Source: Chloracidobacterium validum
GTDB taxonomy: Bacteria > Acidobacteriota > Blastocatellia > Chloracidobacteriales > Chloracidobacteriaceae
NCBI RefSeq assembly: GCF_018304825.1
Contig: NZ_CP072648.1
Location: 1,843,501-1,907,500, forward strand
Length of the DNA stretch: 64,000 nt
Direction of reading: 5' to 3'
In this document: in pieces, positions 1 to 64,000 of the stretch
Numbering within the stretch: the first letter of the stretch is position 1
Layout: every line of letters starts with the position of its first letter
Program-made: the position numbers and the translations under genes
Notes under the pieces: generated by a model
Database searches by the model: none
What the model saw: only the letters and a program-made list of their open reading frames with translations
Told to the model about the DNA's origin: nothing

Positions 1-2
1 AA

Positions 3-383
3 GAGTACATTGCGCTCCTGCCGGAAACTGACCGGGTTCGGGCGCATGAAGCCGCCGAACGCATTCGGGCCGCAATTGAGAGCGCCCCGTTCACGGCGTC
101 GCTCCACGACCCCAATCTCAAGCTCAACTTGACCATTAGCGTAGGGATTTCGAGCTACCCGGGAGACGCCACCCAAGTCAACGACTTGATTGAGCGCGCC
201 GATGAAGCCATGTATGAGGCGAAAAGGCGCGGCCGCAACCTGGTTCAAATCGCTGGACAATCGTCAGCCACGCGCACGACACCGCCATCGCTTCCTACGG
301 CCGGCCGACCAATGCCTCGTTTGGAAGCCAACCCAACCGAACACCTCACCATCGAACAACCGAAACCGGCCGGAGATTCGTGA
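3..383 (+). CDS. C-terminal part of a GGDEF (diguanylate cyclase-type) protein, 5' truncated by the window edge
   Basis: The frame is open from the window edge. It reads EYIALLPETD, the segment just after the GGDEF signature, then a helix rich in Arg/Ala/Glu, then ISVGISSYPGD and ADEAMYEAKRRGRN, the classic last strand and helix of GGDEF domains. Such domains make cyclic di-GMP from two GTP in the cytoplasm. The signature itself and everything upstream lie outside the window, so activity and any sensor domain cannot be judged. A tail of about 45 Pro/Thr-rich residues follows the domain. The gene converges on the glutaredoxin-like gene at 418. The domain call is firm; catalytic competence is unknown. 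Confidence 0.85.
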   Translation, partial: EYIALLPETDRVRAHEAAERIRAAIESAPFTASLHDPNLKLNLTISVGISSYPGDATQVNDLIERADEAMYEAKRRGRNLVQIAGQSSATRTTPPSLPTAGRPMPRLEANPTEHLTIEQPKPAGDS

Positions 384-417
384 TGGCGCGTACTCACTGG
401 CGAGCTACCGCTTCTGG

Positions 418-681
418 CTAGTTGCCGCTTTCGGTGGATACGCTAGCATCCATCGCCAGTTCAGCCGTCAGACGATTGGGGTCAAACGGATTGAGCGAAA
501 ACATGCGGTCGCCAATCTCGATGACCGGAACCTTGGCCGACCGACCTAGCCGCTCAATAATATAAGACTTGGCAGCCGGGTTGCTTTCTAGCAAGATGTC
601 CTCAAACGCGACATTGCGTTGTTTGAGGAACTGCTTGGCTAGCATGCAATCAGTGCACCACTTGGTTGAATAGACTTTCAA
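418..681 (-). CDS. Glutaredoxin-like / mycoredoxin-type redox protein
   Basis: An 87-residue single-domain protein with a thioredoxin fold. The N-terminus is beta-strand, then a WCTDC (CxxC) active site at about residues 8-12, then the helix LAKQFLKQRNV. A VPVIEIGDRMF segment supplies the cis-proline loop of glutaredoxins at about residue 51. The length matches NrdH, mycoredoxin and Grx-like proteins (75-90 residues). It should reduce disulfides or mixed thiols in the cytosol; the reductant (glutathione, bacillithiol or thioredoxin reductase) cannot be told from sequence. The start is TTG at 681, chosen because GAGAG lies five bases upstream and no in-frame ATG is available. It is transcribed away from the pilus block. 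Confidence 0.85.
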   Translation of the reverse strand: MKVYSTKWCTDCMLAKQFLKQRNVAFEDILLESNPAAKSYIIERLGRSAKVPVIEIGDRMFSLNPFDPNRLTAELAMDASVSTESGN

Positions 682-965
682 AGCGACTCTCAGCAGGTAA
701 TAAACTGACGACCACTTTCAGGATGGTAGCTAACTTGCGGACGAGTGTCCAATCAGACCGACATCTTCAGCAGTGGAACCCCGTTGAACCAGCTTGCTTC
801 ACGGCCGAGCGACACAGGGACTGAACCGGTAATATCACGCGCCACCCACGTTAGCAGACAAAATTCAAAGGAACTGGTAAAACTCAACAACGTTCGACGC
901 ACCAATGCGACTGACGACAGCTCAACCCGAGTGAGGCCGAGACACCGCCACAGCGCATACCGACA

Positions 966-1688
966 ATGACAGTTAACCATATTCACCGGCTCAATCTTTC
1001 AGCCACCCCCTTCCACAATCGGCGACTCTTCTGGCTCGGACTAACGGTCGCGTTTGGACTCCTCTGTGGGGTTACAGGCTGGCTGGCCCAACGCTACCGG
1101 CAACTAGCCGGAGATGAACAACGCTACGTTGATCTTCGGAACGCCTCGCGGACCATGCTTGAGCGCGAGCAAGCACAACTCAACAAGGTACAGAAACAGA
1201 GCGCCGAGACAGGGCGGCAGCCCACCCCAGAGCAGGCGCGCGCCATGCGCGAAGCACTTTACTTGCTTGAGCGGCGCCAGCTTTCCTGGTCGCGCCTCAT
1301 GCTTCAGATGGAACAGCAACTCCCATCCAACATTCGCATCTTGCAGATCGCGTTTACGGACAAAGACGATGAGCGCTTGGGAGCGGGCGGCCGAGCCGAC
1401 CAAGACAAGAATCAAGACAAGAATTTCGACGCGCCGTTGCCGGTGTCGCAGGACATTCCATTTACCGTGACCGTTCGCGCTCCGACGCCGGAAGCGGTTA
1501 CGGATTTTATTCGCGCTTGTGATCGCCAAGGGACGTTTTACTTCAACCCTGACACGCAGTCCATTCCATCCGATACCCGGACGGCTACGGACAAAAAGGA
1601 AGTCGAATTCATGTTGCGTGGGCGTTACCGTCCGGGCAGCCCGGCGCTAACGCCAGACACCCCACCACCACTAGAGGTCAAACGATGA
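966..1688 (+). CDS. pilN: PilN-like type IV pilus inner-membrane alignment protein
   Basis: A 240-residue bitopic protein: a short cytoplasmic N-terminus carrying the PilN-type INLSxxPFxNRR-like motif (RLNLSATPFHNRR, residues 8-20), one membrane helix at about 22-42, a periplasmic coiled coil (about 45-115) and a small alpha/beta domain. PilN binds PilM through its N-terminus and pairs with PilO in the periplasm to link the pilus motor to the secretin. No pilM gene precedes it, although pilM usually does. Its TGA overlaps the ATG of the next gene (ATGA at 1685-1688), so translation of the two is probably coupled. The call rests on topology, the N-terminal motif and neighbouring pilO; sequence identity in this family is always low. 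Confidence 0.75.
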   Translation: MTVNHIHRLNLSATPFHNRRLFWLGLTVAFGLLCGVTGWLAQRYRQLAGDEQRYVDLRNASRTMLEREQAQLNKVQKQSAETGRQPTPEQARAMREALYLLERRQLSWSRLMLQMEQQLPSNIRILQIAFTDKDDERLGAGGRADQDKNQDKNFDAPLPVSQDIPFTVTVRAPTPEAVTDFIRACDRQGTFYFNPDTQSIPSDTRTATDKKEVEFMLRGRYRPGSPALTPDTPPPLEVKR

Positions 1689-2476
1689 CTTGGCTACAGC
1701 GGCACCCACTGGCTTGGCTCGGATGGCAGGGGACAGTTATCCGTCGGGGCTACTTTCGGTGGATTGAATGGGCTGGACTGTTGGCTTTCGTCTTGGGCTT
1801 GGCGGCCGTCCTCACGGGCTACCAAACGCTGGTCGCTCCCTTGAGTCAGCAACTCAACCGTATTTCACGCGAAACGAGTGACCTCCGGCGCCAGACCGAA
1901 ACAGCCCGGATGGAACGACAACGCTTGGAACGAGAAGCGGGGGCCTTTACCGAGGCAATGGAGAACTGGCGTCGCTTCGAGCGGGAGCACTTGCGCGACA
2001 CCCGCACCGGACAACTCGCGCTGATTGACGAAATCAATGCCCTGGCCCGCCAACATCAAGTCAAGCTGACGGATACCATCGCCTTCGCTCTCACTGATCA
2101 GTCCAAGCCGGGTTCGGGTGGGGCATCCGCGAATAACCGTACCAATCAAAGCATCCAGATGTACCCATCGTTCGATGTCAAGTTTGGGATTGCCGGCAGC
2201 TATCGCAACATTCGGCGCTTCGTTCATGGTCTTGAGCAAAGCCGCCAGTTTATCTTGCTGGAGCTTCTGAGCCTCACGCCCGAAGACAGGGAGGCCAAGC
2301 CAGGCCAGGCGTTTGACGTGACAGCCACAGGAATGCCGGCATCCACGTCGGGAGATATTGCTGTAACCTTAGCCCTGACCGCCTACTTTCGGCATGAGCG
2401 ATCCGAAGCAGTCGCAGCCCTGGCAACTGCGCGGCGCTCCGCCCAGGGAACCGCAGTTCAGCCGGTGAGACAGTAG
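1685..2476 (+). CDS. pilO: PilO-like type IV pilus inner-membrane alignment protein
   Basis: A 263-residue bitopic protein with one membrane helix at about residues 28-48, then a long Arg/Glu-rich coiled coil (about 55-110) and a periplasmic ferredoxin-like domain. The topology, size and position directly after PilN are those of PilO, its heterodimer partner. The start ATG overlaps the stop of pilN by four bases. A Ser/Gly/Asn-rich loop (about 139-152) interrupts the periplasmic domain. The next gene begins two bases after its stop, so these genes are almost certainly one transcript. Expected role: periplasmic part of the pilus alignment complex, with no enzymatic activity. Confidence 0.72.
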   Translation: MTWLQRHPLAWLGWQGTVIRRGYFRWIEWAGLLAFVLGLAAVLTGYQTLVAPLSQQLNRISRETSDLRRQTETARMERQRLEREAGAFTEAMENWRRFEREHLRDTRTGQLALIDEINALARQHQVKLTDTIAFALTDQSKPGSGGASANNRTNQSIQMYPSFDVKFGIAGSYRNIRRFVHGLEQSRQFILLELLSLTPEDREAKPGQAFDVTATGMPASTSGDIAVTLALTAYFRHERSEAVAALATARRSAQGTAVQPVRQ

Positions 2477-2478
2477 CC

Positions 2479-3570
2479 ATGAATCAAACGCACAAAACAA
2501 TCGTTGTTGGCGGACTCTTCGTTGGCTCATTGGCGCTCCTCCTTTACGTCTGGTTCAGTGATGGCACGTCATCATCCGGCGGGGTCGCGCCGCTGCGCCC
2601 CGGACTCATCCGGGCAACGGATTTAGAACAGGGCACAGCGCCAACGAAGGAAGTTATTGCCTCCCAACCGACGGTGGCGGATGGTCTGCTCGTTCGCATG
2701 GCGCGGGTGACGCTCACGCCGGCACGGCCACGCTCCGTGCCGGAAGCAACGCGCAACATTTTTGATTATCCACCCCCGCCACCACCAAAGCCTGTTCCAC
2801 CACCCCCGCCACCGCCGATTACGCTCCAGTCGCTTTCGCCACAGCGTGTCTTTGCCCGGTCAACACTCAGCTATGAACTCCTCGTGCAAGGTCAGCCCCT
2901 GCCTGAAGGGGCGCGGGTCATCCTGGACGGGCAACTCGTCGCTTCTGAGCGAACCAGTGACAACCAGCTACGTGTGCGCCTGACGCCCGACCTGACGGCA
3001 AACGCCCGCAATGCGACGGTGCGGGTCATTGTTCCTGGGCAAGCTACAAAGTGGTACTCCAACGACCTGACATTGATGGTTGAAGCTCCCCCCAATCCAA
3101 ATGACCAGTATCGGTACATTGGTCTCGTCACGGATGCCGGAGGGCAAAATCCACGGGCCATCCTGGCAACTGACACCGAGTATCAAACCGTTCGCCCAAG
3201 TGAGCCGATTGGACGCTTTCGGGTCAAGACCATCACCCGCGACCAAGTCGTGCTGGAAGATACGCAACTACCGGGCGTCAGCCACACAATGCCGCTCTCC
3301 AGCGGCCCGCCGCTGGCAGGCGGGGTGCCACCGGTCAGCGGCTACCCGCAACCTCCTCAGCCCGTCTATCAAGCGCCACAGGGCTATCAGCTCCAACCTC
3401 AGTACAACCCCGGCCAACCTGTTACCAGCGATCCCAACCTGACGGTCAAACCCCAGGAAGGCAACGTCGGCATGCCGGTCATTGTTGGCGAGCCCGGTGT
3501 CCTCAAGCCGGTGGACGGTCAAGGGCGCCCCCAGCGACCTTTCAATCGCCAGCGTCCGCCCAACCAATAA
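2479..3570 (+). CDS. PilP/GspC-like pilus assembly protein with a proline-rich linker and an inserted Ig-like domain
   Basis: A 363-residue protein with one N-terminal membrane helix (about 8-26), a proline tract of the form PPPPPPKPVPPPPPPP (about 98-113), an all-beta segment resembling an IPT/Ig domain (about 115-200), and a stretch reading YIGLVTDAGG, then EPIGRFRVKTITRDQVVLED. This last part fits the small beta domain of PilP/GspC that contacts the secretin. The C-terminus is Pro/Gln-rich and looks disordered. Position after pilN-pilO is where pilP normally lies. The Ig-like insertion makes it about twice the usual PilP length (about 175 residues). Medium confidence: operon position and the beta-domain pattern support it, but it is not a close match to any PilP I can recall. 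Confidence 0.55.
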   Translation: MNQTHKTIVVGGLFVGSLALLLYVWFSDGTSSSGGVAPLRPGLIRATDLEQGTAPTKEVIASQPTVADGLLVRMARVTLTPARPRSVPEATRNIFDYPPPPPPKPVPPPPPPPITLQSLSPQRVFARSTLSYELLVQGQPLPEGARVILDGQLVASERTSDNQLRVRLTPDLTANARNATVRVIVPGQATKWYSNDLTLMVEAPPNPNDQYRYIGLVTDAGGQNPRAILATDTEYQTVRPSEPIGRFRVKTITRDQVVLEDTQLPGVSHTMPLSSGPPLAGGVPPVSGYPQPPQPVYQAPQGYQLQPQYNPGQPVTSDPNLTVKPQEGNVGMPVIVGEPGVLKPVDGQGRPQRPFNRQRPPNQ

Positions 3571-3611
3571 CCTTCACTTGCTTCACACCTGCTTTAGAAC
3601 ACTCGCTAGCG

Positions 3612-4373
3612 ATGCGTATTTCCGGCTATAGCCGCCTGCGGACGACCACGGCGCGTTTGATTGGTTGGCGTCGGCGACGCCGTCGCCCTGAGCGCGGCTA
3701 CCTGCTGCTCTTTTTCATATTTGCGTTGGCGGCAATGATGATTGTGCTCACCCTGACGGCCGACACGAGAGAAGCCGAGCGACAACGGGAACGCGAAGCC
3801 GAGTTTATCGCGCGCGGCTGTGCCGTCGCCCGCGCGATTGCCCGTTACAACAACGCCGGACGCATTGCTCCACTCAATCCTGGGACGCCATTTCCGCTCA
3901 AGCTCAGAGACCTGACCAAAGAAGTGAACATCAACGGGCTGCGGATGCGATTGCTCCGCCCCTCGGCCATCAACGACCCCTTTACCGGCCGCGAGTGGCG
4001 AGTCGTACGGATTGGCGATCCGCTGGTAAGGCGCTATCTGGAGCGCTGGTCAGCCTTCACCGGACAGCCCGTGCCAGCCAACTACGTGGCGCTCACCGCC
4101 AGCGTGCTGAACCAGGGCGGCTTTGGGGGGAACTTCGATCCACTGGGCGGCGCATCTGAACCCGGCGAGGATGACGACGACGATGGATTTGCCTCACCGC
4201 GGCCGATTGTCGGCGTGGTGGGCCGGCTGCCCAAGCCGGCCTTTACAGCGCTGTTTGGCGAAGACGTTACCTACGACGAATGGCTTTTCATGTATGGACC
4301 CATCGTGACTCGCCCGGATGGCATCGTCATTGGCGGCACACCCTGCGAGCGGCCAATCTTACCGCCACCGTAA
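3612..4373 (+). CDS. Pseudopilin-like membrane-anchored protein (type II secretion / pilus minor component)
   Basis: A 253-residue protein. A highly basic N-terminus (WRRRRRRPERGY) leads into one hydrophobic helix (about 32-53), then REAERQREREAEFIARG, a signature often seen in acidobacterial and myxobacterial pseudopilin-like proteins. The prepilin-like junction RGY is present, but position +5 is not Glu (GYLLLF), so methylation and normal pilin assembly are doubtful. The middle segment (FTGREWRVVRIGD) is conserved-looking; a DDDDD acidic loop sits near residue 189. It is separated from the PilP-like gene by 41 bases and from the kinase by 135 bases. Likely an accessory or minor pseudopilin; exact role unknown. 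Confidence 0.6.
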   Translation: MRISGYSRLRTTTARLIGWRRRRRRPERGYLLLFFIFALAAMMIVLTLTADTREAERQREREAEFIARGCAVARAIARYNNAGRIAPLNPGTPFPLKLRDLTKEVNINGLRMRLLRPSAINDPFTGREWRVVRIGDPLVRRYLERWSAFTGQPVPANYVALTASVLNQGGFGGNFDPLGGASEPGEDDDDDGFASPRPIVGVVGRLPKPAFTALFGEDVTYDEWLFMYGPIVTRPDGIVIGGTPCERPILPPP

Positions 4374-4508
4374 ACTTGCAGCCAATGACTGGACGCTCCC
4401 CAGCCCAACGTGTGATAGTTAGATAGGCTCAGTCCGCACATCATCTGGCGAAGCCTCTCCCGGTGCGCTAACGACTTGGTCTGATACCAATCCGGTCCTG
4501 ATCTCTGT

Positions 4509-6389
4509 ATGAAAGAGTGTCCCAAGTGCAAACACTGCTTTGAGGATGAACTCCTGACTTGCCCGCACGATGGGGCGGCGCTGGCTCAGTCCTTTCGTGG
4601 GAGCGTTCTTCTCGACAATAAATACCGACTCGAAAAGTGCCTGGGGCGGGGTGGCATGGGCGCGGTCTATCGCGCCAAGCACATCCATTTAGGGCGGACC
4701 GTGGCCATCAAAACCTTGCTTCAGGAATATGCGGCCTCGGATGCCACCGCAATTAATCGCTTTCAACGTGAAGCCCGCGCCGCCAGTGCGGTTGAGCACC
4801 CTAATGTGGTTCGGGCGCTGGATTTTGGCCTCACGGCCGAGGGAACGCGGTACATCGTTATGGAATATGTCGAAGGGCGACCGCTCAACGACATCATTTT
4901 CCGCGAAGCACCCATGGCCCCGTCGCGGGTGCTCAAGATTTTCAAGCAAGCCATTGCCGGTATCGCCGCCGCTCATGACCTGAAGCTTGTCCACCGCGAC
5001 CTAAAACCCGCCAACATCATGGTTTATGAACCAGTGAAGAGTGGCAACCTGGAGGACATGGGGCTCATCCTCACCGAAGCCGACGCCCAGCCTACTGAAG
5101 AACCCGAAATGACCGTCAAGGTGCTTGACTTCGGGTTGGCAAAAATCCTCAACGATGAAATTCTCGGCGATGACCATGCTGACCTGAAAACCGGCATCAT
5201 GGGAACGCCCTTTTACATGTCACCGGAACAATGTTCGTCCAAGCCGGTGGATGCGCGTTCAGACATTTACAGTCTGGGCGTCATTCTTTACCAAATGCTC
5301 ACCAAGGACGTTCCCTTTCGGGGTGACTCCTTCGCGGCGATTGTCTCTGGCCACTTGACTCAGTCGCCACCAAGCATTCGAGCGCGGAACCCCGATGTGT
5401 CGCCAGAGCTTGAGGCGGTCATCTTGCGCGCGCTGGCCAAAAATCCGGCGAACCGCCACGCCAGTGCCCGCGAGTTGCTGGCCGAACTCGAAGCGGCCAT
5501 TGCGCCCAAGCCATCGGCAAATACGGCGGCCCTGCTGCAAACCATACCGACCCTGTTCATCACCAGTGTCCCCGGCAACTGTAGCGTTGAGGTGGACGGT
5601 GACTTTCGAGGCAAGACCAACGCCAACGGCAAGCTCGAACTGCGGCTGCCGCCGGGGGAATATCGCATCCGGTTCACGTCCCCTGGCTGGAACGACCAGG
5701 CGCGGACGGTTGTGATGAGCCAGAGCGACCAAACGCTGGAGATTAAGCTGACCCACAAGACAACCGTCATGGCAACAGTGCCGGTGGGCCCTCCATCGCT
5801 CCCATCCCGGCCGGCTCCTGGCAGCTTTGCTCCCGCGACGCAGACGCTGTCACCCAGCACTGGGGGACTACGGCCGCCAGGTGAAAGAGCACTGGCGCCA
5901 ACCAGCACTTCTTCACTAAGTGCATTGCCAAACGCCCCCCTGTCAGGCGCGGTCATCAGCACAAGTCTCAACCTGACAATTGACAGTCTGCTCGCCATCC
6001 TCGGCATCATCGCCGGCCTTGCCGCCTTCACGGTATTTCCATCCGATCCACTCTCGCTGCGCTGGGAGAAAACGCTGATGTCGGGGATCAGTTGGTGGGT
6101 TGCCGCAGCCGGGGTCCTCGCCACGCTGGCCGTGCCGGTCTGTCTTCTCTTGGCGGATTATGCCTATCCCTATCGGCCAGTCCCGCTGCTTGTCACCATC
6201 TTCAACATTGCCCGCGCTGGTTTTCTGGTCGTGTTGGTAGGCGGCACGGTGATTGCGGCCCTGGGGGCGCTGCTCAATCACTGGGAGCTACCTTCCTTTG
6301 CCTGGTTTGCCATCCGTGGGGCAGCGATTATTGCCTTCGCTGGGTTGTACCGCCGCCTGGCTGCCCGCCGGCGGGCAGTGATCGTCTGA
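4509..6389 (+). CDS. Membrane-bound Ser/Thr protein kinase with zinc ribbon, kinase, PEGA and four-helix membrane domains
   Basis: 626 residues. An N-terminal zinc-ribbon-like pattern (CPKCKHC at 4-10, CPH at 18-20) precedes a Hanks-type kinase: glycine loop GRGGMG (46-51), VAIK lysine (68), HRDLKPAN with D164, DFG at 207-209 and GTPFYMSPEQ. All catalytic residues are intact. About 36 residues separate the catalytic loop from DFG, including an acidic insertion, whereas about 10 is usual. A PEGA domain (about 345-415) and a Pro/Ser linker follow, then about four membrane helices from residue 490 to the end. The order is unusual because the PEGA domain precedes all membrane segments and so should be cytoplasmic. 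It lies inside the pilus block and could phosphorylate pilus components, which is inference from location. Confidence 0.9.
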   Translation: MKECPKCKHCFEDELLTCPHDGAALAQSFRGSVLLDNKYRLEKCLGRGGMGAVYRAKHIHLGRTVAIKTLLQEYAASDATAINRFQREARAASAVEHPNVVRALDFGLTAEGTRYIVMEYVEGRPLNDIIFREAPMAPSRVLKIFKQAIAGIAAAHDLKLVHRDLKPANIMVYEPVKSGNLEDMGLILTEADAQPTEEPEMTVKVLDFGLAKILNDEILGDDHADLKTGIMGTPFYMSPEQCSSKPVDARSDIYSLGVILYQMLTKDVPFRGDSFAAIVSGHLTQSPPSIRARNPDVSPELEAVILRALAKNPANRHASARELLAELEAAIAPKPSANTAALLQTIPTLFITSVPGNCSVEVDGDFRGKTNANGKLELRLPPGEYRIRFTSPGWNDQARTVVMSQSDQTLEIKLTHKTTVMATVPVGPPSLPSRPAPGSFAPATQTLSPSTGGLRPPGERALAPTSTSSLSALPNAPLSGAVISTSLNLTIDSLLAILGIIAGLAAFTVFPSDPLSLRWEKTLMSGISWWVAAAGVLATLAVPVCLLLADYAYPYRPVPLLVTIFNIARAGFLVVLVGGTVIAALGALLNHWELPSFAWFAIRGAAIIAFAGLYRRLAARRRAVIV

Positions 6390-6587
6390 GAAGTGTCTGG
6401 CTGAGACCGTTACTTTTTGTGACAGTCCTTGCCTGAGCTTCGTGGCGTGCCAGTCCGTCACCAAGTCGCTTTCATCGCATAAGGTCTTTACTGACACCAT
6501 GTTACCGATAGCCAACGCAAAGCCGAGGGCTGTGGCATAGGATTTGTCTATTCTTTGGGCAGAAACTATCCAAGCGCGAGGTCAGGT

Positions 6588-7355
6588 ATGCAACGCACAG
6601 GGCATCGGCTCTACCGTCAGGAACGTGGTTACTCACTTATCGAGATCATCGTTGTCGCCGCACTGATTGGTATCCTGGCAGCAATCTCGGGGATTTTTGT
6701 CATTTCCTACCGAAAGTCGGTAGCGGCTGATTCAGCCGGGAGCGATTTGGCCGCGGCCATTCGCGAAACCCGCGCGACGGCCATGGGACAGCGCAATACC
6801 TATCAAATGATCTTGTTCCGCCGACCGACCGAGAACTCCGATGGCTATGTCGTCATCCGCTACACGAACAATGCGCTCAACGTCACGACGGATACGGGTT
6901 ACACCACCACGGCGACCCTGATCAGCCGCAATAGCTTGCCCACAGATTATCGGTTTCAACGCTTCACAGAAAGTGGAGCGGGGGTCATTACGCCCCCGCC
7001 AACCATCTTAAGTCTGCCGGAGCTTCCCTTCACAACGAACACATTCACATTCCTCACCGAGCGCGGCGTGGACCTTGGTATGAGCGGGCCGAGTGCCATC
7101 CTAACCTTCAAAAGCGATGGCTCGATCATCAACACCCCGCCCAACGCTGACCCAACCTCGAATTTGAACAATGTCCCCTTCAATGGTGTCATTTTCCTGA
7201 GCAGTGATATTGGCGACCCAGCCACGCGGAGTCGGCAGGCGCGCGCGCTGACTATCCTTGGACTGACCGGACGGGTAACCATGTGGAAAAACGCGGGTGG
7301 AAACGCCCCCGGCACGGGTATCTGGGTCAGCGGTAGCCGCCAAGCCAGCGAGTGA
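6588..7355 (+). CDS. GspH-type pseudopilin with prepilin cleavage motif
   Basis: 255 residues from the ATG at 6588. A TTG 33 bases earlier would add 11 residues, but the ATG gives the usual short basic leader. The leader RQERG is followed by YSLIEIIVVAALIGIL, a textbook type III prepilin signal: cleavage after Gly, Glu at +5, then a hydrophobic helix. The first mature helix continues through a GspH-like pattern (DLAAAIRETRATAMGQRN), and the C-terminal domain is beta-rich with a DIGDPATRSRQARALTILG segment. The product should be cleaved by a prepilin peptidase and act as a minor pilin or tip component. It starts the second half of the pilus block, 198 bases after the kinase gene. Confidence 0.85.
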   Translation: MQRTGHRLYRQERGYSLIEIIVVAALIGILAAISGIFVISYRKSVAADSAGSDLAAAIRETRATAMGQRNTYQMILFRRPTENSDGYVVIRYTNNALNVTTDTGYTTTATLISRNSLPTDYRFQRFTESGAGVITPPPTILSLPELPFTTNTFTFLTERGVDLGMSGPSAILTFKSDGSIINTPPNADPTSNLNNVPFNGVIFLSSDIGDPATRSRQARALTILGLTGRVTMWKNAGGNAPGTGIWVSGSRQASE

Positions 7356-7441
7356 CTGATGGTGGCACGCACTTCCACTGCCCAGTCATTCCTGACCAAC
7401 AGCAGTCCAACCCAAATCTGATTTTTTGGAGGCTTGCCTCT

Positions 7442-9058
7442 ATGCCATCGTCCACACGTTTTTCATTGCCTATCGCCCGGCTCCCCCGCCGTCCAGATTT
7501 GGGGTTCTCACTGGTTGAACTCCTGGTTGTCGCTGGCATCCTAACAATTGCCATGGCGGCCGTGATGGGAACGTTATCGCTGGCGCTCCAGACGAGTCGT
7601 AATAACTCCTCGCTGGTCGAGGCAAATAACAATGTCCGGGCCGCGCTCAATTTCATTAAAAATGATTTGGACAATGTTGGAGAGTTGCCGCTGACCAGCG
7701 TTTTCTCTACCGGAACGGCGAACCCAAAGTTAGGCGCACCAGCGGTCTACGTGCGCAGTGGCTTTTTGCAAGCGCGTGGCTTTCCGGTTGGCGTCGGCAG
7801 CACTGCGCCCAATCGCATTGGGGGAGTTGTGCCACTATTGGAAAGTGGCACCATTAGCACAACCTGCGACATTATCTCCCCAATCCAGGCCTGGACTAGG
7901 GTGGCTGGTGGAGCAACCGCCGTGGGGTCTTTTACGGCACCCAATATTGTTGCCAACCAAGGCTACGCTGCGGTGGATGGCACTTCAGCCGCAACCCGCT
8001 ATCCGAATCTGCGCGTTTATCCAGGAGCCTGTGACCGAACAGAAGTCGCCACGGCCTACGGCAACGGGAGTCACCAACTCATCACCTTGCAGGTCAATCC
8101 TGTGCCGGTTGCCCTGCGCGTCAGAGTGCCAGACCCGGCTAACCCAGGTGGCGAGATTATTCAGCGCCAAATTTTCCCGGTTGAAGCAACATTCTCGGCG
8201 CGGGCGCAAGTGAGTGGTTCCAGCCTTGTCTTGCAGCCAGAAATCTACCCCGGCCCTGAAACCTATGGGGGAACGATTCCGCCGGGAACGCCAATCAATC
8301 TCAACCCGCGACGGGTCGCTCCAAACGTTGTTCTGAACGCAAACCCATTCGTCAATCCAGCCGACATTCTGCTTGGACGGCGGCTACGCCCCTACGTGGA
8401 TACGCTGTTGTTGACCTACCAGTACACGCCACCGGGTTCACCGCCGCCGCCACCCACCCTGCTTTCGGTGCTCGGCTTGGTCACTGGCATTGACGGCAAC
8501 AACATTGTTTTGCAAGGCAATGATTTGGCCGGCATCAACCCCGCCAACTGGGGGGATATCATCCAGAATAATGTGCCCGTCACCATTACGCGCATGCGCC
8601 TGTCGCACTATTTCGTCGGGTGGAACGGTGGCGACGCCCCGCCCATTCTGTTCTATCGGGAGGGAGGATTGCTGGCCCCGCTTGCCTTCGATGTTGAAAA
8701 TTTTCGCATGTCTTTTGACTTGGTTGACGAGGGAGCCGTCACTGCGGCGGGCGTGCCCATCCAGGGAATTATGTTCAATACCGATCAAACAACCCCAGCC
8801 CCACCAGCCACCAGTTTAGGCGTGCCGGTTTCCTTTCCGCCAGGCGCGGGTCCATCGCCCGACCCCAACCCACCCCGCTCGCCGCTCACCACTAAAACTC
8901 AAGTGCGAATGGTTCGGCTGACGGTGTATGGACGCACCAATGAGCGCGAACGAGCGCTCATCAATGCTGACGCGCCCATTCCCGATGCTTTCAATCGCGG
9001 TTATTTCCACGTATCGGAGCGCACTACGGTTGGGTTACGTAACCTCGCGCCCCAGTAG
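7442..9058 (+). CDS. PilW/PulJ-like minor pilin
   Basis: 538 residues from ATG 7442, chosen because GGAGG at 7428-7432 lies nine bases upstream and because this start yields a normal prepilin leader; the longer open frame back to 7352 overlaps the previous gene. The leader ends RPDLG, followed by FSLVELLVVAGILTIAMAAV (cleavage after Gly, Glu at +5, hydrophobic helix). At over 500 residues it is larger than typical PilW (about 250-350). The extra length is a beta-rich, Pro/Asn-rich C-terminal region containing a PPPPP tract. With the GspH-like and PilX-like neighbours it matches a minor-pilin set that primes pilus assembly or displays tip adhesins. Confidence 0.8.
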   Translation: MPSSTRFSLPIARLPRRPDLGFSLVELLVVAGILTIAMAAVMGTLSLALQTSRNNSSLVEANNNVRAALNFIKNDLDNVGELPLTSVFSTGTANPKLGAPAVYVRSGFLQARGFPVGVGSTAPNRIGGVVPLLESGTISTTCDIISPIQAWTRVAGGATAVGSFTAPNIVANQGYAAVDGTSAATRYPNLRVYPGACDRTEVATAYGNGSHQLITLQVNPVPVALRVRVPDPANPGGEIIQRQIFPVEATFSARAQVSGSSLVLQPEIYPGPETYGGTIPPGTPINLNPRRVAPNVVLNANPFVNPADILLGRRLRPYVDTLLLTYQYTPPGSPPPPPTLLSVLGLVTGIDGNNIVLQGNDLAGINPANWGDIIQNNVPVTITRMRLSHYFVGWNGGDAPPILFYREGGLLAPLAFDVENFRMSFDLVDEGAVTAAGVPIQGIMFNTDQTTPAPPATSLGVPVSFPPGAGPSPDPNPPRSPLTTKTQVRMVRLTVYGRTNERERALINADAPIPDAFNRGYFHVSERTTVGLRNLAPQ

Positions 9059-9150
9059 TGAACTTCCACACCCAGTACATGACTGTCAAACGAACCCACA
9101 CACCTGACATCCCTTGACCATGCAAGACTCTCTTGAAGGATGACATTGCC

Positions 9151-12100
9151 ATGACACCACGATTTGCCAACTTGCTACGTCGCCAAGCTCGCCGCCGGGA
9201 GCGTGGGGTGGCGCTTGCTATCGCGCTCGTCCTGTTGGGCGTGCTGCTGGTCTTTACTTCCGTTTCCGCTACGCTCATAACGACCGAGGCGCGCCAGACG
9301 GCAGCGGAATACCAAAAGACTCGCACCTTCAACGCCGCGATTGCTTACTTGGAAACCATCACGGCCAATGTCAATCGCATCCTTTCACGCTCGCCAAACA
9401 TCACGGCTGAAGACTTGGGACCGACCGGTATAGCGAGCAATAAGCCGCCTTTCGTTTTTGAAGACGGGCAGCCACTTTACACCTTCACGGCTGACACCCC
9501 CTTCGTTCCGCCTGGTGCATCCTCCCAAACGACGGTGACGGTCAATGACGCCCCCTTCAATGGCATGACGGCGCTCCGTCGCCAGTTTGTCCTGGGAGCG
9601 GCCGCCAAGGCAAACAATGCCAATGAGGAGGCACGCCTGATTCGGCAGGTCAACTTCTATCAGATACCGGCCTTCCAATTTGCCGTCTTTGGCTTTGATT
9701 GCTTGCAAGTTTCGCCTGGTCCACAGTTTTACTTGGGGGGGCGAACCCACGTGAACCGGCATTTATACCTTGGGGCTGGCAATCGTGCCTGGTTCTTCGG
9801 TCCGGTTACGGTAGCTGGCGAAGTCCTCCGCCGGATTACGCCGAGCAACAAACTCCGCGCCGACAACTCCCGCGTCCTCAATCCAAACCTCTCTGCCAGC
9901 GGGCCAGACCCGACCGCGCTGGCGGACAGTGTGACGCTCCCCATCATCTCCAGTCTTCCACCCGACAAAGGACCCCGTGGATACTCAAATGACCCAACGG
10001 TGTACCGTGTCGCGCCGGTCAACTGGCTCATCAATGACATCAACCTACCGGTTGGTGTTGGGAGTGGAACCCCGACTGCGCCGGGCCCCAACAACGGCGG
10101 CATCGGCACGCCCTGGGGGGTCACCGGCGGTCAGTCGCCCGGCAAGCAACGCATCGTGCCACTGCTCCTGCCAACCCAAACGAATGGTTTCAATGCCATT
10201 GAAATTCTGCGGCGGGCAAACCCGAATGAGAACCTCGAAGTTCTGCAAAATTCGCGCTTCGTCAACGGTCAGGTTTCAGCCCGCGCCAGCACCATCCGCA
10301 TTTTATTGGATGATGACCTCGAGCACTTTCCGCCGGCGGCCCCCGGTGGAACCCGGGCCTATGATCTGGAAGCCCTCAGCAATCCAAACACGACACTGTT
10401 TCAGCAGTTTTGGATTGGGAACAACCCTAATGTCGTCGAATTCAATCCACTGACCGGGAATGACCACCCAGACCAGCCGGCGACCGTCCTTCCGGCCGGG
10501 AGCGGCGGACCGCCGCAAAAGTTTGACCAAAACGACCTGCTCGTGACCGCCCCCTCTGCTCAACGCCGGGTCTTGCCGCCGCAAACCAACTTAGTCAATC
10601 AACAGGCGTATTTTCAGTCCACAGCCAACAACGCTGACGATCCGATAAACCGCAAGCGCACCTACATCAAGATCGAGTTGCTGGTCAATAATAACCCCGC
10701 CGGGGCCTCAAATGTGTTTCCGGCGCGCTATGACATTACGCCGCATATTCTCAATCTTGGTATTACCTCTGGACCCATCCCGGTGCTGCGTGACCTACCG
10801 GCAGCTAACTTGGCGGGCGGACAGCCGGAACCGGAAACGACCTATGCGGCGGTTTACGCGCTCAACGATGGAGGGAGCATCACCCGTCTCCAAGATCAAA
10901 ATGCCGCCAACCTTCCGCGCAACTTCCTTCCATTTTTGACGGAAAGCGCAACCGGCAGCTTCATCGGGCGTTTTGCGCAAGCCTTTGGGGCTCCCCCCAC
11001 CGTCGCCATTAGCAGCCCGACTGGCTTGGTTAATCAGCGTGTTACCTACTGGTATGAACCCAACACCATCTTGACGCTTCAGCGGACGATGCTGCCCTTC
11101 ACGCCGCAGACCAACGTCAACATGGCGAATGCCGACCCGCCACAGGTTGATGATCGCGGGCGTCCGGTGATTACAACTGAAACAGCGTCGCTGCGCGGAC
11201 GACTGGATAACAATGGCGACCCAGTTGTGAACGGCTATCCGGCGCGCTTCAAGAGCCTGTTGGCCAAGCCGTACTTCCGCTTCACCGATGACTTTGACAA
11301 CAATAGCTACATCAAGGGTTCCTATGACATCGGTCCCGACGGCACCCGCAACACGGCGGATGACATGTTTCTGATGCCGAACCCGATGAAAAGTGAACTC
11401 CCCCGGGAAGAAATCTTCAACGGTGAAAACAGCAATGGTGACAAGCGGCAAGAACGCTTTATCCGGCGGGTGCGCGTTCAAGCGGCTCGCTTGCAGCAAC
11501 TGACTGCTGGTTTGGCTCCAGTTGCAGTGACCAGCGGAACGACGCTCACGCCGCGCCGGTTTCTCGTGCCCGATCTCACGACACCCGGTCATGACCCGGT
11601 CTATGACAGCGGTATTGTGAACGGCGTGCGTTACCAGACGAGCTTCAACCAAATCATGCGCTCGCCGAACTTCTGGACGAATGATCCAGGCAGTCTAGCC
11701 CGCGTGCTCCGGGTTGAAAGGCAACTGGTGCGCCTACTGCGTCACTTCGTGTTCCGTCCTGGCATCCCTGGCTTCTATGCCATGCGGCACGATGACGTCA
11801 GCATCACCGGCGGCCCGGTTGCGCCGGGCGCGGGTGCCAACAGCTTGGGCGACAGCTTGCTGGACAACGACCTAGGTTACTTCAACCAGGGACCGGCAAC
11901 GCTAACGGGTTCCAACTACGTCGTCGGACCGTACACGAGAATGCTCAACACCAACCTCAACACCACGGCTGGCGATGCGCCAGTGGCTGGTGCGCCGCCA
12001 ACCGGGTATCCTGGTACCGGTCCGACTGGAACGATTGACCTTCAGGACATGACGCCCTTTGCCAACGTCGCCGACCAGCAACTCTTGGCCAAATGTCTGT

Positions 12101-15100
12101 TCAACCCGACCGGACTGACGCCGGCAGAACAGGTTCGGCTGTTTCCACATTTGCTGCGCACCGCGCCACAGTTCACGGTCAACTTTCTCCAAACGCTGCG
12201 TGGGGCGGAGCTGGGCACGCCGGGTCGCTCAACCGATCCATCACTTGGTAACATCACGGGGATTGGCGATTTTGCCACGGCTCAAATCTTGGGCACACCG
12301 GAAATGGCCCGTGAGAACCTGACCTTCGACTGGAACGGCGATGGCATCATCGAGCCTCCGCACTACCCCTTTGAAAATCAGCGGGTTGATCTCCACGGAG
12401 GGCGCCGCATACCTGACACTGAGGGCGGCCAGTGGTTCCCCGGCGATGGCGACACCGACGACGGTGGAGAGCAAATGTCCGCGCTCCCACGCTCCGTCGG
12501 CAGTACAAGCCAAGGCACCAACGGACAGGGAGTGATCCGGATGGGCTACTCCCCGGAAAGCAATGTCAATGCTTTGCTTCCATCTACCCTCCGGGTGTTG
12601 CATACACCGCCGCCCGACAATGAGCTGAACCGCATTACCCGACGCACGACTTCCATACCGATTGAAATCATCTTCTGGGAAGCCGCGTACAACGACGGCG
12701 ACCCAAACTTCCAGCCGCTCACCGATCCGGCTGTCGTGGCCAACCCACTCCTTTTCAGCGACTCGGTTCTCAATCAGGCTGATCCTGGCCAAACATCCCT
12801 CATTTTCCCAGCGTCAGCCGGGTTCACCGAAGCCGGTGACTTCCGGAGCTGCTTCCGGATCAAGGTTCCGTTCAATACGTTTCTCGGCAAGGCCAGCGCC
12901 AGTGTCAATGTGCCCGGCCTTGGAACGGTGACCGTCGGCTACAACGTCCGCGAGGCCGTGGCCATCATCTTCCAGCACCCGTTGGCTTCACGGGTGTATC
13001 CGGGCGCGGTCGGCATCGAGCCGACTGGGATTGGTCCAACCACTCCGCCCCTGGATACGGGCGCGGCAACCAACCCGTTAACGCTGATTGGACCCCCAGC
13101 CGGGACGAAAAACCTCAATCTTGAAACCCAAGTTGGGCGGCGGCTTGGACTGAGTGATGCCCACTATGCTTTTCCGGGCCACGCCTACATCGCCTTCCAA
13201 CCCAATGAGACCAACCCGCTCCTGCCACCTGGTCCAGGTGCGTCCCTCATTCCACGAATACGCATCGAGATGGATCGCGCCTTCCCCATCAATGTCTATG
13301 ACCAGCGGGAAGGGCGACACGTCAACCGCCGCTACGGACTCCAGGGGATTGCAACCGCATCGGACTACTACGATGGCAGCATTGGTGGCGCTCCCAATCG
13401 GGTGGTGGCGAATGTCTGGCCCCTCTGGCCTGGCAACGGCGTCGGAGACAACCAGCTCGCCGACAACCAGCGCATCTTGGCTAACATGGCTTACAAGCTT
13501 CCCATGCCAAGCCCGCTCGCTTATGAGCGCCGGGGTCTGATGAATTTGACCGATCTCAACATAGGGAATCTCAAGCGCCTCTTCCGCGGCGACTTTGACG
13601 CCTACCTTGCCACCGTCGAAGCGGCTACCTCCGCCTTGACAGCTAACCCGAGTGGGGGCTTTACCTCCGGACGTCCCGTTCAATCGGGGGCCTCCGGTTC
13701 ACGGATTGATGTCTCCGACAACGGGTTCGTCGTTTATTTCTCTGACCGACGCGGCGACTTCAACAATGATGGCATTTACGATTTCAATGATGTCTATGGT
13801 GAGAACAACGTTCTCAACGCCCTGGACGACAGTTTTGAAACCGACCCCGACACGGTGTTTGACCCACAGCAGGGCATTACCGTCTCGTATGCCAACGTTG
13901 CCAACGCTCCTGGTCCAAAACCTGGTGATAGACGCCTCCGGCGGGATGTCGCCTGTGAAACGCAACCAGTTACAACGCCGACCCTGAGCAATCCGGCGCG
14001 CTGTGGCGAGGCGCCGCATGGCGCCGTGCCGGTCAACGATGGCTATGAGTATTTCGGAGCATCGGCCAATCCCAACGCACCAACCGCCGGCAACGGGCAT
14101 GGCGTGGTCGCCCAGTCCACACGCTATACCTACACACCCAACCCGGACGGCACACGCACCATTTCTGGCACCTTCACCGGCGTCGTGTATCCATCGAATG
14201 TTTTCCCGACAGCACTCACGGCTGATACCAACGGCGGTGCCGGCATGCGCACGTGGCGGGTTGTGGATTCGGCCAAGACCGGACGTATCCGGGCATTCCG
14301 CCGGGCGCTCAGAATCACGAACGCGATGGACATTCCCCGCTACTTTGTGGATCGCCCAACCGGCAGCGGGCGGGGCTTCACCGGACTGACGGTCGTGACA
14401 GAAAATCCGTCATATCTCTACGGCAACATCAATGCCATTGGCGTAACGGAAAACATTCAAGGGGCCGACACGTCACTCAATAGCCGAATTCCGAGGGGCG
14501 GGCCAACCCCATCCGAGAACTATGCGCAAACTGGCAACGCCAATGTCCCGACACCCCCGCCATCGGACTGGTGCAGCAATCCGCTTGAACCTAACGATCC
14601 ACTCCTGCATGGCTCGATGGGTATCTACGCTGATGCTGTCTCGATTCACTCCAACGGCTGGTCAGATGGGCGGATGTTTATCACCGGCTTAAACTACCTT
14701 TACCGCCCACAGAACAATGCACTTGATCGAATTGCGGTGCGTACGACTATCAAGGCGGCTTGGCTAACGGGCGCGCCACGTACCGGAGCGGGCAACAATA
14801 ACCTTACTGGGCAGGTTCAGGATAGTAACAACGACGCACCAGACCCTGAGAGCAGTATGAATTTCGACAACAATACCGACGGGGGTCTGCATAACTTCCC
14901 ACGGTTTGCCGAAGACTTCGGTGGCACCGAGCACAGCCGCAACTTCAACTACAACGGGTCGTTCATCTTCCAGTTCTTCAGCCACCAGGGGAATGGACCG
15001 TTCCTCATCGGGGGCGACGGCAACTACACGCCGCCTAACCCACGTAACTGGAACTTCGACACGGCGTTTCTCGTGCCAACTGGCGTACCGGCCGGAACAC

Positions 15101-15165
15101 CCTTCTTCTTCTTCTACAAGAATGGCAGTTACCGGCAGGTCTTCCTTGAAAACAATCCGAACTGA
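9151..15165 (+). CDS. Very large PilX-like membrane-anchored pilus-associated protein
   Basis: 2004 residues from ATG 9151 (GAAGGA at 9135-9140 is ten bases upstream; an upstream TTG at 9133 overlaps that ribosome site). The N-terminus RRRERGVALAIALVLLGVLL and the following TEARQTAAEYQKTRTF resemble PilX N-terminal domains, which carry the membrane helix of pilins but not Glu+5. Everything after about residue 60 is predicted extracellular: rich in Asn, Pro, Gly and Thr, with no obvious enzymatic motif. Two EF-hand-like loops are visible: DWNGDGIIE (about residue 1060) and DFNNDGIYDFND (about 1535), suggesting calcium binding as in PilY1 tip adhesins. PilX proteins are normally under 250 residues, so this is a roughly tenfold expansion. 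A terminator follows 25 bases after the stop. Confidence 0.75.
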   Translation: MTPRFANLLRRQARRRERGVALAIALVLLGVLLVFTSVSATLITTEARQTAAEYQKTRTFNAAIAYLETITANVNRILSRSPNITAEDLGPTGIASNKPPFVFEDGQPLYTFTADTPFVPPGASSQTTVTVNDAPFNGMTALRRQFVLGAAAKANNANEEARLIRQVNFYQIPAFQFAVFGFDCLQVSPGPQFYLGGRTHVNRHLYLGAGNRAWFFGPVTVAGEVLRRITPSNKLRADNSRVLNPNLSASGPDPTALADSVTLPIISSLPPDKGPRGYSNDPTVYRVAPVNWLINDINLPVGVGSGTPTAPGPNNGGIGTPWGVTGGQSPGKQRIVPLLLPTQTNGFNAIEILRRANPNENLEVLQNSRFVNGQVSARASTIRILLDDDLEHFPPAAPGGTRAYDLEALSNPNTTLFQQFWIGNNPNVVEFNPLTGNDHPDQPATVLPAGSGGPPQKFDQNDLLVTAPSAQRRVLPPQTNLVNQQAYFQSTANNADDPINRKRTYIKIELLVNNNPAGASNVFPARYDITPHILNLGITSGPIPVLRDLPAANLAGGQPEPETTYAAVYALNDGGSITRLQDQNAANLPRNFLPFLTESATGSFIGRFAQAFGAPPTVAISSPTGLVNQRVTYWYEPNTILTLQRTMLPFTPQTNVNMANADPPQVDDRGRPVITTETASLRGRLDNNGDPVVNGYPARFKSLLAKPYFRFTDDFDNNSYIKGSYDIGPDGTRNTADDMFLMPNPMKSELPREEIFNGENSNGDKRQERFIRRVRVQAARLQQLTAGLAPVAVTSGTTLTPRRFLVPDLTTPGHDPVYDSGIVNGVRYQTSFNQIMRSPNFWTNDPGSLARVLRVERQLVRLLRHFVFRPGIPGFYAMRHDDVSITGGPVAPGAGANSLGDSLLDNDLGYFNQGPATLTGSNYVVGPYTRMLNTNLNTTAGDAPVAGAPPTGYPGTGPTGTIDLQDMTPFANVADQQLLAKCLFNPTGLTPAEQVRLFPHLLRTAPQFTVNFLQTLRGAELGTPGRSTDPSLGNITGIGDFATAQILGTPEMARENLTFDWNGDGIIEPPHYPFENQRVDLHGGRRIPDTEGGQWFPGDGDTDDGGEQMSALPRSVGSTSQGTNGQGVIRMGYSPESNVNALLPSTLRVLHTPPPDNELNRITRRTTSIPIEIIFWEAAYNDGDPNFQPLTDPAVVANPLLFSDSVLNQADPGQTSLIFPASAGFTEAGDFRSCFRIKVPFNTFLGKASASVNVPGLGTVTVGYNVREAVAIIFQHPLASRVYPGAVGIEPTGIGPTTPPLDTGAATNPLTLIGPPAGTKNLNLETQVGRRLGLSDAHYAFPGHAYIAFQPNETNPLLPPGPGASLIPRIRIEMDRAFPINVYDQREGRHVNRRYGLQGIATASDYYDGSIGGAPNRVVANVWPLWPGNGVGDNQLADNQRILANMAYKLPMPSPLAYERRGLMNLTDLNIGNLKRLFRGDFDAYLATVEAATSALTANPSGGFTSGRPVQSGASGSRIDVSDNGFVVYFSDRRGDFNNDGIYDFNDVYGENNVLNALDDSFETDPDTVFDPQQGITVSYANVANAPGPKPGDRRLRRDVACETQPVTTPTLSNPARCGEAPHGAVPVNDGYEYFGASANPNAPTAGNGHGVVAQSTRYTYTPNPDGTRTISGTFTGVVYPSNVFPTALTADTNGGAGMRTWRVVDSAKTGRIRAFRRALRITNAMDIPRYFVDRPTGSGRGFTGLTVVTENPSYLYGNINAIGVTENIQGADTSLNSRIPRGGPTPSENYAQTGNANVPTPPPSDWCSNPLEPNDPLLHGSMGIYADAVSIHSNGWSDGRMFITGLNYLYRPQNNALDRIAVRTTIKAAWLTGAPRTGAGNNNLTGQVQDSNNDAPDPESSMNFDNNTDGGLHNFPRFAEDFGGTEHSRNFNYNGSFIFQFFSHQGNGPFLIGGDGNYTPPNPRNWNFDTAFLVPTGVPAGTPFFFFYKNGSYRQVFLENNPN

Positions 15166-15190
15166 AACGCCTGTAGCCAGCTAGGATTGG

Positions 15191-15224
15191 GGCGGAGTCG
15201 CTTGGCAGCGGCTCCGCCTTTTTT
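15191..15224 (+). terminator. Rho-independent terminator of the pilus block
   Basis: An 11-bp stem (GGCGGAGTCGC pairing with GCGGCTCCGCC, one T-G wobble), a six-base loop at 15202-15207 and six T residues at 15219-15224. It sits 25 bases after the stop of the giant PilX-like gene. It is directional, since the other strand has no T run after the stem, so it ends rightward transcription before uvrB, which is read leftward. Confidence 0.9.
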
Positions 15225-15254
15225 GCCCAAACAACGCAATGCCCTGAGCAGGTT

Positions 15255-17240
15255 TCAGGCAAGGATTTGCCTTGATTTGAGGTACTTGATTTTATCGCGC
15301 AGTGCCGCGGCCTTCTCGAATTCGAGCGCCTTGGCGGCAGCCCGCATCTCGACTTCGAGCTGGCTGATGGTCACGGCCAACGTTTCCGGGCTGTCGTCCT
15401 CAAACGCCGCCAAATCCGGCAGTGTTTTGAAGTACGCTGCTTCGTGGGCCGTCACCAGGGTAGCTTCGATGGGCTTGACAACCGTGCGTGGCGTGATGCC
15501 GTGTTCCGTATTGTAGGTCTGCTGGATTTGGCGACGGCGCTCCGTAATCTCTATGGCTTTGCGCATCGAATCGGTCATCCGGTCAGCGTAGAGGATGGCC
15601 TTGCCGTTGACGTGCCGCGCGGCCCGCCCGATGATCTGGATGAGTGAGGCTTCGCTGCGCAAAAAACCTTCCTTGTCGGCATCGAGAATCGCCACCAGCG
15701 ATACTTCAGGCAAGTCCATGCCTTCGCGCAGGAGATTCACGCCGACCAGCACGTCAACCTCCCCCCGCCGCAGGTCGCGGATGATCTTGACGCGATCGAG
15801 CGTTTCGATGTCGGAGTGCAGGTAGCGCACATTGACGCCAACCTCGGCGTAGTAATCGGTCAAGTCCTCCGCCATCTTTTTCGTCAACGTCATGACTAGG
15901 GCGCGTTCACCGCGCGCTAGGCACTGCCGAATCTCGCCCAGTAAATCGTCAATCTGGCCGCGTACCGGACGCACCAGCACCGCCGGATCGAGCAGTCCGG
16001 TCGGGCGAATGATTTGCTCGATGATTTCCCCGCCCGTGCAGGCCAACTCGTAGGGGCCTGGCGTCGCGGAAACAAAGAGCACCTGGCCGACGCGCTGTTC
16101 CCACTCGGCAAAGTTGAGCGGGCGATTGTCGAGCGCACTCGGCAGCCGAAAACCAAAATCCACCAGGGTTTGCTTGCGCGAGCGGTCGCCGGCGTACATG
16201 CCACGCACCTGCGGCACGGTTTGGTGGCTTTCGTCCACGACGATGAGCGTGTCATCCGGTAGGTAGTCAAACAAGGTCGGCGGGGGCGCGCCCGGCGGAC
16301 GCCCGGTCAAATGGCGTGAGTAATTCTCAATGCCACGGCAGAAGCCAAGCTCCCGCATCATTTCTAAATCATAGGTCGTCCGTTGGCGGAGCCGTTGGGC
16401 TTCCACGGTTTTGCCCTGCCCGATCAGCACCGGCTCCCAGGCGTCGAGTTCCTGCCGGATGGTCTCCACGGCGCGCTGTACGATGGGCTTGGGCGTCACA
16501 TAGTGCGACTTTGGATAGATGGGATACTTGTGTGGGATGCGCTCGATGGTCTCGCCCAGCAGTGGGTCGAATAGCTCCAGGGTGTCAATTTCATCCCCCC
16601 AGAACGCAATCCGCAGCGCCTGCTCGGCATAACTCGGATGCACTTCGACCGTATCGCCGCGCGCGCGAAACGTCCCGCGGGCGAAATCTTCATCATCGCG
16701 GTCATACTGCAACTCGACCAGCCGCTCGATCAGCTTGTCGCGCCGGAGGTGTTGACCCGGCTCAACGAAGCAAATCATCCCAAAGTAGGCGTCAGGATCG
16801 CCGATCCCGTAAATGCACGATACCGAGGTGACAATGATGAAATCCCGCCGCTCAAAGGCCGCCCGGGTTGCCGACAGGCGCAGCCGGTCAATTTCGTCAT
16901 TGATGGTGGCTTCTTTTTCAATGTAGGTGTCGGTTGAAGGAACGTACGCCTCTGGCTGGTAGTAGTCGTAGTAGCTCACGAAATACTCGACGGCATTGCG
17001 GGGAAAAAACCCCTTGAACTCCTGATAGAGCTGCGCCGCCAGGGTTTTGTTGTGCGCCATGACCAGCGCCGGCCGCTGCAAGGCGGCAATGACATTCGCC
17101 ACCGTGAACGTCTTGCCGGAACCCGTGATGCCCAGCAGGATTTGGTGCTTGGCATCCTGCCGAAAGCCATCAACCAGGGCCGCGATAGCAGCCGGCTGGT
17201 CGCCACTAGGGGTGTACGGAGCAACGAGTTCAAACGGCAT
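15255..17240 (-). CDS. uvrB: UvrABC excision repair helicase subunit UvrB
   Basis: 661 residues, full length for UvrB (about 660-680). Visible landmarks are Walker A GITGSGKT (37-44), the damage-binding beta-hairpin region [17 protein letters not shown] (about 91-107), helicase motif DESHQT in the middle, the conserved [22 protein letters not shown] block and a C-terminal UVR domain (about 620-655) that binds UvrC. UvrB takes damaged DNA from UvrA, verifies the lesion and recruits UvrC. The start ATG gives [16 protein letters not shown], the standard N-terminus. It is last in a run of leftward genes with no partner uvr gene nearby. Confidence 0.98.
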
Positions 17241-17316
17241 GACGCAGCCCTCGCGCCGAAGCGCAAAGATGCGGCTCGACTTTAGCGCCTTTCAGCCTCA
17301 GCGCAAGCCCCGCTGA

Positions 17317-18486
17317 CTACTTGAATGCCTGGATGCCCGTGACTTCCGCGCCGATGATCAACGTGTGGATGTCGTGCGTGCCCTCATAGGTCAGCACGGA
17401 CTCCAGGTTGTTCATGTGGCGCATGACCGGATATTCGGCGCTAATCCCATTCGCTCCAAGGATCGTCCGAGCTTCGCGCGCGACTTCGAGCGCCATGGCG
17501 ACGTTGTTGCGTTTGGCCATCGAAATCTGCGCCGGCGTGACCTTGCCGGCATCCTTGAGCTTGCCGACGTGATAGGCCAGCAGTTGCGCCTTGGAGATTT
17601 CGGTAATCATGTCGGCCAGTTTGCGCTGCGTGAGCTGGAAGCTGGCAATCGGCTTGCCAAACTGAATTCGTGACAGCGAGTACTCCAGCGCCGTCGTGTA
17701 GGTGGCCAGAGCCGACCCGACCGCCCCCCAGGCAATCCCGTAGCGCGCCTGGTTCAAGCACGAGAGCGGGCCGCGCAACCCTTCCACATTCGGCAGAATG
17801 TTTTCTTCGGGAATTTCGCAATCCTGAAAAATCAACTCGGAGGTGATGGAGGCCCGCAGCGAGTGCTTTTTCTTGATTTCGGGCGCGCTGAAGCCGGGCG
17901 TTCCTTTCTCGACCAGAAAGCCTCGGATGCTGCGCGTGTCGGTGCCGGTCTTTGCCCACACCACCGCCACGTCGGCAATCGAGCCGTTGGTAATCCACAT
18001 CTTCGCGCCGTTGAGCTTCCACCCGTATTTCGTCCGTTCGGCGCGCGTCACCATATCGCTTGGATTGGAGCCGTAATCGGGTTCGGTGAGGCCAAAGCAC
18101 CCAATTTTTTCACCCTTGGCCAGCGCCGGCAGCCATTTGCGCCGCTGCTCCTCCGTGCCAAAGGTATAGATCGGATACATCACCAGCGAGCTTTGCACAG
18201 AAGCAAAGCTGCGCACGCCAGAATCGCCCCGTTCAAGCTCCTGCGTGATCAGCCCGTAGGCAAGGCTATTGAGACCGGCGCAGCCATAGTCTTCGGGCAG
18301 GGTACAGCCATAAAACCCCAGCTCTCCCATGGGCTTGATCAGCTCGGTGGGATAGACGCCGCGCTCATAGCAATCCTCGATGACCGGCAAGACACGCTCA
18401 CGCACAAACTGCTGGGCGACATCTCGGATTTGCAGTTCTTCCGGGGTCAACAAACTATCAATGTTCAAAAAATCGGTCTGAGGCAT
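17317..18486 (-). CDS. gcdH: Glutaryl-CoA dehydrogenase-type acyl-CoA dehydrogenase
   Basis: 389 residues from ATG 18486, preceded by a GGAGAG ribosome site on the minus strand. An acyl-CoA dehydrogenase fold: N-terminal helical domain (VAQQFVRERVLPVIED), FAD/substrate segments GCFGLTEPDYGSNPSDM and WITNGSIADVAVVWA, and catalytic base E368 in VLTYEGTHDIH. The combination of EPDYGSNP, the N-terminal GFYGCTLPEDYGCAGL and the C-terminal YEGTHDIHTLIIG is characteristic of glutaryl-CoA dehydrogenase, which oxidises and decarboxylates glutaryl-CoA to crotonyl-CoA in lysine/tryptophan breakdown. No other lysine-degradation gene is adjacent. An alternative is another short-chain acyl-CoA dehydrogenase. 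Confidence 0.85.
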   Translation of the reverse strand: MPQTDFLNIDSLLTPEELQIRDVAQQFVRERVLPVIEDCYERGVYPTELIKPMGELGFYGCTLPEDYGCAGLNSLAYGLITQELERGDSGVRSFASVQSSLVMYPIYTFGTEEQRRKWLPALAKGEKIGCFGLTEPDYGSNPSDMVTRAERTKYGWKLNGAKMWITNGSIADVAVVWAKTGTDTRSIRGFLVEKGTPGFSAPEIKKKHSLRASITSELIFQDCEIPEENILPNVEGLRGPLSCLNQARYGIAWGAVGSALATYTTALEYSLSRIQFGKPIASFQLTQRKLADMITEISKAQLLAYHVGKLKDAGKVTPAQISMAKRNNVAMALEVAREARTILGANGISAEYPVMRHMNNLESVLTYEGTHDIHTLIIGAEVTGIQAFK

Positions 18487-18535
18487 GGGTATGGTTCTCT
18501 CCTTTTCAAAACGTGATGCGCCGCCAGCCGGGATG

Positions 18536-20194
18536 CTAACGACGCGGCCCAGATTCACTAACCAACCACGCCCGCTGCGCGAGTTCAACTGCTTTGGGAA
18601 CGGACTCAATGGCGCGAAGGAGCTGCGGGTCAGCCGCTAACTGCACCCGAAAGCCGGCTTCCGTTCCATAGGCCGCCGTTGCCAAGTGCTGCCGGATTTG
18701 GTTCTTGATGAAATCCAGGTTCGAGGTCACGGCCGGTTCAAGCGCCGTGAACCGAGGATTGGTTTTGAGAAACTCACGAAAAGCGGCGATCACCTTGTCG
18801 GTGATCGGAAAATCGCCATCGCGGAGCTGCCGCCGATAATCCGTCCGCTCGATACGGTAATTGACCAAGCCTGGGACGAGACCGGCCGACAAGTGGCGCG
18901 CAAACTCAAACGTAGCATCTGAAAGCCGCCCCTGGGCGGCAGTGAAGGTTTGGGGCTTGACGATGACATCCGGGGTAATGCCGCCGCCGCCATACACTGT
19001 TCGCCCGGTATCCGTGGCTGCCGCTTCGCCGGTCGGCGGCGCGTCGGACGGCTGATGTGTGTAATAGGCATACAGCAACCCGCTCGTGTAAGAACGCTGG
19101 ATGCAGCGACCACTCGGCGTGTAGTACTTTGCCGTCGTGAGTGTCAGCCCCGAACCAAAGGGAAGCTCAAACACGCGCTGCACCAGGCCCTTGCCGAAAC
19201 TCGGTTCCCCAACAATCAGCGCCCGGTCGTGATCCTGAAGGGCCCCGGCAACGATCTCGGACGCCGAAGCCGAGTTGTGGTCAATGAGAACGACGATTGG
19301 CTTCTCAAACGGCGCGGTATTCTTGGCGCGATATTCGCGGGCTTCCTCTCCGTTGTAGCCCGCGCGCCCACGGACGGCGACAATTTTTTGGTCGCGCCGC
19401 AGGAACATGTCAGCCACGCTGACGGCCTGTGGCAACAGCCCACCAGGATTGCCCCGCAAATCGAGCACCAGGGACTGCATGCCCTGGGCGGCCAGCTCAT
19501 TCATGGCCCGCCGCAGTTCATCTTCCGTCGTCGTGTTGAAGCCCCCGGAAAGCGCAACGTAGCCAATCCCAGGCTGAACCATGAAGTAGGTTCGGATCGA
19601 AGGCAGCGGCACCGCATCCCGGACAATCGAAAACGTCAGCGGTTTGGGAACCCCCAGGCGCTCGACCGTGATGGAGACCGGTTCGCCGCGTTCGCCACGG
19701 ACTTTTTCGAGAACCTGGCGCGTCGTCCAGTCGGTTGCCGGCTCATCATTGACCTTGATGATGGCATCACCGGCGCGCAGTCCGGCGCGTGCGGCTGGGG
19801 TGTCTTCGATGGCTGCCAGGACGTACACCCGGTCGTGACGCCGCGCAATCGAAACGCCAATCCCATAGAAACGGCTGTGCTGCTCGGTGCGCATCTCCTG
19901 AAACTCTTTGCTGTCGAAAAAGTTCGAGTGCGGATCGAGAATTCGGAGCATGCCCTGGATGGCCGACTTCGTGAGCAGCTCAGGCGGGGTCTCAACGACG
20001 TAATTGGATACAACCACTTCCTGGGCTTCACGGATGACTTGTTCAAGCTCAACGCGCTGCTGCTGCTCCGGCTGCCCCAGCCGGCTGCCCCAGCCGGAGG
20101 CGCTCAAATGCATGGCGAGTCCACCTAAGCCGGCGGAGAGCACCACCACAAGCAACGTGAAGGGAGCGAAATAGCGATGCAGCATGGGTGTCAT
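18536..20194 (-). CDS. C-terminal processing protease (PDZ plus peptidase S41)
   Basis: 552 residues from ATG 20194 (an ATG nine bases inside is equally possible; the longer frame would overlap the upstream gene). A signal-anchor (residues about 5-28, FAPFTLLVVVLSAGLGGLAMHL) exports the protein. A PDZ domain follows (GIGVSIARRHDRV to about 190), then the S41 catalytic core with DLRGNPGGLL, Ser in NSASASE (about residue 306) and Lys in SFGKGLVQ (about 333), the Ser-Lys dyad of CtpA/Prc. These enzymes trim or degrade envelope proteins from the C-terminus. It lies 49 bases before gcdH and 40 bases after the HD-GYP gene. Confidence 0.92.
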   Translation of the reverse strand: MTPMLHRYFAPFTLLVVVLSAGLGGLAMHLSASGWGSRLGQPEQQQRVELEQVIREAQEVVVSNYVVETPPELLTKSAIQGMLRILDPHSNFFDSKEFQEMRTEQHSRFYGIGVSIARRHDRVYVLAAIEDTPAARAGLRAGDAIIKVNDEPATDWTTRQVLEKVRGERGEPVSITVERLGVPKPLTFSIVRDAVPLPSIRTYFMVQPGIGYVALSGGFNTTTEDELRRAMNELAAQGMQSLVLDLRGNPGGLLPQAVSVADMFLRRDQKIVAVRGRAGYNGEEAREYRAKNTAPFEKPIVVLIDHNSASASEIVAGALQDHDRALIVGEPSFGKGLVQRVFELPFGSGLTLTTAKYYTPSGRCIQRSYTSGLLYAYYTHQPSDAPPTGEAAATDTGRTVYGGGGITPDVIVKPQTFTAAQGRLSDATFEFARHLSAGLVPGLVNYRIERTDYRRQLRDGDFPITDKVIAAFREFLKTNPRFTALEPAVTSNLDFIKNQIRQHLATAAYGTEAGFRVQLAADPQLLRAIESVPKAVELAQRAWLVSESGPRR

Positions 20195-20234
20195 GACCAG
20201 TTCATACTGTGCGTCGAGGCGCAGCACAGGCAGA

Positions 20235-22223
20235 TTAGGCCTTGCCGGCCGCCAGGGCAACTTGGTAGCCCTGAATCACCTCGTCAAGTTTTCCGGCATT
20301 GAGTGCGCTTTCGAGTGCCGCAACGACGGCCGGATCGTAGCGCGTGCCGGCAAACGACCAAATCTTTTGCACGGCAACTTCGGTGGACATCGCCCGCTGG
20401 TAGGGACGATTGGTCGTCATGGCGTCGAAGGTGTCCGCCACGCTGATGATACGCGCCATGAGCGGGATTTGATCGCCTTTCAGACCAAGGGGATAACCGC
20501 GTCCATCCATGCACTCGTGGTGGTAGTACATGCCGGGCACATACTTCTTCATCTGGGGAATCTCGGCCATGATCTTTGCGCCTTTTTCCGGGTGGGTTTT
20601 CATGATGGTGTATTCATCCTCGGTCAAGGCAGCCGGCTTTTTCAGAATGCGGTCCTCGATGCCAATCTTGCCGACATCGTGAAGCAGGGCCGCTACGCGA
20701 ATATCTTCGATTTCTTCCCGACTTAGCCCCATGTGCTCGGCCATGAGCACGGAATACATTTTGACGCGCTCGGAGTGTCCACGGGTGTAGGGGTCTTTAC
20801 CATCAATGGCTTCAGCCAGCGCCTTGACCGTCCCCAGAAACAGTTCTCGGTTTTCATTCACGGCAAACCGCAGGTCATTGATGTAGCGCTGGATATGCTC
20901 GGCCATCGCGTTGAAGTCATCCGCTAGTTGGCCGATTTCCGAGTGGCTGCGCACCGTGATGCGGCGCGAAAAATCACCGTCGGCAATGGCGCGCGCGCCA
21001 CTGGCAACGGCAGCAATCGGCGAGGTGATCCAGTAGGCCAGCAGCAAGCCAACCAGGACCGCAAGCAGGGCAGTCACGAACGTGAGCGCCATTGCCTGCC
21101 AGATCATCTTGGTCACCGGTGAATACGCGGCCTCCTCGTTGATGACGGCAATGACACCGACCGGTAAGTCGGGCGCAATCATCGCCGTGGCGCAACTGCC
21201 CAGCATGGAGAGCTTCTGCTCACCCAGGCGGATTTCAAAAGGCTCGGCCAGGGGCGCAGAGATGTTGATGGCAATCGTGTCCTGCCACTTGGCGACAATT
21301 CCCCAGTCGCTGACATCGGTGGACGTGTACACCAGCGCCCGGTCAGGATGAGCCAAGATTCTTCCCTGCTGATCAACCAAAAACACGACGCGGCTGCCAT
21401 TGCGAAGCAATGCCGCGTGGTCAAGGTTGTCACTGGCCGAGGTGACATTCACCAGATTGAAAATTGGCTCGAGGCTGGTCACGGCAACCACGACTTCCGC
21501 GCGCTCTGGGGAAGCATCTGGCCGCTGGAGCGAATGTGCCAGGACGATGGCAAACTCATTGCTCGAGGGGATATAGCGGGGCGTGCTGACATAGGTTCGG
21601 TCAGGGCGGCGACTGACTGCCGTCAAGGCTTCACCAACCGTCTTGCTGACTTCTTCAGCCGCGATTTTCCGAGTGTCCCACTGGGCAACGAGCTCAGTTT
21701 CCGCAGTTTTCCCCTGCGGCACGATACCAAGCAAAATCAAGTTGGGGTCATCCTCGAGAAACTGTGCCAGATGCCGGTTCCGCGTGGTTTCATCCTGCTT
21801 GAGGAGTGTGTCAACCCCGCCGATGGACTCAAAGGTGCGCGCCATGCCACTAATCTGGTGGCGGTAGCCGCCAATGTAGGTGCGCAACTCATTGGCGACC
21901 AACACGACCGACCGAAGCTGCTCGGCCCGCTCATTGAGGCGCATGGACTCACGCCCAATCCCAATCAGCTTCCAACTCACGGCTGCAAGCGGCAGCATCA
22001 CCAAGGCGAGAATGACCGCCAGAAACGTGTAAAGAATTTTCGTTGACTTCTTACGCTTCACGGGGACACCTAACGACTCAAAGAAATCAATCGGCGGACT
22101 GGCAGGCGGAATCCGTGTTTTGTCGCCGACGGTCACGGGGTTGGCATGTGAGTATTCACGCCGCCTTCCTTTCACGCAAGCCAAGCTGACACGCACTTGA
22201 CCAACCGCCTCAAGCCGAACCAA
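20235..22223 (-). CDS. HD-GYP cyclic-di-GMP phosphodiesterase with extracytoplasmic sensor and HAMP domain
   Basis: Up to 662 residues. Membrane helix about 62-85, a long periplasmic sensor region of dCache type (about 90-350), second membrane helix (about 355-378), HAMP (about 380-430), and a C-terminal HD-GYP domain. The metal-site motif LLHDVGKIG is at about 510-518, HHE at about 566, and the defining GRGYPLGL at about 573-580, followed by ISVADTFDAMTTNRPY. HD-GYP enzymes hydrolyse cyclic di-GMP. The start is uncertain: TTG 22223 is the first possibility, no clear ribosome site is seen, and a GTG at 22061 just before the first membrane helix is a shorter option. It may antagonise GGDEF proteins such as the one at the left window edge. 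Confidence 0.92.
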   Translation of the reverse strand: MVRLEAVGQVRVSLACVKGRRREYSHANPVTVGDKTRIPPASPPIDFFESLGVPVKRKKSTKILYTFLAVILALVMLPLAAVSWKLIGIGRESMRLNERAEQLRSVVLVANELRTYIGGYRHQISGMARTFESIGGVDTLLKQDETTRNRHLAQFLEDDPNLILLGIVPQGKTAETELVAQWDTRKIAAEEVSKTVGEALTAVSRRPDRTYVSTPRYIPSSNEFAIVLAHSLQRPDASPERAEVVVAVTSLEPIFNLVNVTSASDNLDHAALLRNGSRVVFLVDQQGRILAHPDRALVYTSTDVSDWGIVAKWQDTIAINISAPLAEPFEIRLGEQKLSMLGSCATAMIAPDLPVGVIAVINEEAAYSPVTKMIWQAMALTFVTALLAVLVGLLLAYWITSPIAAVASGARAIADGDFSRRITVRSHSEIGQLADDFNAMAEHIQRYINDLRFAVNENRELFLGTVKALAEAIDGKDPYTRGHSERVKMYSVLMAEHMGLSREEIEDIRVAALLHDVGKIGIEDRILKKPAALTEDEYTIMKTHPEKGAKIMAEIPQMKKYVPGMYYHHECMDGRGYPLGLKGDQIPLMARIISVADTFDAMTTNRPYQRAMSTEVAVQKIWSFAGTRYDPAVVAALESALNAGKLDEVIQGYQVALAAGKA

Positions 22224-22393
22224 TGTGCCGGTGTCACCCAGCAGTCCATGAAAAAGGCGTTGTCCGCCTCCGCTCGCGCATGGTAGTGTGAACTACTTTC
22301 TCGGAACAAATCTTCTCCCATTGGTAACAAGCGGTTTATCAAGAGCTTTCTTGAAAAGGTTCGAAGGCGGCTTCGGACGGCGGTGGAGTGTCC

Positions 22394-23794
22394 ATGATTG
22401 CATTTGGTACATCGGGTTGGCGGGCGATCCTCGCGGATGATTTTACCTTTGCCAACGTTCGACTCGTGACCAACGCCATTGCCGACGAGCTGCAAAGCAC
22501 CGGCTCTGGGGGGCTGGTTCTGGTTGGATACGATCCACGCTTCATGGCGGAAAAATTTGTCTCGCTTTGCGCCGAGGAGCTTGCCCTGCGCGGCTTTGAC
22601 GTGCTGATGACTGCGCGCGACACGCCAACGCCGACCCTCTCGGTGGCCATTCGTGACCGTGGTGCGCGTGGTGGCATCAACTTCACGGCCAGTCATAACC
22701 CCCCGGAGTATGGGGGCATGAAATTCTCAACCGCCAACGGCGCTCCGGCGTTGCCGGAAGTCACCCAGCGGGTTGAAACCTTCATTCGGCGGCGCGTGGC
22801 TGACAGCACGCTGGCGATTCCGGTCATGCCCCGCGGGAACATCGAAACCGTTGACCTACGCGAGATGTACCTGGCCGTTCTTGCCGAAAAAGTGGACGGG
22901 GATGCGCTTCACCACCGGCCGCTGCGGATTGCCTATGACGCCTTGTGGGGAACCGGCCGGGGCTACCTCGACACGTTTTTGCAAGCCCTTGGCTGTGAAG
23001 TGACCGCGCTGCATAACTGGCGAGACCCGTACTTTGGCGGACGCAGCCCAGAGCCATCGGAGGCAAACCTGGCGGAGTTGAAGGAAGTGGTTCTCCGCGA
23101 CGGCTATGACCTGGGACTCGCCACCGACGGCGACGGCGACCGCTTTGGCATCGTGGATCGGGACGGCAGCTTCATCCCACCCAATGCGATTCTCGCGCTC
23201 CTGGTTGACTACCTGCACGAGTCGCGTGGCTGGCGCGAAGGTGTCGGGCGGAGTGTGGCCACGTCCCACTGGTTGGATCGGGTGGCCGCTCTTCACGGCA
23301 TTCCGGTTTACGAAACGCCGGTTGGCTTCAAGTATCTTGGCGAACTGATTTTAGAAGAAAAAATCTTTCTCGGCGGTGAAGAAAGCGCCGGATTGTCCAT
23401 CAAGGGACACATCCCGGAAAAGGATGGGCTACTGGCTTGCGCGCTGGTGGCTGAAATGGTGGCGCGCCGGGGGCAATCGGTCGGCGAGATGCTGGCGGCG
23501 CTGTCACGCGCGGCCGGGCAGGTGGTGAATCGGCGGGTTGGGGTCCGCCTGTCTCCAGAGGGACAAGCCAAACTGCGGCAGACATTAGAGGAAACACCAC
23601 CGGAAGCTTTCGGTGGTAAACATGTGAAACGCATTGATCGAACCGATGGGGTGAAGTTTTTCTTGGAAGATGAAGCATGGGTGTTGATCCGCCTGTCAGG
23701 CACGGAGCCGTTGGCCCGTTGTTATGCCGAGGCGCGCACAGAGGCGGAAGTGGAGGTGCTCCTTGAGTCAGGCACGAGTTTCATTCATCAGTGA
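22394..23794 (+). CDS. Alpha-D-phosphohexomutase (phosphoglucomutase/phosphomannomutase family)
   Basis: 466 residues from ATG 22394 with GGAG at 22385-22388. All four family signatures are present: N-terminal GTSGWRA, the phosphoserine loop TASHNPPEYGG (about residue 100), the Mg loop DGDGDRFG (about 245), the sugar loop GGEESAGLSIKGH (about 335) and the phosphate loop RLSGTEPL (about 435). The enzyme interconverts hexose 1- and 6-phosphates through a bisphosphate intermediate. EESAG in the sugar loop is compatible with glucose or mannose, so PGM and PMM cannot be separated. It supplies precursors for glycogen or envelope glycans. Its last 32 bases overlap the FtsB-like gene. Confidence 0.92.
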   Translation: MIAFGTSGWRAILADDFTFANVRLVTNAIADELQSTGSGGLVLVGYDPRFMAEKFVSLCAEELALRGFDVLMTARDTPTPTLSVAIRDRGARGGINFTASHNPPEYGGMKFSTANGAPALPEVTQRVETFIRRRVADSTLAIPVMPRGNIETVDLREMYLAVLAEKVDGDALHHRPLRIAYDALWGTGRGYLDTFLQALGCEVTALHNWRDPYFGGRSPEPSEANLAELKEVVLRDGYDLGLATDGDGDRFGIVDRDGSFIPPNAILALLVDYLHESRGWREGVGRSVATSHWLDRVAALHGIPVYETPVGFKYLGELILEEKIFLGGEESAGLSIKGHIPEKDGLLACALVAEMVARRGQSVGEMLAALSRAAGQVVNRRVGVRLSPEGQAKLRQTLEETPPEAFGGKHVKRIDRTDGVKFFLEDEAWVLIRLSGTEPLARCYAEARTEAEVEVLLESGTSFIHQ

Positions 23795-24191
23795 CTACCA
23801 ACTACGCAACGAACAAGTTCTAGCTCTGCCCAAGCCGCGGTCGCTGGCATTTGGCATTCCCTTTCACGCGATTGTGGCGATGGTCATCATCGGCCTGACG
23901 GGCGTGTGCATTACGGTCACGCTCCGCACCCAAGCTGAACTTCACGCCGCCGCCGCCGAACACACCCGCTTACGAGCCAGCATCGAAAAGCAAGCCGCCG
24001 AAAACCAGCAACTCCAGTTCGAGCTGAACCAACTTGACCGCGATCCGCGCGCCATCGAGCGGTCGGCGCGTGAAATGGGATGGGTCAAGTCCAACGAAGT
24101 GGTCATCATTCTGGGCGAACCAGTCCCCGTGCGGACGCCTACCTTGCGCAGCGACAACGAGACAATCAAAGCACAGGCCGGTAGGCGCTAG
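23763..24191 (+). CDS. FtsB/DivIC-like septum formation initiator
   Basis: 142 residues. The start is TTG 23763, supported by GGAGGT at 23752-23757 five bases upstream and by the absence of an in-frame ATG before the membrane helix. One membrane helix (about 29-50, IVAMVIIGLTGVCITV) is followed by a coiled coil (about 52-90) and the domain tail IERSAREMGWVKSNEVVIIL, the standard end of the FtsB/DivIC domain. These bitopic proteins join FtsL and FtsQ in the divisome. The gene begins inside the 3' end of the mutase gene, so translation is probably coupled. The last 20 residues are polar and probably disordered. Confidence 0.8.
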   Translation: MSQARVSFISDYQLRNEQVLALPKPRSLAFGIPFHAIVAMVIIGLTGVCITVTLRTQAELHAAAAEHTRLRASIEKQAAENQQLQFELNQLDRDPRAIERSAREMGWVKSNEVVIILGEPVPVRTPTLRSDNETIKAQAGRR

Positions 24192-24274
24192 CGGTTTGGT
24201 GGAACAGTCTGTCTTGACCGGTCGGGACGTAGTTGTGGACGGCATCGGTCCTGACCCCTCCCCGTTTCAAGCGC

Positions 24275-25642
24275 CTAGGACTGCGCTGAATCGCCTTTTG
24301 CTTCCGGGGCAAGCAGCCCAAAACCATAGAGTAGCCCGGCAACGATGAGCGCCACCGGCATAAGCAGGAGCGCCACGGACAAGGTCTGTGTCGTTGGCGA
24401 TAACCCACACCAGGCAGCAACCGATGAAACGACCGCCGGTGGCGGCTGCCCGGCAGTTGCCAACCCGCGCAGGTACGTGGAAATCCATCCGACCAGCGCC
24501 AGCGAAATACCATCGCCAAAGACGTGAATGGCCACGACGAGAAAGCCGGTCGCGGTCGTCCGCAAGTTGGGGGCAACCAAACTGACCACCAGCGTATTGG
24601 CCGGCCCATTGCCAATGTAAACCAGAAAGAGCGTGATGAACGTGCACGCCTGATACACCCACGGCGTCGTTGAAACCAAGGCCACGAACATCGGGATACA
24701 AGCCAAACCACCGCTTACCGCGCACAGCAGGAAGTAGCCACGCACACCACGGAGCCGCTGATTGAGCGCATCGCCCAGAAACCCTCCGATCAGGCTGCCA
24801 AATGTTCCCCCAACCACGGCGCAGATACCGAGCACCAGGTTGGCCTCTTTCTCACTGAGGCCCTTGTCAGTTTTCATCCACTCCGGCGCCCAAAAGACCA
24901 GGGCCCCCAGCGCGAAGGTCACGGCGGCATAACCCAGGCAGGTGAAGACATAACCACGGTTGTTCAGCAGCCGCCAGTACCCTTCCATCCAACCGATGGA
25001 TTCCAATGCCGCCGCCTGTTCCGTGGGTTCGTCCATCACGCCGCGCTGTGGCTCGCGGATAAACGCCATGGCCGTTGCGGCCAACAGACCCGGCAACCCA
25101 ACGATCAGGAGCGTATGCCGCCAGCCAAAAGCATCCGGCGCGCCGAGGTAGCCTCCCAAAATGAAGCCGGCCGCCGCGCCAATCGGAATTGTGGACTGGA
25201 AGATGCTCATCACCAGTCCACGCCGCGCCTTGGGGAAATAGTCCGCCAGCAGGCTGGGCGCAATCGTGGCATAGTTTGCCTCGCCAACCCCAACCGCGGC
25301 CCGCGCCACGAGCAACTGCATCAGGCTACGCGCCAAACCGGCGGCGGCGGTCGCCAGGCTCCAGATGAAAATCCCAATGGCAATCAGCCGGCCGCGGTGA
25401 TACCGGTCGCCAAAGTATCCGAAGAGTGGCGAACACAGCGTATAGACCCAGGTGAAGGCACTTCCCACCAAACCCAGTTGGGCGTCGGTGTAGCCAGTCT
25501 CAGCCTTGATGTATGGAACCAGCGCCGAGAAGATATACCGGTCAACGTAGTTGAGTAAGTTGAGCAGCGTCAGCGTTGCCAACACAAAATAGGCATAGGC
25601 CGTCGCCTGACTTGCCGGCGAGGTCGGAGCGGCAGCGCGCAT
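24275..25642 (-). CDS. Major facilitator superfamily transporter, Spinster-like
   Basis: 455 residues from ATG 25642; a TTG three codons earlier is possible. Twelve membrane helices can be traced. Diagnostic features are NLLNYVDRYIFSALVPYIKAE in helix 1 and the loop after it, GYFGDRYHRGRLIAIG (motif A) between helices 2 and 3, and VGVGEANYATIAPSLLADYF with SIFQSTIPIGAAAGFILGG in helices 4-5. These are typical of the Spinster-like MFS group, some of which move lipids or lysophospholipids and many of which are uncharacterised. The substrate cannot be read from sequence. It is downstream of the CrtO-like gene on the same strand, 148 bases away. Confidence 0.88.
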   Translation of the reverse strand: MRAAAPTSPASQATAYAYFVLATLTLLNLLNYVDRYIFSALVPYIKAETGYTDAQLGLVGSAFTWVYTLCSPLFGYFGDRYHRGRLIAIGIFIWSLATAAAGLARSLMQLLVARAAVGVGEANYATIAPSLLADYFPKARRGLVMSIFQSTIPIGAAAGFILGGYLGAPDAFGWRHTLLIVGLPGLLAATAMAFIREPQRGVMDEPTEQAAALESIGWMEGYWRLLNNRGYVFTCLGYAAVTFALGALVFWAPEWMKTDKGLSEKEANLVLGICAVVGGTFGSLIGGFLGDALNQRLRGVRGYFLLCAVSGGLACIPMFVALVSTTPWVYQACTFITLFLVYIGNGPANTLVVSLVAPNLRTTATGFLVVAIHVFGDGISLALVGWISTYLRGLATAGQPPPAVVSSVAAWCGLSPTTQTLSVALLLMPVALIVAGLLYGFGLLAPEAKGDSAQS

Positions 25643-25790
25643 AGGCGGCAAAACACCCTTGATGTAGTCAGTGCATGCGCCCTAGATACTAGAGGACGCC
25701 AGCCGGGTTGGCTAGCGAACAGGCGCGGGCAAGCCGTTTGGGGTTTGCCGCACAAATCGCAAGGACGACTGACCTGGAGCCTGGCGCGCC

Positions 25791-27377
25791 CTAGGCCGAC
25801 CGATCAGCCAAGACGACCCGCGCCGTGTTGTAGCCGCTCGCGCCAAAGACGCCGCCGCCCGGATGTGTACTCGCGCCCGTCAAGTAAAGCCCCGGAATCG
25901 GCGTTTTGTACGACGCCAGTTCCGGCAGCGGACGAAAGAAAAACATCTGATCCAGCGACATTTCAACGTGCATGACGTTGCCGCGCAGCAGCCCTAGCTT
26001 GCGCTCGATTTCCACCGGCGTCTGGATGTAGCGCCCGATGATTTTTCCACGCATGTTGGGCGCGTAGCGGCAAACCACATCGTAGATTTTATCGGCCTCC
26101 CGTTCGGCAATGGCATCCCAGTTTTCACCGTTTGAAAGCTCGTAGGGGTGATACTGCGCCCACGTAAAAAGCGTGTGCTTGCCAGGCGGCGCGAGCGTCG
26201 GGTCAATGGCGGAAAAGGTCATGGCGACGACGCTTGGATGCGCCGGGGGCCGCCCGAGTGAGAAGTCCCGGAAGCTGCTGGCCAGGTACTCGGCCGACGG
26301 GCACAGCAGTTGCAGCGCGCTATGACAGGGCGCGATGCCGTGCGCATCCGCCGTTACCCCTTCATACTGCGGCAGTTCCTCGACCGCATGCCGGACAATC
26401 ATGCCAAATCCATTGCCAACCCGAATGTTGGCCACGCGCTGCTTGAGGTCGCCGGGACAATCCTCGAGCAACTTGAGAAAGGTGGTTTGCACGTGACAGG
26501 CGCTGACGACGCGCCGCGCCTGAACCACCTCGCCGTTCGTCAGCTTGATGCTGAAGGTGCCGTTGGCGAGGCGGGCAATGGCGGAGACTTCGGCCTCGAC
26601 CTGGAGTTCCCCGCCATGCGCCACGAAGCATTTGGCCAGGGCCTGGGTCAGCGCGCCCGAACCACCCTTGGCGCGCTTCGCGCCGGTCTGATGAATCATG
26701 GCATTCCAGCCAAACATATCTCCGCTGGCGACTTCATTCGGCGCTGGGCCCGACTGCGCCGCCAGCCAGAGCATAGCCGCCCGCAGGTGCTCGTTTTGGA
26801 AAGTTTCACGAATGACCTGCCCATAGGGGGCCATGAGCTGGCGCGCGGTTTCGAGCGAACCCCAGGCCCGCCGCGACCGAAAACTGGTCACGCTGCGCTT
26901 GAGCGCCGTCCAGAGAATTTTTTGTGGATCGGGAGCATCGAGAAAGACCTCGAAAATCGCTTCGTTGAGTTCGCCCCAGTGAGCGACGAACTTGCGGTAC
27001 TGCTCGGCGTCGGCGGGCGAAACGCGGGCAATGCTGGCACAGGTGGCTTCGATATCCCGGTGAAATGAGATCGTGTGTGGGGTTCCCAAAACCGGGTAAA
27101 ACGCCCAGGGGTCCATCTCGATATATTCTAGCCCGTACTTGGCCAGCTCGAGTTCGGCAATCACCGGCGTCCCGTGAATCATGATGTGCGCCGATGAGCC
27201 GATATCGAACTTGTAACCCGGAATGATTTCTTCCGTGCAGACCGCCCCGCCAACCACCGGACGACGTTCCAGCACCACAACCGAACGTCCGGCTTTTGCT
27301 AGGTAGGCGGCGCAGATGAGTCCGTTGTGTCCGCCGCCTACCACGGCGACATCATAACAAGTCGCTACCTCTGACAT
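25791..27377 (-). CDS. CrtO-like carotenoid ketolase / phytoene-desaturase-family FAD oxidoreductase
   Basis: 528 residues from ATG 27377. N-terminal dinucleotide site VVGGGHNGLICAAYLAKAG (about 12-30) and GGAVCTEEIIPGYKFD; the C-terminal FAD-contact block reads MSLDQMFFFRPLPELASY, then LYLTGASTHPGGGVFGASG. This C-terminus and the overall length match cyanobacterial CrtO beta-carotene ketolases (about 540 residues), which add 4-keto groups to make echinenone and canthaxanthin. The N-terminal EEIIPGYKF part also resembles the PYROXD2 oxidoreductase group, so substrate assignment is open. Proximity to bchN/bchB (1.5 kb) makes a pigment role plausible. No other crt gene is adjacent. Confidence 0.65.
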   Translation of the reverse strand: MSEVATCYDVAVVGGGHNGLICAAYLAKAGRSVVVLERRPVVGGAVCTEEIIPGYKFDIGSSAHIMIHGTPVIAELELAKYGLEYIEMDPWAFYPVLGTPHTISFHRDIEATCASIARVSPADAEQYRKFVAHWGELNEAIFEVFLDAPDPQKILWTALKRSVTSFRSRRAWGSLETARQLMAPYGQVIRETFQNEHLRAAMLWLAAQSGPAPNEVASGDMFGWNAMIHQTGAKRAKGGSGALTQALAKCFVAHGGELQVEAEVSAIARLANGTFSIKLTNGEVVQARRVVSACHVQTTFLKLLEDCPGDLKQRVANIRVGNGFGMIVRHAVEELPQYEGVTADAHGIAPCHSALQLLCPSAEYLASSFRDFSLGRPPAHPSVVAMTFSAIDPTLAPPGKHTLFTWAQYHPYELSNGENWDAIAEREADKIYDVVCRYAPNMRGKIIGRYIQTPVEIERKLGLLRGNVMHVEMSLDQMFFFRPLPELASYKTPIPGLYLTGASTHPGGGVFGASGYNTARVVLADRSA

Positions 27378-27528
27378 AGTTTGAACCAGGCCGCGGCGCA
27401 TCCGGGGTCGCGCGGCAAATACTCCACAGTGAGATAGAGCCAAAAAAGCGGTGAGGGGTGAGAGGGGCGCATCACCGGCGGAGCATCCAGACCCGGCCGC
27501 AAGTCTCGCCCGCCGAAAGTGCCTCTGG

Positions 27529-27984
27529 TCATCGGCTGTGAGCGAGGTCGGCCGGGACGGCCAACTGCGCGGCAATCGCGTCGGTGATGATTTGAAAACT
27601 CGCCGGCGTCGCCGTTCCATTCACGGCCTGCACCATCGCGCCATCGGGTGCGATAACGACAATCCGACACTGTCCGAAGGTCAGTCCGTACGCTTCTGAA
27701 ACCACGCCATCCCAGTCAATCAACACTTCTTTTGGGGAAAGCTTTTCAATGCTTGTTCGCACCAGCTCCCGAAACAGTTCCGGTACGCCCCGAAAAGCCG
27801 CAATGCCGACAATGTCAATCTGATCTCGAAACTTCAGATACAACGGCTCAATCCAGCTTGCCAACTGAAACGCGCTCACCATATCGCCAAAGCATAAAAC
27901 TGTCACCAAGTCACGCGGGAAAGCATAGACATGGGTCACACCATGGTGATCGTCGAGCGAAAATGCTTGCGCCTGAGTGGACAT
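27529..27984 (-). CDS. Thioredoxin-fold (AhpC/TlpA-like) protein lacking the redox CxxC
   Basis: 151 residues from ATG 27984, with GAGGAA nine bases upstream on the minus strand. The strand/helix pattern is that of AhpC/TlpA-like thioredoxin folds: VTVLCFGDM at the usual active-site position, then WIEPLYLKFRDQIDIVGIA, a central VLIDWDGVVSEAYGL and a C-terminal CRIVVIAPDGAMVQAVNG. The position of the catalytic CxxC or peroxidatic Cys is occupied by FGDMVSAF; only two scattered cysteines remain, so ordinary thiol chemistry is unlikely. It is read in the same direction as the CrtO-like gene, 151 bases upstream of it. Function unknown. Confidence 0.65.
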   Translation of the reverse strand: MSTQAQAFSLDDHHGVTHVYAFPRDLVTVLCFGDMVSAFQLASWIEPLYLKFRDQIDIVGIAAFRGVPELFRELVRTSIEKLSPKEVLIDWDGVVSEAYGLTFGQCRIVVIAPDGAMVQAVNGTATPASFQIITDAIAAQLAVPADLAHSR

Positions 27985-28021
27985 CAAAAGGAAGTTCCTC
28001 AGCTAAAAGATACAGGGGGTT

Positions 28022-28621
28022 TTAGCGATAGAGCCGCTTCATGGTTTGCTTGATGAGGTAGCTCAGTTCCCGGCTTGTTTCCTCAGCCAGGGTTTGGGCA
28101 ACTGCTTTTTCCACCACTGGTGGAGACCAGCCAAAGTTGATGAGCGCCGAAACGACATCGCGCTTCAGCGGCTCGTCGCCATCCACGGCGGACGGAGCCG
28201 TCGGCTGGGGGAGCGTCACGGCAGGGAGCTTGTCGCGCAGTTCAATAATGATACGCTCGGCCGTCTTTTTTCCGATACCCGGGACGCCGGAAAGCCGCCG
28301 CCCATCACCAGACAAAATCGCCTGCGCCAAGTCAGGTGGCGCAAAGCCGGAAAGCACGGCCAGCGCCATCCGCGCGCCGATCCCGGAAACCGAAAGCAAT
28401 CGCACAAAGAACTCCCGCTCCGTACGGTCATGAAAACCATAAAGCGATAATGCGTCTTCGCGGACGAGCAAGTACGTGTGCAAGACTACGCTTTGCCCGA
28501 CTTCCGGCAGGCGGTCGTACGTGTAAAGCGACACCCCAACGTCGAAGCCCACACCACCCACGCCAATCACGACTGACGCCGACATTTTTTCTAAAAGCGT
28601 TCCAGCAAGCTGACTAATCAC
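28022..28621 (-). CDS. ruvA: Holliday junction branch migration subunit RuvA
   Basis: 199 residues. The start is GTG at 28621, because it gives the standard RuvA beginning (V/M-ISxLxGTLLEK) and has a GGGA ribosome-site remnant eight bases upstream; the longer frame is non-homologous. Domain I (OB fold) includes VVIGVGGVGFDV and LLVREDALSLYGF; domain II has the helix-hairpin-helix pair SVSGIGARMALAVLSG and GVPGIGKKTAERIIIELRDK; domain III is the C-terminal helical bundle that contacts RuvB. RuvA tetramers hold the four-way junction while RuvB drives migration. Neither ruvB nor ruvC is nearby. It is divergent from bchN. Confidence 0.95.
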   Translation of the reverse strand: MISQLAGTLLEKMSASVVIGVGGVGFDVGVSLYTYDRLPEVGQSVVLHTYLLVREDALSLYGFHDRTEREFFVRLLSVSGIGARMALAVLSGFAPPDLAQAILSGDGRRLSGVPGIGKKTAERIIIELRDKLPAVTLPQPTAPSAVDGDEPLKRDVVSALINFGWSPPVVEKAVAQTLAEETSRELSYLIKQTMKRLYR

Positions 28622-28733
28622 CGCGGCCGTCCCTTTCCCAAGGTAGGCAGTTCCGTTGCAGCACACATGTACCATACCGCAATCGGCCTGCCTTTGCCGC
28701 ACGTCTGATGCCCGATACGGAAAGCCGCGCGCG

Positions 28734-28762
28734 TTCTGGGTTGCGAAATGTGTTTTTATAAA
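28734..28762 (+). promoter_or_regulatory. Candidate sigma-70-type promoter for bchN
   Basis: TATAAA at 28757-28762 is preceded, with a 17-base spacer, by TTCTGG at 28734-28739 (three of six matches to the -35 consensus). It lies in the 219-base gap between divergent ruvA and bchN and would give a leader of about 70 bases. TATAAA is nearly symmetrical, so it could also serve the ruvA side. Only motif and spacing support this. Confidence 0.3.
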
Positions 28763-28840
28763 CGAACTTAGGTGCAAGGCAGCTTGTGCATACGATTCGA
28801 CCACGCAAGCGGTCTGAACAACCTACCTGGAGATCCCCCT

Positions 28841-30115
28841 ATGGCGTCGTTGAATGTCATCCGCGAGGCGAGTTGTGCTGAAGGCTTCTGCTCGCTGGGC
28901 TGTATTGCTTGGCTCTACCGCAAAATTCGCGGTTCGTTTTTCCTCATCGTGGGCAGTCATACTTGCCAGTACTTCATGCAATCGGCGTTGAGCGTGATGA
29001 TTTTTTCCGAACCACGCTTTGCCACAGCCATTATCGAAGAAAGCGACTTGGCAGCGAAAACCGCCGACTTCGCCCACCTCGAACTCGACCGCATCGTGGG
29101 TGACATCGTGCGGGAGTACAACCCGACCATCGTGTTTCTGGTTGGCACGTGCCCGGCCGAGATTATCAAGGTTGACCTCCAGAACATCGGCGAAATGCTG
29201 ACGCAAAAATACGGTCGCCCGGTGATGTTCGCGCCGGTTTCCGGGCTTGAACACACCTTTACCCAAGGTGAGGACGGGGTGTTGCAGGCACTGCTCACCA
29301 TTTCACCCGAAGAAGCGCCCGGCACGGCGCGGGAGCTACTCCTGGTCGGCGCGGTCGGCGACCTCGTGGAAGATGAAATCCTGGAGCAACTCGCCGAACT
29401 CGGCATTCCGGTGCGCGGTGTCTTGCCAGCCCGTGATCCCCGCCGCTTGCCGGCCATTGGGCCGAATACGGTCGCCGTCGCGCTTCAGCCTTACCTTTCC
29501 ATGACCATGAACGCGCTCAAGCGCCGGGGTGTGGAAGTCCTTGCCTGCCGAACGCCCATCGGCCCGGCGGCAACCCGGCAGTTTTACGAAGCCATTTGCC
29601 GCGCCTTTGGGAAAGAGCCACCAGACCGCCTGGTGGAACTCGAAGCCGAGGCCTGGGAACGGATCGGGCCGGAGCGCGAAATGCTCATCGGCAAACGCAT
29701 TGCCATCATTGGTGATAACCTGCTCGAACTGCCCATTGCCAACTTGCTCTATGAAATGGGGGCGGAGATTGTCGAACTTTCAACGCCTTACTTCAACCGC
29801 AAAGCCATGGCAGCCGATGTTGCCTGCCTGCCGGATGGACTGACGCTTTACGAGAAACCAGATGTGATCGCGCAAGCCGAGCGGGTGATTGCCCTCAAGC
29901 CCGACCTGACCATCTGTGGGCTGGGGCTGGCCAACCCGTTCGAGTCGCGCGGACTTCCAACCAAGTGGTCAATCGAGTTCACGTTCACGCCGATCCACGG
30001 CTTCAAGCATGCCAAAGACCTTGCGGAAATCATTGCGCGGCCTGTCCGCCGTGGGAACTTGATGGCGCAACGTGGCTGGTATGTTGACCAATCCGCGCCC
30101 CGCGTCCCGGCCTAA
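28841..30115 (+). CDS. bchN: Light-independent protochlorophyllide reductase subunit N
   Basis: 424 residues from ATG 28841 (GGAGA about eight bases upstream). It is a NifD/NifE-like protein. The cysteine ligands of the bridging [4Fe-4S] cluster are visible at C17 (GFCSLGC), C42 (GSHTCQYF) and C104 (VGTCPAE). Their spacing (25 and 62) is close to the 25 and 61 of Rhodobacter capsulatus BchN. With BchB it forms the catalytic heterotetramer that reduces ring D of protochlorophyllide, receiving electrons from the BchL ATPase. This allows chlorophyll synthesis in the dark and at low oxygen. bchB follows after 100 bases; bchL is not in the window. The call is firm. Confidence 0.96.
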   Translation: MASLNVIREASCAEGFCSLGCIAWLYRKIRGSFFLIVGSHTCQYFMQSALSVMIFSEPRFATAIIEESDLAAKTADFAHLELDRIVGDIVREYNPTIVFLVGTCPAEIIKVDLQNIGEMLTQKYGRPVMFAPVSGLEHTFTQGEDGVLQALLTISPEEAPGTARELLLVGAVGDLVEDEILEQLAELGIPVRGVLPARDPRRLPAIGPNTVAVALQPYLSMTMNALKRRGVEVLACRTPIGPAATRQFYEAICRAFGKEPPDRLVELEAEAWERIGPEREMLIGKRIAIIGDNLLELPIANLLYEMGAEIVELSTPYFNRKAMAADVACLPDGLTLYEKPDVIAQAERVIALKPDLTICGLGLANPFESRGLPTKWSIEFTFTPIHGFKHAKDLAEIIARPVRRGNLMAQRGWYVDQSAPRVPA

Positions 30116-30215
30116 GCGCCGCCGTCTCTCTCCCGACCGCCGCCGCAGGTTGTGAGACTGCCGCGGCCGGCGGGTAGGCTTTGATTGTCTTGGTCTTTTT
30201 TTAGGAGTCATATCC

Positions 30216-31865
30216 ATGCGATTGCACTATTGGACGTATGAAGGTCCGGCCCACGTCGGCGCGTGTCGGGTGGGAACCTCAATCCCCGGCGTACATACCG
30301 TGCTCCATGCGCCCGGCGGCGACTCTTACACCAGCGTGTTGTTCACCATGATTGACCGGCAGTGCGGATTTCCAACCGTGACGAACGTCAGTTACGGACG
30401 CAAGGAAGTTTCCACCACCGGCGTGGACCGGATGATGACTGTTGTCGAGCAAGTCGAACGAACGCACAAGCCGCGGGTCATCCAGGTGATTCCAACGTGT
30501 ACGTCCAACCTGCTCCGGGAAGACGTTGGCGGCGCCCTCAATCGCTTACAGCCCCAGTGCGAGGCCCAGCTCGTCTTCCTGCAACTCAATGCGTTCTGCG
30601 AAAAGGAAGACCAGGGCGCGGATATGACCTTTGCCGGACTGGTTGAACAGTTGGCAACGGGCAGCGCGGAACGGACGCCGGAGCCAAGCGTCAACATTCT
30701 CGGCCTCACCAGCCTCGGTTTCCGCCACCGGGATGACCTACGGGAAATCACGCAGATGCTTCACCAGTGCGGGATTCGGGTCAACGCGGCGCTGCCCTTT
30801 GGCGGCTCGGCCGCCGACTTTCACCGCCTAGGACATGCCTGGTTCAACATCGTGCCCTATGCCGAGATTGGGCTGCGCGCGGCCAAGGTGCTGGAGCAAC
30901 GCTTCGGGCAGCCCTACCTGGCCCATGCCCCAATCGGCATTCAAGCCACTCAGGAATTCATTGAACTTGTGCAAGCCAAAGTCGAAGAACTCGGTGGGAA
31001 AACCACCAACTTCCGCCCCCGCCCAGAAACCATGAGCCGTGTCCCATGGTATTCCCGCTCGGCCGACAGCCACTACCTAACGCCGAAACGGTCATTCGTC
31101 TTTGGCGTCGCGTCCCACGCACTCGCCGTCGCTCGGATGATGGAAGAAGAAATTGGCATGCGCCCCCTGGCCGTTGGGACATTCTCCTACGAGCATTCGG
31201 AAGCTTTTCTGAATGAATGTCAGCGCCGTGGTTGGCAGGGTTTTTACTCCGATGACTTCAAAGAGGTTGAACGACAGATTTCAGACCTCATGCCCGACCT
31301 TGTCTTGGGAACCCAAATGGAACGCCATTCAGCGCGACGGCATGAACTGCCGGCGACCGTCATCAGTTGCCCAGCTCACGTCACCGACTTTCCGGCTCGC
31401 TATTCTCCATTTGCAGGTTGGGAAGGCGCTAATGTAATCTTCGACGCAGTAACGCACACATTGACGCTTGGTTTGGAATCGCACTTGATTGATATGTTCC
31501 GCGAAGTACCGGGCGCAGAACATGACTCAGTACTCGGCGCTGTCAGATTGCCAGACTTGCCGCCGGATTCGCCGTCGCCAACGGGTGCCGTCACCAGTGG
31601 GACATCACGCCCGACTGAGCCGGCGGGAGCCACCCAAGCGGCGACGCCAACCGCAGTTGCCACGCCCCCCCAGGCAGTAGCGGCAGGTGAATGGTCCGGT
31701 GATCCACGGTGGACGGATGAGGCGCTAGCGGAGTTGAAAAAAATTCCTTTCTTCATCCGTAAGAAGGCAATGCACAACACTGAGAAATACGCCCGTGAGC
31801 ATGGGCTGCGTGAGATCCTCCCTCAGACCATTCACGCCACGCGGGATGAACTGTCACGCAAGTGA
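30216..31865 (+). CDS. bchB: Light-independent protochlorophyllide reductase subunit B
   Basis: 549 residues; AGGAG nine bases before ATG 30216. The N-terminus MRLHYWTYEGPAHVGACRVG is canonical. D36 (HAPGGDSY) is the unusual aspartate ligand of the BchNB cluster, and IPTCTSNLLRED carries the P-cluster-like site. D284 in RSADSHYLT falls where the proposed proton-donor Asp of R. capsulatus BchB lies (alignment by eye). The C-terminal 55 residues (WTDEALAELKKIPFFIRKKA onward) form the PCP_red domain, separated by a Pro/Ala/Thr-rich linker (about 445-495). The usual FGDATH stretch reads FGVASH here. It forms the enzyme with BchN. Confidence 0.97.
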   Translation: MRLHYWTYEGPAHVGACRVGTSIPGVHTVLHAPGGDSYTSVLFTMIDRQCGFPTVTNVSYGRKEVSTTGVDRMMTVVEQVERTHKPRVIQVIPTCTSNLLREDVGGALNRLQPQCEAQLVFLQLNAFCEKEDQGADMTFAGLVEQLATGSAERTPEPSVNILGLTSLGFRHRDDLREITQMLHQCGIRVNAALPFGGSAADFHRLGHAWFNIVPYAEIGLRAAKVLEQRFGQPYLAHAPIGIQATQEFIELVQAKVEELGGKTTNFRPRPETMSRVPWYSRSADSHYLTPKRSFVFGVASHALAVARMMEEEIGMRPLAVGTFSYEHSEAFLNECQRRGWQGFYSDDFKEVERQISDLMPDLVLGTQMERHSARRHELPATVISCPAHVTDFPARYSPFAGWEGANVIFDAVTHTLTLGLESHLIDMFREVPGAEHDSVLGAVRLPDLPPDSPSPTGAVTSGTSRPTEPAGATQAATPTAVATPPQAVAAGEWSGDPRWTDEALAELKKIPFFIRKKAMHNTEKYAREHGLREILPQTIHATRDELSRK

Positions 31866-31926
31866 AATTCTCACCGGCTGATGTGCGCGCACCAACCGAG
31901 CGACATCCTAAGGAGCCTATTCAGTA

Positions 31927-33000
31927 ATGGGTCTTTACATCGCGATTGGTTTAGTCGTTGTCATTCTCGTTGGCGCCGTCGCATTCTTTTTACTCAAAAG
32001 CAAAAAACCGGAGGAAGCGGGCCTAGGGCTGACTGGAGGCGCGCCGCCAGCCCTAGACAATCGCGCTGAGGAACAGCGCCGACTCGAAGAACAACGCCGT
32101 GCCGAGGAAGCTACCCGGCTTGCCGCCGAAGAAGCCCGCCGTGCTGAGGAGCAGCGCCGACTCGAAGAGCAACGCCGCGCTGAGGAAGCTGCCCGGCTTG
32201 CTGCCGAGGAAGCCCGCCGTGCTGAGGAGCAGCGCCGCGCTGAAGAACAACGCCGTGCTGAAGAACAACGCCGTGCTGAGGAGCAGCGCCGACTCGAAGA
32301 GCAACGCCGCGCTGAGGAAGCTGCCCGGCTTGCTGCCGAGGAAGCCCGCCGTGCCGAGGAGCAACGCCGACTCGAAGAGCAACGCCGCGCCGAGGAAGCC
32401 GCCCGGCTTGCTGCCGAGGAAGCCCGCCGTGCCGAGGAACAACGCCGACTCGAAGAGCAACGCCGCGCCGAGGAAGCCGCCCGGCTTGCTGCCGAGGAAG
32501 CCCGCCGCGCTGAAGAAGCCCGCCGTGCCCTGGAAGCGCAACAGCGAGCGCAGCCGGTTCCAGACTTCGATGTCAACAAGGTGGCCGACCCACCACCACC
32601 CCCAACGACGGGGGAAACTGAGATTCCAGCGTACTTCACGCCACCAGGCAACCAAACCGTTCCGGCTGGCGGACAAGTGGCGGTTGGTGCAAGCCAGCCA
32701 TCACAGCACAAAGCCAGCGAAGACCTGCACAAGATCGCCCAGCGGGTGGCGCGGACGATTGTCAGTGACATCAAAATCTACAATCCGCAGAAAATTGAGC
32801 AGGGCATTGCCCAGAAAAACCTCTATGACCTGCTCAAGAAAGAGTTTGACAGCAGCATCAAAACCTATGAGGACCGAGCTGATCCGCAGGTGCGTGCTGA
32901 GTCAAACTACCTGTATGAACATATCGTCAAGTCACTCTGCAATGGCGACCCATCCGTGCTGGGCATCAACTTCCCCATGGACAAGTTCCGCCAGCCATAA
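31927..33000 (+). CDS. Membrane-anchored Glu/Arg repeat coiled-coil protein with a conserved-looking C-terminal helical domain
   Basis: 357 residues, AAGGAG eleven bases before the ATG. A single N-terminal membrane helix (about 3-22) is followed by a highly charged stretch (about 40-205) made of AEEQRR, LEEQRR and AEEAARLAAEEARR units, which should form one long helix, TolA-like in appearance. A Pro-rich linker (about 218-250) leads to a C-terminal domain (about 260-340, KIAQRVARTIVSDIKIYNP). That kind of domain I associate with acidobacterial and delta-proteobacterial regulators, but I cannot name it with certainty. It lies 61 bases after bchB on the same strand and ahead of a terminator, so it may share the bch transcript. 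TolA homology is not supported beyond composition. Confidence 0.6.
   Translation: MGLYIAIGLVVVILVGAVAFFLLKSKKPEEAGLGLTGGAPPALDNRAEEQRRLEEQRRAEEATRLAAEEARRAEEQRRLEEQRRAEEAARLAAEEARRAEEQRRAEEQRRAEEQRRAEEQRRLEEQRRAEEAARLAAEEARRAEEQRRLEEQRRAEEAARLAAEEARRAEEQRRLEEQRRAEEAARLAAEEARRAEEARRALEAQQRAQPVPDFDVNKVADPPPPPTTGETEIPAYFTPPGNQTVPAGGQVAVGASQPSQHKASEDLHKIAQRVARTIVSDIKIYNPQKIEQGIAQKNLYDLLKKEFDSSIKTYEDRADPQVRAESNYLYEHIVKSLCNGDPSVLGINFPMDKFRQP
32101..32544 (+). repeat. Tandem 78-bp repeats with an internal 18-bp expansion
   Basis: A 78-bp unit (26 codons, AEEAARLAAEEARRAEEQRR plus LEEQRR) occurs at 32101-32178, 32179-32310 (with three extra 18-bp AEEQRR units), 32311-32388, 32389-32466 and a diverged partial copy from 32467. 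Units 3 and 4 are nearly identical at DNA level, so the array is recent or homogenised and is a likely site of length change between strains. Confidence 0.9.
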
Positions 33001-33022
33001 GCGTAAACCACTTCGATGCCCC

Positions 33023-33054
33023 AAAAGCGCCCTCCATGGTGGGGGCGCTTTTTT
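33023..33054 (+). terminator. Rho-independent terminator after the bch transcript
   Basis: AAAAGCGCCC at 33023-33032 pairs with GGGCGCTTTT at 33043-33052 across a ten-base loop, and the T run continues to 33054. On the other strand the stem is followed by the T run complementary to the AAAA arm, so it can work in both directions between the convergent genes ending at 33000 and 33098. Confidence 0.85.
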
Positions 33055-33097
33055 GGCTATGTTGTTTGGTGACGCTGGCCAGGCCAGGAACGCCTGA

Positions 33098-36000
33098 TTA
33101 CCTGGAACGAACTTCCCCAATGACTTGCCATACGCTGTGCCGCCGCCGAATCCAGTAACGGAGCAGGTCCACGCGGTAGGCAAAGGTTTCATCGCCGTGT
33201 TTTTCGAGTACTTCGTTGCGGAATAGTTCTTCAAGCGTCAAACGAATGGTCGTTTCGGAGAGCGTTACCGGATAGTTTGACTCGGCAATCCGCGCTACCA
33301 GTCGCCCGGCCGTGATGACATCGTTTTCGTCAATCAAGGTGTCGGCAGCCAACGCCAAGACCAATTTTTCGTCATCGCTCAACCCATCCCAGAAATACAT
33401 CATTTGCGGGAGCGGGTTATTAACCACTTCTTCGACGATTGTAAGAACATCGGCACGCAATACGTAGTGCCGCTCTTGCTCGTTGAGCAAGTCAACGATG
33501 TTTTGGCAGAGCACCTGCGTGTAAAATGGTTGCCCGGCTGTCAGCCGGACGATCGCATCCACCACGCCACGCCCATAGACGACGCAATCCTTGACCGGGT
33601 CTGTAATCAGACGCCGGGTGTCATTCGGCGTCAGGTAAGACACTTTGCGAAAGAGCGACCGGCGCAGCAGGTCACGCCAGAAACGCCGATCCCGGTCTTC
33701 GAGTCGCCGCGACCCGGTAAAGACAAACGACAACCGCTCGTGGCGGTCGAGCAAGCTTGCCAGAAAGGGCAGCAAGTCACGCGAGAGCTTGCCATCTTCA
33801 ACTTTTGTTTCAAACAGCTCGTACTCATCCACCAACCACACCATTTGCCGGTTGCCAATGTGCCGCAATGCCGCGCCGATGAAATCTCGAAACCGGTCAT
33901 ACGGGTTGCCAGAGTGTCCGCCGGACTCGGCGGTGAAGTCCTGCCCAGACTCAGGCAGCGGGTCGAGGGGCAACCGCGCGAGGGCTTCCGTGATCAGCCG
34001 GGCAACCCGGTTGAAAAACTCACCGTCACTCCGAACGAGCATTTCCTGCATGTCAATGAAAACCGGGGCGAAGGCTTCGCCCAGTCGTCCATTCGCAATC
34101 TGGTAGAGAATGGAGCTTTTTCCGGTGCGGCGCTCACCGCAAAATACGATGACCAAGCCCTGCGGTGTGCCTTCGAGCTTGCGCGCGACATATTGGAAAT
34201 CGTCTTCTCGCCCAAAGAACATGGCCTGCGAGCGAATGGGGTTCCCGACAACATAGGGATTGCGCCCGATGGGGGTGAACTTGCGCAGGGCCGGCGGCAG
34301 CACGTACTCGCGGCTGCGCGCGCGCTGCACAAACCAAGCGCCGGTTCCCCCGCCGGTCATGACCAGCACGCAGACCGCCCAGAACCAACCGCGTAAGTAA
34401 AAAGGTGGATCAATCCACACGATGTAGCGCTGCACAGGCGCATGGCGGCCATACAAGTCACGGCTCAGGGCGCGAACCTCAAAAACATGCTCGCCGGCCG
34501 GGAGACCCGACACGGCATATTCAACGGGCACGGTGACGGCGCTATCTGGTGAAACCTGTCGCCAGTCCGCGTCACGGCCAGCGATTCGGTAGAAGTACGT
34601 GATGGGTCCAGCTTGACTCACCGCCGCGAAGCGAAATTTCAGGCGATGAAAACCGGCACGGAGTGAAACCTTTTTCCCCGTGGCTTCCGTGCCAGCCACG
34701 TCCAGGGCATCCGCTTCCGCGCCATCCACTTCCAGGCGAATGTCCACCGTCGGCGGGCGGGGATTCGGGCGATGCCGCACCAACCCGGCATCCGTTGCCA
34801 TCCAGATGACGCCATCCTGGGTTTCCACCATCATTCGCAGACGTGGACCGCCTAAATCGTAGTGGTCGCGCCGATAGGTCTGCACCACGGTTTCATTGTC
34901 GAGCAAAAATTTGCGCAGGTTGCCGTCCCGCAGCCCAACCCACAGAAAAGACTCCAACGGGTCTGGCTCAACATAGAGTGACTGCACATCTCCCCCCTGC
35001 ACCGCCGCGCGAAACCCATCTGGGACAAAACCCACGCCATCGAAGGTCTCTATGCCCCGTCCGGTTGCCAACCAAAAGCGGCCGGCTCGTGGCTGCTCGA
35101 CGATGGCGCGCACATCGAGGCTTTCCAGCCCAAGTGTGGCGCCGATGACAACGAGTTCAGCCGTGCTTGGCTCGTAACGGTACGCACCCTCGCTGGTGGC
35201 AAGCCACACGGCCCCGGAGCGGGAGAGCATGGCCATGCGGACTTCCCCATCGAGCGGAATGGCTTCGCTATCCAACTTGAGCGTTTCAGGGTCGAGTTTG
35301 AACAGGGCTTTTGCGGTTGCCACCCAGAGCGTTTGGCGCGTCGCGTCGAGGAGCAGTGAGCGCACTTGGGCAAAGGGCCGGTCGCCAGCGCTCACCGGTC
35401 GGACGCTGGACCCATCCCACAGCCAAAGCCCTTGTTCCGCTCCAACCCACAGACGCTGGTCGGTCGCCAGCAAGGCCCGAACCGCCAGCGTTGACAGCTC
35501 CGGGCGCAGGCTCTGGAACTGAATCCCATCAAAGGCATAGACGCCGCGCGCGGTGCCCACCCAGAGACCACGCCCATCGGCGCGCGGCGCGATCGCGTAA
35601 ACATCGCTGTCAGGCAGTCCCCGGCTGGTGTCAAACACCACAAAACTGTAGGCATCATGCCGCAGCGCCCCGTTGCGGGTGGCAAACCAGATGTTTTGTT
35701 CGAGGTCACAGGTCACACTGGTGACGTCGGTATCCGTGAGAAGTTCCGCCGTCTCGTTCCGGCGCGGGTCATAGACCAGAACACCCCGCCCGTCGGCGCG
35801 GGCGCACCACACCCGCCCCTCACTGTCCACACAGCAAGCGCGCAATGGCTGCTGGAGCAGCGCGCCGGACACCGCAGTGAGGGGTCCACCCGGCGGAGCC
35901 ATCCACAATCCAGTTGCGGTGGCGCACCACAGCGTCGGCTCATAGGGATCGGCGGCGATGCCATACACTGCCTCGGTGGTCGGTTGGGTGAGCCAAGGTA

Positions 36001-37210
36001 GCCGTTCCCAAGCTTGCCCCGGCTGCCACCAAAACAACCCCAGCCCGCTGGCTACGGCAAGTCCTCCGCCGGGCAGCGCCTGAAGCGCCGTGACCGGCGT
36101 TGTCCCGATTTCAGCCATCCACGCGCTATGTGGCGCAGACGGCGAGTAGCGATACAGCCCGCTTTCCGCGCCGACCCAGAGTTCACCACCAGTTCCGGGC
36201 AGGAGACACCGAACATTGGGGATGGATTCGTCACGGAACACAACCGCTGTGGCGTCTGGCGGTAACGCGGCCAAGCCGCTGGACGTGCCAAACCACAATG
36301 TGCCATCAGCAGCGCGCGCCAGCGCCGTCACCGATCTTCCGGCCAGCCGAGAGAGCTTTGACTCTGGCGTTTCCGATGACCAAAAGGCTTGTCCATCAAA
36401 GCGGCACACCCCGGCGGAAGTGCCAAACCACACACTGCCATCACGGTCGGCGAAAACGGTTTGAACCTGATTGCTTGGCAAGCGTGGCGTGACGAACGAA
36501 CGATCCAGGCTGCGGACACCCAGCGGAATCGTGGAAACCCGGCTCAGAAGCAACGTCAACTCCATCGTCGTCCGCTCGCCGGTGATGACGGTCTCGACGG
36601 TTTTGGCTTCGTAGCCGGTCACAACCGCGGTGACTTCATACGTGCCGGCTTCCATGCGCCCAAAGAAGTACTCGCCCCGCCGTCCTTCAAGGGCGCGCAG
36701 GGCGCTCACTTCCCGCCGCTCCTTGAGGCGCGCGGTGACGATGGCGCCGGACATCACGGTGCTGGTTCGCCCGTCACGCACGGCCACCCGGAGCGAACTC
36801 GGCGACAACTGAAGCTTGATGTCACCCACGGCTTCATCTGGACGATTGAGGGTGACAGCCTGCGTTTGCGGACGATAGCCACTCACGGTTGCGGTCAGCA
36901 CATACTTGCCGGTTCGCGGGATGGAAAAGGCAAAGCGCCCATCGCCAGTCGTAAGCAGGGAGGCAGTCGGAAAGTTTGGTCCTGCGCAGGTCACTTTGGC
37001 ATCCGCCATCGGCGCGCCCGTCTCGCTCACGACCAGGCCACTGATGGTCAACCCCGGCGTGGTAGGTGACTGCGCGATCAGTTTCCCGCCCAGTGCCGCC
37101 AACCAGAGCATCAGCCACCCACCGATAAACCAGCCAACTGTGCGGCCGCGGCCGCTCACACTCGACAACTTGTACTGTTCCGGCTTTCCCACGGCGAAGT
37201 ATAATTGCAT
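33098..37210 (-). CDS. Giant transmembrane sensor-like protein: carboxypeptidase-regulatory-like repeats, two-component-type beta-propeller, Y_Y_Y domain, membrane helix and a STAND/ORC-like P-loop NTPase
   Basis: 1370 residues. Signal-anchor (about 26-46); two carboxypeptidase-regulatory-like beta domains (about 50-220); a long array of propeller blades (about 240-830) with repeated LWFGTSSGLAAL / LWVGTARGVYAF patterns as in Reg_prop sensors; a Y_Y_Y domain (about 850-930); one membrane helix (about 937-958); then a cytoplasmic NTPase. This has MFFGRE at its entry, Walker A GERRTGKSS (about 1026-1034), Walker B VWLVDEYE (about 1123-1130) and FVFTGSR, followed by winged-helix-like segments. 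The outer half is that of hybrid two-component sensors, but the inner half is an NTPase in place of a histidine kinase. It is divergent from the FFLEELY-type gene. Domain order is clear; ligand and output are unknown. Confidence 0.85.
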   Translation of the reverse strand: MQLYFAVGKPEQYKLSSVSGRGRTVGWFIGGWLMLWLAALGGKLIAQSPTTPGLTISGLVVSETGAPMADAKVTCAGPNFPTASLLTTGDGRFAFSIPRTGKYVLTATVSGYRPQTQAVTLNRPDEAVGDIKLQLSPSSLRVAVRDGRTSTVMSGAIVTARLKERREVSALRALEGRRGEYFFGRMEAGTYEVTAVVTGYEAKTVETVITGERTTMELTLLLSRVSTIPLGVRSLDRSFVTPRLPSNQVQTVFADRDGSVWFGTSAGVCRFDGQAFWSSETPESKLSRLAGRSVTALARAADGTLWFGTSSGLAALPPDATAVVFRDESIPNVRCLLPGTGGELWVGAESGLYRYSPSAPHSAWMAEIGTTPVTALQALPGGGLAVASGLGLFWWQPGQAWERLPWLTQPTTEAVYGIAADPYEPTLWCATATGLWMAPPGGPLTAVSGALLQQPLRACCVDSEGRVWCARADGRGVLVYDPRRNETAELLTDTDVTSVTCDLEQNIWFATRNGALRHDAYSFVVFDTSRGLPDSDVYAIAPRADGRGLWVGTARGVYAFDGIQFQSLRPELSTLAVRALLATDQRLWVGAEQGLWLWDGSSVRPVSAGDRPFAQVRSLLLDATRQTLWVATAKALFKLDPETLKLDSEAIPLDGEVRMAMLSRSGAVWLATSEGAYRYEPSTAELVVIGATLGLESLDVRAIVEQPRAGRFWLATGRGIETFDGVGFVPDGFRAAVQGGDVQSLYVEPDPLESFLWVGLRDGNLRKFLLDNETVVQTYRRDHYDLGGPRLRMMVETQDGVIWMATDAGLVRHRPNPRPPTVDIRLEVDGAEADALDVAGTEATGKKVSLRAGFHRLKFRFAAVSQAGPITYFYRIAGRDADWRQVSPDSAVTVPVEYAVSGLPAGEHVFEVRALSRDLYGRHAPVQRYIVWIDPPFYLRGWFWAVCVLVMTGGGTGAWFVQRARSREYVLPPALRKFTPIGRNPYVVGNPIRSQAMFFGREDDFQYVARKLEGTPQGLVIVFCGERRTGKSSILYQIANGRLGEAFAPVFIDMQEMLVRSDGEFFNRVARLITEALARLPLDPLPESGQDFTAESGGHSGNPYDRFRDFIGAALRHIGNRQMVWLVDEYELFETKVEDGKLSRDLLPFLASLLDRHERLSFVFTGSRRLEDRDRRFWRDLLRRSLFRKVSYLTPNDTRRLITDPVKDCVVYGRGVVDAIVRLTAGQPFYTQVLCQNIVDLLNEQERHYVLRADVLTIVEEVVNNPLPQMMYFWDGLSDDEKLVLALAADTLIDENDVITAGRLVARIAESNYPVTLSETTIRLTLEELFRNEVLEKHGDETFAYRVDLLRYWIRRRHSVWQVIGEVRSR

Positions 37211-37268
37211 ACTGAGTAGCCAACCCGTTGCCTACGATTCTCGATTCCGTTGTCTCCACACTGCTTCC

Positions 37269-37934
37269 ATGCCTAAAAAAGCGTCGGCTTCATCCAAGAT
37301 TAATCTTGCGCTCAAGCGCGAACTCCAGGACTTTCAGGTCAACCAACTCAAGCGAAACTTCAGCGACCTCTATGCCTCGAAGGACTATGGCCAACTGTGC
37401 GAGTTTTTTGCCCAGGATATCTACGCGCCGCGTGACTTCGAGGAACGCAACCGCAGTTTCGAGCAAATTTCCAGTTACTTTCGCAACTCGCTCGGCGAGC
37501 GGTTCTTCCACGGACTGATTCGCCTGCTCGACCTCTATGAGATGTCGGATGGCATGGACAACCTCATGGTCATCACGCTCGAAAGGATGGGGGTCAAGAA
37601 GGGTATTTCGCAAGCGCAGTACGACGAGGCCTACTATCTGTGCAACAACTATGACGAGCGGATCGAACAACTCGATCTCATCGTCGAATGCTTTCACTTC
37701 ACGCACAGTCTCTGTCGGTATCGGTTGATCGGGATGATTCTCAAAACCGCCCGGCTCACCTCGCACATGTTTAGCTCATCAAAAGACAACATCGTTGACA
37801 TGCTCCAGCGTGGTTACGATGCGCTTCGTCCGGTCAAGGACATCCAGCCATTTACCGACACCATCTACGACCGCGAACTCAAGCGGCTGAACCGTATTTA
37901 TGACTTCTACAGTCAACAAGTTGCCTCGTCCTAG
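37269..37934 (+). CDS. FFLEELY-motif-type protein of unknown function
   Basis: 221 residues from ATG 37269. The segment LCEFFAQDIYAPRDFEERNRSFEQI (split here as LCEFFAQDIYAPRDF then EERNRSFEQI, about residues 41-65) matches the pattern that gives the FFLEELY family its name (FFLEELYGPRDFxxRD). The rest is predicted helical with LIRLLDLYEMSDGMDNLM and FHFTHSLCRYRLIGMIL. No membrane segment or signal is seen, so it is cytosolic. The function of this family is not known to me. Its last 35 bases overlap the start of the patatin gene, which suggests translational coupling and a joint role in lipid metabolism (inference). Confidence 0.65.
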   Translation: MPKKASASSKINLALKRELQDFQVNQLKRNFSDLYASKDYGQLCEFFAQDIYAPRDFEERNRSFEQISSYFRNSLGERFFHGLIRLLDLYEMSDGMDNLMVITLERMGVKKGISQAQYDEAYYLCNNYDERIEQLDLIVECFHFTHSLCRYRLIGMILKTARLTSHMFSSSKDNIVDMLQRGYDALRPVKDIQPFTDTIYDRELKRLNRIYDFYSQQVASS

Positions 37935-39297
37935 CCCCTCCCTCAGCCCGGCCGGCCGGCCGCCGTCACCGCCAACGCCCCGCCCACCATCCAGCCGGCG
38001 TCACCGCCTGCCTCAATCGAGACAACCAGTCGGCCGCGATAAGACGGCCCTCGTCCTCGCCGGTGGTGGCATTACCGGCGTTGTCTATGAGATTGGAGCC
38101 CTTCACGCGCTCGACCAGTACTTCGGGAAGGACTTCACCATCGCCGATTTTGACATGATTGTTGGCTTGTCGGCCGGTGGTTTCGTTGGCTCGTTCCTGG
38201 CCAACGGGGTCACGCCCGAAGCGATGTTTACCGCGCTGCGGAATGACCCGCACGCGCCGATTGCCCCATTTCCGAAGTGGGATGTGTTTCAGCCAAACTT
38301 CGCCGAGTTTTTTGAGCGTGCGCTCGCCCTGCCCTGCACCCTGGCCGCAAACACCTTCAAGCGGCTGCGGAGCGCGACGGTGGGTGGCAACCCGTATGTG
38401 AGCGTTTTTGATGAAATTCTGCCATCCGGCCTTTTCACCAATGACCGCGTAGAAAGCTACGTACGGCATAGCCTGCACCGGCTTGGACGCACCAATGACT
38501 TTCGCCAGCTTCGGCGCACGCTCTACATCGTGGCCACCGAACTGGACACCGGCGACCGCATCGTGTTTGGGGATGAGGCACATGACCATGTGCCGATTTC
38601 CAAGGCCGTCCAGGCCTCAACCGCCATTCCGCTGTTTTACCGCCCGGTCCGAGTTGGCCGTCGTGACTACGTGGACGGCGCCATGCGCAAAACGCTGCAC
38701 GTGGACATTGCCATTGCCAAAGGGGCAAAGCTCATCGTGTGCATCAACCCAGTCGTGCCGCTGCGCAACGACATCGAACGAGAAGCCGTGCCACTGTTTG
38801 AAGGCAAGGGGCGCTACTTGCGGGAAAAAGGCTTTGGTTACATTGCCTGGCAAATGCTGCGCGTGCTGCTGCATTCGCGCATCGAGCTGGGACTCGAACG
38901 CTACCAACGACTCTACCCGGACGTGGACATCATCCTGATCGAGCCACGGATGGATGATTACCGGATGTTTTTCCACAACATCATGGACTACGAGGCCCGC
39001 GTGCCACTCGCCAAGCATGGCAACGACACGGTGATGGCGCATTTGTCCGAGCACTTTGACGAATACGCCGCCATTTTTGCGCGTCATGGCATCGAGCTGG
39101 CGCGCCCCGGCCGGCGCATTCCGCTCTCGGTGCCGGCTCACCGACCGGCGCCCCCGCGCGCGCCGGCCCTTCGGTCAGACCTGGACATCTCGCGGTTGCA
39201 GGCATCGCTCGACGCCCTCGAGGCGCGGCTGACCGACCGGACGCCACCACCGCCAGAAGCCGTGGGACGGCTCATCGCAACGCAAAGCGAGCGCTAA
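37900..39297 (+). CDS. Patatin-like phospholipase
   Basis: 465 residues. After a Pro/Arg-rich leader of about 45 residues comes the patatin core: oxyanion loop GGGITG (55-60), nucleophile elbow GLSAG with S91, and the catalytic Asp motif DGAMRK at about residue 259. These form the Ser-Asp dyad of patatin-type lipid acyl hydrolases, which release fatty acids from phospholipids. The C-terminus has a region with FHNIMDYEARVPLAKHGND, then a Pro-rich end. No export signal is evident. It starts inside the preceding gene. A 37-bp stretch of its 3' end (39160-39196) reappears imperfectly at 40323-40359. Confidence 0.9.
   Translation: MTSTVNKLPRPSPSLSPAGRPPSPPTPRPPSSRRHRLPQSRQPVGRDKTALVLAGGGITGVVYEIGALHALDQYFGKDFTIADFDMIVGLSAGGFVGSFLANGVTPEAMFTALRNDPHAPIAPFPKWDVFQPNFAEFFERALALPCTLAANTFKRLRSATVGGNPYVSVFDEILPSGLFTNDRVESYVRHSLHRLGRTNDFRQLRRTLYIVATELDTGDRIVFGDEAHDHVPISKAVQASTAIPLFYRPVRVGRRDYVDGAMRKTLHVDIAIAKGAKLIVCINPVVPLRNDIEREAVPLFEGKGRYLREKGFGYIAWQMLRVLLHSRIELGLERYQRLYPDVDIILIEPRMDDYRMFFHNIMDYEARVPLAKHGNDTVMAHLSEHFDEYAAIFARHGIELARPGRRIPLSVPAHRPAPPRAPALRSDLDISRLQASLDALEARLTDRTPPPPEAVGRLIATQSER
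39160..39196 (+). repeat. Left copy of a 37-bp imperfect direct repeat flanking the methyltransferase gene
   Basis: This copy lies inside the 3' coding end of the patatin gene. Compared base by base with 40323-40359, 32 of 37 positions are identical, including CCTGGACATCT and TTCGGTCAG. The copies are in the same orientation, 1163 bases apart. Confidence 0.8.
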
Positions 39298-39347
39298 AGA
39301 CAAAGCGATGAAAGAAGCTCGTGAGTAGTTCCTCGCTCGAAAGCCAC

Positions 39348-39370
39348 AAAAAAGCCTCCAGGATGAGGCT
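39348..39370 (-). terminator. Rho-independent terminator of the methyltransferase gene
   Basis: Read on the minus strand, AGCCTC at 39370-39365 pairs with GAGGCT at 39358-39353 across a six-base loop, followed by six T residues (plus-strand A run 39348-39353). It lies just downstream of the methyltransferase stop. Confidence 0.75.
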
Positions 39371-39376
39371 CTGCTC

Positions 39377-40294
39377 TCATGCTTTCTTTTTCAGCACAAA
39401 CACATATTCGTGCCTGAAGACATAAAAGCCTCCCAAGAGCGCGCGATACCGCCAAAGCTGCTCCTGGTTCTGCTTTGCGCGGTTTCCCTGCATGTCTTTC
39501 ACAACAATCGACTTCAAAATAAATTCTCGTTTCAGTGCTTCCTGCATGACATAAAAGCCCAGAGGAATCCACGCCGAGTCGGCGTATTTGTCACCGATGA
39601 CGATTATCAAAAAACGACCCGGACGAAGTTTTTCGGTCGTATTTTCAATGACTCGTCCCAATGCCTCACAAAATGCTGCTACAGTTGCCTGATTTGATAA
39701 GTCATCAGGGCTGTCAGAGAATTTGATGATATCGTGATAGGGTGGATGAAGCATGACCAGATCGACTAGGTCACGACCTATGCGCTCCAAGGCTTCAACG
39801 ATGCGGCCTTTGATGTCTGGGCTTGAAGAATCGCCAATAATGACGTGGTTTTGAATGCCGTGCCGGTTTGGTTCGAGCGCGATTCGCGCCGTGGCCTTGT
39901 GCGCCACTTCGGACAAAAGTTCAATCCCGATTCCGTGCCGACCGCAGCGCTGTGATTCAATCAGGGTCGTTCCACTGCCAAGAAATGCGTCCAAAACCAC
40001 ATCGCCCCTTTTTGTGTAGCGCTGAATCACCTGCCGGGGAATCTGAGGCACGAAGTTGCCGTGGTACTCGGCGGTATGTGCGCCGCTCTTGTCCCTTGAT
40101 GGGATGAGCCAAAGACTGTCGGTCCAAATGTCCGTGAGCGATTTCCAATTCTCTAAATCGAGGTCGTTGATTGGATTTTGTTTTTTCTTTCCCTTGGCTT
40201 CATGACGTTGTTCTTCAAAACATGACCCGCTGCCAAAGTCGGGGAAGCTTTGCATCGCCTTACTTTTTGTTTTCATCGTTTTTGATGAACGCAT
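39377..40294 (-). CDS. Orphan DNA methyltransferase (N4-cytosine / N6-adenine type)
   Basis: 305 residues from ATG 40294; ATG 40276 is an equally good start and neither has a clear ribosome site. A motif X-like region (HTAEYHGNFVPQIPRQVIQ) precedes motif I VVLDAFLGSGTTLIES, and the catalytic motif IV follows as LHPPY, then FLIIVIGDKYADS. Motif I before motif IV with little between them suggests the gamma-type order. It methylates exocyclic amino groups of adenine or cytosine; the target sequence is unknown. No restriction endonuclease is adjacent. The gene is markedly AT-richer than its neighbours (hand counts: 23/60 G+C at 39481-39540, 27/60 at 39721-39780, against 41/60 at 38641-38700), which points to transfer. 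Confidence 0.85.
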   Translation of the reverse strand: MRSSKTMKTKSKAMQSFPDFGSGSCFEEQRHEAKGKKKQNPINDLDLENWKSLTDIWTDSLWLIPSRDKSGAHTAEYHGNFVPQIPRQVIQRYTKRGDVVLDAFLGSGTTLIESQRCGRHGIGIELLSEVAHKATARIALEPNRHGIQNHVIIGDSSSPDIKGRIVEALERIGRDLVDLVMLHPPYHDIIKFSDSPDDLSNQATVAAFCEALGRVIENTTEKLRPGRFLIIVIGDKYADSAWIPLGFYVMQEALKREFILKSIVVKDMQGNRAKQNQEQLWRYRALLGGFYVFRHEYVFVLKKKA

Positions 40295-40322
40295 CAAGTG
40301 GTTTACCGTAGGACGGGAACGG

Positions 40323-40359
40323 GCACCGGCCTTTCGGTCAGGCCTGGACATCTCAGGGT
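40323..40359 (+). repeat. Right copy of the 37-bp imperfect direct repeat
   Basis: It matches 39160-39196 at 32 of 37 positions, same orientation. This copy spans the stop codon of the TolB-like gene (40353-40355) and lies upstream of the methyltransferase start, so the two copies bracket that gene. Confidence 0.8.
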
Positions 40360-41477
40360 AGCCAGTCAGCGATGAAAATGTTGGTCTCGCCCATGGCGCG
40401 GCCGTTGCGGTTCGAAGCAAAGACCAGCTTTTTCCCATCCGGTGAAAACATGGGAAAGCCATCGAACGTCTCCTCATAGGTGACGCGCTCTAGCCCCGTG
40501 CCATCCAGATTGACCAAATACAGCTCGAAGTTGCGTCCGCGTGGGTCATCCATATTCGATGAGAAAATAACCTTTTGGTCATCGGGCGTGAAGAATGGCG
40601 CAAAGTTGGCTTTGCCGTTGTTGGTCAACCGGCGGGGGTTCGTGCCATCCACGTCCATCACGTAAATATCCAGTTGTGACGGGCGGATGAGGTGCTCTTT
40701 CAGCAGCGCTTGGTATTCGTCGAGCGCCTGGCCTTGCGGGCGGCTCGCCCGCCAGACGATTTTCTTGCCATCATGGGAAAAGAATGCGCCGCCATCGTAC
40801 CCCAGCGCATGCGTCAACTGCCGCACGTTCTGGCCATCGGTATCCATGATGTAAAGCTCCAGGTCACCGGAGCGGTCAGACGTAAACACAATGTGCTTGC
40901 CATCCGGTGAAACCGTGGCTTCGGCATCATAGCCGGGCGAATCGGTGAGGCGGATGAGGCGTTTACCGTCCAGGCTGGCTTTGAAAATGTCGTAGCTCGG
41001 ATACAGCGCCCAGACATAGCCACGTGAGAAGTCCGGGCGCGGTGGGCACTCACGCTGCATGAGGTGGGTCGAGGAATAGATGACGTGTTTGCCATCGCGG
41101 AGAAAATAGGCGCAGGTCGTCCGTCCGAGGCCGGTGCTGACCAGGCGCTGGCGCGCGCCGGTGATGTCCATGACGTAGATTTGATCGCAGGCGCGGCCGT
41201 CGCGGGTGGATTGGAAAATGAGCCGGCGGCCGTCGAATGAAAAGTACGCTTCGGCATTTTCGCCGCCAAAGGTCAGTTGACGCAGATTGGCCAGGTGCTT
41301 TTCCCGCGAATCGAGCTTGGGTGCCGGGTAGGTCTTCGGTGAGCCTTGCTGGCCGAGACGGGGCTGCTGGGCGCTGCCCGGCAACGCCGCCGTCAGCCAC
41401 AGGAACGCGCCGGTGAGGCACAGGTAGGTGGCTTGCCGTAAAACCAGGCCGGGTCGCCGACAGATGCGCATTGCCAT
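40353..41477 (-). CDS. Secreted TolB-like beta-propeller protein (PD40 repeats)
   Basis: 374 residues from ATG 41477, with GGAGA six bases upstream; the frame is open further upstream but gives a non-homologous Arg-rich extension. A signal peptide (to about residue 40, ending GSAQQ) is followed by six WD40-like PD40 blades, recognisable by YFSFDGRRLIFQSTRDG, ATVSPDGKHIVFTSDRSG, FFSHDGKKIVWRAS, FFTPDDQKVIFSSN and MFSPDGKKLVFASNRNG, each followed by a LYIMDTDGQN-type strand. The fold is that of the TolB propeller, but the N-terminal TolB domain is absent, so it is not the Tol-Pal TolB. Probably a periplasmic binding or scaffold protein. Confidence 0.85.
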   Translation of the reverse strand: MAMRICRRPGLVLRQATYLCLTGAFLWLTAALPGSAQQPRLGQQGSPKTYPAPKLDSREKHLANLRQLTFGGENAEAYFSFDGRRLIFQSTRDGRACDQIYVMDITGARQRLVSTGLGRTTCAYFLRDGKHVIYSSTHLMQRECPPRPDFSRGYVWALYPSYDIFKASLDGKRLIRLTDSPGYDAEATVSPDGKHIVFTSDRSGDLELYIMDTDGQNVRQLTHALGYDGGAFFSHDGKKIVWRASRPQGQALDEYQALLKEHLIRPSQLDIYVMDVDGTNPRRLTNNGKANFAPFFTPDDQKVIFSSNMDDPRGRNFELYLVNLDGTGLERVTYEETFDGFPMFSPDGKKLVFASNRNGRAMGETNIFIADWLP

Positions 41478-41650
41478 TGTTTCTCCGAATGTCAAAAGGT
41501 TTTCAATGCCAAAGCAGAGTCGGCTATCATTGCCGTCCGAGCTGATTTGGGCAAGCGGTTCAACCACTTCACGCGCGGCTGCCAGCACGCCACCAGAATC
41601 GTTTCTGAGCAAAAGGACTGCACATTCCGCGTGACGCAAGGTAATTTGGC

Positions 41651-42235
41651 ATGACCCTTTGGATGCGCCTTCTGACAACCTGCCCGGCTTGGGTAGGGCT
41701 GGCGCTTTGGTGTGGACTGTGGGCGACGCCGACCGCGGCCACCGACCAAGGCGCACCCCTGAAGCGCCAAGCCTCCCGCGCCACCTCCCGTACCCTGGCC
41801 GAATGCTTCCTTGCCATTCCAGATGATTTGCTGCCTGAGCCGGCCCGTGCCCGCCGTCGCGCGTTGCTTCGTCCCGAACATGTTGTCGTCCGCGATGAGC
41901 GCAACGGCTACCTTCAAATTGCCGGCGACGGCGCGCGACCAACCGTCACCGTTGCCAAGTTTCGGCGAACCGACGGCACGTACCTGATTGCGTTCACAGC
42001 CGACTACGAAATGGTCTCGACCTGCCACCTGCTGGAAGAGCGGCAGGGAGGACAGTTGGTGGAAGTTTCGGCGGCGCTCATCCCGGACTACCGAATCTGT
42101 GGCGATTTCGAGTCCGCGGATTGCCAGGTTTATGAACTCCCACGCTATGGCACAACCATCGTCGTCAAAGATGGACAAGGGCGCGTGCGCTATCGGCTCG
42201 CCTGGCGCGGCAACCGTTTTGAACGCTCGCCGTAA
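41651..42235 (+). CDS. Secreted protein of unknown function with four cysteines
   Basis: 194 residues, AAGGT nine bases before the ATG. A signal peptide is likely (about 1-30, WVGLALWCGLWATPTAA). The mature part has AECFLAIPDDLLPEPARARRRALL near the start and four cysteines (about 52, 125, 149 and 157) that could make two disulfides in the periplasm. The C-terminal half is beta-rich. I recognise no family. It starts 173 bases from the divergent TolB-like gene and ends 24 bases before the polytopic membrane protein, so it may be co-transcribed with that. Confidence 0.6.
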   Translation: MTLWMRLLTTCPAWVGLALWCGLWATPTAATDQGAPLKRQASRATSRTLAECFLAIPDDLLPEPARARRRALLRPEHVVVRDERNGYLQIAGDGARPTVTVAKFRRTDGTYLIAFTADYEMVSTCHLLEERQGGQLVEVSAALIPDYRICGDFESADCQVYELPRYGTTIVVKDGQGRVRYRLAWRGNRFERSP

Positions 42236-42259
42236 AGGACGATGCGGACCGATTGACCG

Positions 42260-44080
42260 ATGCTATTCCTCGTTTTGGCCTGGTTCCTGCTGGGCGTCGT
42301 GAGTTACACCGTTGGGGTGAGCGTGCTGCATTCGTTTCAGGCCCTGCGGACGCAACACCGGCTTGGCGACTACTGGTTGGCGGCAACGTGGTTAGGGCTG
42401 CTGACCCTGGCCAACGCCTTGCTGGGCTTGTCGCTGGTGACGCCGCTGACACCGCTTTCCGGTGGCTTGCTGGCCCTGGCCCTAAGCCTACCGGCGCTCA
42501 CAACCGGCAGAGCCGATTTGCGCCTGCCAGCACTCCGCGCCGCGCTGCTGGGCAGAGCGGCACACTGGCCGGCGCTGGCAGGACTGCTGGCCGTCGCCAC
42601 AGGCGCGCTTCTCAACCGACCAATCTTCATCATTGACGCTGGGGCGTACCACATTGGCAGCATCGAGTGGCTGACGCAGCACGGCACCGTCCCAGGACTG
42701 GCGCTGCTCAACCCGACGCTTGGCTACAGTTCAGCCTGGTTTGCGTTGGTGGCGCCGTTCAATGCCGGATGCGCTGCCGGACGCGCCTACACGGTCGCCA
42801 ACGGCTTTGTCTATTTCTTGCTCTTGCTTCAGATACTGCTCGTTACACGCCGTGTCTGGCAGAGCGCGACCCAACCGGTGGATTGGTTCTTGCTGGCGGT
42901 TTCAGGGTTGACGTGGCTTCTGGTAACGCGCTTTCTCGGAGGGTTGGTGTTTTCGCCATCCCCGGACATCCCCGTGATACTGGGGCTACCGGTGTTGGCC
43001 TGGCTGTTGTTTCTTCCAGAAGTGCCGTTGGCGGGGACTCACCCTTCCGCCGCCGGCCAAGAAAAGCTCGCCCCGTGGGTGATGGCCCTGGGGTTGGCCG
43101 GTGTCAAACTCAACGCCTTGCCGATTTTAGGGTTGTCCATGCTCTTCCTTTTGGCCGGAAAACCACCGGCCCGCCGCCTCGTCCACGCCGCTGCCCTGGG
43201 CGGGTTGCTGATTTGGCCGGGTATCGTGACGCGCGTCGTGGCGTCAGGCTATCCGTTTTTCCCATCGCGGGCGCTGCCGCTGGGACTTCCCTGGCAATAT
43301 GAAGGGAGCCATCCGGCGTTCACAAGTAGCGGCATCCGGGCCTTCGCGCAATGGTCCGGTCAGCCGGTTCCGCCTGGCCTGGACTATCCGGGGCGCTGGA
43401 TTCCGCACTGGATAGCCCACGAACCGGTTGCTGTGACGCTCATTGGGTTGCAGGTCGTGACGGTGGTCTGGGCGCTCAGGCGCTGGAGATGGTGGACGCC
43501 GGCAATGCGCTGGGGAGGCGCGCTTGCGGCTTTGGGAAGCCTCTATGTTTTGACGGCCGCCCCTTCCCTGCGTTTTCTGATGGGCTATCCCGTCATTGCC
43601 CTCGGCCTGGTTCTGACCGATGTGTTCTCCGGCGGTTCAGCGCCTACCCGATCAACCGCCGACCTTGCTACCCGACAACGCCGGTTTCCAGGGCTGGCCC
43701 GGTACGCAAACGGCGTGGGTATGGGCGTCGTGGCGGGCGGACTCGCCTTGGGGGTTGCCGTTGCCGCGACCAGAACGACCAATACCGAGCAATTGATTCG
43801 CCAGGGGATCGCTGCCGGGCGCGTCACGGATGGTCCCGACTATGCTCCAGGGTGGCTTCAGCCGCCACGGTCACGGCGCATCGAATACGATGATGGGTTG
43901 CCCCGCGACACGTCGGTTACGCGGCAGCAGGTACATGATGTCGAGGTTATCGTCCCCCATGCCATGTGCTGGGACTTACCGCTTCCCTGCTCGCCCCCCT
44001 ACCACAAGGTTGGTTTCCGGCTGCGCAACCCCCAACGAGGCCTCGCCGGCGGGTTTGTCCGTGCTTCACCAAAACCATGA
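42260..44080 (+). CDS. Polytopic membrane protein resembling LIC_10190-type / GT39-like envelope glycan proteins
   Basis: 606 residues with at least ten hydrophobic helices. After the second pair of helices comes a large loop IIDAGAYHIGSIEWLTQHGTVPGLALLNPTLGY (read as IIDAGAYHIGSIEW and HGTVPGLALLNP, about residues 119-150). Its Asp and YH resemble the first periplasmic loop of GT39/ArnT-like glycosyltransferases and of the LIC_10190 membrane family. A C-terminal region of about 80 residues is soluble. A role in transferring or polymerising surface glycan is plausible because three sugar-modifying genes follow within 100 bases. The specific reaction cannot be assigned. Confidence 0.6.
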   Translation: MLFLVLAWFLLGVVSYTVGVSVLHSFQALRTQHRLGDYWLAATWLGLLTLANALLGLSLVTPLTPLSGGLLALALSLPALTTGRADLRLPALRAALLGRAAHWPALAGLLAVATGALLNRPIFIIDAGAYHIGSIEWLTQHGTVPGLALLNPTLGYSSAWFALVAPFNAGCAAGRAYTVANGFVYFLLLLQILLVTRRVWQSATQPVDWFLLAVSGLTWLLVTRFLGGLVFSPSPDIPVILGLPVLAWLLFLPEVPLAGTHPSAAGQEKLAPWVMALGLAGVKLNALPILGLSMLFLLAGKPPARRLVHAAALGGLLIWPGIVTRVVASGYPFFPSRALPLGLPWQYEGSHPAFTSSGIRAFAQWSGQPVPPGLDYPGRWIPHWIAHEPVAVTLIGLQVVTVVWALRRWRWWTPAMRWGGALAALGSLYVLTAAPSLRFLMGYPVIALGLVLTDVFSGGSAPTRSTADLATRQRRFPGLARYANGVGMGVVAGGLALGVAVAATRTTNTEQLIRQGIAAGRVTDGPDYAPGWLQPPRSRRIEYDDGLPRDTSVTRQQVHDVEVIVPHAMCWDLPLPCSPPYHKVGFRLRNPQRGLAGGFVRASPKP

Positions 44081-44083
44081 GCT

Positions 44084-44170
44084 TGGGCTGGCAACAGCCC
44101 ACAATTTCCCCTAGCATAGCAAGCATTACTGGCAGACCGAACGTTCCGTGCTTGGGCTGGCGTCCAGCCT
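44084..44170 (+). repeat. Pair of similar hairpins sharing an 11-bp direct repeat
   Basis: GCTTGGGCTGG occurs at 44081-44091 and 44150-44160. The first makes a 7-bp stem (TGGGCTG / CAGCCCA, 44084-44101) capped by GCAA, a GNRA-type tetraloop. The second makes GGCTGG / CCAGCC (44155-44169) with a three-base loop. Neither is followed by a T run. They fill the 98-base gap before the acetyltransferase gene and could act in RNA processing or attenuation. Confidence 0.5.
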
Positions 44171-44178
44171 ACTTGTTG

Positions 44179-44754
44179 ATGACCGAAACGCTCCATTACC
44201 GCAAACATCCGACGGCGCTGGTCGAGAGCGACCAGATTGGGCGCGGCACGCGCATCTGGGCATTTGCCCACATTCTGCGCGGGGCCGTGATTGGCGAGGA
44301 CTGCAACATTGGTGACCACTGCTACGTCGAGTCGGGCGCAGTGGTCGGCAATCGAGTCACGATCAAGAACGGTGTTGCCGTCTGGGATGGCGTGCACTTG
44401 GGGGATGATGTGTTTCTGGGGCCAAACGTCGCGCTGACCAACGACCTGCTCCCACGCAGCCGGAAGCCCGATTGGATCTGCCATCCGACCTATATCGAAC
44501 GTGGGGCGACCATTGGCGCGAACGCGACGATTGTGTGCCGGGTACGGATTGGCGAATACGCCATGGTCGGCGCCGGGTCAGTGGTCACGAAAGACCTGCC
44601 GGCCCACGCACTCTGCTTTGGCAATCCGGCCACGGTGCGCGGCTGGGTGTGTCGTTGTGCGGCGCGCTTGATTTTTGATGGAGAGGAAACCACCTGCCGT
44701 GAATGTGGCGACCGGTACTGCCAAACCACAAGTGGCATCGTCCGCATCGAGTAA
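44179..44754 (+). CDS. Left-handed beta-helix N-acetyltransferase of the WbpD/WlbB type
   Basis: 191 residues from ATG 44179. Hexapeptide repeats run from about residue 20 to 155 (IGRGTRIWAFAHILRGAVIG, then IGDHCYVESGAVVGNRVTIKNG). The segment NGVAVWDGVHLGDDVFLGPNVALTNDLLPRS is the WbpD/WlbB signature (shown here in part: VWDGVHLGDDVFLGPN). Those enzymes acetylate the 3-amino group of a UDP-diaminosugar using acetyl-CoA. The C-terminal 35 residues add a CRC...CREC cysteine cluster that could bind zinc, uncommon in the family. It forms a sugar cluster with the next two genes; the aminotransferase at 45498 would make its amino substrate. Confidence 0.82.
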   Translation: MTETLHYRKHPTALVESDQIGRGTRIWAFAHILRGAVIGEDCNIGDHCYVESGAVVGNRVTIKNGVAVWDGVHLGDDVFLGPNVALTNDLLPRSRKPDWICHPTYIERGATIGANATIVCRVRIGEYAMVGAGSVVTKDLPAHALCFGNPATVRGWVCRCAARLIFDGEETTCRECGDRYCQTTSGIVRIE

Positions 44755-45478
44755 CCAACGGGCTACGCTCAAGGTGCTTGCCGTCCCGATTGCCTTCAAC
44801 GAGGAAAAAAAAATCGGGCGCGTCCTGGATCGGTTTTCGCCAAACCTAGTGGACGCCATTGCCGTCGTGGATGACGCCTCAACCGATGGGACGCCCCAGG
44901 TCATCCGCGAGAAAGGCGCCATCCACCTGCGTCATGACAAGCAATCCGGGGCCGGCGCGGCCATTCGGACGGCCATCCGCTACGCCCGCGAGCAGGGCTA
45001 CGACGTGATCGTGATTCTGGCCGGCAACGACAAAGACCGCCCGGCCGAAATTCCACGCTTGCTTGAACCAATCGCCAGTGGCGCATGCGACTTCGTGCAA
45101 GGCTCGCGCTACTTGCCGGGCGGCGACTTCGGCAACATGCCGTTCTATCGCCAGATTGCGACGCGGTTCGTTCATCCAATCCTGTTTTCACTCGCCGCGC
45201 GGCGGCGCGTCACCGACAGCACCAATGGGTTTCGCGCCATTCGGCTTTCGATTTTTGACGACCCACGGATTGACATTGACCAAACGTGGCTCGACAAGTA
45301 CGAGCTTGAACCGTACCTGATGTTCAAAGCGATTCGCCTGGGCTATGGCTTCCAAGAAGTGCCGGTAACGAAGATTTATCCCCCAAAAGAACTTGGCTAC
45401 ACGAAAATGAAACCGTTTTCGGGCTGGTGGAGTATTCTTCGCCCGATTATCTATCTTGGACTTGGCTTGAAAAAGTAA
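44678..45478 (+). CDS. Family 2 glycosyltransferase (dolichyl-phosphate-sugar synthase-like)
   Basis: About 266 residues; the ATG at 44678 overlaps the preceding gene by 77 bases, and GTG codons inside the overlap are alternatives. GT2 core: LAVPIAFNEEKKIGRVLDRF, nucleotide-binding VVDDASTDGT (about residue 64), a D-containing loop AGNDKDRPAEIPRLLEPI (about 115) and an acceptor region with GGDFGNMPFYRQIATRF, then TDSTNGFRAIR. The short length without C-terminal membrane helices and the FVQGSRY segment resemble polyprenyl-phosphate sugar synthases. It probably loads or transfers the sugar made by its neighbours onto a lipid carrier or glycan. The 19-base spacing to the aminotransferase gene supports one operon. 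Confidence 0.82.
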   Translation: MERKPPAVNVATGTAKPQVASSASSNQRATLKVLAVPIAFNEEKKIGRVLDRFSPNLVDAIAVVDDASTDGTPQVIREKGAIHLRHDKQSGAGAAIRTAIRYAREQGYDVIVILAGNDKDRPAEIPRLLEPIASGACDFVQGSRYLPGGDFGNMPFYRQIATRFVHPILFSLAARRRVTDSTNGFRAIRLSIFDDPRIDIDQTWLDKYELEPYLMFKAIRLGYGFQEVPVTKIYPPKELGYTKMKPFSGWWSILRPIIYLGLGLKK

Positions 45479-45497
45479 CGGGAAATGAGGTCACCGG

Positions 45498-46598
45498 ATG
45501 CAGATTCCCTTTGTTGATTTGCAGGCGCAATACCAAGCCCTCAAAACTGAGCTGGACGCCGCTGTGCTGCGGGTCATGGGGCAGTGCAACTTTATTCTGG
45601 GCAAGGAAGTGGCGGACTTTGAACAAGCGTTTGCCGAGTACGTTGGCGCACCCTATGCCGTCGGCGTTGCTAGTGGGCTGGATGCCCTCAAGCTGGCGCT
45701 CGAAGCCCTCGGCATTGGTTCGGGCGATGAAGTGATTGTCCCGGCGCATACGTTCATCGCTTCGGCGCTGGCAGTATCCGCCGTCGGGGCGCGCCCGGTC
45801 CTGGTGGATGTGGATGAAGCCAGCTTCAACCTCGATCCGGCGCTCATCGAGGCAGCCATCACACCACGGACGAAGGCGATCATGCCGGTTCACCTGTACG
45901 GACAACCCGCCGACCTCAGCCCACTTCTTGACATCGCCCAGCGGCATGGCTTGCGGGTGGTCGAGGACGCTTCACAGGCGCACGGAGCGCGCTACCAAGG
46001 GCGGCGCGTGGGCGGGTTTGGGGACGCCGGCTGTTTCAGTTTCTACCCTGGCAAGAATCTGGGCGCTTATGGTGACGCGGGCGGGTTGGTCACCAATGAC
46101 GCCGGGCTGGCCGAGCGGGTGAGGTATTTGCGCAATTACGGGCAGGAGGTCAAATACAAGCACGTCGTCAAGGGGTATAACCTGCGGCTCGATACGATGC
46201 AGGCGGCCATCCTGAGCGTCAAGCTTCGCCACCTCGACGACTGGAATGCCCGCCGCGCTGCCCACGCTGCGGCCTATACCCACGCGCTCGAAGGCGTCGG
46301 CGACCTGCGCCTGCCGCGCGTCGTCACGGGCGATCATGTGTTTCACCTCTATGTCATCCGCACCAAGCACCGTGACGCGCTCCAGGCGCACCTGACCGAG
46401 CGCGGCGTTGCCACGGTCATTCACTACCCGGTGCCAATTCACCTCCAGGCGGCCTACGCCGACCTTGGCTACCGACGCGGGAGCTTCCCAGTTACAGAAC
46501 GGTTGGCAGATGAAATTTTGTCGCTTCCCATCTATGCCGAGCTGACGGCTGAGCAACAGGCCCACGTCATCAATGCCGTGAAGTCCTTTTTTGCCTGA
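45498..46598 (+). CDS. DegT/DnrJ/EryC1/StrS PLP-dependent sugar aminotransferase
   Basis: 366 residues, GAGG eight bases before the ATG. The N-terminus IPFVDLQAQYQALKTELDAA, the PLP phosphate-binding VASGLDALKLALEAL, the cofactor Asp in VVEDASQAHGARY (about residue 158) and the Schiff-base Lys in FSFYPGKNLGAYGDAG (about 183) are all present. Such enzymes put an amino group on nucleotide-linked keto-sugars, glutamate being the usual donor. WbpE and QdtB are the closest types by motif. Together with the WbpD-like acetyltransferase it would make an N-acetylated amino sugar; the dehydrogenase or dehydratase that makes the keto-sugar is not in the window. Confidence 0.92.
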   Translation: MQIPFVDLQAQYQALKTELDAAVLRVMGQCNFILGKEVADFEQAFAEYVGAPYAVGVASGLDALKLALEALGIGSGDEVIVPAHTFIASALAVSAVGARPVLVDVDEASFNLDPALIEAAITPRTKAIMPVHLYGQPADLSPLLDIAQRHGLRVVEDASQAHGARYQGRRVGGFGDAGCFSFYPGKNLGAYGDAGGLVTNDAGLAERVRYLRNYGQEVKYKHVVKGYNLRLDTMQAAILSVKLRHLDDWNARRAAHAAAYTHALEGVGDLRLPRVVTGDHVFHLYVIRTKHRDALQAHLTERGVATVIHYPVPIHLQAAYADLGYRRGSFPVTERLADEILSLPIYAELTAEQQAHVINAVKSFFA

Positions 46599-46605
46599 GT
46601 TGAAC

Positions 46606-46651
46606 GAAATGGTAGTCAGAAAGAAATGGTAGTTAGAAAGAAATGGCACGG
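46606..46651 (+). repeat. 17-bp tandem repeat, about 2.5 copies
   Basis: GAAATGGTAGTCAGAAA (46606-46622) is followed directly by the same 17 bases with one change, C to T (46623-46639), and then by GAAATGGCACG as a partial third copy. It lies eight bases after the stop of the aminotransferase gene and 150 bases before the OlsF-like gene, in a 203-base gap with no gene. Confidence 0.8.
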
Positions 46652-46801
46652 TGGGTCGGTGGCAACGAACTCGCCGCTTTTCAAGGGACAGGATCATTCA
46701 GACATCTTCTTCAGTTGCCGGAAAGACTGACGAAGGACGCCTTTCACACTGGCGTTACATCCTGCGGATAGGCCGCAGCAGCCGCTTTCAAGGAGCTTTG
46801 C

Positions 46802-48679
46802 ATGTGCGCCATGTCTCGTCGTATTTTTCAGCTACCAACGCTCTTTCCTGATCCACTCCGCCAGCGGATGTTTGCTCCGATCAAGAGTCTCCTGGAACGC
46901 TGGCTGCTCTTTCATCAGCTCAATGAGCTTTACACAGAGGCGATCACGGCGACGAGTGGGGATACCCATGCCCTCTTTGAGGCCGTGCTCGAAGCGCTCA
47001 ATGTCCGCTATCACGTTCTTGAAAGCGACCTAGCACGTGTGCCCATGACAGGGCCGGTTGTCGTTGTGGCCAATCACCCGTTTGGTGGCATCGAGGGCAT
47101 CATTCTGACCTCGATGCTGCGCTCCATTCGGCCGGATGCCAAGGTCATGGCTAACTACTTGCTGGGTTGCATCCCCGAAGCCCATGACTATTTCATCCTG
47201 GTTGACCCATTCGAGCGCACAGCTTCGCAAAAGGCCAACATTCGTCCACTGCGCGCCGCCTTGCGCCTGCTGGCACGCGGCGGGGCGGTGGGGATTTTTC
47301 CGGCCGGTGAGGTGGCGCACTGGCAAACGGGCAAGCGCGTCGTCACGGACCCGGCCTGGAAAGTAACCGTTGCCCGGCTGGTTCGCGCAAGCGAGGCCAC
47401 GGTGGTGCCGGTGTATTTCGACGGCCGCAATGGAGCGCTCTTTCAAATGGCCGGGTTCGTGCATCCACGCCTGCGAACGGCGATGCTGCCCCATGAGTTT
47501 CTCAACAAACGGAACCGTGAGATCGAAGTTCGCATTGGGCACCCGCTTCCGTGGGGGAAGCTCAAGGCGTTCGACGACGAGGCGCTGACGGCCCACCTGC
47601 GCCAGCGAACCTATCTGCTTGCCTCGCGCACCGAACCCGTCTCCCGCTTGCCGCGCGCGCTCGCGGCGCCGCTCCGGCTGCCAAAGCTGCCGATTGGGCA
47701 ACCGCGACGCCATCCACGCGCGCTGTCTGCGGTTGCGACGGCGCGGGCCAGCGCGCTCCTGGAAGCTGAAATCAAGGCCCTGCCGGAGACGTGCCGGTTA
47801 CTTGAACAAGGCGATCTCACGGTCTGGTGCGCCAGCGCCGAGCAAATCCCCCATCTCCTGTACGAGATCGGCCGCCTGCGCGAAGAGACGTTTCGGGCGG
47901 CCGGCGAAGGCACCGGCAAAGCGCTTGACGTGGATACGTTCGATGCCTATTACCAGCACCTTTTCATCTGGAACAGCAATCGGAAGGAAGTCGTCGGGGG
48001 CTACCGCTTTGGAAAGACGGACGAGATCGTGGCGCGCTTTGGCAAGCGTGGACTGTACACGCATACGCTCTTTGCCTACCAAACTGCCTTTTTGCGTAGC
48101 ATTGGACCGGCGCTCGAATTGGGACGGTCGTTCGTCCGCCAGGCATACCAGAAAAACTATCTGCCCCTGATGTTGCTGTGGAAAGGCATTGCGCGTTACG
48201 TGACGCAGCATCCACGCTACCGGGTTTTGTTCGGCCCAGTCAGCATCACGAACGAGTACCGCACGGCATCGCGGCGGCTCATCGTGGAGTTTCTCAAGGC
48301 CAACAACTTCCAGCCCGACTTGGCGCGCCTGGTGCGCCCACGAACGCCTTTCGAGTCGCGTACGGTGGCCATCACCCAAACGCTTCTGGGGTGGAAACCA
48401 CGCCCGATTCCGGCGGCCGACATCGAAGAAGTTTCCGCCTTCATTGCCGACATCGAACCAGATGCCAAGGGCGTTCCGGTACTCTTGCGGCAGTATCTCA
48501 AGCTGGGGGGCAAGGTCCTGGCGTTCAACGTTGACCCGGATTTTGGCGACGCGCTCGACGGACTCATCATGGTGGACCTCCTCGACAGCGACCCGCGGAC
48601 GCTCGAACGCTACATGGGACGCGACGAAGCCAGGGCGTTCCGGGCCTATCACGCCGAAACGCTGACCCGGGCCAGTTAG
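46802..48679 (+). CDS. OlsF-like bifunctional acyltransferase (lysophospholipid acyltransferase fused to GNAT-type N-acyltransferase)
   Basis: 625 residues, AAGGAG seven bases before ATG 46802. The N-terminal half (about 60-270) is a PlsC-like acyltransferase: VVVANHPFGGIEG (about 87-99) carries the catalytic His, and IFPAGEVAHW (about 164) is the substrate loop. The C-terminal half (about 320-560) is like the hemolysin/OlsB N-acyltransferase fold: EIGRLREETFRAAGEG, DTFDAYYQHLFIWN, then LGRSFVRQAYQKNYLPLMLLWKGIARY. This order, O-acyltransferase first and N-acyltransferase second, is that of OlsF, which makes ornithine lipids from ornithine in two steps. The amino acid acylated cannot be told from sequence, so another aminolipid is possible. 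Cytoplasmic face of the inner membrane. Confidence 0.8.
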   Translation: MCAMSRRIFQLPTLFPDPLRQRMFAPIKSLLERWLLFHQLNELYTEAITATSGDTHALFEAVLEALNVRYHVLESDLARVPMTGPVVVVANHPFGGIEGIILTSMLRSIRPDAKVMANYLLGCIPEAHDYFILVDPFERTASQKANIRPLRAALRLLARGGAVGIFPAGEVAHWQTGKRVVTDPAWKVTVARLVRASEATVVPVYFDGRNGALFQMAGFVHPRLRTAMLPHEFLNKRNREIEVRIGHPLPWGKLKAFDDEALTAHLRQRTYLLASRTEPVSRLPRALAAPLRLPKLPIGQPRRHPRALSAVATARASALLEAEIKALPETCRLLEQGDLTVWCASAEQIPHLLYEIGRLREETFRAAGEGTGKALDVDTFDAYYQHLFIWNSNRKEVVGGYRFGKTDEIVARFGKRGLYTHTLFAYQTAFLRSIGPALELGRSFVRQAYQKNYLPLMLLWKGIARYVTQHPRYRVLFGPVSITNEYRTASRRLIVEFLKANNFQPDLARLVRPRTPFESRTVAITQTLLGWKPRPIPAADIEEVSAFIADIEPDAKGVPVLLRQYLKLGGKVLAFNVDPDFGDALDGLIMVDLLDSDPRTLERYMGRDEARAFRAYHAETLTRAS

Positions 48680-48702
48680 CAGATCATTTCATTCAAAGCG
48701 GT

Positions 48703-48724
48703 GGACGCGCGGCCCGTCGCGTCC
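48703..48724. terminator. Hairpin between convergent genes
   Basis: GGACGCG (48703-48709) pairs with CGCGTCC (48718-48724) over an eight-base loop, flanked by AAAGCG and CGCTTT that extend the pairing at a distance. It lies in the 60-base gap between the convergent OlsF-like and hutF stops. There is no long T run, so terminator function is probable but not certain. Confidence 0.45.
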
Positions 48725-48739
48725 GTGTCGCCGTCGCTT

Positions 48740-50179
48740 TCAATGTGGCGCGCAATGTGGCGCGACGTCCACTGGGGCAGAGTCCGCAACGCGCCAGGCG
48801 GATGACCAGAGTGATTGCATCGTGTCACCGAAACGGGCCGCGATGCGTCCCTGGCGTGGATGTCGTCCATGCCGAATCACCCAGCGGCCGGCGACGAGAA
48901 CATCCGACCAGCTTGGCCCTGGACTTGAAAACACCACCACATCCAGCAGATGCCTTGCCGGCGCGCCGGCCATCCCCGGAAGGCTTGGCGCCAGCACCAA
49001 CGCATCCGCCCGCGCGCCCGGCATCAATCCCCAGACCGGCTCGCCGGCCGCATCGCCGCCTCCCGTCTGGGCTCCGGCAAAGAGCTTTTCAGCCGGCGCC
49101 AACAACTCCGGCACGCCCCGCCGCCGCGTTACCAATCGCGTGCCATAGACCAGCCAGCGCAACTCTTCGCGCCAATCACGGGTGACGTGACTATCCGAAC
49201 CAACGGCCAACGGCACGCCCCGCGTTACCCATCCGGCCAAGTCTGGAATACCATCGCCTAGGTTGGCTTCCGTTGTTGGGCAAACCACGACGCCGGCGCC
49301 ACTTTGCGCAACGGACTCTTGTTCGTCGGCCTCAGTATGCGTGGCATGCACGAGTTGCCAGCGCGGATCGAGCCAGCGTTCACGCGCCAACCACGCGACT
49401 GGCCGCGCCCCCGTCGCCCGCAGACAAGCCTCGACCTCGCCAACCTGTTCGGCGACGTGGATATGAATCGGGCCGGTGAAATCTTCGGCCAGCCGATAGA
49501 CATGGCGAAAACTCTCCGGGCGCACGGCGCGGACGGAATGCAGCGCCAGACCGACGTTGATGCCGGGGCGGCGGTCTTGCTCCAGGGTTTTGACCATTTC
49601 CCAAATCATATCCGGCGACGCCAAAAAACGGCGTTGTTCGGGCAGGAGGTCGGGTTGCCCAAAGCCGGCCCGCTCATAGACCGTTGGGAGTAAGGTCAAG
49701 CCGATGCCGACTTCGGCTGCCGCGCCCACCAGGGCGTCCATCATCGCCAGTGGACGGTCGTACGGATCGCCCTGCTCATTTCGATGCACATAGTGAAACT
49801 CGCAAACTTGGGTGTACCCCCCACGCAGCAGCTCCAGGTACAGTTGGGCCGCAATGGCTCGGAGATGTTCCGGTGTCAGGCGCGCGGCCAGGGCATACAT
49901 CCGGGTTCGCCACGACCAAAAATCATCCTGGTCATCCGTCGTCGTTTCTGCCAGTCCGGCAAAGGCGCGCTGGAAGGCATGACTGTGGGCGTTGACCAGT
50001 CCCGGTAGCACGGCTCCGGTCAATACAGTCGCTTCAGCCGGCGGGGACGACACATCGGGTTCGACCTGGCGCCAGCGACCATCCGGGCCAATGACAAGCA
50101 AAACCTGACGCCGCCACCCATGCGGCAACCACGCCAACGGCGTCCACAACGCAGAGGCAAGCGGGAAGTCAGCCGTCAT
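48740..50179 (-). CDS. hutF: Formimidoylglutamate deiminase
   Basis: 479 residues. Amidohydrolase fold: zinc ligands in VNAHSHAFQRAFAGLAE (about 63-66), IHIHVAEQ (about 239-242), a His in LVHATH and an Asp in AVGSDSH (about 327). The AFQRAFAGLAE run after the first HxH and the total length are characteristic of HutF, which removes ammonia from N-formimidoyl-glutamate to give N-formyl-glutamate. Its ATG overlaps the hutG stop (ATGA), so translation is coupled. The product is the substrate of hutG next door, so this organism uses the formylglutamate branch and does not make formamide directly. The C-terminus carries a 12-bp duplication. Confidence 0.93.
   Translation of the reverse strand: MTADFPLASALWTPLAWLPHGWRRQVLLVIGPDGRWRQVEPDVSSPPAEATVLTGAVLPGLVNAHSHAFQRAFAGLAETTTDDQDDFWSWRTRMYALAARLTPEHLRAIAAQLYLELLRGGYTQVCEFHYVHRNEQGDPYDRPLAMMDALVGAAAEVGIGLTLLPTVYERAGFGQPDLLPEQRRFLASPDMIWEMVKTLEQDRRPGINVGLALHSVRAVRPESFRHVYRLAEDFTGPIHIHVAEQVGEVEACLRATGARPVAWLARERWLDPRWQLVHATHTEADEQESVAQSGAGVVVCPTTEANLGDGIPDLAGWVTRGVPLAVGSDSHVTRDWREELRWLVYGTRLVTRRRGVPELLAPAEKLFAGAQTGGGDAAGEPVWGLMPGARADALVLAPSLPGMAGAPARHLLDVVVFSSPGPSWSDVLVAGRWVIRHGRHPRQGRIAARFGDTMQSLWSSAWRVADSAPVDVAPHCAPH
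48741..48764. repeat. Exact 12-bp tandem duplication at the hutF stop
   Basis: CAATGTGGCGCG occurs twice head to tail (48741-48752, 48753-48764). On the coding strand it repeats the codons for CAPH immediately before the stop, so the protein ends VAPHCAPH. Confidence 0.9.
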
Positions 50180-50991
50180 GCGGACCTCCAGGCCAGTGCT
50201 GCTCGGAGCAGGGCTTCAAGCACGGGGAGCAGACGCTCCAGCCGCGCCGCATCAGGGACATAGGGTGGCGCTTCGTCCATGTAGCAGGACCAACCCATTT
50301 CAAGCTGAACGGCCTGCCATCCCTGGTCGGGTCGGCCATAGTGGCGCGTGATGTAGCCGCCTTTGAAACGGCCGTCCACCACATAGGTAAAGACGGTCTG
50401 CGCCTCCAACACGGCACATAGCGCCTGACGCAGCGCAGGGGAACAGCTTTGGCCATCGGCTGTGCCCAAGTTCAAGTCGGGGAGTTGACCGTCGAACAGC
50501 CAGGGAAGCCGTGACTTGATGCTATGCCCTTCCCACAGGATGACCTGACCGTAACGCGCTTGCAGGCGCGTTAGCTCCCGGCTGAGCGCGTCATGGTAAG
50601 GCTGCCAATACTGAGCGCGACGCCGTGCAACTTCAGCGCGATCGGGCGCTCGTCCATCCTGGTAGATGGGCTGTCCGTCGAACATGCGGGTTGGGCAGAG
50701 TTCAGTAGTGCGCGCGCCGGGATAGAGCGGCTGGTCATCGGGTGGACGGTTGAGGTCCACGACGTACCTGGACACCTTGGCGCGCAAGATGCCAGCGCCA
50801 AGCTCCCGCGCAAAGGCATAGATGGTTTCCAAGCGCCAGTCGGTATCCGGCAAGGCACGGGCGGCTTCAGTCCAGTCAGCAGCAATTTCCGGTGGCACAT
50901 CCGTGCCGACGTGCGGCAGGCTGATGAGCAAGGGGGTCGTTCCCGGCTCCAGGTCATAGGTCATGGCATGTGTCGTGGCCGACATCGTCAC
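50176..50991 (-). CDS. hutG: N-formylglutamate deformylase
   Basis: 271 residues from GTG 50991, chosen over ATG 50985 because a strong ribosome site (GGAGG within GGAGGTGAT, on the minus strand) lies six bases upstream, inside the 3' end of hut[46 protein letters not shown] and [28 protein letters not shown] (in part: [15 protein letters not shown]) are the zinc-hydrolase signatures of the HutG amidohydrolase family. It yields glutamate plus formate, the last step of this route. It overlaps hutI by 38 bases and hutF by four, giving a tight hutI-hutG-hutF operon. Confidence 0.94.
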
Positions 50992-52192
50992 GAATCACCT
51001 CCCTTCCGCCACTGACCACGCGCCGCGGTCGGCAGCCGCCCAACCAGTAGGTTAGCTCACGGGGATGGTCGAGCGCCCAAACGGCAAAATCAGCCCGCTT
51101 GCCCGCCGCCAAGACACCCCGATCTGACAAACCAAGCGCCTGCGCCGCGCACTTGGTGACACCGCGCAGGGCTTCTGCGGGGGTCAGTCTGAAGAGAACA
51201 CAAGCCAAGTTGAGCATCGCCAGGAGCGAGAGAACAGGCGACGAACCGGGATTGTGATCGGTGGCAATGGCGATGGGGATGCCGGCCTCGCGCAGCGCGA
51301 CCACCGGCGGGCGGCGGGTTTCGCCGAGAACATAAAAGGCGCCGGGCAACAGGACGGCAACGGTTCCCGCAGCCGCCATGGCGCGGATGCCCGACGCGCT
51401 CAGGTACTCCAGATGATCACAAGACAGGGCGCCAAATTCTGCCGCCAGCGCCGCTCCCGACTGATCGCTCAACTGCTCGGCATGGAGCTTGACCGGTAAC
51501 CCAAGTCGCCGCGCCGTCTGAAAAACACGCCGTGTCTGCTCAGGAGAAAAACCGATGGTTTCGCAAAAAGCGTCCACGGCATCCACGAGTCCGGCCGACT
51601 GCAAATCAGGTAACCACGCGCAGACTTCAGCAATGTAGTCATCCGCGCGGCCGGCAAACTCCGGTGGGAGCGCATGCGCCGCCAAGTACGTGGCACTGAC
51701 GGTGATTGGCAAGGTCTCGCCGAGCCGGCGCGCCACGCGCAGGCAACGGGCTTCATCGTTGTAGGTCAACCCATAGCCGGATTTGACCTCCAGCGTTGTG
51801 ACACCTTCGGCCAGTAACGCGCGGGCGCGGCGACAGGCGGCGGTGAGCAGGTCGTCGTCAGAAGCGGCGCGGGTCGCCCGTACCGTGGATAGAATCCCCC
51901 CGCCGTGGCGGGCAATGTCAGCGTAGGTAGCGCCGTGCAGACGCGCTTCAAACTCATCGGCGCGTGTGCCGGCATAGATCAGGTGGGTATGGCAATCCAC
52001 CAGTCCCGGCGTGACCAGCATGCCATCGAGGTCATGTTCGGCCGTGATTGGGAGCTGGCGTGGAAGCCGGCGCAGGTCACCAACCCATAGCAAACGGTCG
52101 TCGTCAACGACCAGGGCTCCCGGCTCAATCCAGCCCCAGGGCGACTCGCCGGTGAGCGTGACCAATCGCGCATTTCGCCACAGTGTCAGCAT
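50954..52192 (-). CDS. hutI: Imidazolonepropionase
   Basis: 412 residues. Amidohydrolase motifs: [17 protein letters not shown] (first HxH and the GTR-x-EF loop typical of HutI, about 62-78), [11 protein letters not shown], substrate-loop [12 protein letters not shown] (about 232-243), CDHLEYLS and [11 protein letters not shown] (metal Asp). It opens the ring of 4-imidazolone-5-propanoate to N-formimidoyl-glutamate. It is first in the leftward hut operon and faces away from hutU across a 145-base gap. No obvious ribosome site precedes the ATG. Its last 38 bases also hold the ribosome site and start of hutG. Confidence 0.96.
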
Positions 52193-52209
52193 ATCGGTAC
52201 GTCATAGAC

Positions 52210-52229
52210 CATCATCAGCCCGGATGATG
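52210..52229. promoter_or_regulatory. Inverted repeat in the hut divergent promoter region
   Basis: CATCATC (52210-52216) and GATGATG (52223-52229) form a perfect 7-bp inverted repeat with a six-base centre, 18 bases upstream of the hutI start and 109 bases from hutU. It does not match the published HutC operator type I know. It could be an operator or an RNA hairpin in the hutI leader. No confident -35/-10 pair was found in the gap; TTGACG at 52270-52275 is a possible -35 for hutU. Confidence 0.35.
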
Positions 52230-52337
52230 ACATCCTAGTTGCGCAGCTTGCGGCCAACAAGGCACCGGCTTGACGGCGTTTGAAGTGCCAAACTAACGTC
52301 ACGTTTAGGTTATCTCTGCAAGCGACGACTTTACTCC

Positions 52338-54008
52338 ATGACGTACGAGATTCGCGCGCCTCGCGGCGCAACGTTGACTTGCCGCAACTGGCAAATCGAA
52401 GCGGCCTACCGCATGCTGCACAATAACCTCGACCCGGAGGTTGCCGAACGCCCGGCAGAACTCATCGTCTATGGCGGCTTCGGAAAAGCTGCGCGCAACT
52501 GGGACTGCTTTGACGCGATTTGCCGTGCCTTGCGTGCCTTGCAAGCGGATGAAACCCTCCTGGTGCAATCCGGTAAGCCGGTTGGCGTCTTTCGGACTCA
52601 CCCAGACGCCCCACGGGTTCTGCTGGCCAACTCGAACCTCGTTCCGAAGTGGGCAACCTGGGAACACTTCGCCGAACTCGACCGACGCGGCCTGATGATG
52701 TATGGGCAAATGACCGCCGGTTCGTGGATTTACATTGGGACGCAGGGGATTGTGCAGGGCACCTACGAGACCTTTGCCGAAATGGGACGCCAGCACTACG
52801 GCGGCGACTTGCGCGGGCGCTGGGTGTTGACGGCCGGGTTAGGCGGCATGGGCGGCGCGCAACCGCTGGCAGCGGTTTTTGCCGGGGCCTCGGCGCTGGT
52901 CATCGAGTGCCAGCCAAGCCGCATTGATGCCCGATTGCGAACCCGTTACCTCGACGAACAAGCTACCAATCTCGACGATGCATTGACGCGCATTGCGCGT
53001 TACACATCCGAAGGAAAGGCTGTTTCGGTCGGCTTGCTCGGCAATGCGGCTGAGTTGTTACCGCTGATCGCACAACGCGCGCAGGCCGGGGGGCTGCGCC
53101 CGGACATCGTGACTGACCAAACGGCAGCGCATGACTTGGTTTACGGCTACCTTCCGATGGGCTGGACGGTTGAGCAGTGGCAGGATGCCCAGCGCGACCC
53201 AGCGCAGCACAGCGCGTTACGTCAAGCAGCGGCTGAAAGCTGCGCGCGTCATGTCCGCGCCCTGCTGGATTTGCAAGCGATGGGCGCAAAGGTCGTGGAC
53301 TACGGCAATAACCTTCGCCAAGTCGCGTTTGATGAAGGCGTGACGGATGCGTTTTCGATTCCGGGATTCGTGCCGGCCTACATTCGTCCCCTGTTCTGTC
53401 GCGGCAAAGGACCGTTTCGCTGGGTGGCGTTGTCAGGCGACCCGGACGACATCCGCCGCACCGATGAACGCCTCATGGAACTGTTTCCCGACAACGACCA
53501 CCTGCACCGCTGGCTGACGATGGCACAGCAACGCATTGCCTTTCAGGGGCTTCCGGCACGGATTTGCTGGCTTGGCCTGGGAGAGCGCCATCGAGCCGGG
53601 CTGCTTTTCAACGACATGGTGCGCCGTGGTGAAGTCAGCGCGCCGATCGTCATCGGACGCGACCACCTAGACGCCGGCTCGGTGGCCTCCCCCAACCGTG
53701 AGACGGAGGGGATGCTGGATGGCTCGGACGCTGTTTCTGACTGGCCCCTGCTCAATGCGTTGCTCAACACGGCAAGCGGCGCAACCTGGGTTTCACTCCA
53801 TCATGGCGGCGGGGTTGGCATGGGCTATTCCCAGCACGCCGGCATGGTGATTGTGTGCGACGGGACGGCCGACGCTGACCGCCGACTGGAACGGGTGCTG
53901 TGGAACGACCCGGCCACTGGTGTCATGCGGCATGTGGATGCCGGCTACCCAGAGGCCGTGGCCTGCGCCCGCGAACAAAACTTACAACTGCCCATGCTCG
54001 ACAGGTAG
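52338..54008 (+). CDS. hutU: Urocanate hydratase
   Basis: 556 residues, standard for the enzyme (about 550-560). The N-terminus [33 protein letters not shown], the NAD-binding [13 protein letters not shown] (about 174-186), the QTSAHD-like segment [15 protein letters not shown] and C-terminal [18 protein letters not shown] (all quoted in part) are hallmarks of urocanase. It uses a tightly bound NAD as electrophile to hydrate urocanate to imidazolone propionate, the substrate of hutI. It is divergent from the other hut genes. hutH, the histidine ammonia-lyase needed to make urocanate, is absent from the window. cobU begins five bases after its stop. Confidence 0.97.
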
Positions 54009-54013
54009 GCTTC

Positions 54014-54559
54014 ATGACACGCGAACTCGTGTTCATTCTGGGTGGCGCGCGCGCCGGAAAGAGTCACCTAGCGCAAAAACTCGCCCAATCGAAAGCCGAG
54101 CAGACCGGCTCCAGCGTGTGTTTCATTGCCACGGCGGAAGCCCTCGATGAAGACATGCAGGCGCGGATTGTCCGCCATCGGGAAGAACGTCCGGCAACTT
54201 GGCGGACAATCGAAGAACCACGGGCGCTGGCGGCAGCCTATGCCCAGGCCGCCGACGCGGGCGTCGTGCTGGTGGACTGCCTCACCTTGCTGGTCTCCAA
54301 TTGGCTCATGACCATGCCGGACGCCGAAGCCGATTGCCTCAAGGCGATTGAGACGACCCTGGCGGCTTTCCTGCAAACGTTTTCACGCCGGCACCAGACG
54401 GTGATCGTCGTGTCGAATGAAGTCGGCCTGGGGATCGTGCCCGACAATGCCTTGGCGCGGCGCTACCGCGACCTGCTTGGCAACGTCAACCAAACCGTAG
54501 CGGCAGCCGCAACCGAAGTGTATTTCGTCGTTGCCGGACTCCCATGGCGGATCAAGTGA
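54014..54559 (+). CDS. cobU: Adenosylcobinamide kinase / adenosylcobinamide-phosphate guanylyltransferase
   Basis: 181 residues from ATG 54014. P-loop GGARAGKS (10-17), then FIATAEALDEDM, and RIVRHREERP with the His that takes GMP (about 57). WRTIEEP, VVLVDCLTLLVSNWL and VSNEVGLGIVPDNALARRYRDLLG (in part) complete the family pattern. The enzyme phosphorylates adenosylcobinamide and then transfers GMP to it, late in cobalamin assembly or salvage. Its position five bases after hutU suggests read-through transcription, though the pathways are unrelated. No other cob gene or cobalamin riboswitch is seen here. Confidence 0.95.
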   Translation: MTRELVFILGGARAGKSHLAQKLAQSKAEQTGSSVCFIATAEALDEDMQARIVRHREERPATWRTIEEPRALAAAYAQAADAGVVLVDCLTLLVSNWLMTMPDAEADCLKAIETTLAAFLQTFSRRHQTVIVVSNEVGLGIVPDNALARRYRDLLGNVNQTVAAAATEVYFVVAGLPWRIK

Positions 54560-54628
54560 CGATCTACTCAACCAGCCTTTCGACGCTGGAAAAGTCGTAC
54601 TGCCCCGGTGGCTCCCCATATCAGCCGC

Positions 54629-55024
54629 CTACTCGACAACTCCATGTTCCCCACCCTGAACGGCCGGGACAGGCGTCTGTACCATCATGCCGCGGGCTGC
54701 CAGTGCCTGCCGGACACCGGTTCGCAAGCGGTCGAGGAAATCCACCGGAAACGGCGTCGGGTTTTCACCGGTTTCTGACATGACGGCAAAGGCTTCTTCC
54801 AGCCGGGTTGGGTTGCCGCTCGAAAACGCCCGCCGCAAGGTCTGGTAGCTTGCGGTGGCCTGCGCCTGTGAGGCATAAGCCCGCAAGGGCTTGATGTCAC
54901 AGCCGGTTGGCAGGAACCAGAGCTGAAACTTCCCCGTCTGGGGATGCTGCACAACGCCACCGACAAAAGCCCGCTGATGCGAACAGGCCAGGGCGGCACT
55001 CGTCAAACGATCCAGGGTCGTCAT
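54629..55024 (-). CDS. Hypothetical protein
   Basis: 131 residues. No signal peptide or membrane helix. The middle has HPQTGKFQLWFLPTG and a segment rich in Ala/Gln/Thr; the C-terminus reads FPVDFLDRLRTGVRQALAARG. I recognise no family. It converges on cobU and is read in the same direction as the next small gene (14 bases upstream of this start), so the two may be co-transcribed. AAAGG lies about eleven bases before the ATG. Confidence 0.5.
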   Translation of the reverse strand: MTTLDRLTSAALACSHQRAFVGGVVQHPQTGKFQLWFLPTGCDIKPLRAYASQAQATASYQTLRRAFSSGNPTRLEEAFAVMSETGENPTPFPVDFLDRLRTGVRQALAARGMMVQTPVPAVQGGEHGVVE

Positions 55025-55038
55025 GAGCTAAAAACCTT

Positions 55039-55323
55039 TCAGTGCGTGAGACGCGCAGGAATGACCGTTGCAACGCTGTCCTTGCGTGAGGACCGCGATT
55101 GGGCTTGACCGAGCGGTTGGATTTGGTTTCGCGCTACAGGCGACGTAGCGCCTTCCCAGGGATGCGAACCGCCGGTCGGCGGTCGGCGGGTTGGCACAGC
55201 CGCGTACAACCGCCGCACAAACTCCGAAGGCGGGAGCGTTTGTCGCCAGTGCGGTGTTTCAATGCGGACATCGCCCCAATCCGTCACATAGATGCGGATG
55301 CTCAACGCAGATGGTGAAGTCAT
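55039..55323 (-). CDS. Small hypothetical protein
   Basis: 94 residues from ATG 55323, GAGGCG about nine bases upstream. The N-terminal half (about 8-45: IRIYVTDWGDVRIETPHW, then LPPSEFVRRLYAAV) looks like a folded alpha/beta unit; the C-terminal half is Pro/Ser/Arg-rich and probably disordered. No known family recognised. It stands upstream of the 54629 gene with a 14-base gap. Confidence 0.45.
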   Translation of the reverse strand: MTSPSALSIRIYVTDWGDVRIETPHWRQTLPPSEFVRRLYAAVPTRRPPTGGSHPWEGATSPVARNQIQPLGQAQSRSSRKDSVATVIPARLTH

Positions 55324-55413
55324 GTCAGTACGCCTCAAAGAAAATGAAAACGACTTTCAATATGAACGTACTAAACAAGACGACCAGCGTCAATGAACAA
55401 AATCGTCATTGGC

Positions 55414-55476
55414 GACAAGGTGACCGGGGAAGTTGGGACCGGGTGACCGGGAGAAAGGGCGACCGGGTGACCGGAT
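55414..55476 (+). repeat. Three spaced copies of a GACCGGGTGACCGG-type 16-bp unit
   Basis: Units at 55414-55429, 55437-55452 and 55461-55476 share the core GACcggGTGACCGG and recur with a 23-24 base period; the second and third are identical over 15 bases. A CT-rich stretch with repeated CGTCTC follows (55487-55520). They fill most of the 192-base gap between small genes. Confidence 0.75.
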
Positions 55477-55515
55477 ATTTCGCGCTTCGTCTCCTCGTCT
55501 CCCGGTCTCGCCGTC

Positions 55516-55959
55516 TCACCTAGTCAGCGGCTCGACCTGTCCAACCACCACCCGCTGCACCCGCTTGGGCAAGAAAAAGGTCGTCAACACAATGACTCGG
55601 TTGAGCACCCGGCGGATGTCACCGGGGCCTTCCCAGTGTTCGGCAAGCGCCTCATTCGGTGTCCGGCTCAACAGACGCAACAACGCGACGGCAAGCAGGT
55701 AGCTATCATCGATCTGCCCAAAGAAGGGGATGAAGTCAGGCAGAACATCCAACGGGGTGATGACATAGGCAATGGTCGCCGCCAAAACAATCTTATCTAC
55801 CTGTGGCACGCGGGGGTCACGCGCCAGGCGATAGGCGAGCTTGAGCAAGTTTGGCAAAAAGCGGAGGGCTTCACGCATCAGGCGACGCAGCCGACTGGGA
55901 GAAGGATGTGACGCTGCCGACTCGCCGACGTGAACATCAAGTTCGGCATGACCGTTCAT
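55516..55959 (-). CDS. YkvA-like DUF1232 protein
   Basis: 147 residues from ATG 55959; an ATG at 56007 with GAGG very close is the alternative. The core KLAYRLARDPRVPQVDKIVL, then AYVITPLDVLPDFIPFFGQIDD (in part: TPLDVLPDFIPFFGQIDD, about residues 74-92), is the DUF1232 signature, with one or two hydrophobic helices. The C-terminus has RVIVLTTFFLPKRVQRVVVG. The family is found in many bacteria as small membrane-associated proteins of unknown function. It is divergent from the Na+/H+ antiporter gene across about 240 bases. Confidence 0.82.
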   Translation of the reverse strand: MNGHAELDVHVGESAASHPSPSRLRRLMREALRFLPNLLKLAYRLARDPRVPQVDKIVLAATIAYVITPLDVLPDFIPFFGQIDDSYLLAVALLRLLSRTPNEALAEHWEGPGDIRRVLNRVIVLTTFFLPKRVQRVVVGQVEPLTR

Positions 55960-56196
55960 TGTCTCCAATCTGCTTGGTTGAGAACGCACTCGATTCGTCA
56001 CAGGCATCACCTCTTGGCGGAAGATTCCTCATTGCTTGTGGTGGGGGATTGGGCCGTTTCCGGCACCGAGCCAATCCCAACCGTGATTTTGGCACGGCTT
56101 GAAACAATACGCATCTCGTGACCGTGTGGTTTTCAACACAGCCCACAAAAGCCCAACCAAGCCAAAATAAACAACCTTTTTTCCCCGGTGTTTGCC

Positions 56197-57483
56197 ATGT
56201 CTGCCTACCACACGATTGCTATCTTGCTGACGCTGGCGGCGTTGGCCGCGTATGTCAACATTCGGTGGATTCGCTTACCGACGACGATCGGGCTGATGGC
56301 GATTTCGCTGGTCATTTCGTTCGCACTGCTTGCGCTCGGTGAAATGGGACTCGTCCCACTGCGGGCCTTCGCGCAGTTTGTGAGTTCGATTGATTTTGGC
56401 GACGTACTGTTGCACGGCATGCTGGGCTTCCTGCTGTTTGCCGGAGCCATGCACGTCCATGTCGAAGACCTCCGGCTGGCGAAGTATCCGGTTGGGATCC
56501 TCTCAACCATTGGCGTCGTGCTGTCCACACTCGTGACTGGGACGCTCTTTTACTACTCAGCCAATGTTCTGGGGTTGTCGCTCACCTACTTGGAGTCCCT
56601 GCTCTTCGGAGCGCTGATTGCGCCAACCGATCCGATCGCCGTCCTGGGCATCGTCAAGAAGGTCGGCGCGCCGAAGCAGCTCGAAACCAAAATTGCCGGC
56701 GAGTCACTTTTCAACGACGGCGTTGGCGTGGTGGTCTTTCTGACACTGCTTGGGGTGTACCTGGAGCCGGCGTCACTGAGCGCCGTTGGGGTTGCCAAGC
56801 TCTTTGCGCAGGAAGCACTTGGGGGCGCACTGCTCGGCTTCATCACCGCTTGGGCGGCCTACTTCATGCTCAAAACCGTAGATGCCTACCAAGTTGAGGT
56901 GCTCATCACTTTGGCGCTCGTCACCGGCACGTACGCGCTCGCCGAAGCCCTGCATCTGTCGGCGCCGATTGCCGTCGTCATCGCCGGACTCTTTATCGGC
57001 AACCGTGGACGGATCAAGGCCATGTCGGACGAAACGCGCCTGCGGCTCGATGTTTTTTGGGAACTGGTTGACGAGATTCTCAACGCCGTGCTCTTTTTCC
57101 TCATTGGCTTGGAACTGATCGTCATCGCGCTTCAGCCGACTTACTTCGTGATTGGACTGCTGGCCATCGTGGCGTCGCTCGTCGGACGCGCCGCCGGCGT
57201 CGGACTGACGATCACGACCTTGCGGTTCAAGCAGTGGCTTCCGCCGGGAACGATTCGCATTCTGACCTGGAGTGGCTTGCGGGGCGGCATTTCAATTGCC
57301 CTTGCCCTGGCGCTCCCGCCATCGCCGGCGCGCGACGTGATTGTCGCGGCGACTTACGTGGTGGTTGTGTTCTCGATCCTGGTTCAGGGGCTGACGGTTG
57401 GGCCGCTCGTTGCCTATTTCGTGGCAGCGCAAGGCAGCTCAACCGACGACGCGGACGCAGCCCCAGCGGGGGAAACGGCCTGA
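56197..57483 (+). CDS. Na+/H+ antiporter of the CPA1 (NhaP-like) family
   Basis: 428 residues from ATG 56197; a GTG nine bases earlier is possible. About twelve membrane helices. Key segments are ALIAPTDPIAVLGIVKKVG and GESLFNDGVGVVVFLTL: the ND pair in FNDG is the ion-binding motif of electroneutral CPA1 exchangers. RIKAMSDETRLRLDVFWELVDEILNAVLFFLIGLEL (in part: FWELVDEILNAVLFFLIG) and WSGLRGGISIALAL complete the pattern. It exchanges Na+ (or K+/Li+) for protons and helps regulate pH. No TrkA-N or other C-terminal domain is attached. Confidence 0.94.
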   Translation: MSAYHTIAILLTLAALAAYVNIRWIRLPTTIGLMAISLVISFALLALGEMGLVPLRAFAQFVSSIDFGDVLLHGMLGFLLFAGAMHVHVEDLRLAKYPVGILSTIGVVLSTLVTGTLFYYSANVLGLSLTYLESLLFGALIAPTDPIAVLGIVKKVGAPKQLETKIAGESLFNDGVGVVVFLTLLGVYLEPASLSAVGVAKLFAQEALGGALLGFITAWAAYFMLKTVDAYQVEVLITLALVTGTYALAEALHLSAPIAVVIAGLFIGNRGRIKAMSDETRLRLDVFWELVDEILNAVLFFLIGLELIVIALQPTYFVIGLLAIVASLVGRAAGVGLTITTLRFKQWLPPGTIRILTWSGLRGGISIALALALPPSPARDVIVAATYVVVVFSILVQGLTVGPLVAYFVAAQGSSTDDADAAPAGETA

Positions 57484-57498
57484 GTTCCACGCCAACCG

Positions 57499-58002
57499 TC
57501 ACTGGCGGAGCCGGTCGAGCAGTGCGCTCGTGGCATGCGCTTTGGGGTCGCCTACGATGGCGACCTCGCCACCGTAGGCGCGAACAATATCGCGCTCAGG
57601 AACGGTCTCCGGTGTGTAGTCCGTGCCTTTGGCGTGAACGTCTGGGCGGAGGGTTTGCAGCAGGTTTTCGACTGTCAGTTCAGGGAAAATCACGACGGCA
57701 TCCACACAGGCCAGCGCGGCGAGGATTTCAGCCCGCTCGGCGGCGGGGGTGACAGGGCGATTTGGACCCTTGAGTTCCCGGACGGCCGCATCATCGTTGA
57801 CACCAACGATGAGCGCGTCGCCACAGGCTCGCGCCGCCTGCAAGTAGCGAACGTGACCAACATGTAGCAAGTCAAAGCACCCATTGGCCAGCACAATCCG
57901 CTTCCCGGCGCGCCGCCAGTCCGTGACGCGCGCCGTCGCTTCTGATAGAGAACACAGCTTCCGATTCGATTCCATGTTTCGCACTTCACCAAAACTCAGC
58001 AT
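57499..58002 (-). CDS. rfaE2: D-glycero-beta-D-manno-heptose 1-phosphate adenylyltransferase
   Basis: 167 residues; ATG 58002, with a possible later ATG at 57975. Nucleotidyltransferase fold with [19 protein letters not shown] (HxGH at about 47-50), [32 protein letters not shown] (in part: [16 protein letters not shown]) and [16 protein letters not shown]. This matches the stand-alone RfaE domain II, which joins AMP to heptose 1-phosphate to give ADP-heptose, the LPS inner-core sugar. In many proteobacteria it is fused to the kinase (HldE); here it is separate and the kinase is not in the window. It implies a heptose-containing LPS or related glycan. Confidence 0.93.
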
Positions 58003-58068
58003 GATTGTGCAACCAGAGCTGCGTGGGGATGCATCAAGTTCAGCGTAGCCTTGCGAGTTGAGGGACTC

Positions 58069-58362
58069 ATGGCGTTTCTTATGCGCGGTACTGTCTGGTT
58101 GTTGGTTCTGGCCGGTTGGCTTTCCGGGGTCTCACCCATGCCCGCTCTGTTGCTTGCCAAGGGGGACACTGATGCGGCGGCGACAGACCGAATCGCCTAC
58201 GCCATCCAAAACAAGGATGAAAAAAAAGACAAGCCATCTGATGACAAAAAGAAAGAACCCCGCTTCATTGACAAGAAGCCCAAAGAAGACGAACGAAAAG
58301 ACGACAAGAAAAAAGACAAGCCGCAATCCAACGACTGGCAGCAAAACTTCTCAGCGCGATAG
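58069..58362 (+). CDS. Small secreted Lys/Asp-rich protein
   Basis: 97 residues from ATG 58069, with GAGGGA just upstream. A signal peptide (about 4-32, ending near MPALLLAKG) is followed by a mature part that is almost all Lys, Asp and Glu in alternating blocks ([16 protein letters not shown], then [12 protein letters not shown]), i.e. a KEKE-type disordered chain. No family recognised. It lies six bases before pxpA on the same strand, so the two are probably co-transcribed. A shadow of unrelated sequence is unlikely, because the signal peptide and ribosome site are in order. Confidence 0.55.
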
Positions 58363-58368
58363 GGCAGC

Positions 58369-59139
58369 ATGGCGACCATTGACCTCAATGCCGACCTGGG
58401 CGAAAGCTTTGGTGCATGGACCATGGGGCACGACGAAGCCCTGCTTCGCTATGTCTCTGCCGTCAACTTGGCCTGTGGCTTCCACGCCGGCGACCCGCAC
58501 ACCCTGCGGAAAGGTATTGTCCAGGCACTGGCTCACAACGTAGCGATTGGCGCGCACCCAAGTTACCCTGATTTGCTCGGCTTCGGCCGGCGCGACATGG
58601 CGCTGACCCCAGACGAAGTCTTCGACTGCGTGCTGTATCAAGTGGCAGCCGTCAAAGGCATGTGCGAAGCTCTTGGCGGACGGCTTCACCACGTCAAGCC
58701 CCACGGGGCGCTCTACAACCGCGCTGCGCGCGATGCTGCCGTTGCCGCCGCCATCGCTGATGCCGTCCGGCGGATTGACGACCGACTCGTTTTGTACGGG
58801 CTGGCCGGAAGTTGCCTGATGACCGAAGGCACAGCGGCCGGCCTGCGCACGGCCGGCGAGGCCTTTGCCGACCGGCGGTATGGCCCAGATGGCACGCTCG
58901 TTCCACGGTCGCAGCCGGATGCGCTAATCACGACTACGGATGAAGCCGTCGCTCAGGTGCGGCGCATTGTCCATCAGCAGCAGGTTGTTGCCGGGGATGG
59001 GAGTCTGGTTTCCGTCCGTGCCACGACACTTTGTCTCCATGGCGACGGACCGCAGGCGCTGGCGTTCGCGCAAGCCATTCGTCAGGCACTCGAAGCCGAC
59101 GGCGTCAGCATCGCCCCACCATACGCTGCCGCGCCATGA
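58369..59139 (+). CDS. pxpA: 5-oxoprolinase subunit A (LamB/YcsF family)
   Basis: 256 residues. IDLNADLGESFGAW at the start, ACGFHAGDPHTLRKGI, IGAHPSYPDLLGFGRR and HHVKPHGALYN are the conserved metal-binding motifs of the LamB/YcsF fold. PxpA works with PxpB and PxpC to hydrolyse 5-oxoproline (pyroglutamate) to glutamate using ATP. The stop overlaps the ATG of pxpB (ATGA at 59136-59139). pxpC does not follow: the next gene is on the other strand. Confidence 0.94.
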   Translation: MATIDLNADLGESFGAWTMGHDEALLRYVSAVNLACGFHAGDPHTLRKGIVQALAHNVAIGAHPSYPDLLGFGRRDMALTPDEVFDCVLYQVAAVKGMCEALGGRLHHVKPHGALYNRAARDAAVAAAIADAVRRIDDRLVLYGLAGSCLMTEGTAAGLRTAGEAFADRRYGPDGTLVPRSQPDALITTTDEAVAQVRRIVHQQQVVAGDGSLVSVRATTLCLHGDGPQALAFAQAIRQALEADGVSIAPPYAAAP

Positions 59140-59852
59140 GCAATCCGCGCATCTTCCCGATTGCTGATGATGCGCTGACCATTGAATTCGGGCAGGCCAT
59201 TGACCTTGGCTGTTACGAGCAGGTACGCCGGCTTGAGCAAGCCCTGCTTGCCCGGCCTTTTGCCGGTTTTCTGGAATCCATCCCGGCTTATGCCTCGTTG
59301 AGTGTGTTTTACGACCCGGAAGTTGTCGCGCGCGCTTACCCACGGTTTCCGACAGCCCAGGCCGCGGTTGTCAACTACGTTGAAGGGTTGTCGCACGCCC
59401 CATGGACCGAGTCGGTTGAAGCGCATCGGGAGATCGAGATTCCGGTTTGCTACGACCTGCGGTGTGCCTCCGACTTACCCCTCGTCGCGCAGCGGTGTGG
59501 GCTGTCGGTCGCGGAGGTGATTGCCTATCACAGCACCCCTACCTATCGCGTCTTCATGCTTGGGTTTTTGCCGGGCTTTGCCTACCTTGGGCTGGTGGAT
59601 GAACGGATTGCCGTGCCGCGCCATCCAACACCGCGCGCGCAGGTTCCGGCCGGCAGCGTCGGCATTGCCGGCCGGCAGACCGGTGTGTATCCGACGGTAT
59701 CCCCCGGCGGCTGGCAACTCATCGGACGAACGCCGGTGCCGATGTTTGACCCGCAAGCCAACCCACCGGCGCGCCTGCAACCCGGCGATGAAGTCCGGTT
59801 TGTGCCTATCACCTACGAAGCGTGGCTGGACGCAACCACGCAGACCCAGTGA
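59136..59852 (+). CDS. pxpB: 5-oxoprolinase subunit B (KipI-like)
   Basis: 238 residues from ATG 59136, which overlaps the pxpA stop. Cyclophilin-like fold of the KipI/PxpB family: DDALTIEFGQAID, IPAYASLSVFYDP, IPVCYD, the signature FMLGFLPGFAYLG (about 145-157) and RQTGVYPTVSPGGWQLIGRT (about 185-204). It partners PxpA in pyroglutamate hydrolysis; the third subunit PxpC (KipA-like) normally follows or is fused, but neither is the case here. Loss or relocation of pxpC should be considered. Confidence 0.93.
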   Translation: MSNPRIFPIADDALTIEFGQAIDLGCYEQVRRLEQALLARPFAGFLESIPAYASLSVFYDPEVVARAYPRFPTAQAAVVNYVEGLSHAPWTESVEAHREIEIPVCYDLRCASDLPLVAQRCGLSVAEVIAYHSTPTYRVFMLGFLPGFAYLGLVDERIAVPRHPTPRAQVPAGSVGIAGRQTGVYPTVSPGGWQLIGRTPVPMFDPQANPPARLQPGDEVRFVPITYEAWLDATTQTQ

Positions 59853-59857
59853 CGATG

Positions 59858-61357
59858 TCAGTTGAGGCTTCCAAAGCCGCCGCCCCAGTTGCCGAGATCG
59901 TCTTCGTCATCACCGCGCCGGCCACGTCGGCGGTCGGACGGCGCGACTTTGCCATAACCTCGCTCTTCCGAACGGCTGACTTTGCGCTGCGCATGAAGAC
60001 CTTCCAGAATGAGTTCGGCGGCCGCGACCAAGTGAGATGGCGTGTTTCCTTCGGCGTAACCACCCATTTCGGCAACTTCGAGGAGCGTCCGAATGGCACG
60101 CATTTTTTCCAACACTGACGCGGACGAATCCGCCTCGGAAATCTTCAGGCTACGTCCCTGGTTGAACCACTCGACGATGCGTCCGGTTTCGGCCACCGCC
60201 AGATAGCTGTCATAGACGCGCCCACAAGCTGCGCGGATGAGTTCACGGGCAATCCGCTCCGCGCCAACCTGTTCGCCCTCGTATTCCAGTTCAATCTTAC
60301 CCGTGATGGCCGGCAGCGAAGCGTAAATATCAGAAATCCGCGGGACGATGATGGGTTCCCGATGACGGAGCGCGCGGCGCTCGGCGCTGCTCACGACGTT
60401 TTCAAGTAGCGAAATCGGCAACCGCTGACTGACACCCGACCGGCGGTCAATGCGCTGGTCCTCGCGCGCCACGAAGGCAATGGTTTCCACGACTTCTTTG
60501 ATGAACTTTGGAACGTGGATCGGGGCGCGGGCTGGTCGGTCAGTCCAGGCTTCCTGGGCTGTGATTTGCACGCCTTCCTCGACGGTTTGCGGGTAGTGCG
60601 TCAGAATCTCCGAACCGATCCGGTCCTTGAGCGGCGTGATGATTTTGCCGCGCGCCGTGTAGTCTTCGGGATTGGCCGAAAACACGAGCGCCACATCGAG
60701 CTTGAGCCGCACCGGGAAGCCCTTAATCTGCACATCGCCTTCCTGCATGATGTTGAACAGCCCAACCTGGATTTTACCGGCCAGGTCGGGCAGTTCATTG
60801 ATGGCAAAAATGCCGCGATTGGCCCGGGGCAGCAGCCCAAAGTGCATCGTGGTTTCATCACTGAGCAGGTTACCGCTCTTGGCAGCCTTGATTGGGTCAA
60901 TATCCCCAATGATGTCGGCAATGGTCACATCTGGCGTGGCCAGCTTCTCGACATAGCGTTCCTGGCGCGTCCGCCAGGCGATTGGCGTGGCGTCCCCTTT
61001 TTCAGCCATCACCCGCTGCCCATAGGCGCTGATGGGCGCAAACGGGTTGTCGTTGATTTCGGAGCCGGCAATGACCGGCATGACCTCATCGAGCAGGTTC
61101 GTCAGTGAGCGTAGAATGCGACTCTTGGCTTGCCCACGCCGGCCCAGCAAAATCAGGTTGTGGCGCGACAAAATGGCATTGATCAAATGTGGCTCAACTG
61201 AGTCTTCATAGCCCACGATACCCGGAAAGACCTTCTCGCCACGTTCAAGCTTGGTGACGAGGTTGTCCCGCATTTCATCCTTGACCGAGCGTCCGTGGCG
61301 GGCCGAGTCACCCCACGGACTATTCTTGAGTTCGCCGAAGGTCGTAGGCAAAGCCAT
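59858..61357 (-). CDS. Mg-chelatase-like (MoxR/ChlI class) AAA+ ATPase
   Basis: 499 residues. AAA+ core (about 45-330): P-loop LLGRRGQAKSRILRSL (about 70-85), in which Ala replaces the usual Gly before Lys, a form I associate with this subgroup; PRANRGIFAINELPDLAGKIQ (Walker B / helix region); and LVFSANPEDYTARGKIITPLKDRIGSEI (in part: SANPEDYTARGKI), the sensor 1 / arginine-finger zone. A helical lid follows, and the last 40 residues are Arg/Asp-rich (RRRGRRGDDEDD). It is much longer than BchI (about 340 residues), so I do not read it as a chlorophyll-pathway chelatase. Such ATPases usually pair with a VWA-domain protein, which is not adjacent. Confidence 0.8.
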   Translation of the reverse strand: MALPTTFGELKNSPWGDSARHGRSVKDEMRDNLVTKLERGEKVFPGIVGYEDSVEPHLINAILSRHNLILLGRRGQAKSRILRSLTNLLDEVMPVIAGSEINDNPFAPISAYGQRVMAEKGDATPIAWRTRQERYVEKLATPDVTIADIIGDIDPIKAAKSGNLLSDETTMHFGLLPRANRGIFAINELPDLAGKIQVGLFNIMQEGDVQIKGFPVRLKLDVALVFSANPEDYTARGKIITPLKDRIGSEILTHYPQTVEEGVQITAQEAWTDRPARAPIHVPKFIKEVVETIAFVAREDQRIDRRSGVSQRLPISLLENVVSSAERRALRHREPIIVPRISDIYASLPAITGKIELEYEGEQVGAERIARELIRAACGRVYDSYLAVAETGRIVEWFNQGRSLKISEADSSASVLEKMRAIRTLLEVAEMGGYAEGNTPSHLVAAAELILEGLHAQRKVSRSEERGYGKVAPSDRRRGRRGDDEDDLGNWGGGFGSLN

Positions 61358-61415
61358 AGTTTGAAAAAAGCCTGGAGGAAATACGCCTTGGGGGAGAGCG
61401 GTAGGCTGGGGGCCT

Positions 61416-62432
61416 TCAACCTAACTTCCGACGCCGGATGAGATGCTTGACTTCAGCTTCACCGGCATCGGTCGTCACGCTGATCACCACGGCAGCCGTC
61501 CCAGCGTGAAAGTTGGGCAGCGTCAATGTCAAGACGGCCGTGCCGTCCTCACCCGTCGAGGCGGAACTGCGATGGGGGCGGTCGTGCGTGCCAAACACCT
61601 TGGCAATGACCGGCGCATTTGGAATGGGCTTGCCGCCAACACCGCGCGTGACATGAGCCTGGATGACGACCGTTTCCCCAGCGTAAAAGGCCGGCTCGCC
61701 GAGCAATGTAATGACCGGCTTTTCGGATTGCAGGTTACTGGCCACGTATTGGTTGACCACGCTGTTGAGGTCAATCGAGGCCTTGGGAATGCCACCGGTC
61801 GTTGGCGGCAGATGGTCGGACGATGACGACTGACCAAGCGATGGCAGAAGACTGTCAAGCATCGTCGTCACGGCCGGGCCGGATGCCGACGGTGGTGGTG
61901 GCGGCGGCGGTGGCGGCAAGCGCGATGACTCTGGAGCGATGGGGAGAACGCCATCCAGCGCCGAAGTAACACGGATAAACCCGGGCAGCGCCGGCGGCGG
62001 CGGCGGTGGGAGTGGTAAACCGCCGGTGGATGGATGAGCTGGAACACCCTCTGAAAAGGAGGCCGCCAGAACCGGTGACAGTGACTCGGTCACAGATGCA
62101 GCCGAAGGCATGGACAGCGGCGGTGGCGGCGGTGGCGGCCCGGCAGGTGCCGGGACACTTGCCGTGTCCCGCTTGGTGATCAGTTCTTCGACGCGCCCGC
62201 GCGCAATGAGCGCCAAAATCGCCTTATGCTGCTTTTCAAGCTTCTTTTGCAAATCAGACGGCGTTGCGCCCTCTTCCAGGTCCTTGGTGTAGTAAGTGCG
62301 CTTGGCTGCCAGAATCTGCCCGCCAACGTACACGAGCGACAAAATCAGCGGATTCACCGGACCTTTGTCTTCGGTCTGCACGTGATACACAACACCGTTG
62401 TGCGTGATGTCGGTATTGAAGCCGGTGAGCAT
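61416..62432 (-). CDS. Proline-rich protein with a small N-terminal domain and a C-terminal Ig-like domain
   Basis: 338 residues from ATG 62432. The N-terminal 85 residues (FNTDITHNGVVYHVQTEDKG, then YVGGQILAAKRTYY) form a compact beta-containing unit. They are followed by three poly-proline tracts of seven to nine prolines inside a Ser/Ala-rich region (about 95-200). The C-terminal 100 residues look like a bacterial Ig/invasin-like beta-sandwich (GETVVIQAHVTRGVGGKPIP, then STGEDGTAVLTLTLPNF). No signal peptide is seen. It is 58 bases upstream of the AAA+ ATPase gene on the same strand, so the two are probably co-transcribed. Function unknown. Confidence 0.6.
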   Translation of the reverse strand: MLTGFNTDITHNGVVYHVQTEDKGPVNPLILSLVYVGGQILAAKRTYYTKDLEEGATPSDLQKKLEKQHKAILALIARGRVEELITKRDTASVPAPAGPPPPPPPLSMPSAASVTESLSPVLAASFSEGVPAHPSTGGLPLPPPPPPALPGFIRVTSALDGVLPIAPESSRLPPPPPPPPPSASGPAVTTMLDSLLPSLGQSSSSDHLPPTTGGIPKASIDLNSVVNQYVASNLQSEKPVITLLGEPAFYAGETVVIQAHVTRGVGGKPIPNAPVIAKVFGTHDRPHRSSASTGEDGTAVLTLTLPNFHAGTAAVVISVTTDAGEAEVKHLIRRRKLG

Positions 62433-62473
62433 GGATAGCAACGTACCAGAAGAAGAATCAGCAAAGCCGGTTG

Positions 62474-62497
62474 TTGACTGGAAGAAACCAAAGTCAA
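62474..62497. promoter_or_regulatory. Inverted repeat TTGACT / AGTCAA in a divergent intergenic region
   Basis: A perfect 6-bp inverted repeat with a 12-base centre lies in the 227-base gap between the divergent proline-rich gene and mqnE. It could bind a dimeric regulator. TTGACT also resembles a -35 box, but no good -10 sits at the right distance. The rest of the gap shows nothing I can name. Confidence 0.25.
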
Positions 62498-62659
62498 AGT
62501 AACATAGGCTTTTTCAGTGCGTCAATGCGCTGGTTCCACCGGATGACGGTTTTACCGCGCAACCGCTTCAGCGCATTGCTCCACGATTGGGTGGCCAGTA
62601 AGATGCATCGTCGCCGTACCCCCGTCTGGTGAATCCCGTACATTTCTCAACTCATACTC

Positions 62660-63811
62660 ATGACAACTGATCCCATTTTCCGCATTGCTGACAAGGCACG
62701 AGCCGGCGAGCGGCTGTCATTCGACGACGGGGTAGCCCTGTTTGAGACCCAGAACGTAGCCTTTCTCGGCCACCTGGCCAACACCGTTCGCCAATCCCGG
62801 CATGGACGTGTCGCTTATTACAACGTCAACCACCACCTGAACCCAACCAACGTGTGTTACTGGGATTGCACGTTCTGTTCGTTTTACCGGAAGCCTGGCG
62901 ACGAAGGGGCTTACACCTACACGATTGAGCAGGCAGTGGCCGAGATTCGCCCCTACTATGAAGCCGGTATTACCGAAGTCCACATTGTCGGCGGACTGCA
63001 TCCGACGCTCAAGTTTGACTACTACCTTGACCTCCTGCGCGGCCTGAAACAAGCCTTCCCCGGACTGCACCTGAAAGCGTTCACCATGGTCGAACTCGAC
63101 CATTTCAAACGCATCACGCGGCTCTCGGATGATGAAGTCATCGAGCGTCTCCGGGAAGCCGGGCTGGATTCCTGCCCTGGCGGTGGCGCGGAGATTTTCG
63201 CCGAGCCGGTGCGTGAGAAGATTTGCCGTCACAAGTGCGATAGCCAGCGGTGGCTTGACATGGCGCGGGCCGTTCACCGAAAGGGAATCCGGTCCAACGC
63301 GACCATGCTCTATGGTCACATCGAGAGCTATGCCGACCGGGTTGATCACATGCTGCGGTTGCGCGACTTGCAGGATGAAACCGGTGGCTTCCAGTGCTTC
63401 ATACCGCTGGCGTTCTACCCGGAACAGACGGAGCTTGCCCACCTGCCCGGTCCAACCGCCGTGGACAGCCTCAAAACGATTGCCGTCTCGCGCCTGATGC
63501 TTGATAACTTCGAGCACATCAAGGCCTACTGGGTCATGCTGGGACGGCAAACCGCGCAGATGGCACTCCACTTCGGGGCGGATGACCTCGACGGCACCGT
63601 GTCAGGCGGCGGGCCGCTGGTGGAAACCTACTCCGCCGACGGACGCGACCGCTGCATGACGACCCGCGAAGAAGTCGTTTCTCTCATCCGGGATGCCGGA
63701 CTCGAACCGGTCGAGCGGGATACCCTTTATCGTCCCGTCGTCCGTGAACCTAGGCTGGTGGCGGCGCTGGATGACGCGAAGCACCAACCGATACTCCACG
63801 CCGTGGGATGA
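62660..63811 (+). CDS. mqnE: Aminodeoxyfutalosine synthase (radical SAM)
   Basis: 383 residues. The radical SAM cluster motif is CYWDCTFC (C66, C70, C73; CX3CX2C). [47 protein letters not shown] and [12 protein letters not shown] (each in part) are typical of Mqn[20 protein letters not shown] and [10 protein letters not shown] close the domain. MqnE couples 3-[(1-carboxyvinyl)oxy]benzoate to S-adenosylmethionine in the futalosine route to menaquinone. The paralogue MqnC shares the fold, but the CPGGGAE and KAYWVMLG pattern favours MqnE. No other mqn gene is adjacent. Confidence 0.93.
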
Positions 63812-63895
63812 TCGTGGCCATTCAGGATGAAGTGTGACCGCCTGCCTGGAAAGCTCCGCCGATGACACCCGCTTCCGTGCCACCGTCGGGACGGC

Positions 63896-64000
63896 TCAGT
63901 CCGGCTCGGAGGCATCGGCTTCAATCCGGTCTGGCTGATTTGCCGCCAACCGCTGCATCGTGGCTGAGAACTTGTCCAGGGTCGCCTGAAGCTGTTCCAT
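63896..64000 (-). CDS. Probable C-terminal end of a leftward gene, cut by the window edge
   Basis: An open minus-strand frame runs from the window edge to a TGA at 63896. It encodes MEQLQATLDKFSATMQRLAA then a short acidic tail ending EASEPD-like residues. An ATG happens to fall exactly at the last bases, so this could also be a 34-residue product, but a continuation of a longer gene is more likely. A helical, coiled-coil-like start is all that can be seen. Confidence 0.35.
   Translation of the reverse strand: MEQLQATLDKFSATMQRLAANQPDRIEADASEPD

Follow-up and report, generated by a model that had tools for sequence, protein, structure and literature searches.

The closest described systems to the one reported here are two-gene nSTAND2 operons with STAND modules in both products, which were identified computationally by Kaur, Iyer, Burroughs and Aravind (2021, eLife; PMC8195603, Fig. 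6C). According to the main text of that study, these operons are mobile, one of their NTPases is eroded, GT4 or HEPN domains are the effectors most commonly fused, and a counter-invader role is predicted. A sequence-only reading of the present locus had stated that no characterised system has its build. This holds for systems with experiments, none of which appeared in the open-licence literature searched, but it has to be amended for two-gene STAND operons, which were described computationally in that 2021 study. Among the matches listed in searches of open-licence literature, nothing described STAND pairs of the kind presented below, and nothing relevant appeared for Chloracidobacterium, protein kinases and propellers.

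The gene studied here lies in a window of 64,000 nucleotides from the genome of Chloracidobacterium validum and encodes a predicted receptor NTPase, which we denote R. The outer half of R is like that of hybrid two-component systems, in which a Reg_prop/Y_Y_Y outer half is joined to a histidine kinase. The features of R are as follows (window coordinates, strand, evidence):

33098..37210, (-): R, the whole receptor NTPase gene, a single ATG-to-stop frame of 1370 aa (frame, Pfam, orthologues)
37073..37129, (-): N-terminal signal anchor, residues 28-46 (hydropathy)
36809..37048, (-): carboxypeptidase-regulatory-like domain, residues 55-134 (Pfam)
34631..36529, (-): Reg_prop beta-propeller region, about residues 228-860 (Pfam; limits approximate)
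34457..34603, (-): weak Y_Y_Y-like domain, residues 870-918 (Pfam, below cut-off)
34328..34384, (-): transmembrane (TM) helix, residues 943-961 (hydropathy)
33101..34306, (-): STAND-type NTPase and winged helix, residues 969-1370 (AlphaFold2, structure match, alignments)
34202..34219, (-): GRED motif, N-terminal to Walker A, residues 998-1003 (alignment, sequence)
34112..34138, (-): Walker A GERRTGKSS, residues 1025-1033 (alignment, sequence)
33818..33841, (-): Walker B VWLVDEYE, residues 1124-1131 (alignment, sequence)
33515..33538, (-): GxP motif AGQPFYTQ, residues 1225-1232 (alignment, sequence)
33140..33376, (-): winged-helix-like segment, about residues 1279-1357 (helix/strand order in the AlphaFold2 model)

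Strong orthologues of R were found in 20 genomes of the class, and in 18 of them (its own and 17 others) the frame is open over 1300-1446 aa. The frame of R is therefore not an artefact, and an error joining two genes is ruled out, so that R stands as one intact gene. The remaining two orthologues lie on short contigs (G013, 843 aa; G008, 158 aa), and the TGA counted in the G010 orthologue is the terminus of its frame. Pfam, hydropathy and motifs bear out the anatomy first read from the letters: the signal anchor, the carboxypeptidase-regulatory-like domains (75.3 bits in two stretches, the second at about residues 140-224 by reading), the propeller (Reg_prop, 90.2 bits against a cut-off of 20.4), the one TM helix and the P-loop NTPase. 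The Y_Y_Y domain that had also been named is retained as a plausible label, as there is a match at residues 870-918 but its 17.5 bits fall short of the curated threshold of 26.6. Hydropathy gives a borderline third peak at residues 686-704, inside the propeller, and the TM helix has the same position in all three class orthologues checked. Beyond the window's family, identity is 55-60% in the NTPase and 29-33% in the ectodomain.

The inner half of R holds no remnant of a histidine kinase. Neither HATPase_c nor HisKA matched R at E<=1 in Pfam, and a scan of the genome for HATPase_c gave no match at the R frame. Structure prediction of the inner half yielded a STAND/ORC fold (AlphaFold2, pLDDT 93.6 for the NTPase), which matches 2qen with a Z of 23.2 over 332 residues, CED-4 and NRC4 as well, and ORC/Cdc6 (1w5t, Z 21.2) almost as well as it matches the STAND ATPases. 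A degenerate histidine kinase is ruled out by these results together, and the earlier proposal of an NTPase in its place withstood this test. STAND proteins, as Leipe and colleagues reportedly defined them in 2004, have an hhGRExE motif, Walker A, Walker B with D[DE], GxP and a winged helix. All of these elements are found in R. The first of them reads FFGREDD in the window (its last E replaced by D), lies N-terminal to Walker A, and has its G and R invariant in all 44 R rows aligned, as are the GK of Walker A and the DE of Walker B; GxP is complete in 36 of the 44, the eight that lack it being divergent rows, and the winged-helix topology is present in the AlphaFold2 model. Predicted fold and motifs support a STAND-like NTPase behind a transmembrane sensor, as had been suggested. 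Pfam matches to AAA_22 (23.5 bits), nSTAND1 and ATPase_2, lying within residues 995-1230, all stay below their cut-offs; nSTAND2 (PF20702, cut-off 24 bits) did not match the R of the window at E<=1, and one R orthologue reached 20.1 bits.

A survey of genomes for this architecture, proposed together with the first reading, found the receptor NTPase conserved, but it also indicated that R is probably half of a system. The other half would be a second gene that we denote T, which a reading of the window alone could not have shown. In this genome T encodes a 670-aa nSTAND2-PknB-like kinase (G000:C1:493906-495918, (-)) located 1.4 Mb from R. The nSTAND2 domain (PF20702) scores 213-485 bits in four T proteins, against the cut-off of 24. 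The GK of Walker A and the first D of Walker B are kept in all 48 T sequences, the latter as DE in 38, DD in nine and DN in one. The model of T has moderate confidence (pLDDT 72.4); its kinase, which filled the list of structure matches, matches PknB with 41% identity and a Z of 35.7, carries the Lys, HRD and DFG signatures, and has catalytic residues that are invariant in 21 sequences. Across the family the outputs on T vary, with a kinase at either end, a nucleotide cyclase or none (Pfam on 15 T proteins gave Pkinase, Guanylate_cyc or no further domain), and the inputs on R vary among propeller, periplasmic-binding, PEGA, TPR and HEAT domains.

R and T are found in the same genomes. In the class survey (162 genomes) all 20 genomes with a strong R have a strong T, and the single T without R comes from a genome that is 85% complete. 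T is present in 27 of the 28 R-bearing genomes of a phylum sample (396 genomes), and in a spirochaete class sample (198 genomes) both occur in the same 11 genomes, always on one contig and one strand. Outside the window's genus the two genes are usually adjacent on the same strand: beyond the class, T lies within 1.1 kb and on the same strand at 17 of the 19 R loci with room downstream, eight of these 17 being from Spirochaetales. Linkage was seen in 9 of the 20 class genomes. All six R-bearing Chloracidobacterium genomes, together with G007 and G017, have the two genes apart; in G008, G009 and G029 contig ends are near. At two further loci (L112, L114) R is present and T is absent from the fetched sequence.

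A tree of 44 R and 48 T domains separates R from T with an SH-aLRT of 100, and the two form sister clades that co-vary. Distances among R and among T correlate with a rho of 0.91 over 37 pairs from related genomes (0/2000 permutations), and with a modest rho of 0.39 over the 15 pairs outside the class (43/2000). Their presence in several phyla suggests some transfer of the pair. The fetched loci yielded no ORF that joins R and T in a single chain (a 'Rosetta stone'), the two frames of about 2100 aa at L139 and L140 included.

We propose that R is the receptor half of a two-protein module, in which the NTPase of R engages the NTPase of T and activates the enzyme of T, and we assign this reading a probability of roughly 0.6. 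Computation supplies its basis in the anatomy, the motifs kept in both proteins, co-occurrence, adjacency, co-varying sister clades, and varied inputs and outputs; co-inheritance is no proof of contact. We infer a physical contact, nucleotide-driven switching and a direction from R to T, with a ligand at one end and kinase targets at the other. The propeller ectodomain would read a ligand or a surface state, and the signal would cross the membrane along the one TM helix and alter the nucleotide state of the STAND NTPase in the cytoplasm. This NTPase would then engage the related one of T, here the nSTAND2-PknB-like kinase, and the joint assembly could switch the kinase on by clustering kinase domains at the membrane. 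In other members of the family, different inputs and outputs are found on the same core.

The R-T pair resembles the nSTAND2 operon of Kaur et al. (PMC8195603) in being a pair of neighbouring genes with a STAND module core in each, T itself being Pfam nSTAND2. It is possible, though we think it unlikely, that the pair is a conflict system of the same counter-invader kind, with the ectodomain sensing an invader and the kinase leading to dormancy or death. Such a role, predicted for the operon in that study, would fit the nSTAND2 matches of T (up to 485 bits), a caspase gene beside the related pair L113, the fusion of the related pair L072 to a type I methylase and a specificity domain, and a weak match (34.9 bits) of the L104 T cyclase to a PADLOC Pycsar cyclase. 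However, when compared with the main text of PMC8195603, NTP-binding motifs are intact in both R and T, so that neither NTPase is eroded; sensors sit on R, many of them receptor-like (propeller, periplasmic-binding, PEGA), and a kinase or cyclase sits on T, with no GT4 or HEPN in the 15 T proteins scanned; and the canonical pair is maintained as a single copy in four families of the class. By that main-text description the two are set apart, and their members may overlap. In the T proteins of L067 and L072 the last 200 aa or so have no Pfam match and may contain an unrecognised effector. None of 72,556 plasmid records covers 80% of T in one place; 855 match T, and the ten matches listed fall on its kinase, in some cases extending over a few residues N-terminal to that part. 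Membership in a PADLOC defence family was rejected, as the R of the window has no match, a single weak one (22 bits) came from a different R, that of L098, and the T matches listed (25 of 37) all fall within the kinase part, with nothing specific.

The reverse direction appears improbable. In it, R or proteins that partner R would be substrates of the T kinase, and R would itself be the output, perhaps as an ATPase of the chaperone type or one for surface assembly. Co-occurrence carries no direction and some loci (L100, L113) have a T with no recognised output enzyme, but in most scanned architectures the sensor-like domains are on R and the enzymes on T. More improbable still is an ORC/Cdc6-like or STAND transcription-factor-like regulator whose winged helices bind DNA and whose kinase is secondary, for despite the near-equal ORC/Cdc6 match and the winged helix of the R model, the NTPase directly follows a TM helix, the only further Pfam domains in the scanned T proteins, where there are any, are a kinase or a cyclase, and STAND switches such as CED-4, likewise matched, also have a winged helix.

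The two-protein signalling module shares parts with further known systems. Unlike hybrid two-component receptors, R has no HisKA or HATPase_c, and its inner NTPase pairs with a second protein. The histidine kinase, named earlier as the inner half joined to such an outer half, is not its usual partner in this genome: at least 15 other propeller ORFs were found (150 of 181 candidates scored), and the inner ends of these 15 are SpoIIE in seven, a Ser/Thr kinase in five, a histidine kinase in two, and cut in one, which begins like a kinase as judged by eye. At least five other propeller receptors carry a kinase directly, which favours the proposed module. R has the outer half of these kinase and SpoIIE phosphatase receptors and, via T, the same kind of kinase; in contrast to the direct fusions, that kinase belongs to another polypeptide, and the signal presumably gets there by way of two NTPases. 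With the NLR and apoptosome switches (NRC4, CED-4) R shares the NTPase, helical and winged-helix fold, presumably with a nucleotide switch, but R is a membrane receptor with an extracellular sensor, and it is partnered by another STAND protein that bears an enzyme.

A surface sensor with a co-inherited kinase-bearing ATPase suggests a signalling route without a histidine kinase. We give even odds to a general two-component system, occurring in many bacterial phyla and involving no phosphotransfer from one half to the other, in which a receptor STAND and a transmitter STAND form a switchable hetero-assembly and sensors and enzymes (kinase, nucleotide cyclase) are freely exchanged. Immunity, cell death and transcription control are the main settings in which STAND switches are otherwise known. 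If our reading is correct, bacteria would have a modular form of signalling, parallel to histidine kinase/response regulator pairs, that runs on STAND switches, and R would be the predicted activator for a group of PknB-like kinases and cyclases.

The receptor NTPase of the window (R) and the partner NTPase of the same genome (T) are encoded as follows; the window is C1:1843501-1907500 of a two-contig genome of 3.66 Mb, and the two membrane segments were placed by hydropathy.

33098-37210, (-) strand: R gene, a single ATG-to-stop frame of 1370 aa
R residues 28-46: N-terminal anchor
R residues 943-961: transmembrane helix
C1:493906-495918, (-) strand: T gene of this genome (locus L040)

The sequence-only reading had placed a sensor ectodomain and a P-loop NTPase, perhaps STAND-like, in one chain, and the intact frame, the Pfam scan and hydropathy bear this out. 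In the 1370-aa protein, CarboxypepD_reg and Reg_prop scored far above their cut-offs; the Y_Y_Y domain also proposed for the ectodomain was seen only weakly (residues 870-918, 17.5 bits versus a cut-off of 26.6), and P-loop NTPase families stayed under cut-off (residues 995-1230). A frame error joining two genes is ruled out by open frames of 1300-1446 aa in 18 of the 20 Blastocatellia genomes with a strong orthologue, the window's own included. The contigs of the remaining two orthologues (G013 and G008) are short, and the TGA in G010 is the end of the frame, not internal. As for a degenerate histidine kinase, no histidine kinase domain was found in R at E<=1 in the Pfam scan, and the structural model has a STAND/ORC-type fold.

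This AlphaFold2 model, built on an alignment of 44 R domains (pLDDT 93.6, pTM 0.89), matched 2qen over 332 residues with a VIA-align Z of 23.2 (rmsd 4.7), followed by 2fna (21.3), ORC2 1w5t (21.2), the NRC4 resistosome (18.2) and CED-4 (16.7); by sequence profile, 2fna and 2qen are also the nearest solved chains to R, and 2fna to T. All 44 R rows retain Walker A (GK) and Walker B (DE), and 36 the complete GxP motif. As modelled, then, the inner half of R is a switch of STAND/ORC type that includes a winged helix and keeps its catalytic motifs, in agreement with the tentative STAND-like assignment.

The R NTPase was searched for in two sets, 58 genomes (the organism and its relatives) and 162 class genomes. 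A strong orthologue was found in 20 of the 162, spread over four families (f1, the window's own, f2, f3 and f6); 12 further genomes with only weaker R-profile matches, several of which carry divergent R-T pairs, were left out. The NTPase is 85% identical in a close relative, Chloracidobacterium sp. CP2_5A, and 55-60% identical outside f1, where the ectodomain retains 29-33%. In each of the 20 R genomes the search gave a second, weaker match, an open frame of 644-726 aa, which is T.

All four T proteins scanned combine an nSTAND2 NTPase, scoring 213-485 bits against a cut-off of 24, with a protein kinase on its C-terminal side. The kinase catalytic residues are invariant across 21 aligned sequences, and the domain resembles M. 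tuberculosis PknB (Z 35.7, 41% identity). T also bears a signature, SxFxNxF, downstream of a sensor-1-like strand, with S184, F186, N188 and F190 invariant over 48 rows. Homology of R and T is clear from sequence (20% identity, hhalign 8e-40). In a tree built jointly from their domains (44 of R, 48 of T) the two separate with SH-aLRT 100, a split for which the program warns of long branches.

R and T occur together. In the class, strong R was found in 20 genomes, strong T in 21 and both in 20 (13 genomes with weaker T-profile matches not counted), T standing alone in G002, which is 85% complete. In a phylum sample of 396 genomes that includes part of the class (R, at least 250 bits; T, at least 130 bits and scoring better with the T than the R profile), T was present in 27 of 28 R genomes, as a mere fragment in G234 and G442; the one R without T (G317) is on a contig that stops 50 bp past R, and the one T without R (G310) is on a 4.4-kb contig of an 82% complete genome. 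Fourteen more genomes with R-profile matches of 100-190 bits were left out of this count, and 13 of them have a same-contig match scoring better with the T profile. Among 198 spirochaete genomes, R (E<=1e-30) and T (E<=1e-20) were found in the identical 11, on one contig and strand in all, eight of these being of the kind from which the profiles were built. Fisher values (class 1e-24, phylum 2e-39, spirochaetes 3e-18) overstate the case, because the genomes are related and thresholds were chosen after the scores were known.

The two genes are often adjacent. T lies 3' of R on the same strand within 2 kb in 9 of the 20 class genomes; no T is seen beside R in the six R-bearing Chloracidobacterium genomes, G007, G009 (where the contig stops 220 bp after R) and G017, and the sequence around R is too short to judge in G008 and G029. 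Of 26 loci outside the class (L092-L117), 19 have a called R with 2.4 kb or more of sequence 3' of it; in 17 of these T follows no more than 1.1 kb away on the same strand (eight from Spirochaetales; one, L116, with weak scores of 90 bits for R and 30 for T). No T was found within loci L112 and L114; a whole-genome search placed a T in the genome of the latter ~6 kb from R on the opposite strand. Not counted were L093 (T present, R not called as an ORF), L094, L102, L109, L111 and L115 (contig ends) and L117 (a fragment). For the divergent class pairs (L066-L078), R and T share a strand within 1.1 kb in 11 of 13 loci, and in six of these the genes overlap by 4-7 bp or have at most 3 bp between them; L077 and L078 had no pair at the locus. 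The genome of L112 (G516, Halobeggiatoa) gave 17 T-profile matches of mixed R and T types, an apparent expansion of R-T pairs within one genome.

Tree distances of R and T are correlated over 37 pairs (rho 0.91; 0/2000 permutations) and over 10 divergent class pairs (rho 0.71; 1/2000), and less so over 15 pairs outside the class (rho 0.39; 43/2000). In the R half and the T half of the joint tree alike, divergent pairs L070 (f3) and L073 (f1) group as sisters, as expected if a pair had moved as a unit.

Inputs on R are varied: Reg_prop in Blastocatellia and Desulfobacterales L100, a periplasmic-binding protein (L092), TPR (L094-L096), HEAT (L067), an FG-GAP/PQQ-type propeller (L114), a type I methylase with specificity domain (L072), PEGA placed after the NTPase and membrane helix (L098, L104, L108), and membrane segments with GV-rich repeats (several of L066-L078). 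GVAxGVAFGVA-like repeats mark the N-terminal membrane part in L069, L071, L073, L074 and L078. Those receptors checked that face outward have one transmembrane helix next to the NTPase, on its N- or C-terminal side. On T, the kinase is C-terminal to the NTPase, or, by Pfam, N-terminal in L095 and L098; a nucleotide cyclase is N-terminal in L104 and, barely above cut-off, in L070. No output domain was recognised in T of L100, and in that of L113 there is no space for one.

In the window's genome, 150 of 181 candidate propeller ORFs were scored; the other propeller ORFs, at least 15, end in SpoIIE (7), Pkinase (5) or HisKA-HATPase_c (2), the remaining one (L127) being cut, with a kinase-like start by eye. 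The union of propeller and Ser/Thr kinase is therefore normal in this organism, and the window R apparently reaches a kinase in trans.

We consider R and T functionally linked (probability about 0.95). In the reading graded likeliest, the R NTPase would be altered by the ligand state of the propeller and would engage the NTPase of T, and this engagement would cluster T kinases at the membrane. Direct NTPase-NTPase contact is probable; activation of T by R through nucleotide switching is somewhat favoured.

A mobile two-gene operon with a STAND core in both proteins is described in the main text of Kaur et al. 2021 (PMC8195603); one of the two STANDs is eroded, its most frequent fusion partners being GT4 or HEPN, and a counter-invader function is predicted. 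R-T is likewise a two-gene STAND system, but neither erosion nor GT4/HEPN effectors were seen in the proteins tested; we therefore file it, against that main-text description and the open-licence literature searched, as a new signalling-type variant of such systems rather than a member.

Several loci carry further genes. L072 (2198-7800) encodes methylase, specificity domain and R-type NTPase as one 1343-aa chain, overlapped by 4 bp by a T-type NTPase gene, a possible NTPase-paired restriction variant. A caspase-PEGA gene follows the Poribacteria pair of L113 (4225-10651). Two T genes are present in 7 of 8 canonical spirochaete genomes. Those of L104 are a bare T, whose Walker B has DDFH, and a T that carries the cyclase. 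A ~300-aa gene lies between R and the first T there (7965-8882) and at the same position in L097, L099, L103, L105, L107 and L110; the L104 and L097 copies are alike by eye, with a signal-peptide-like start and no Pfam match, and the gene may be a third component.

Beside R in the window are:

28772-30115, (+) strand: Oxidored_nitro protein (Pfam)
30216-31865, (+) strand: Oxidored_nitro protein with PCP_red (Pfam)
31927-33000, (+) strand: protein of 357 aa, hydrophobic at the N-terminus and bearing a long repeat of EEQRRAEEAARLAAEEARRA type

The 357-aa protein has no Pfam match at 1e-4, and its repeat shows DNA periods from 18 bp upward. The first two genes look like bchN and bchB, of the dark protochlorophyllide reductase.
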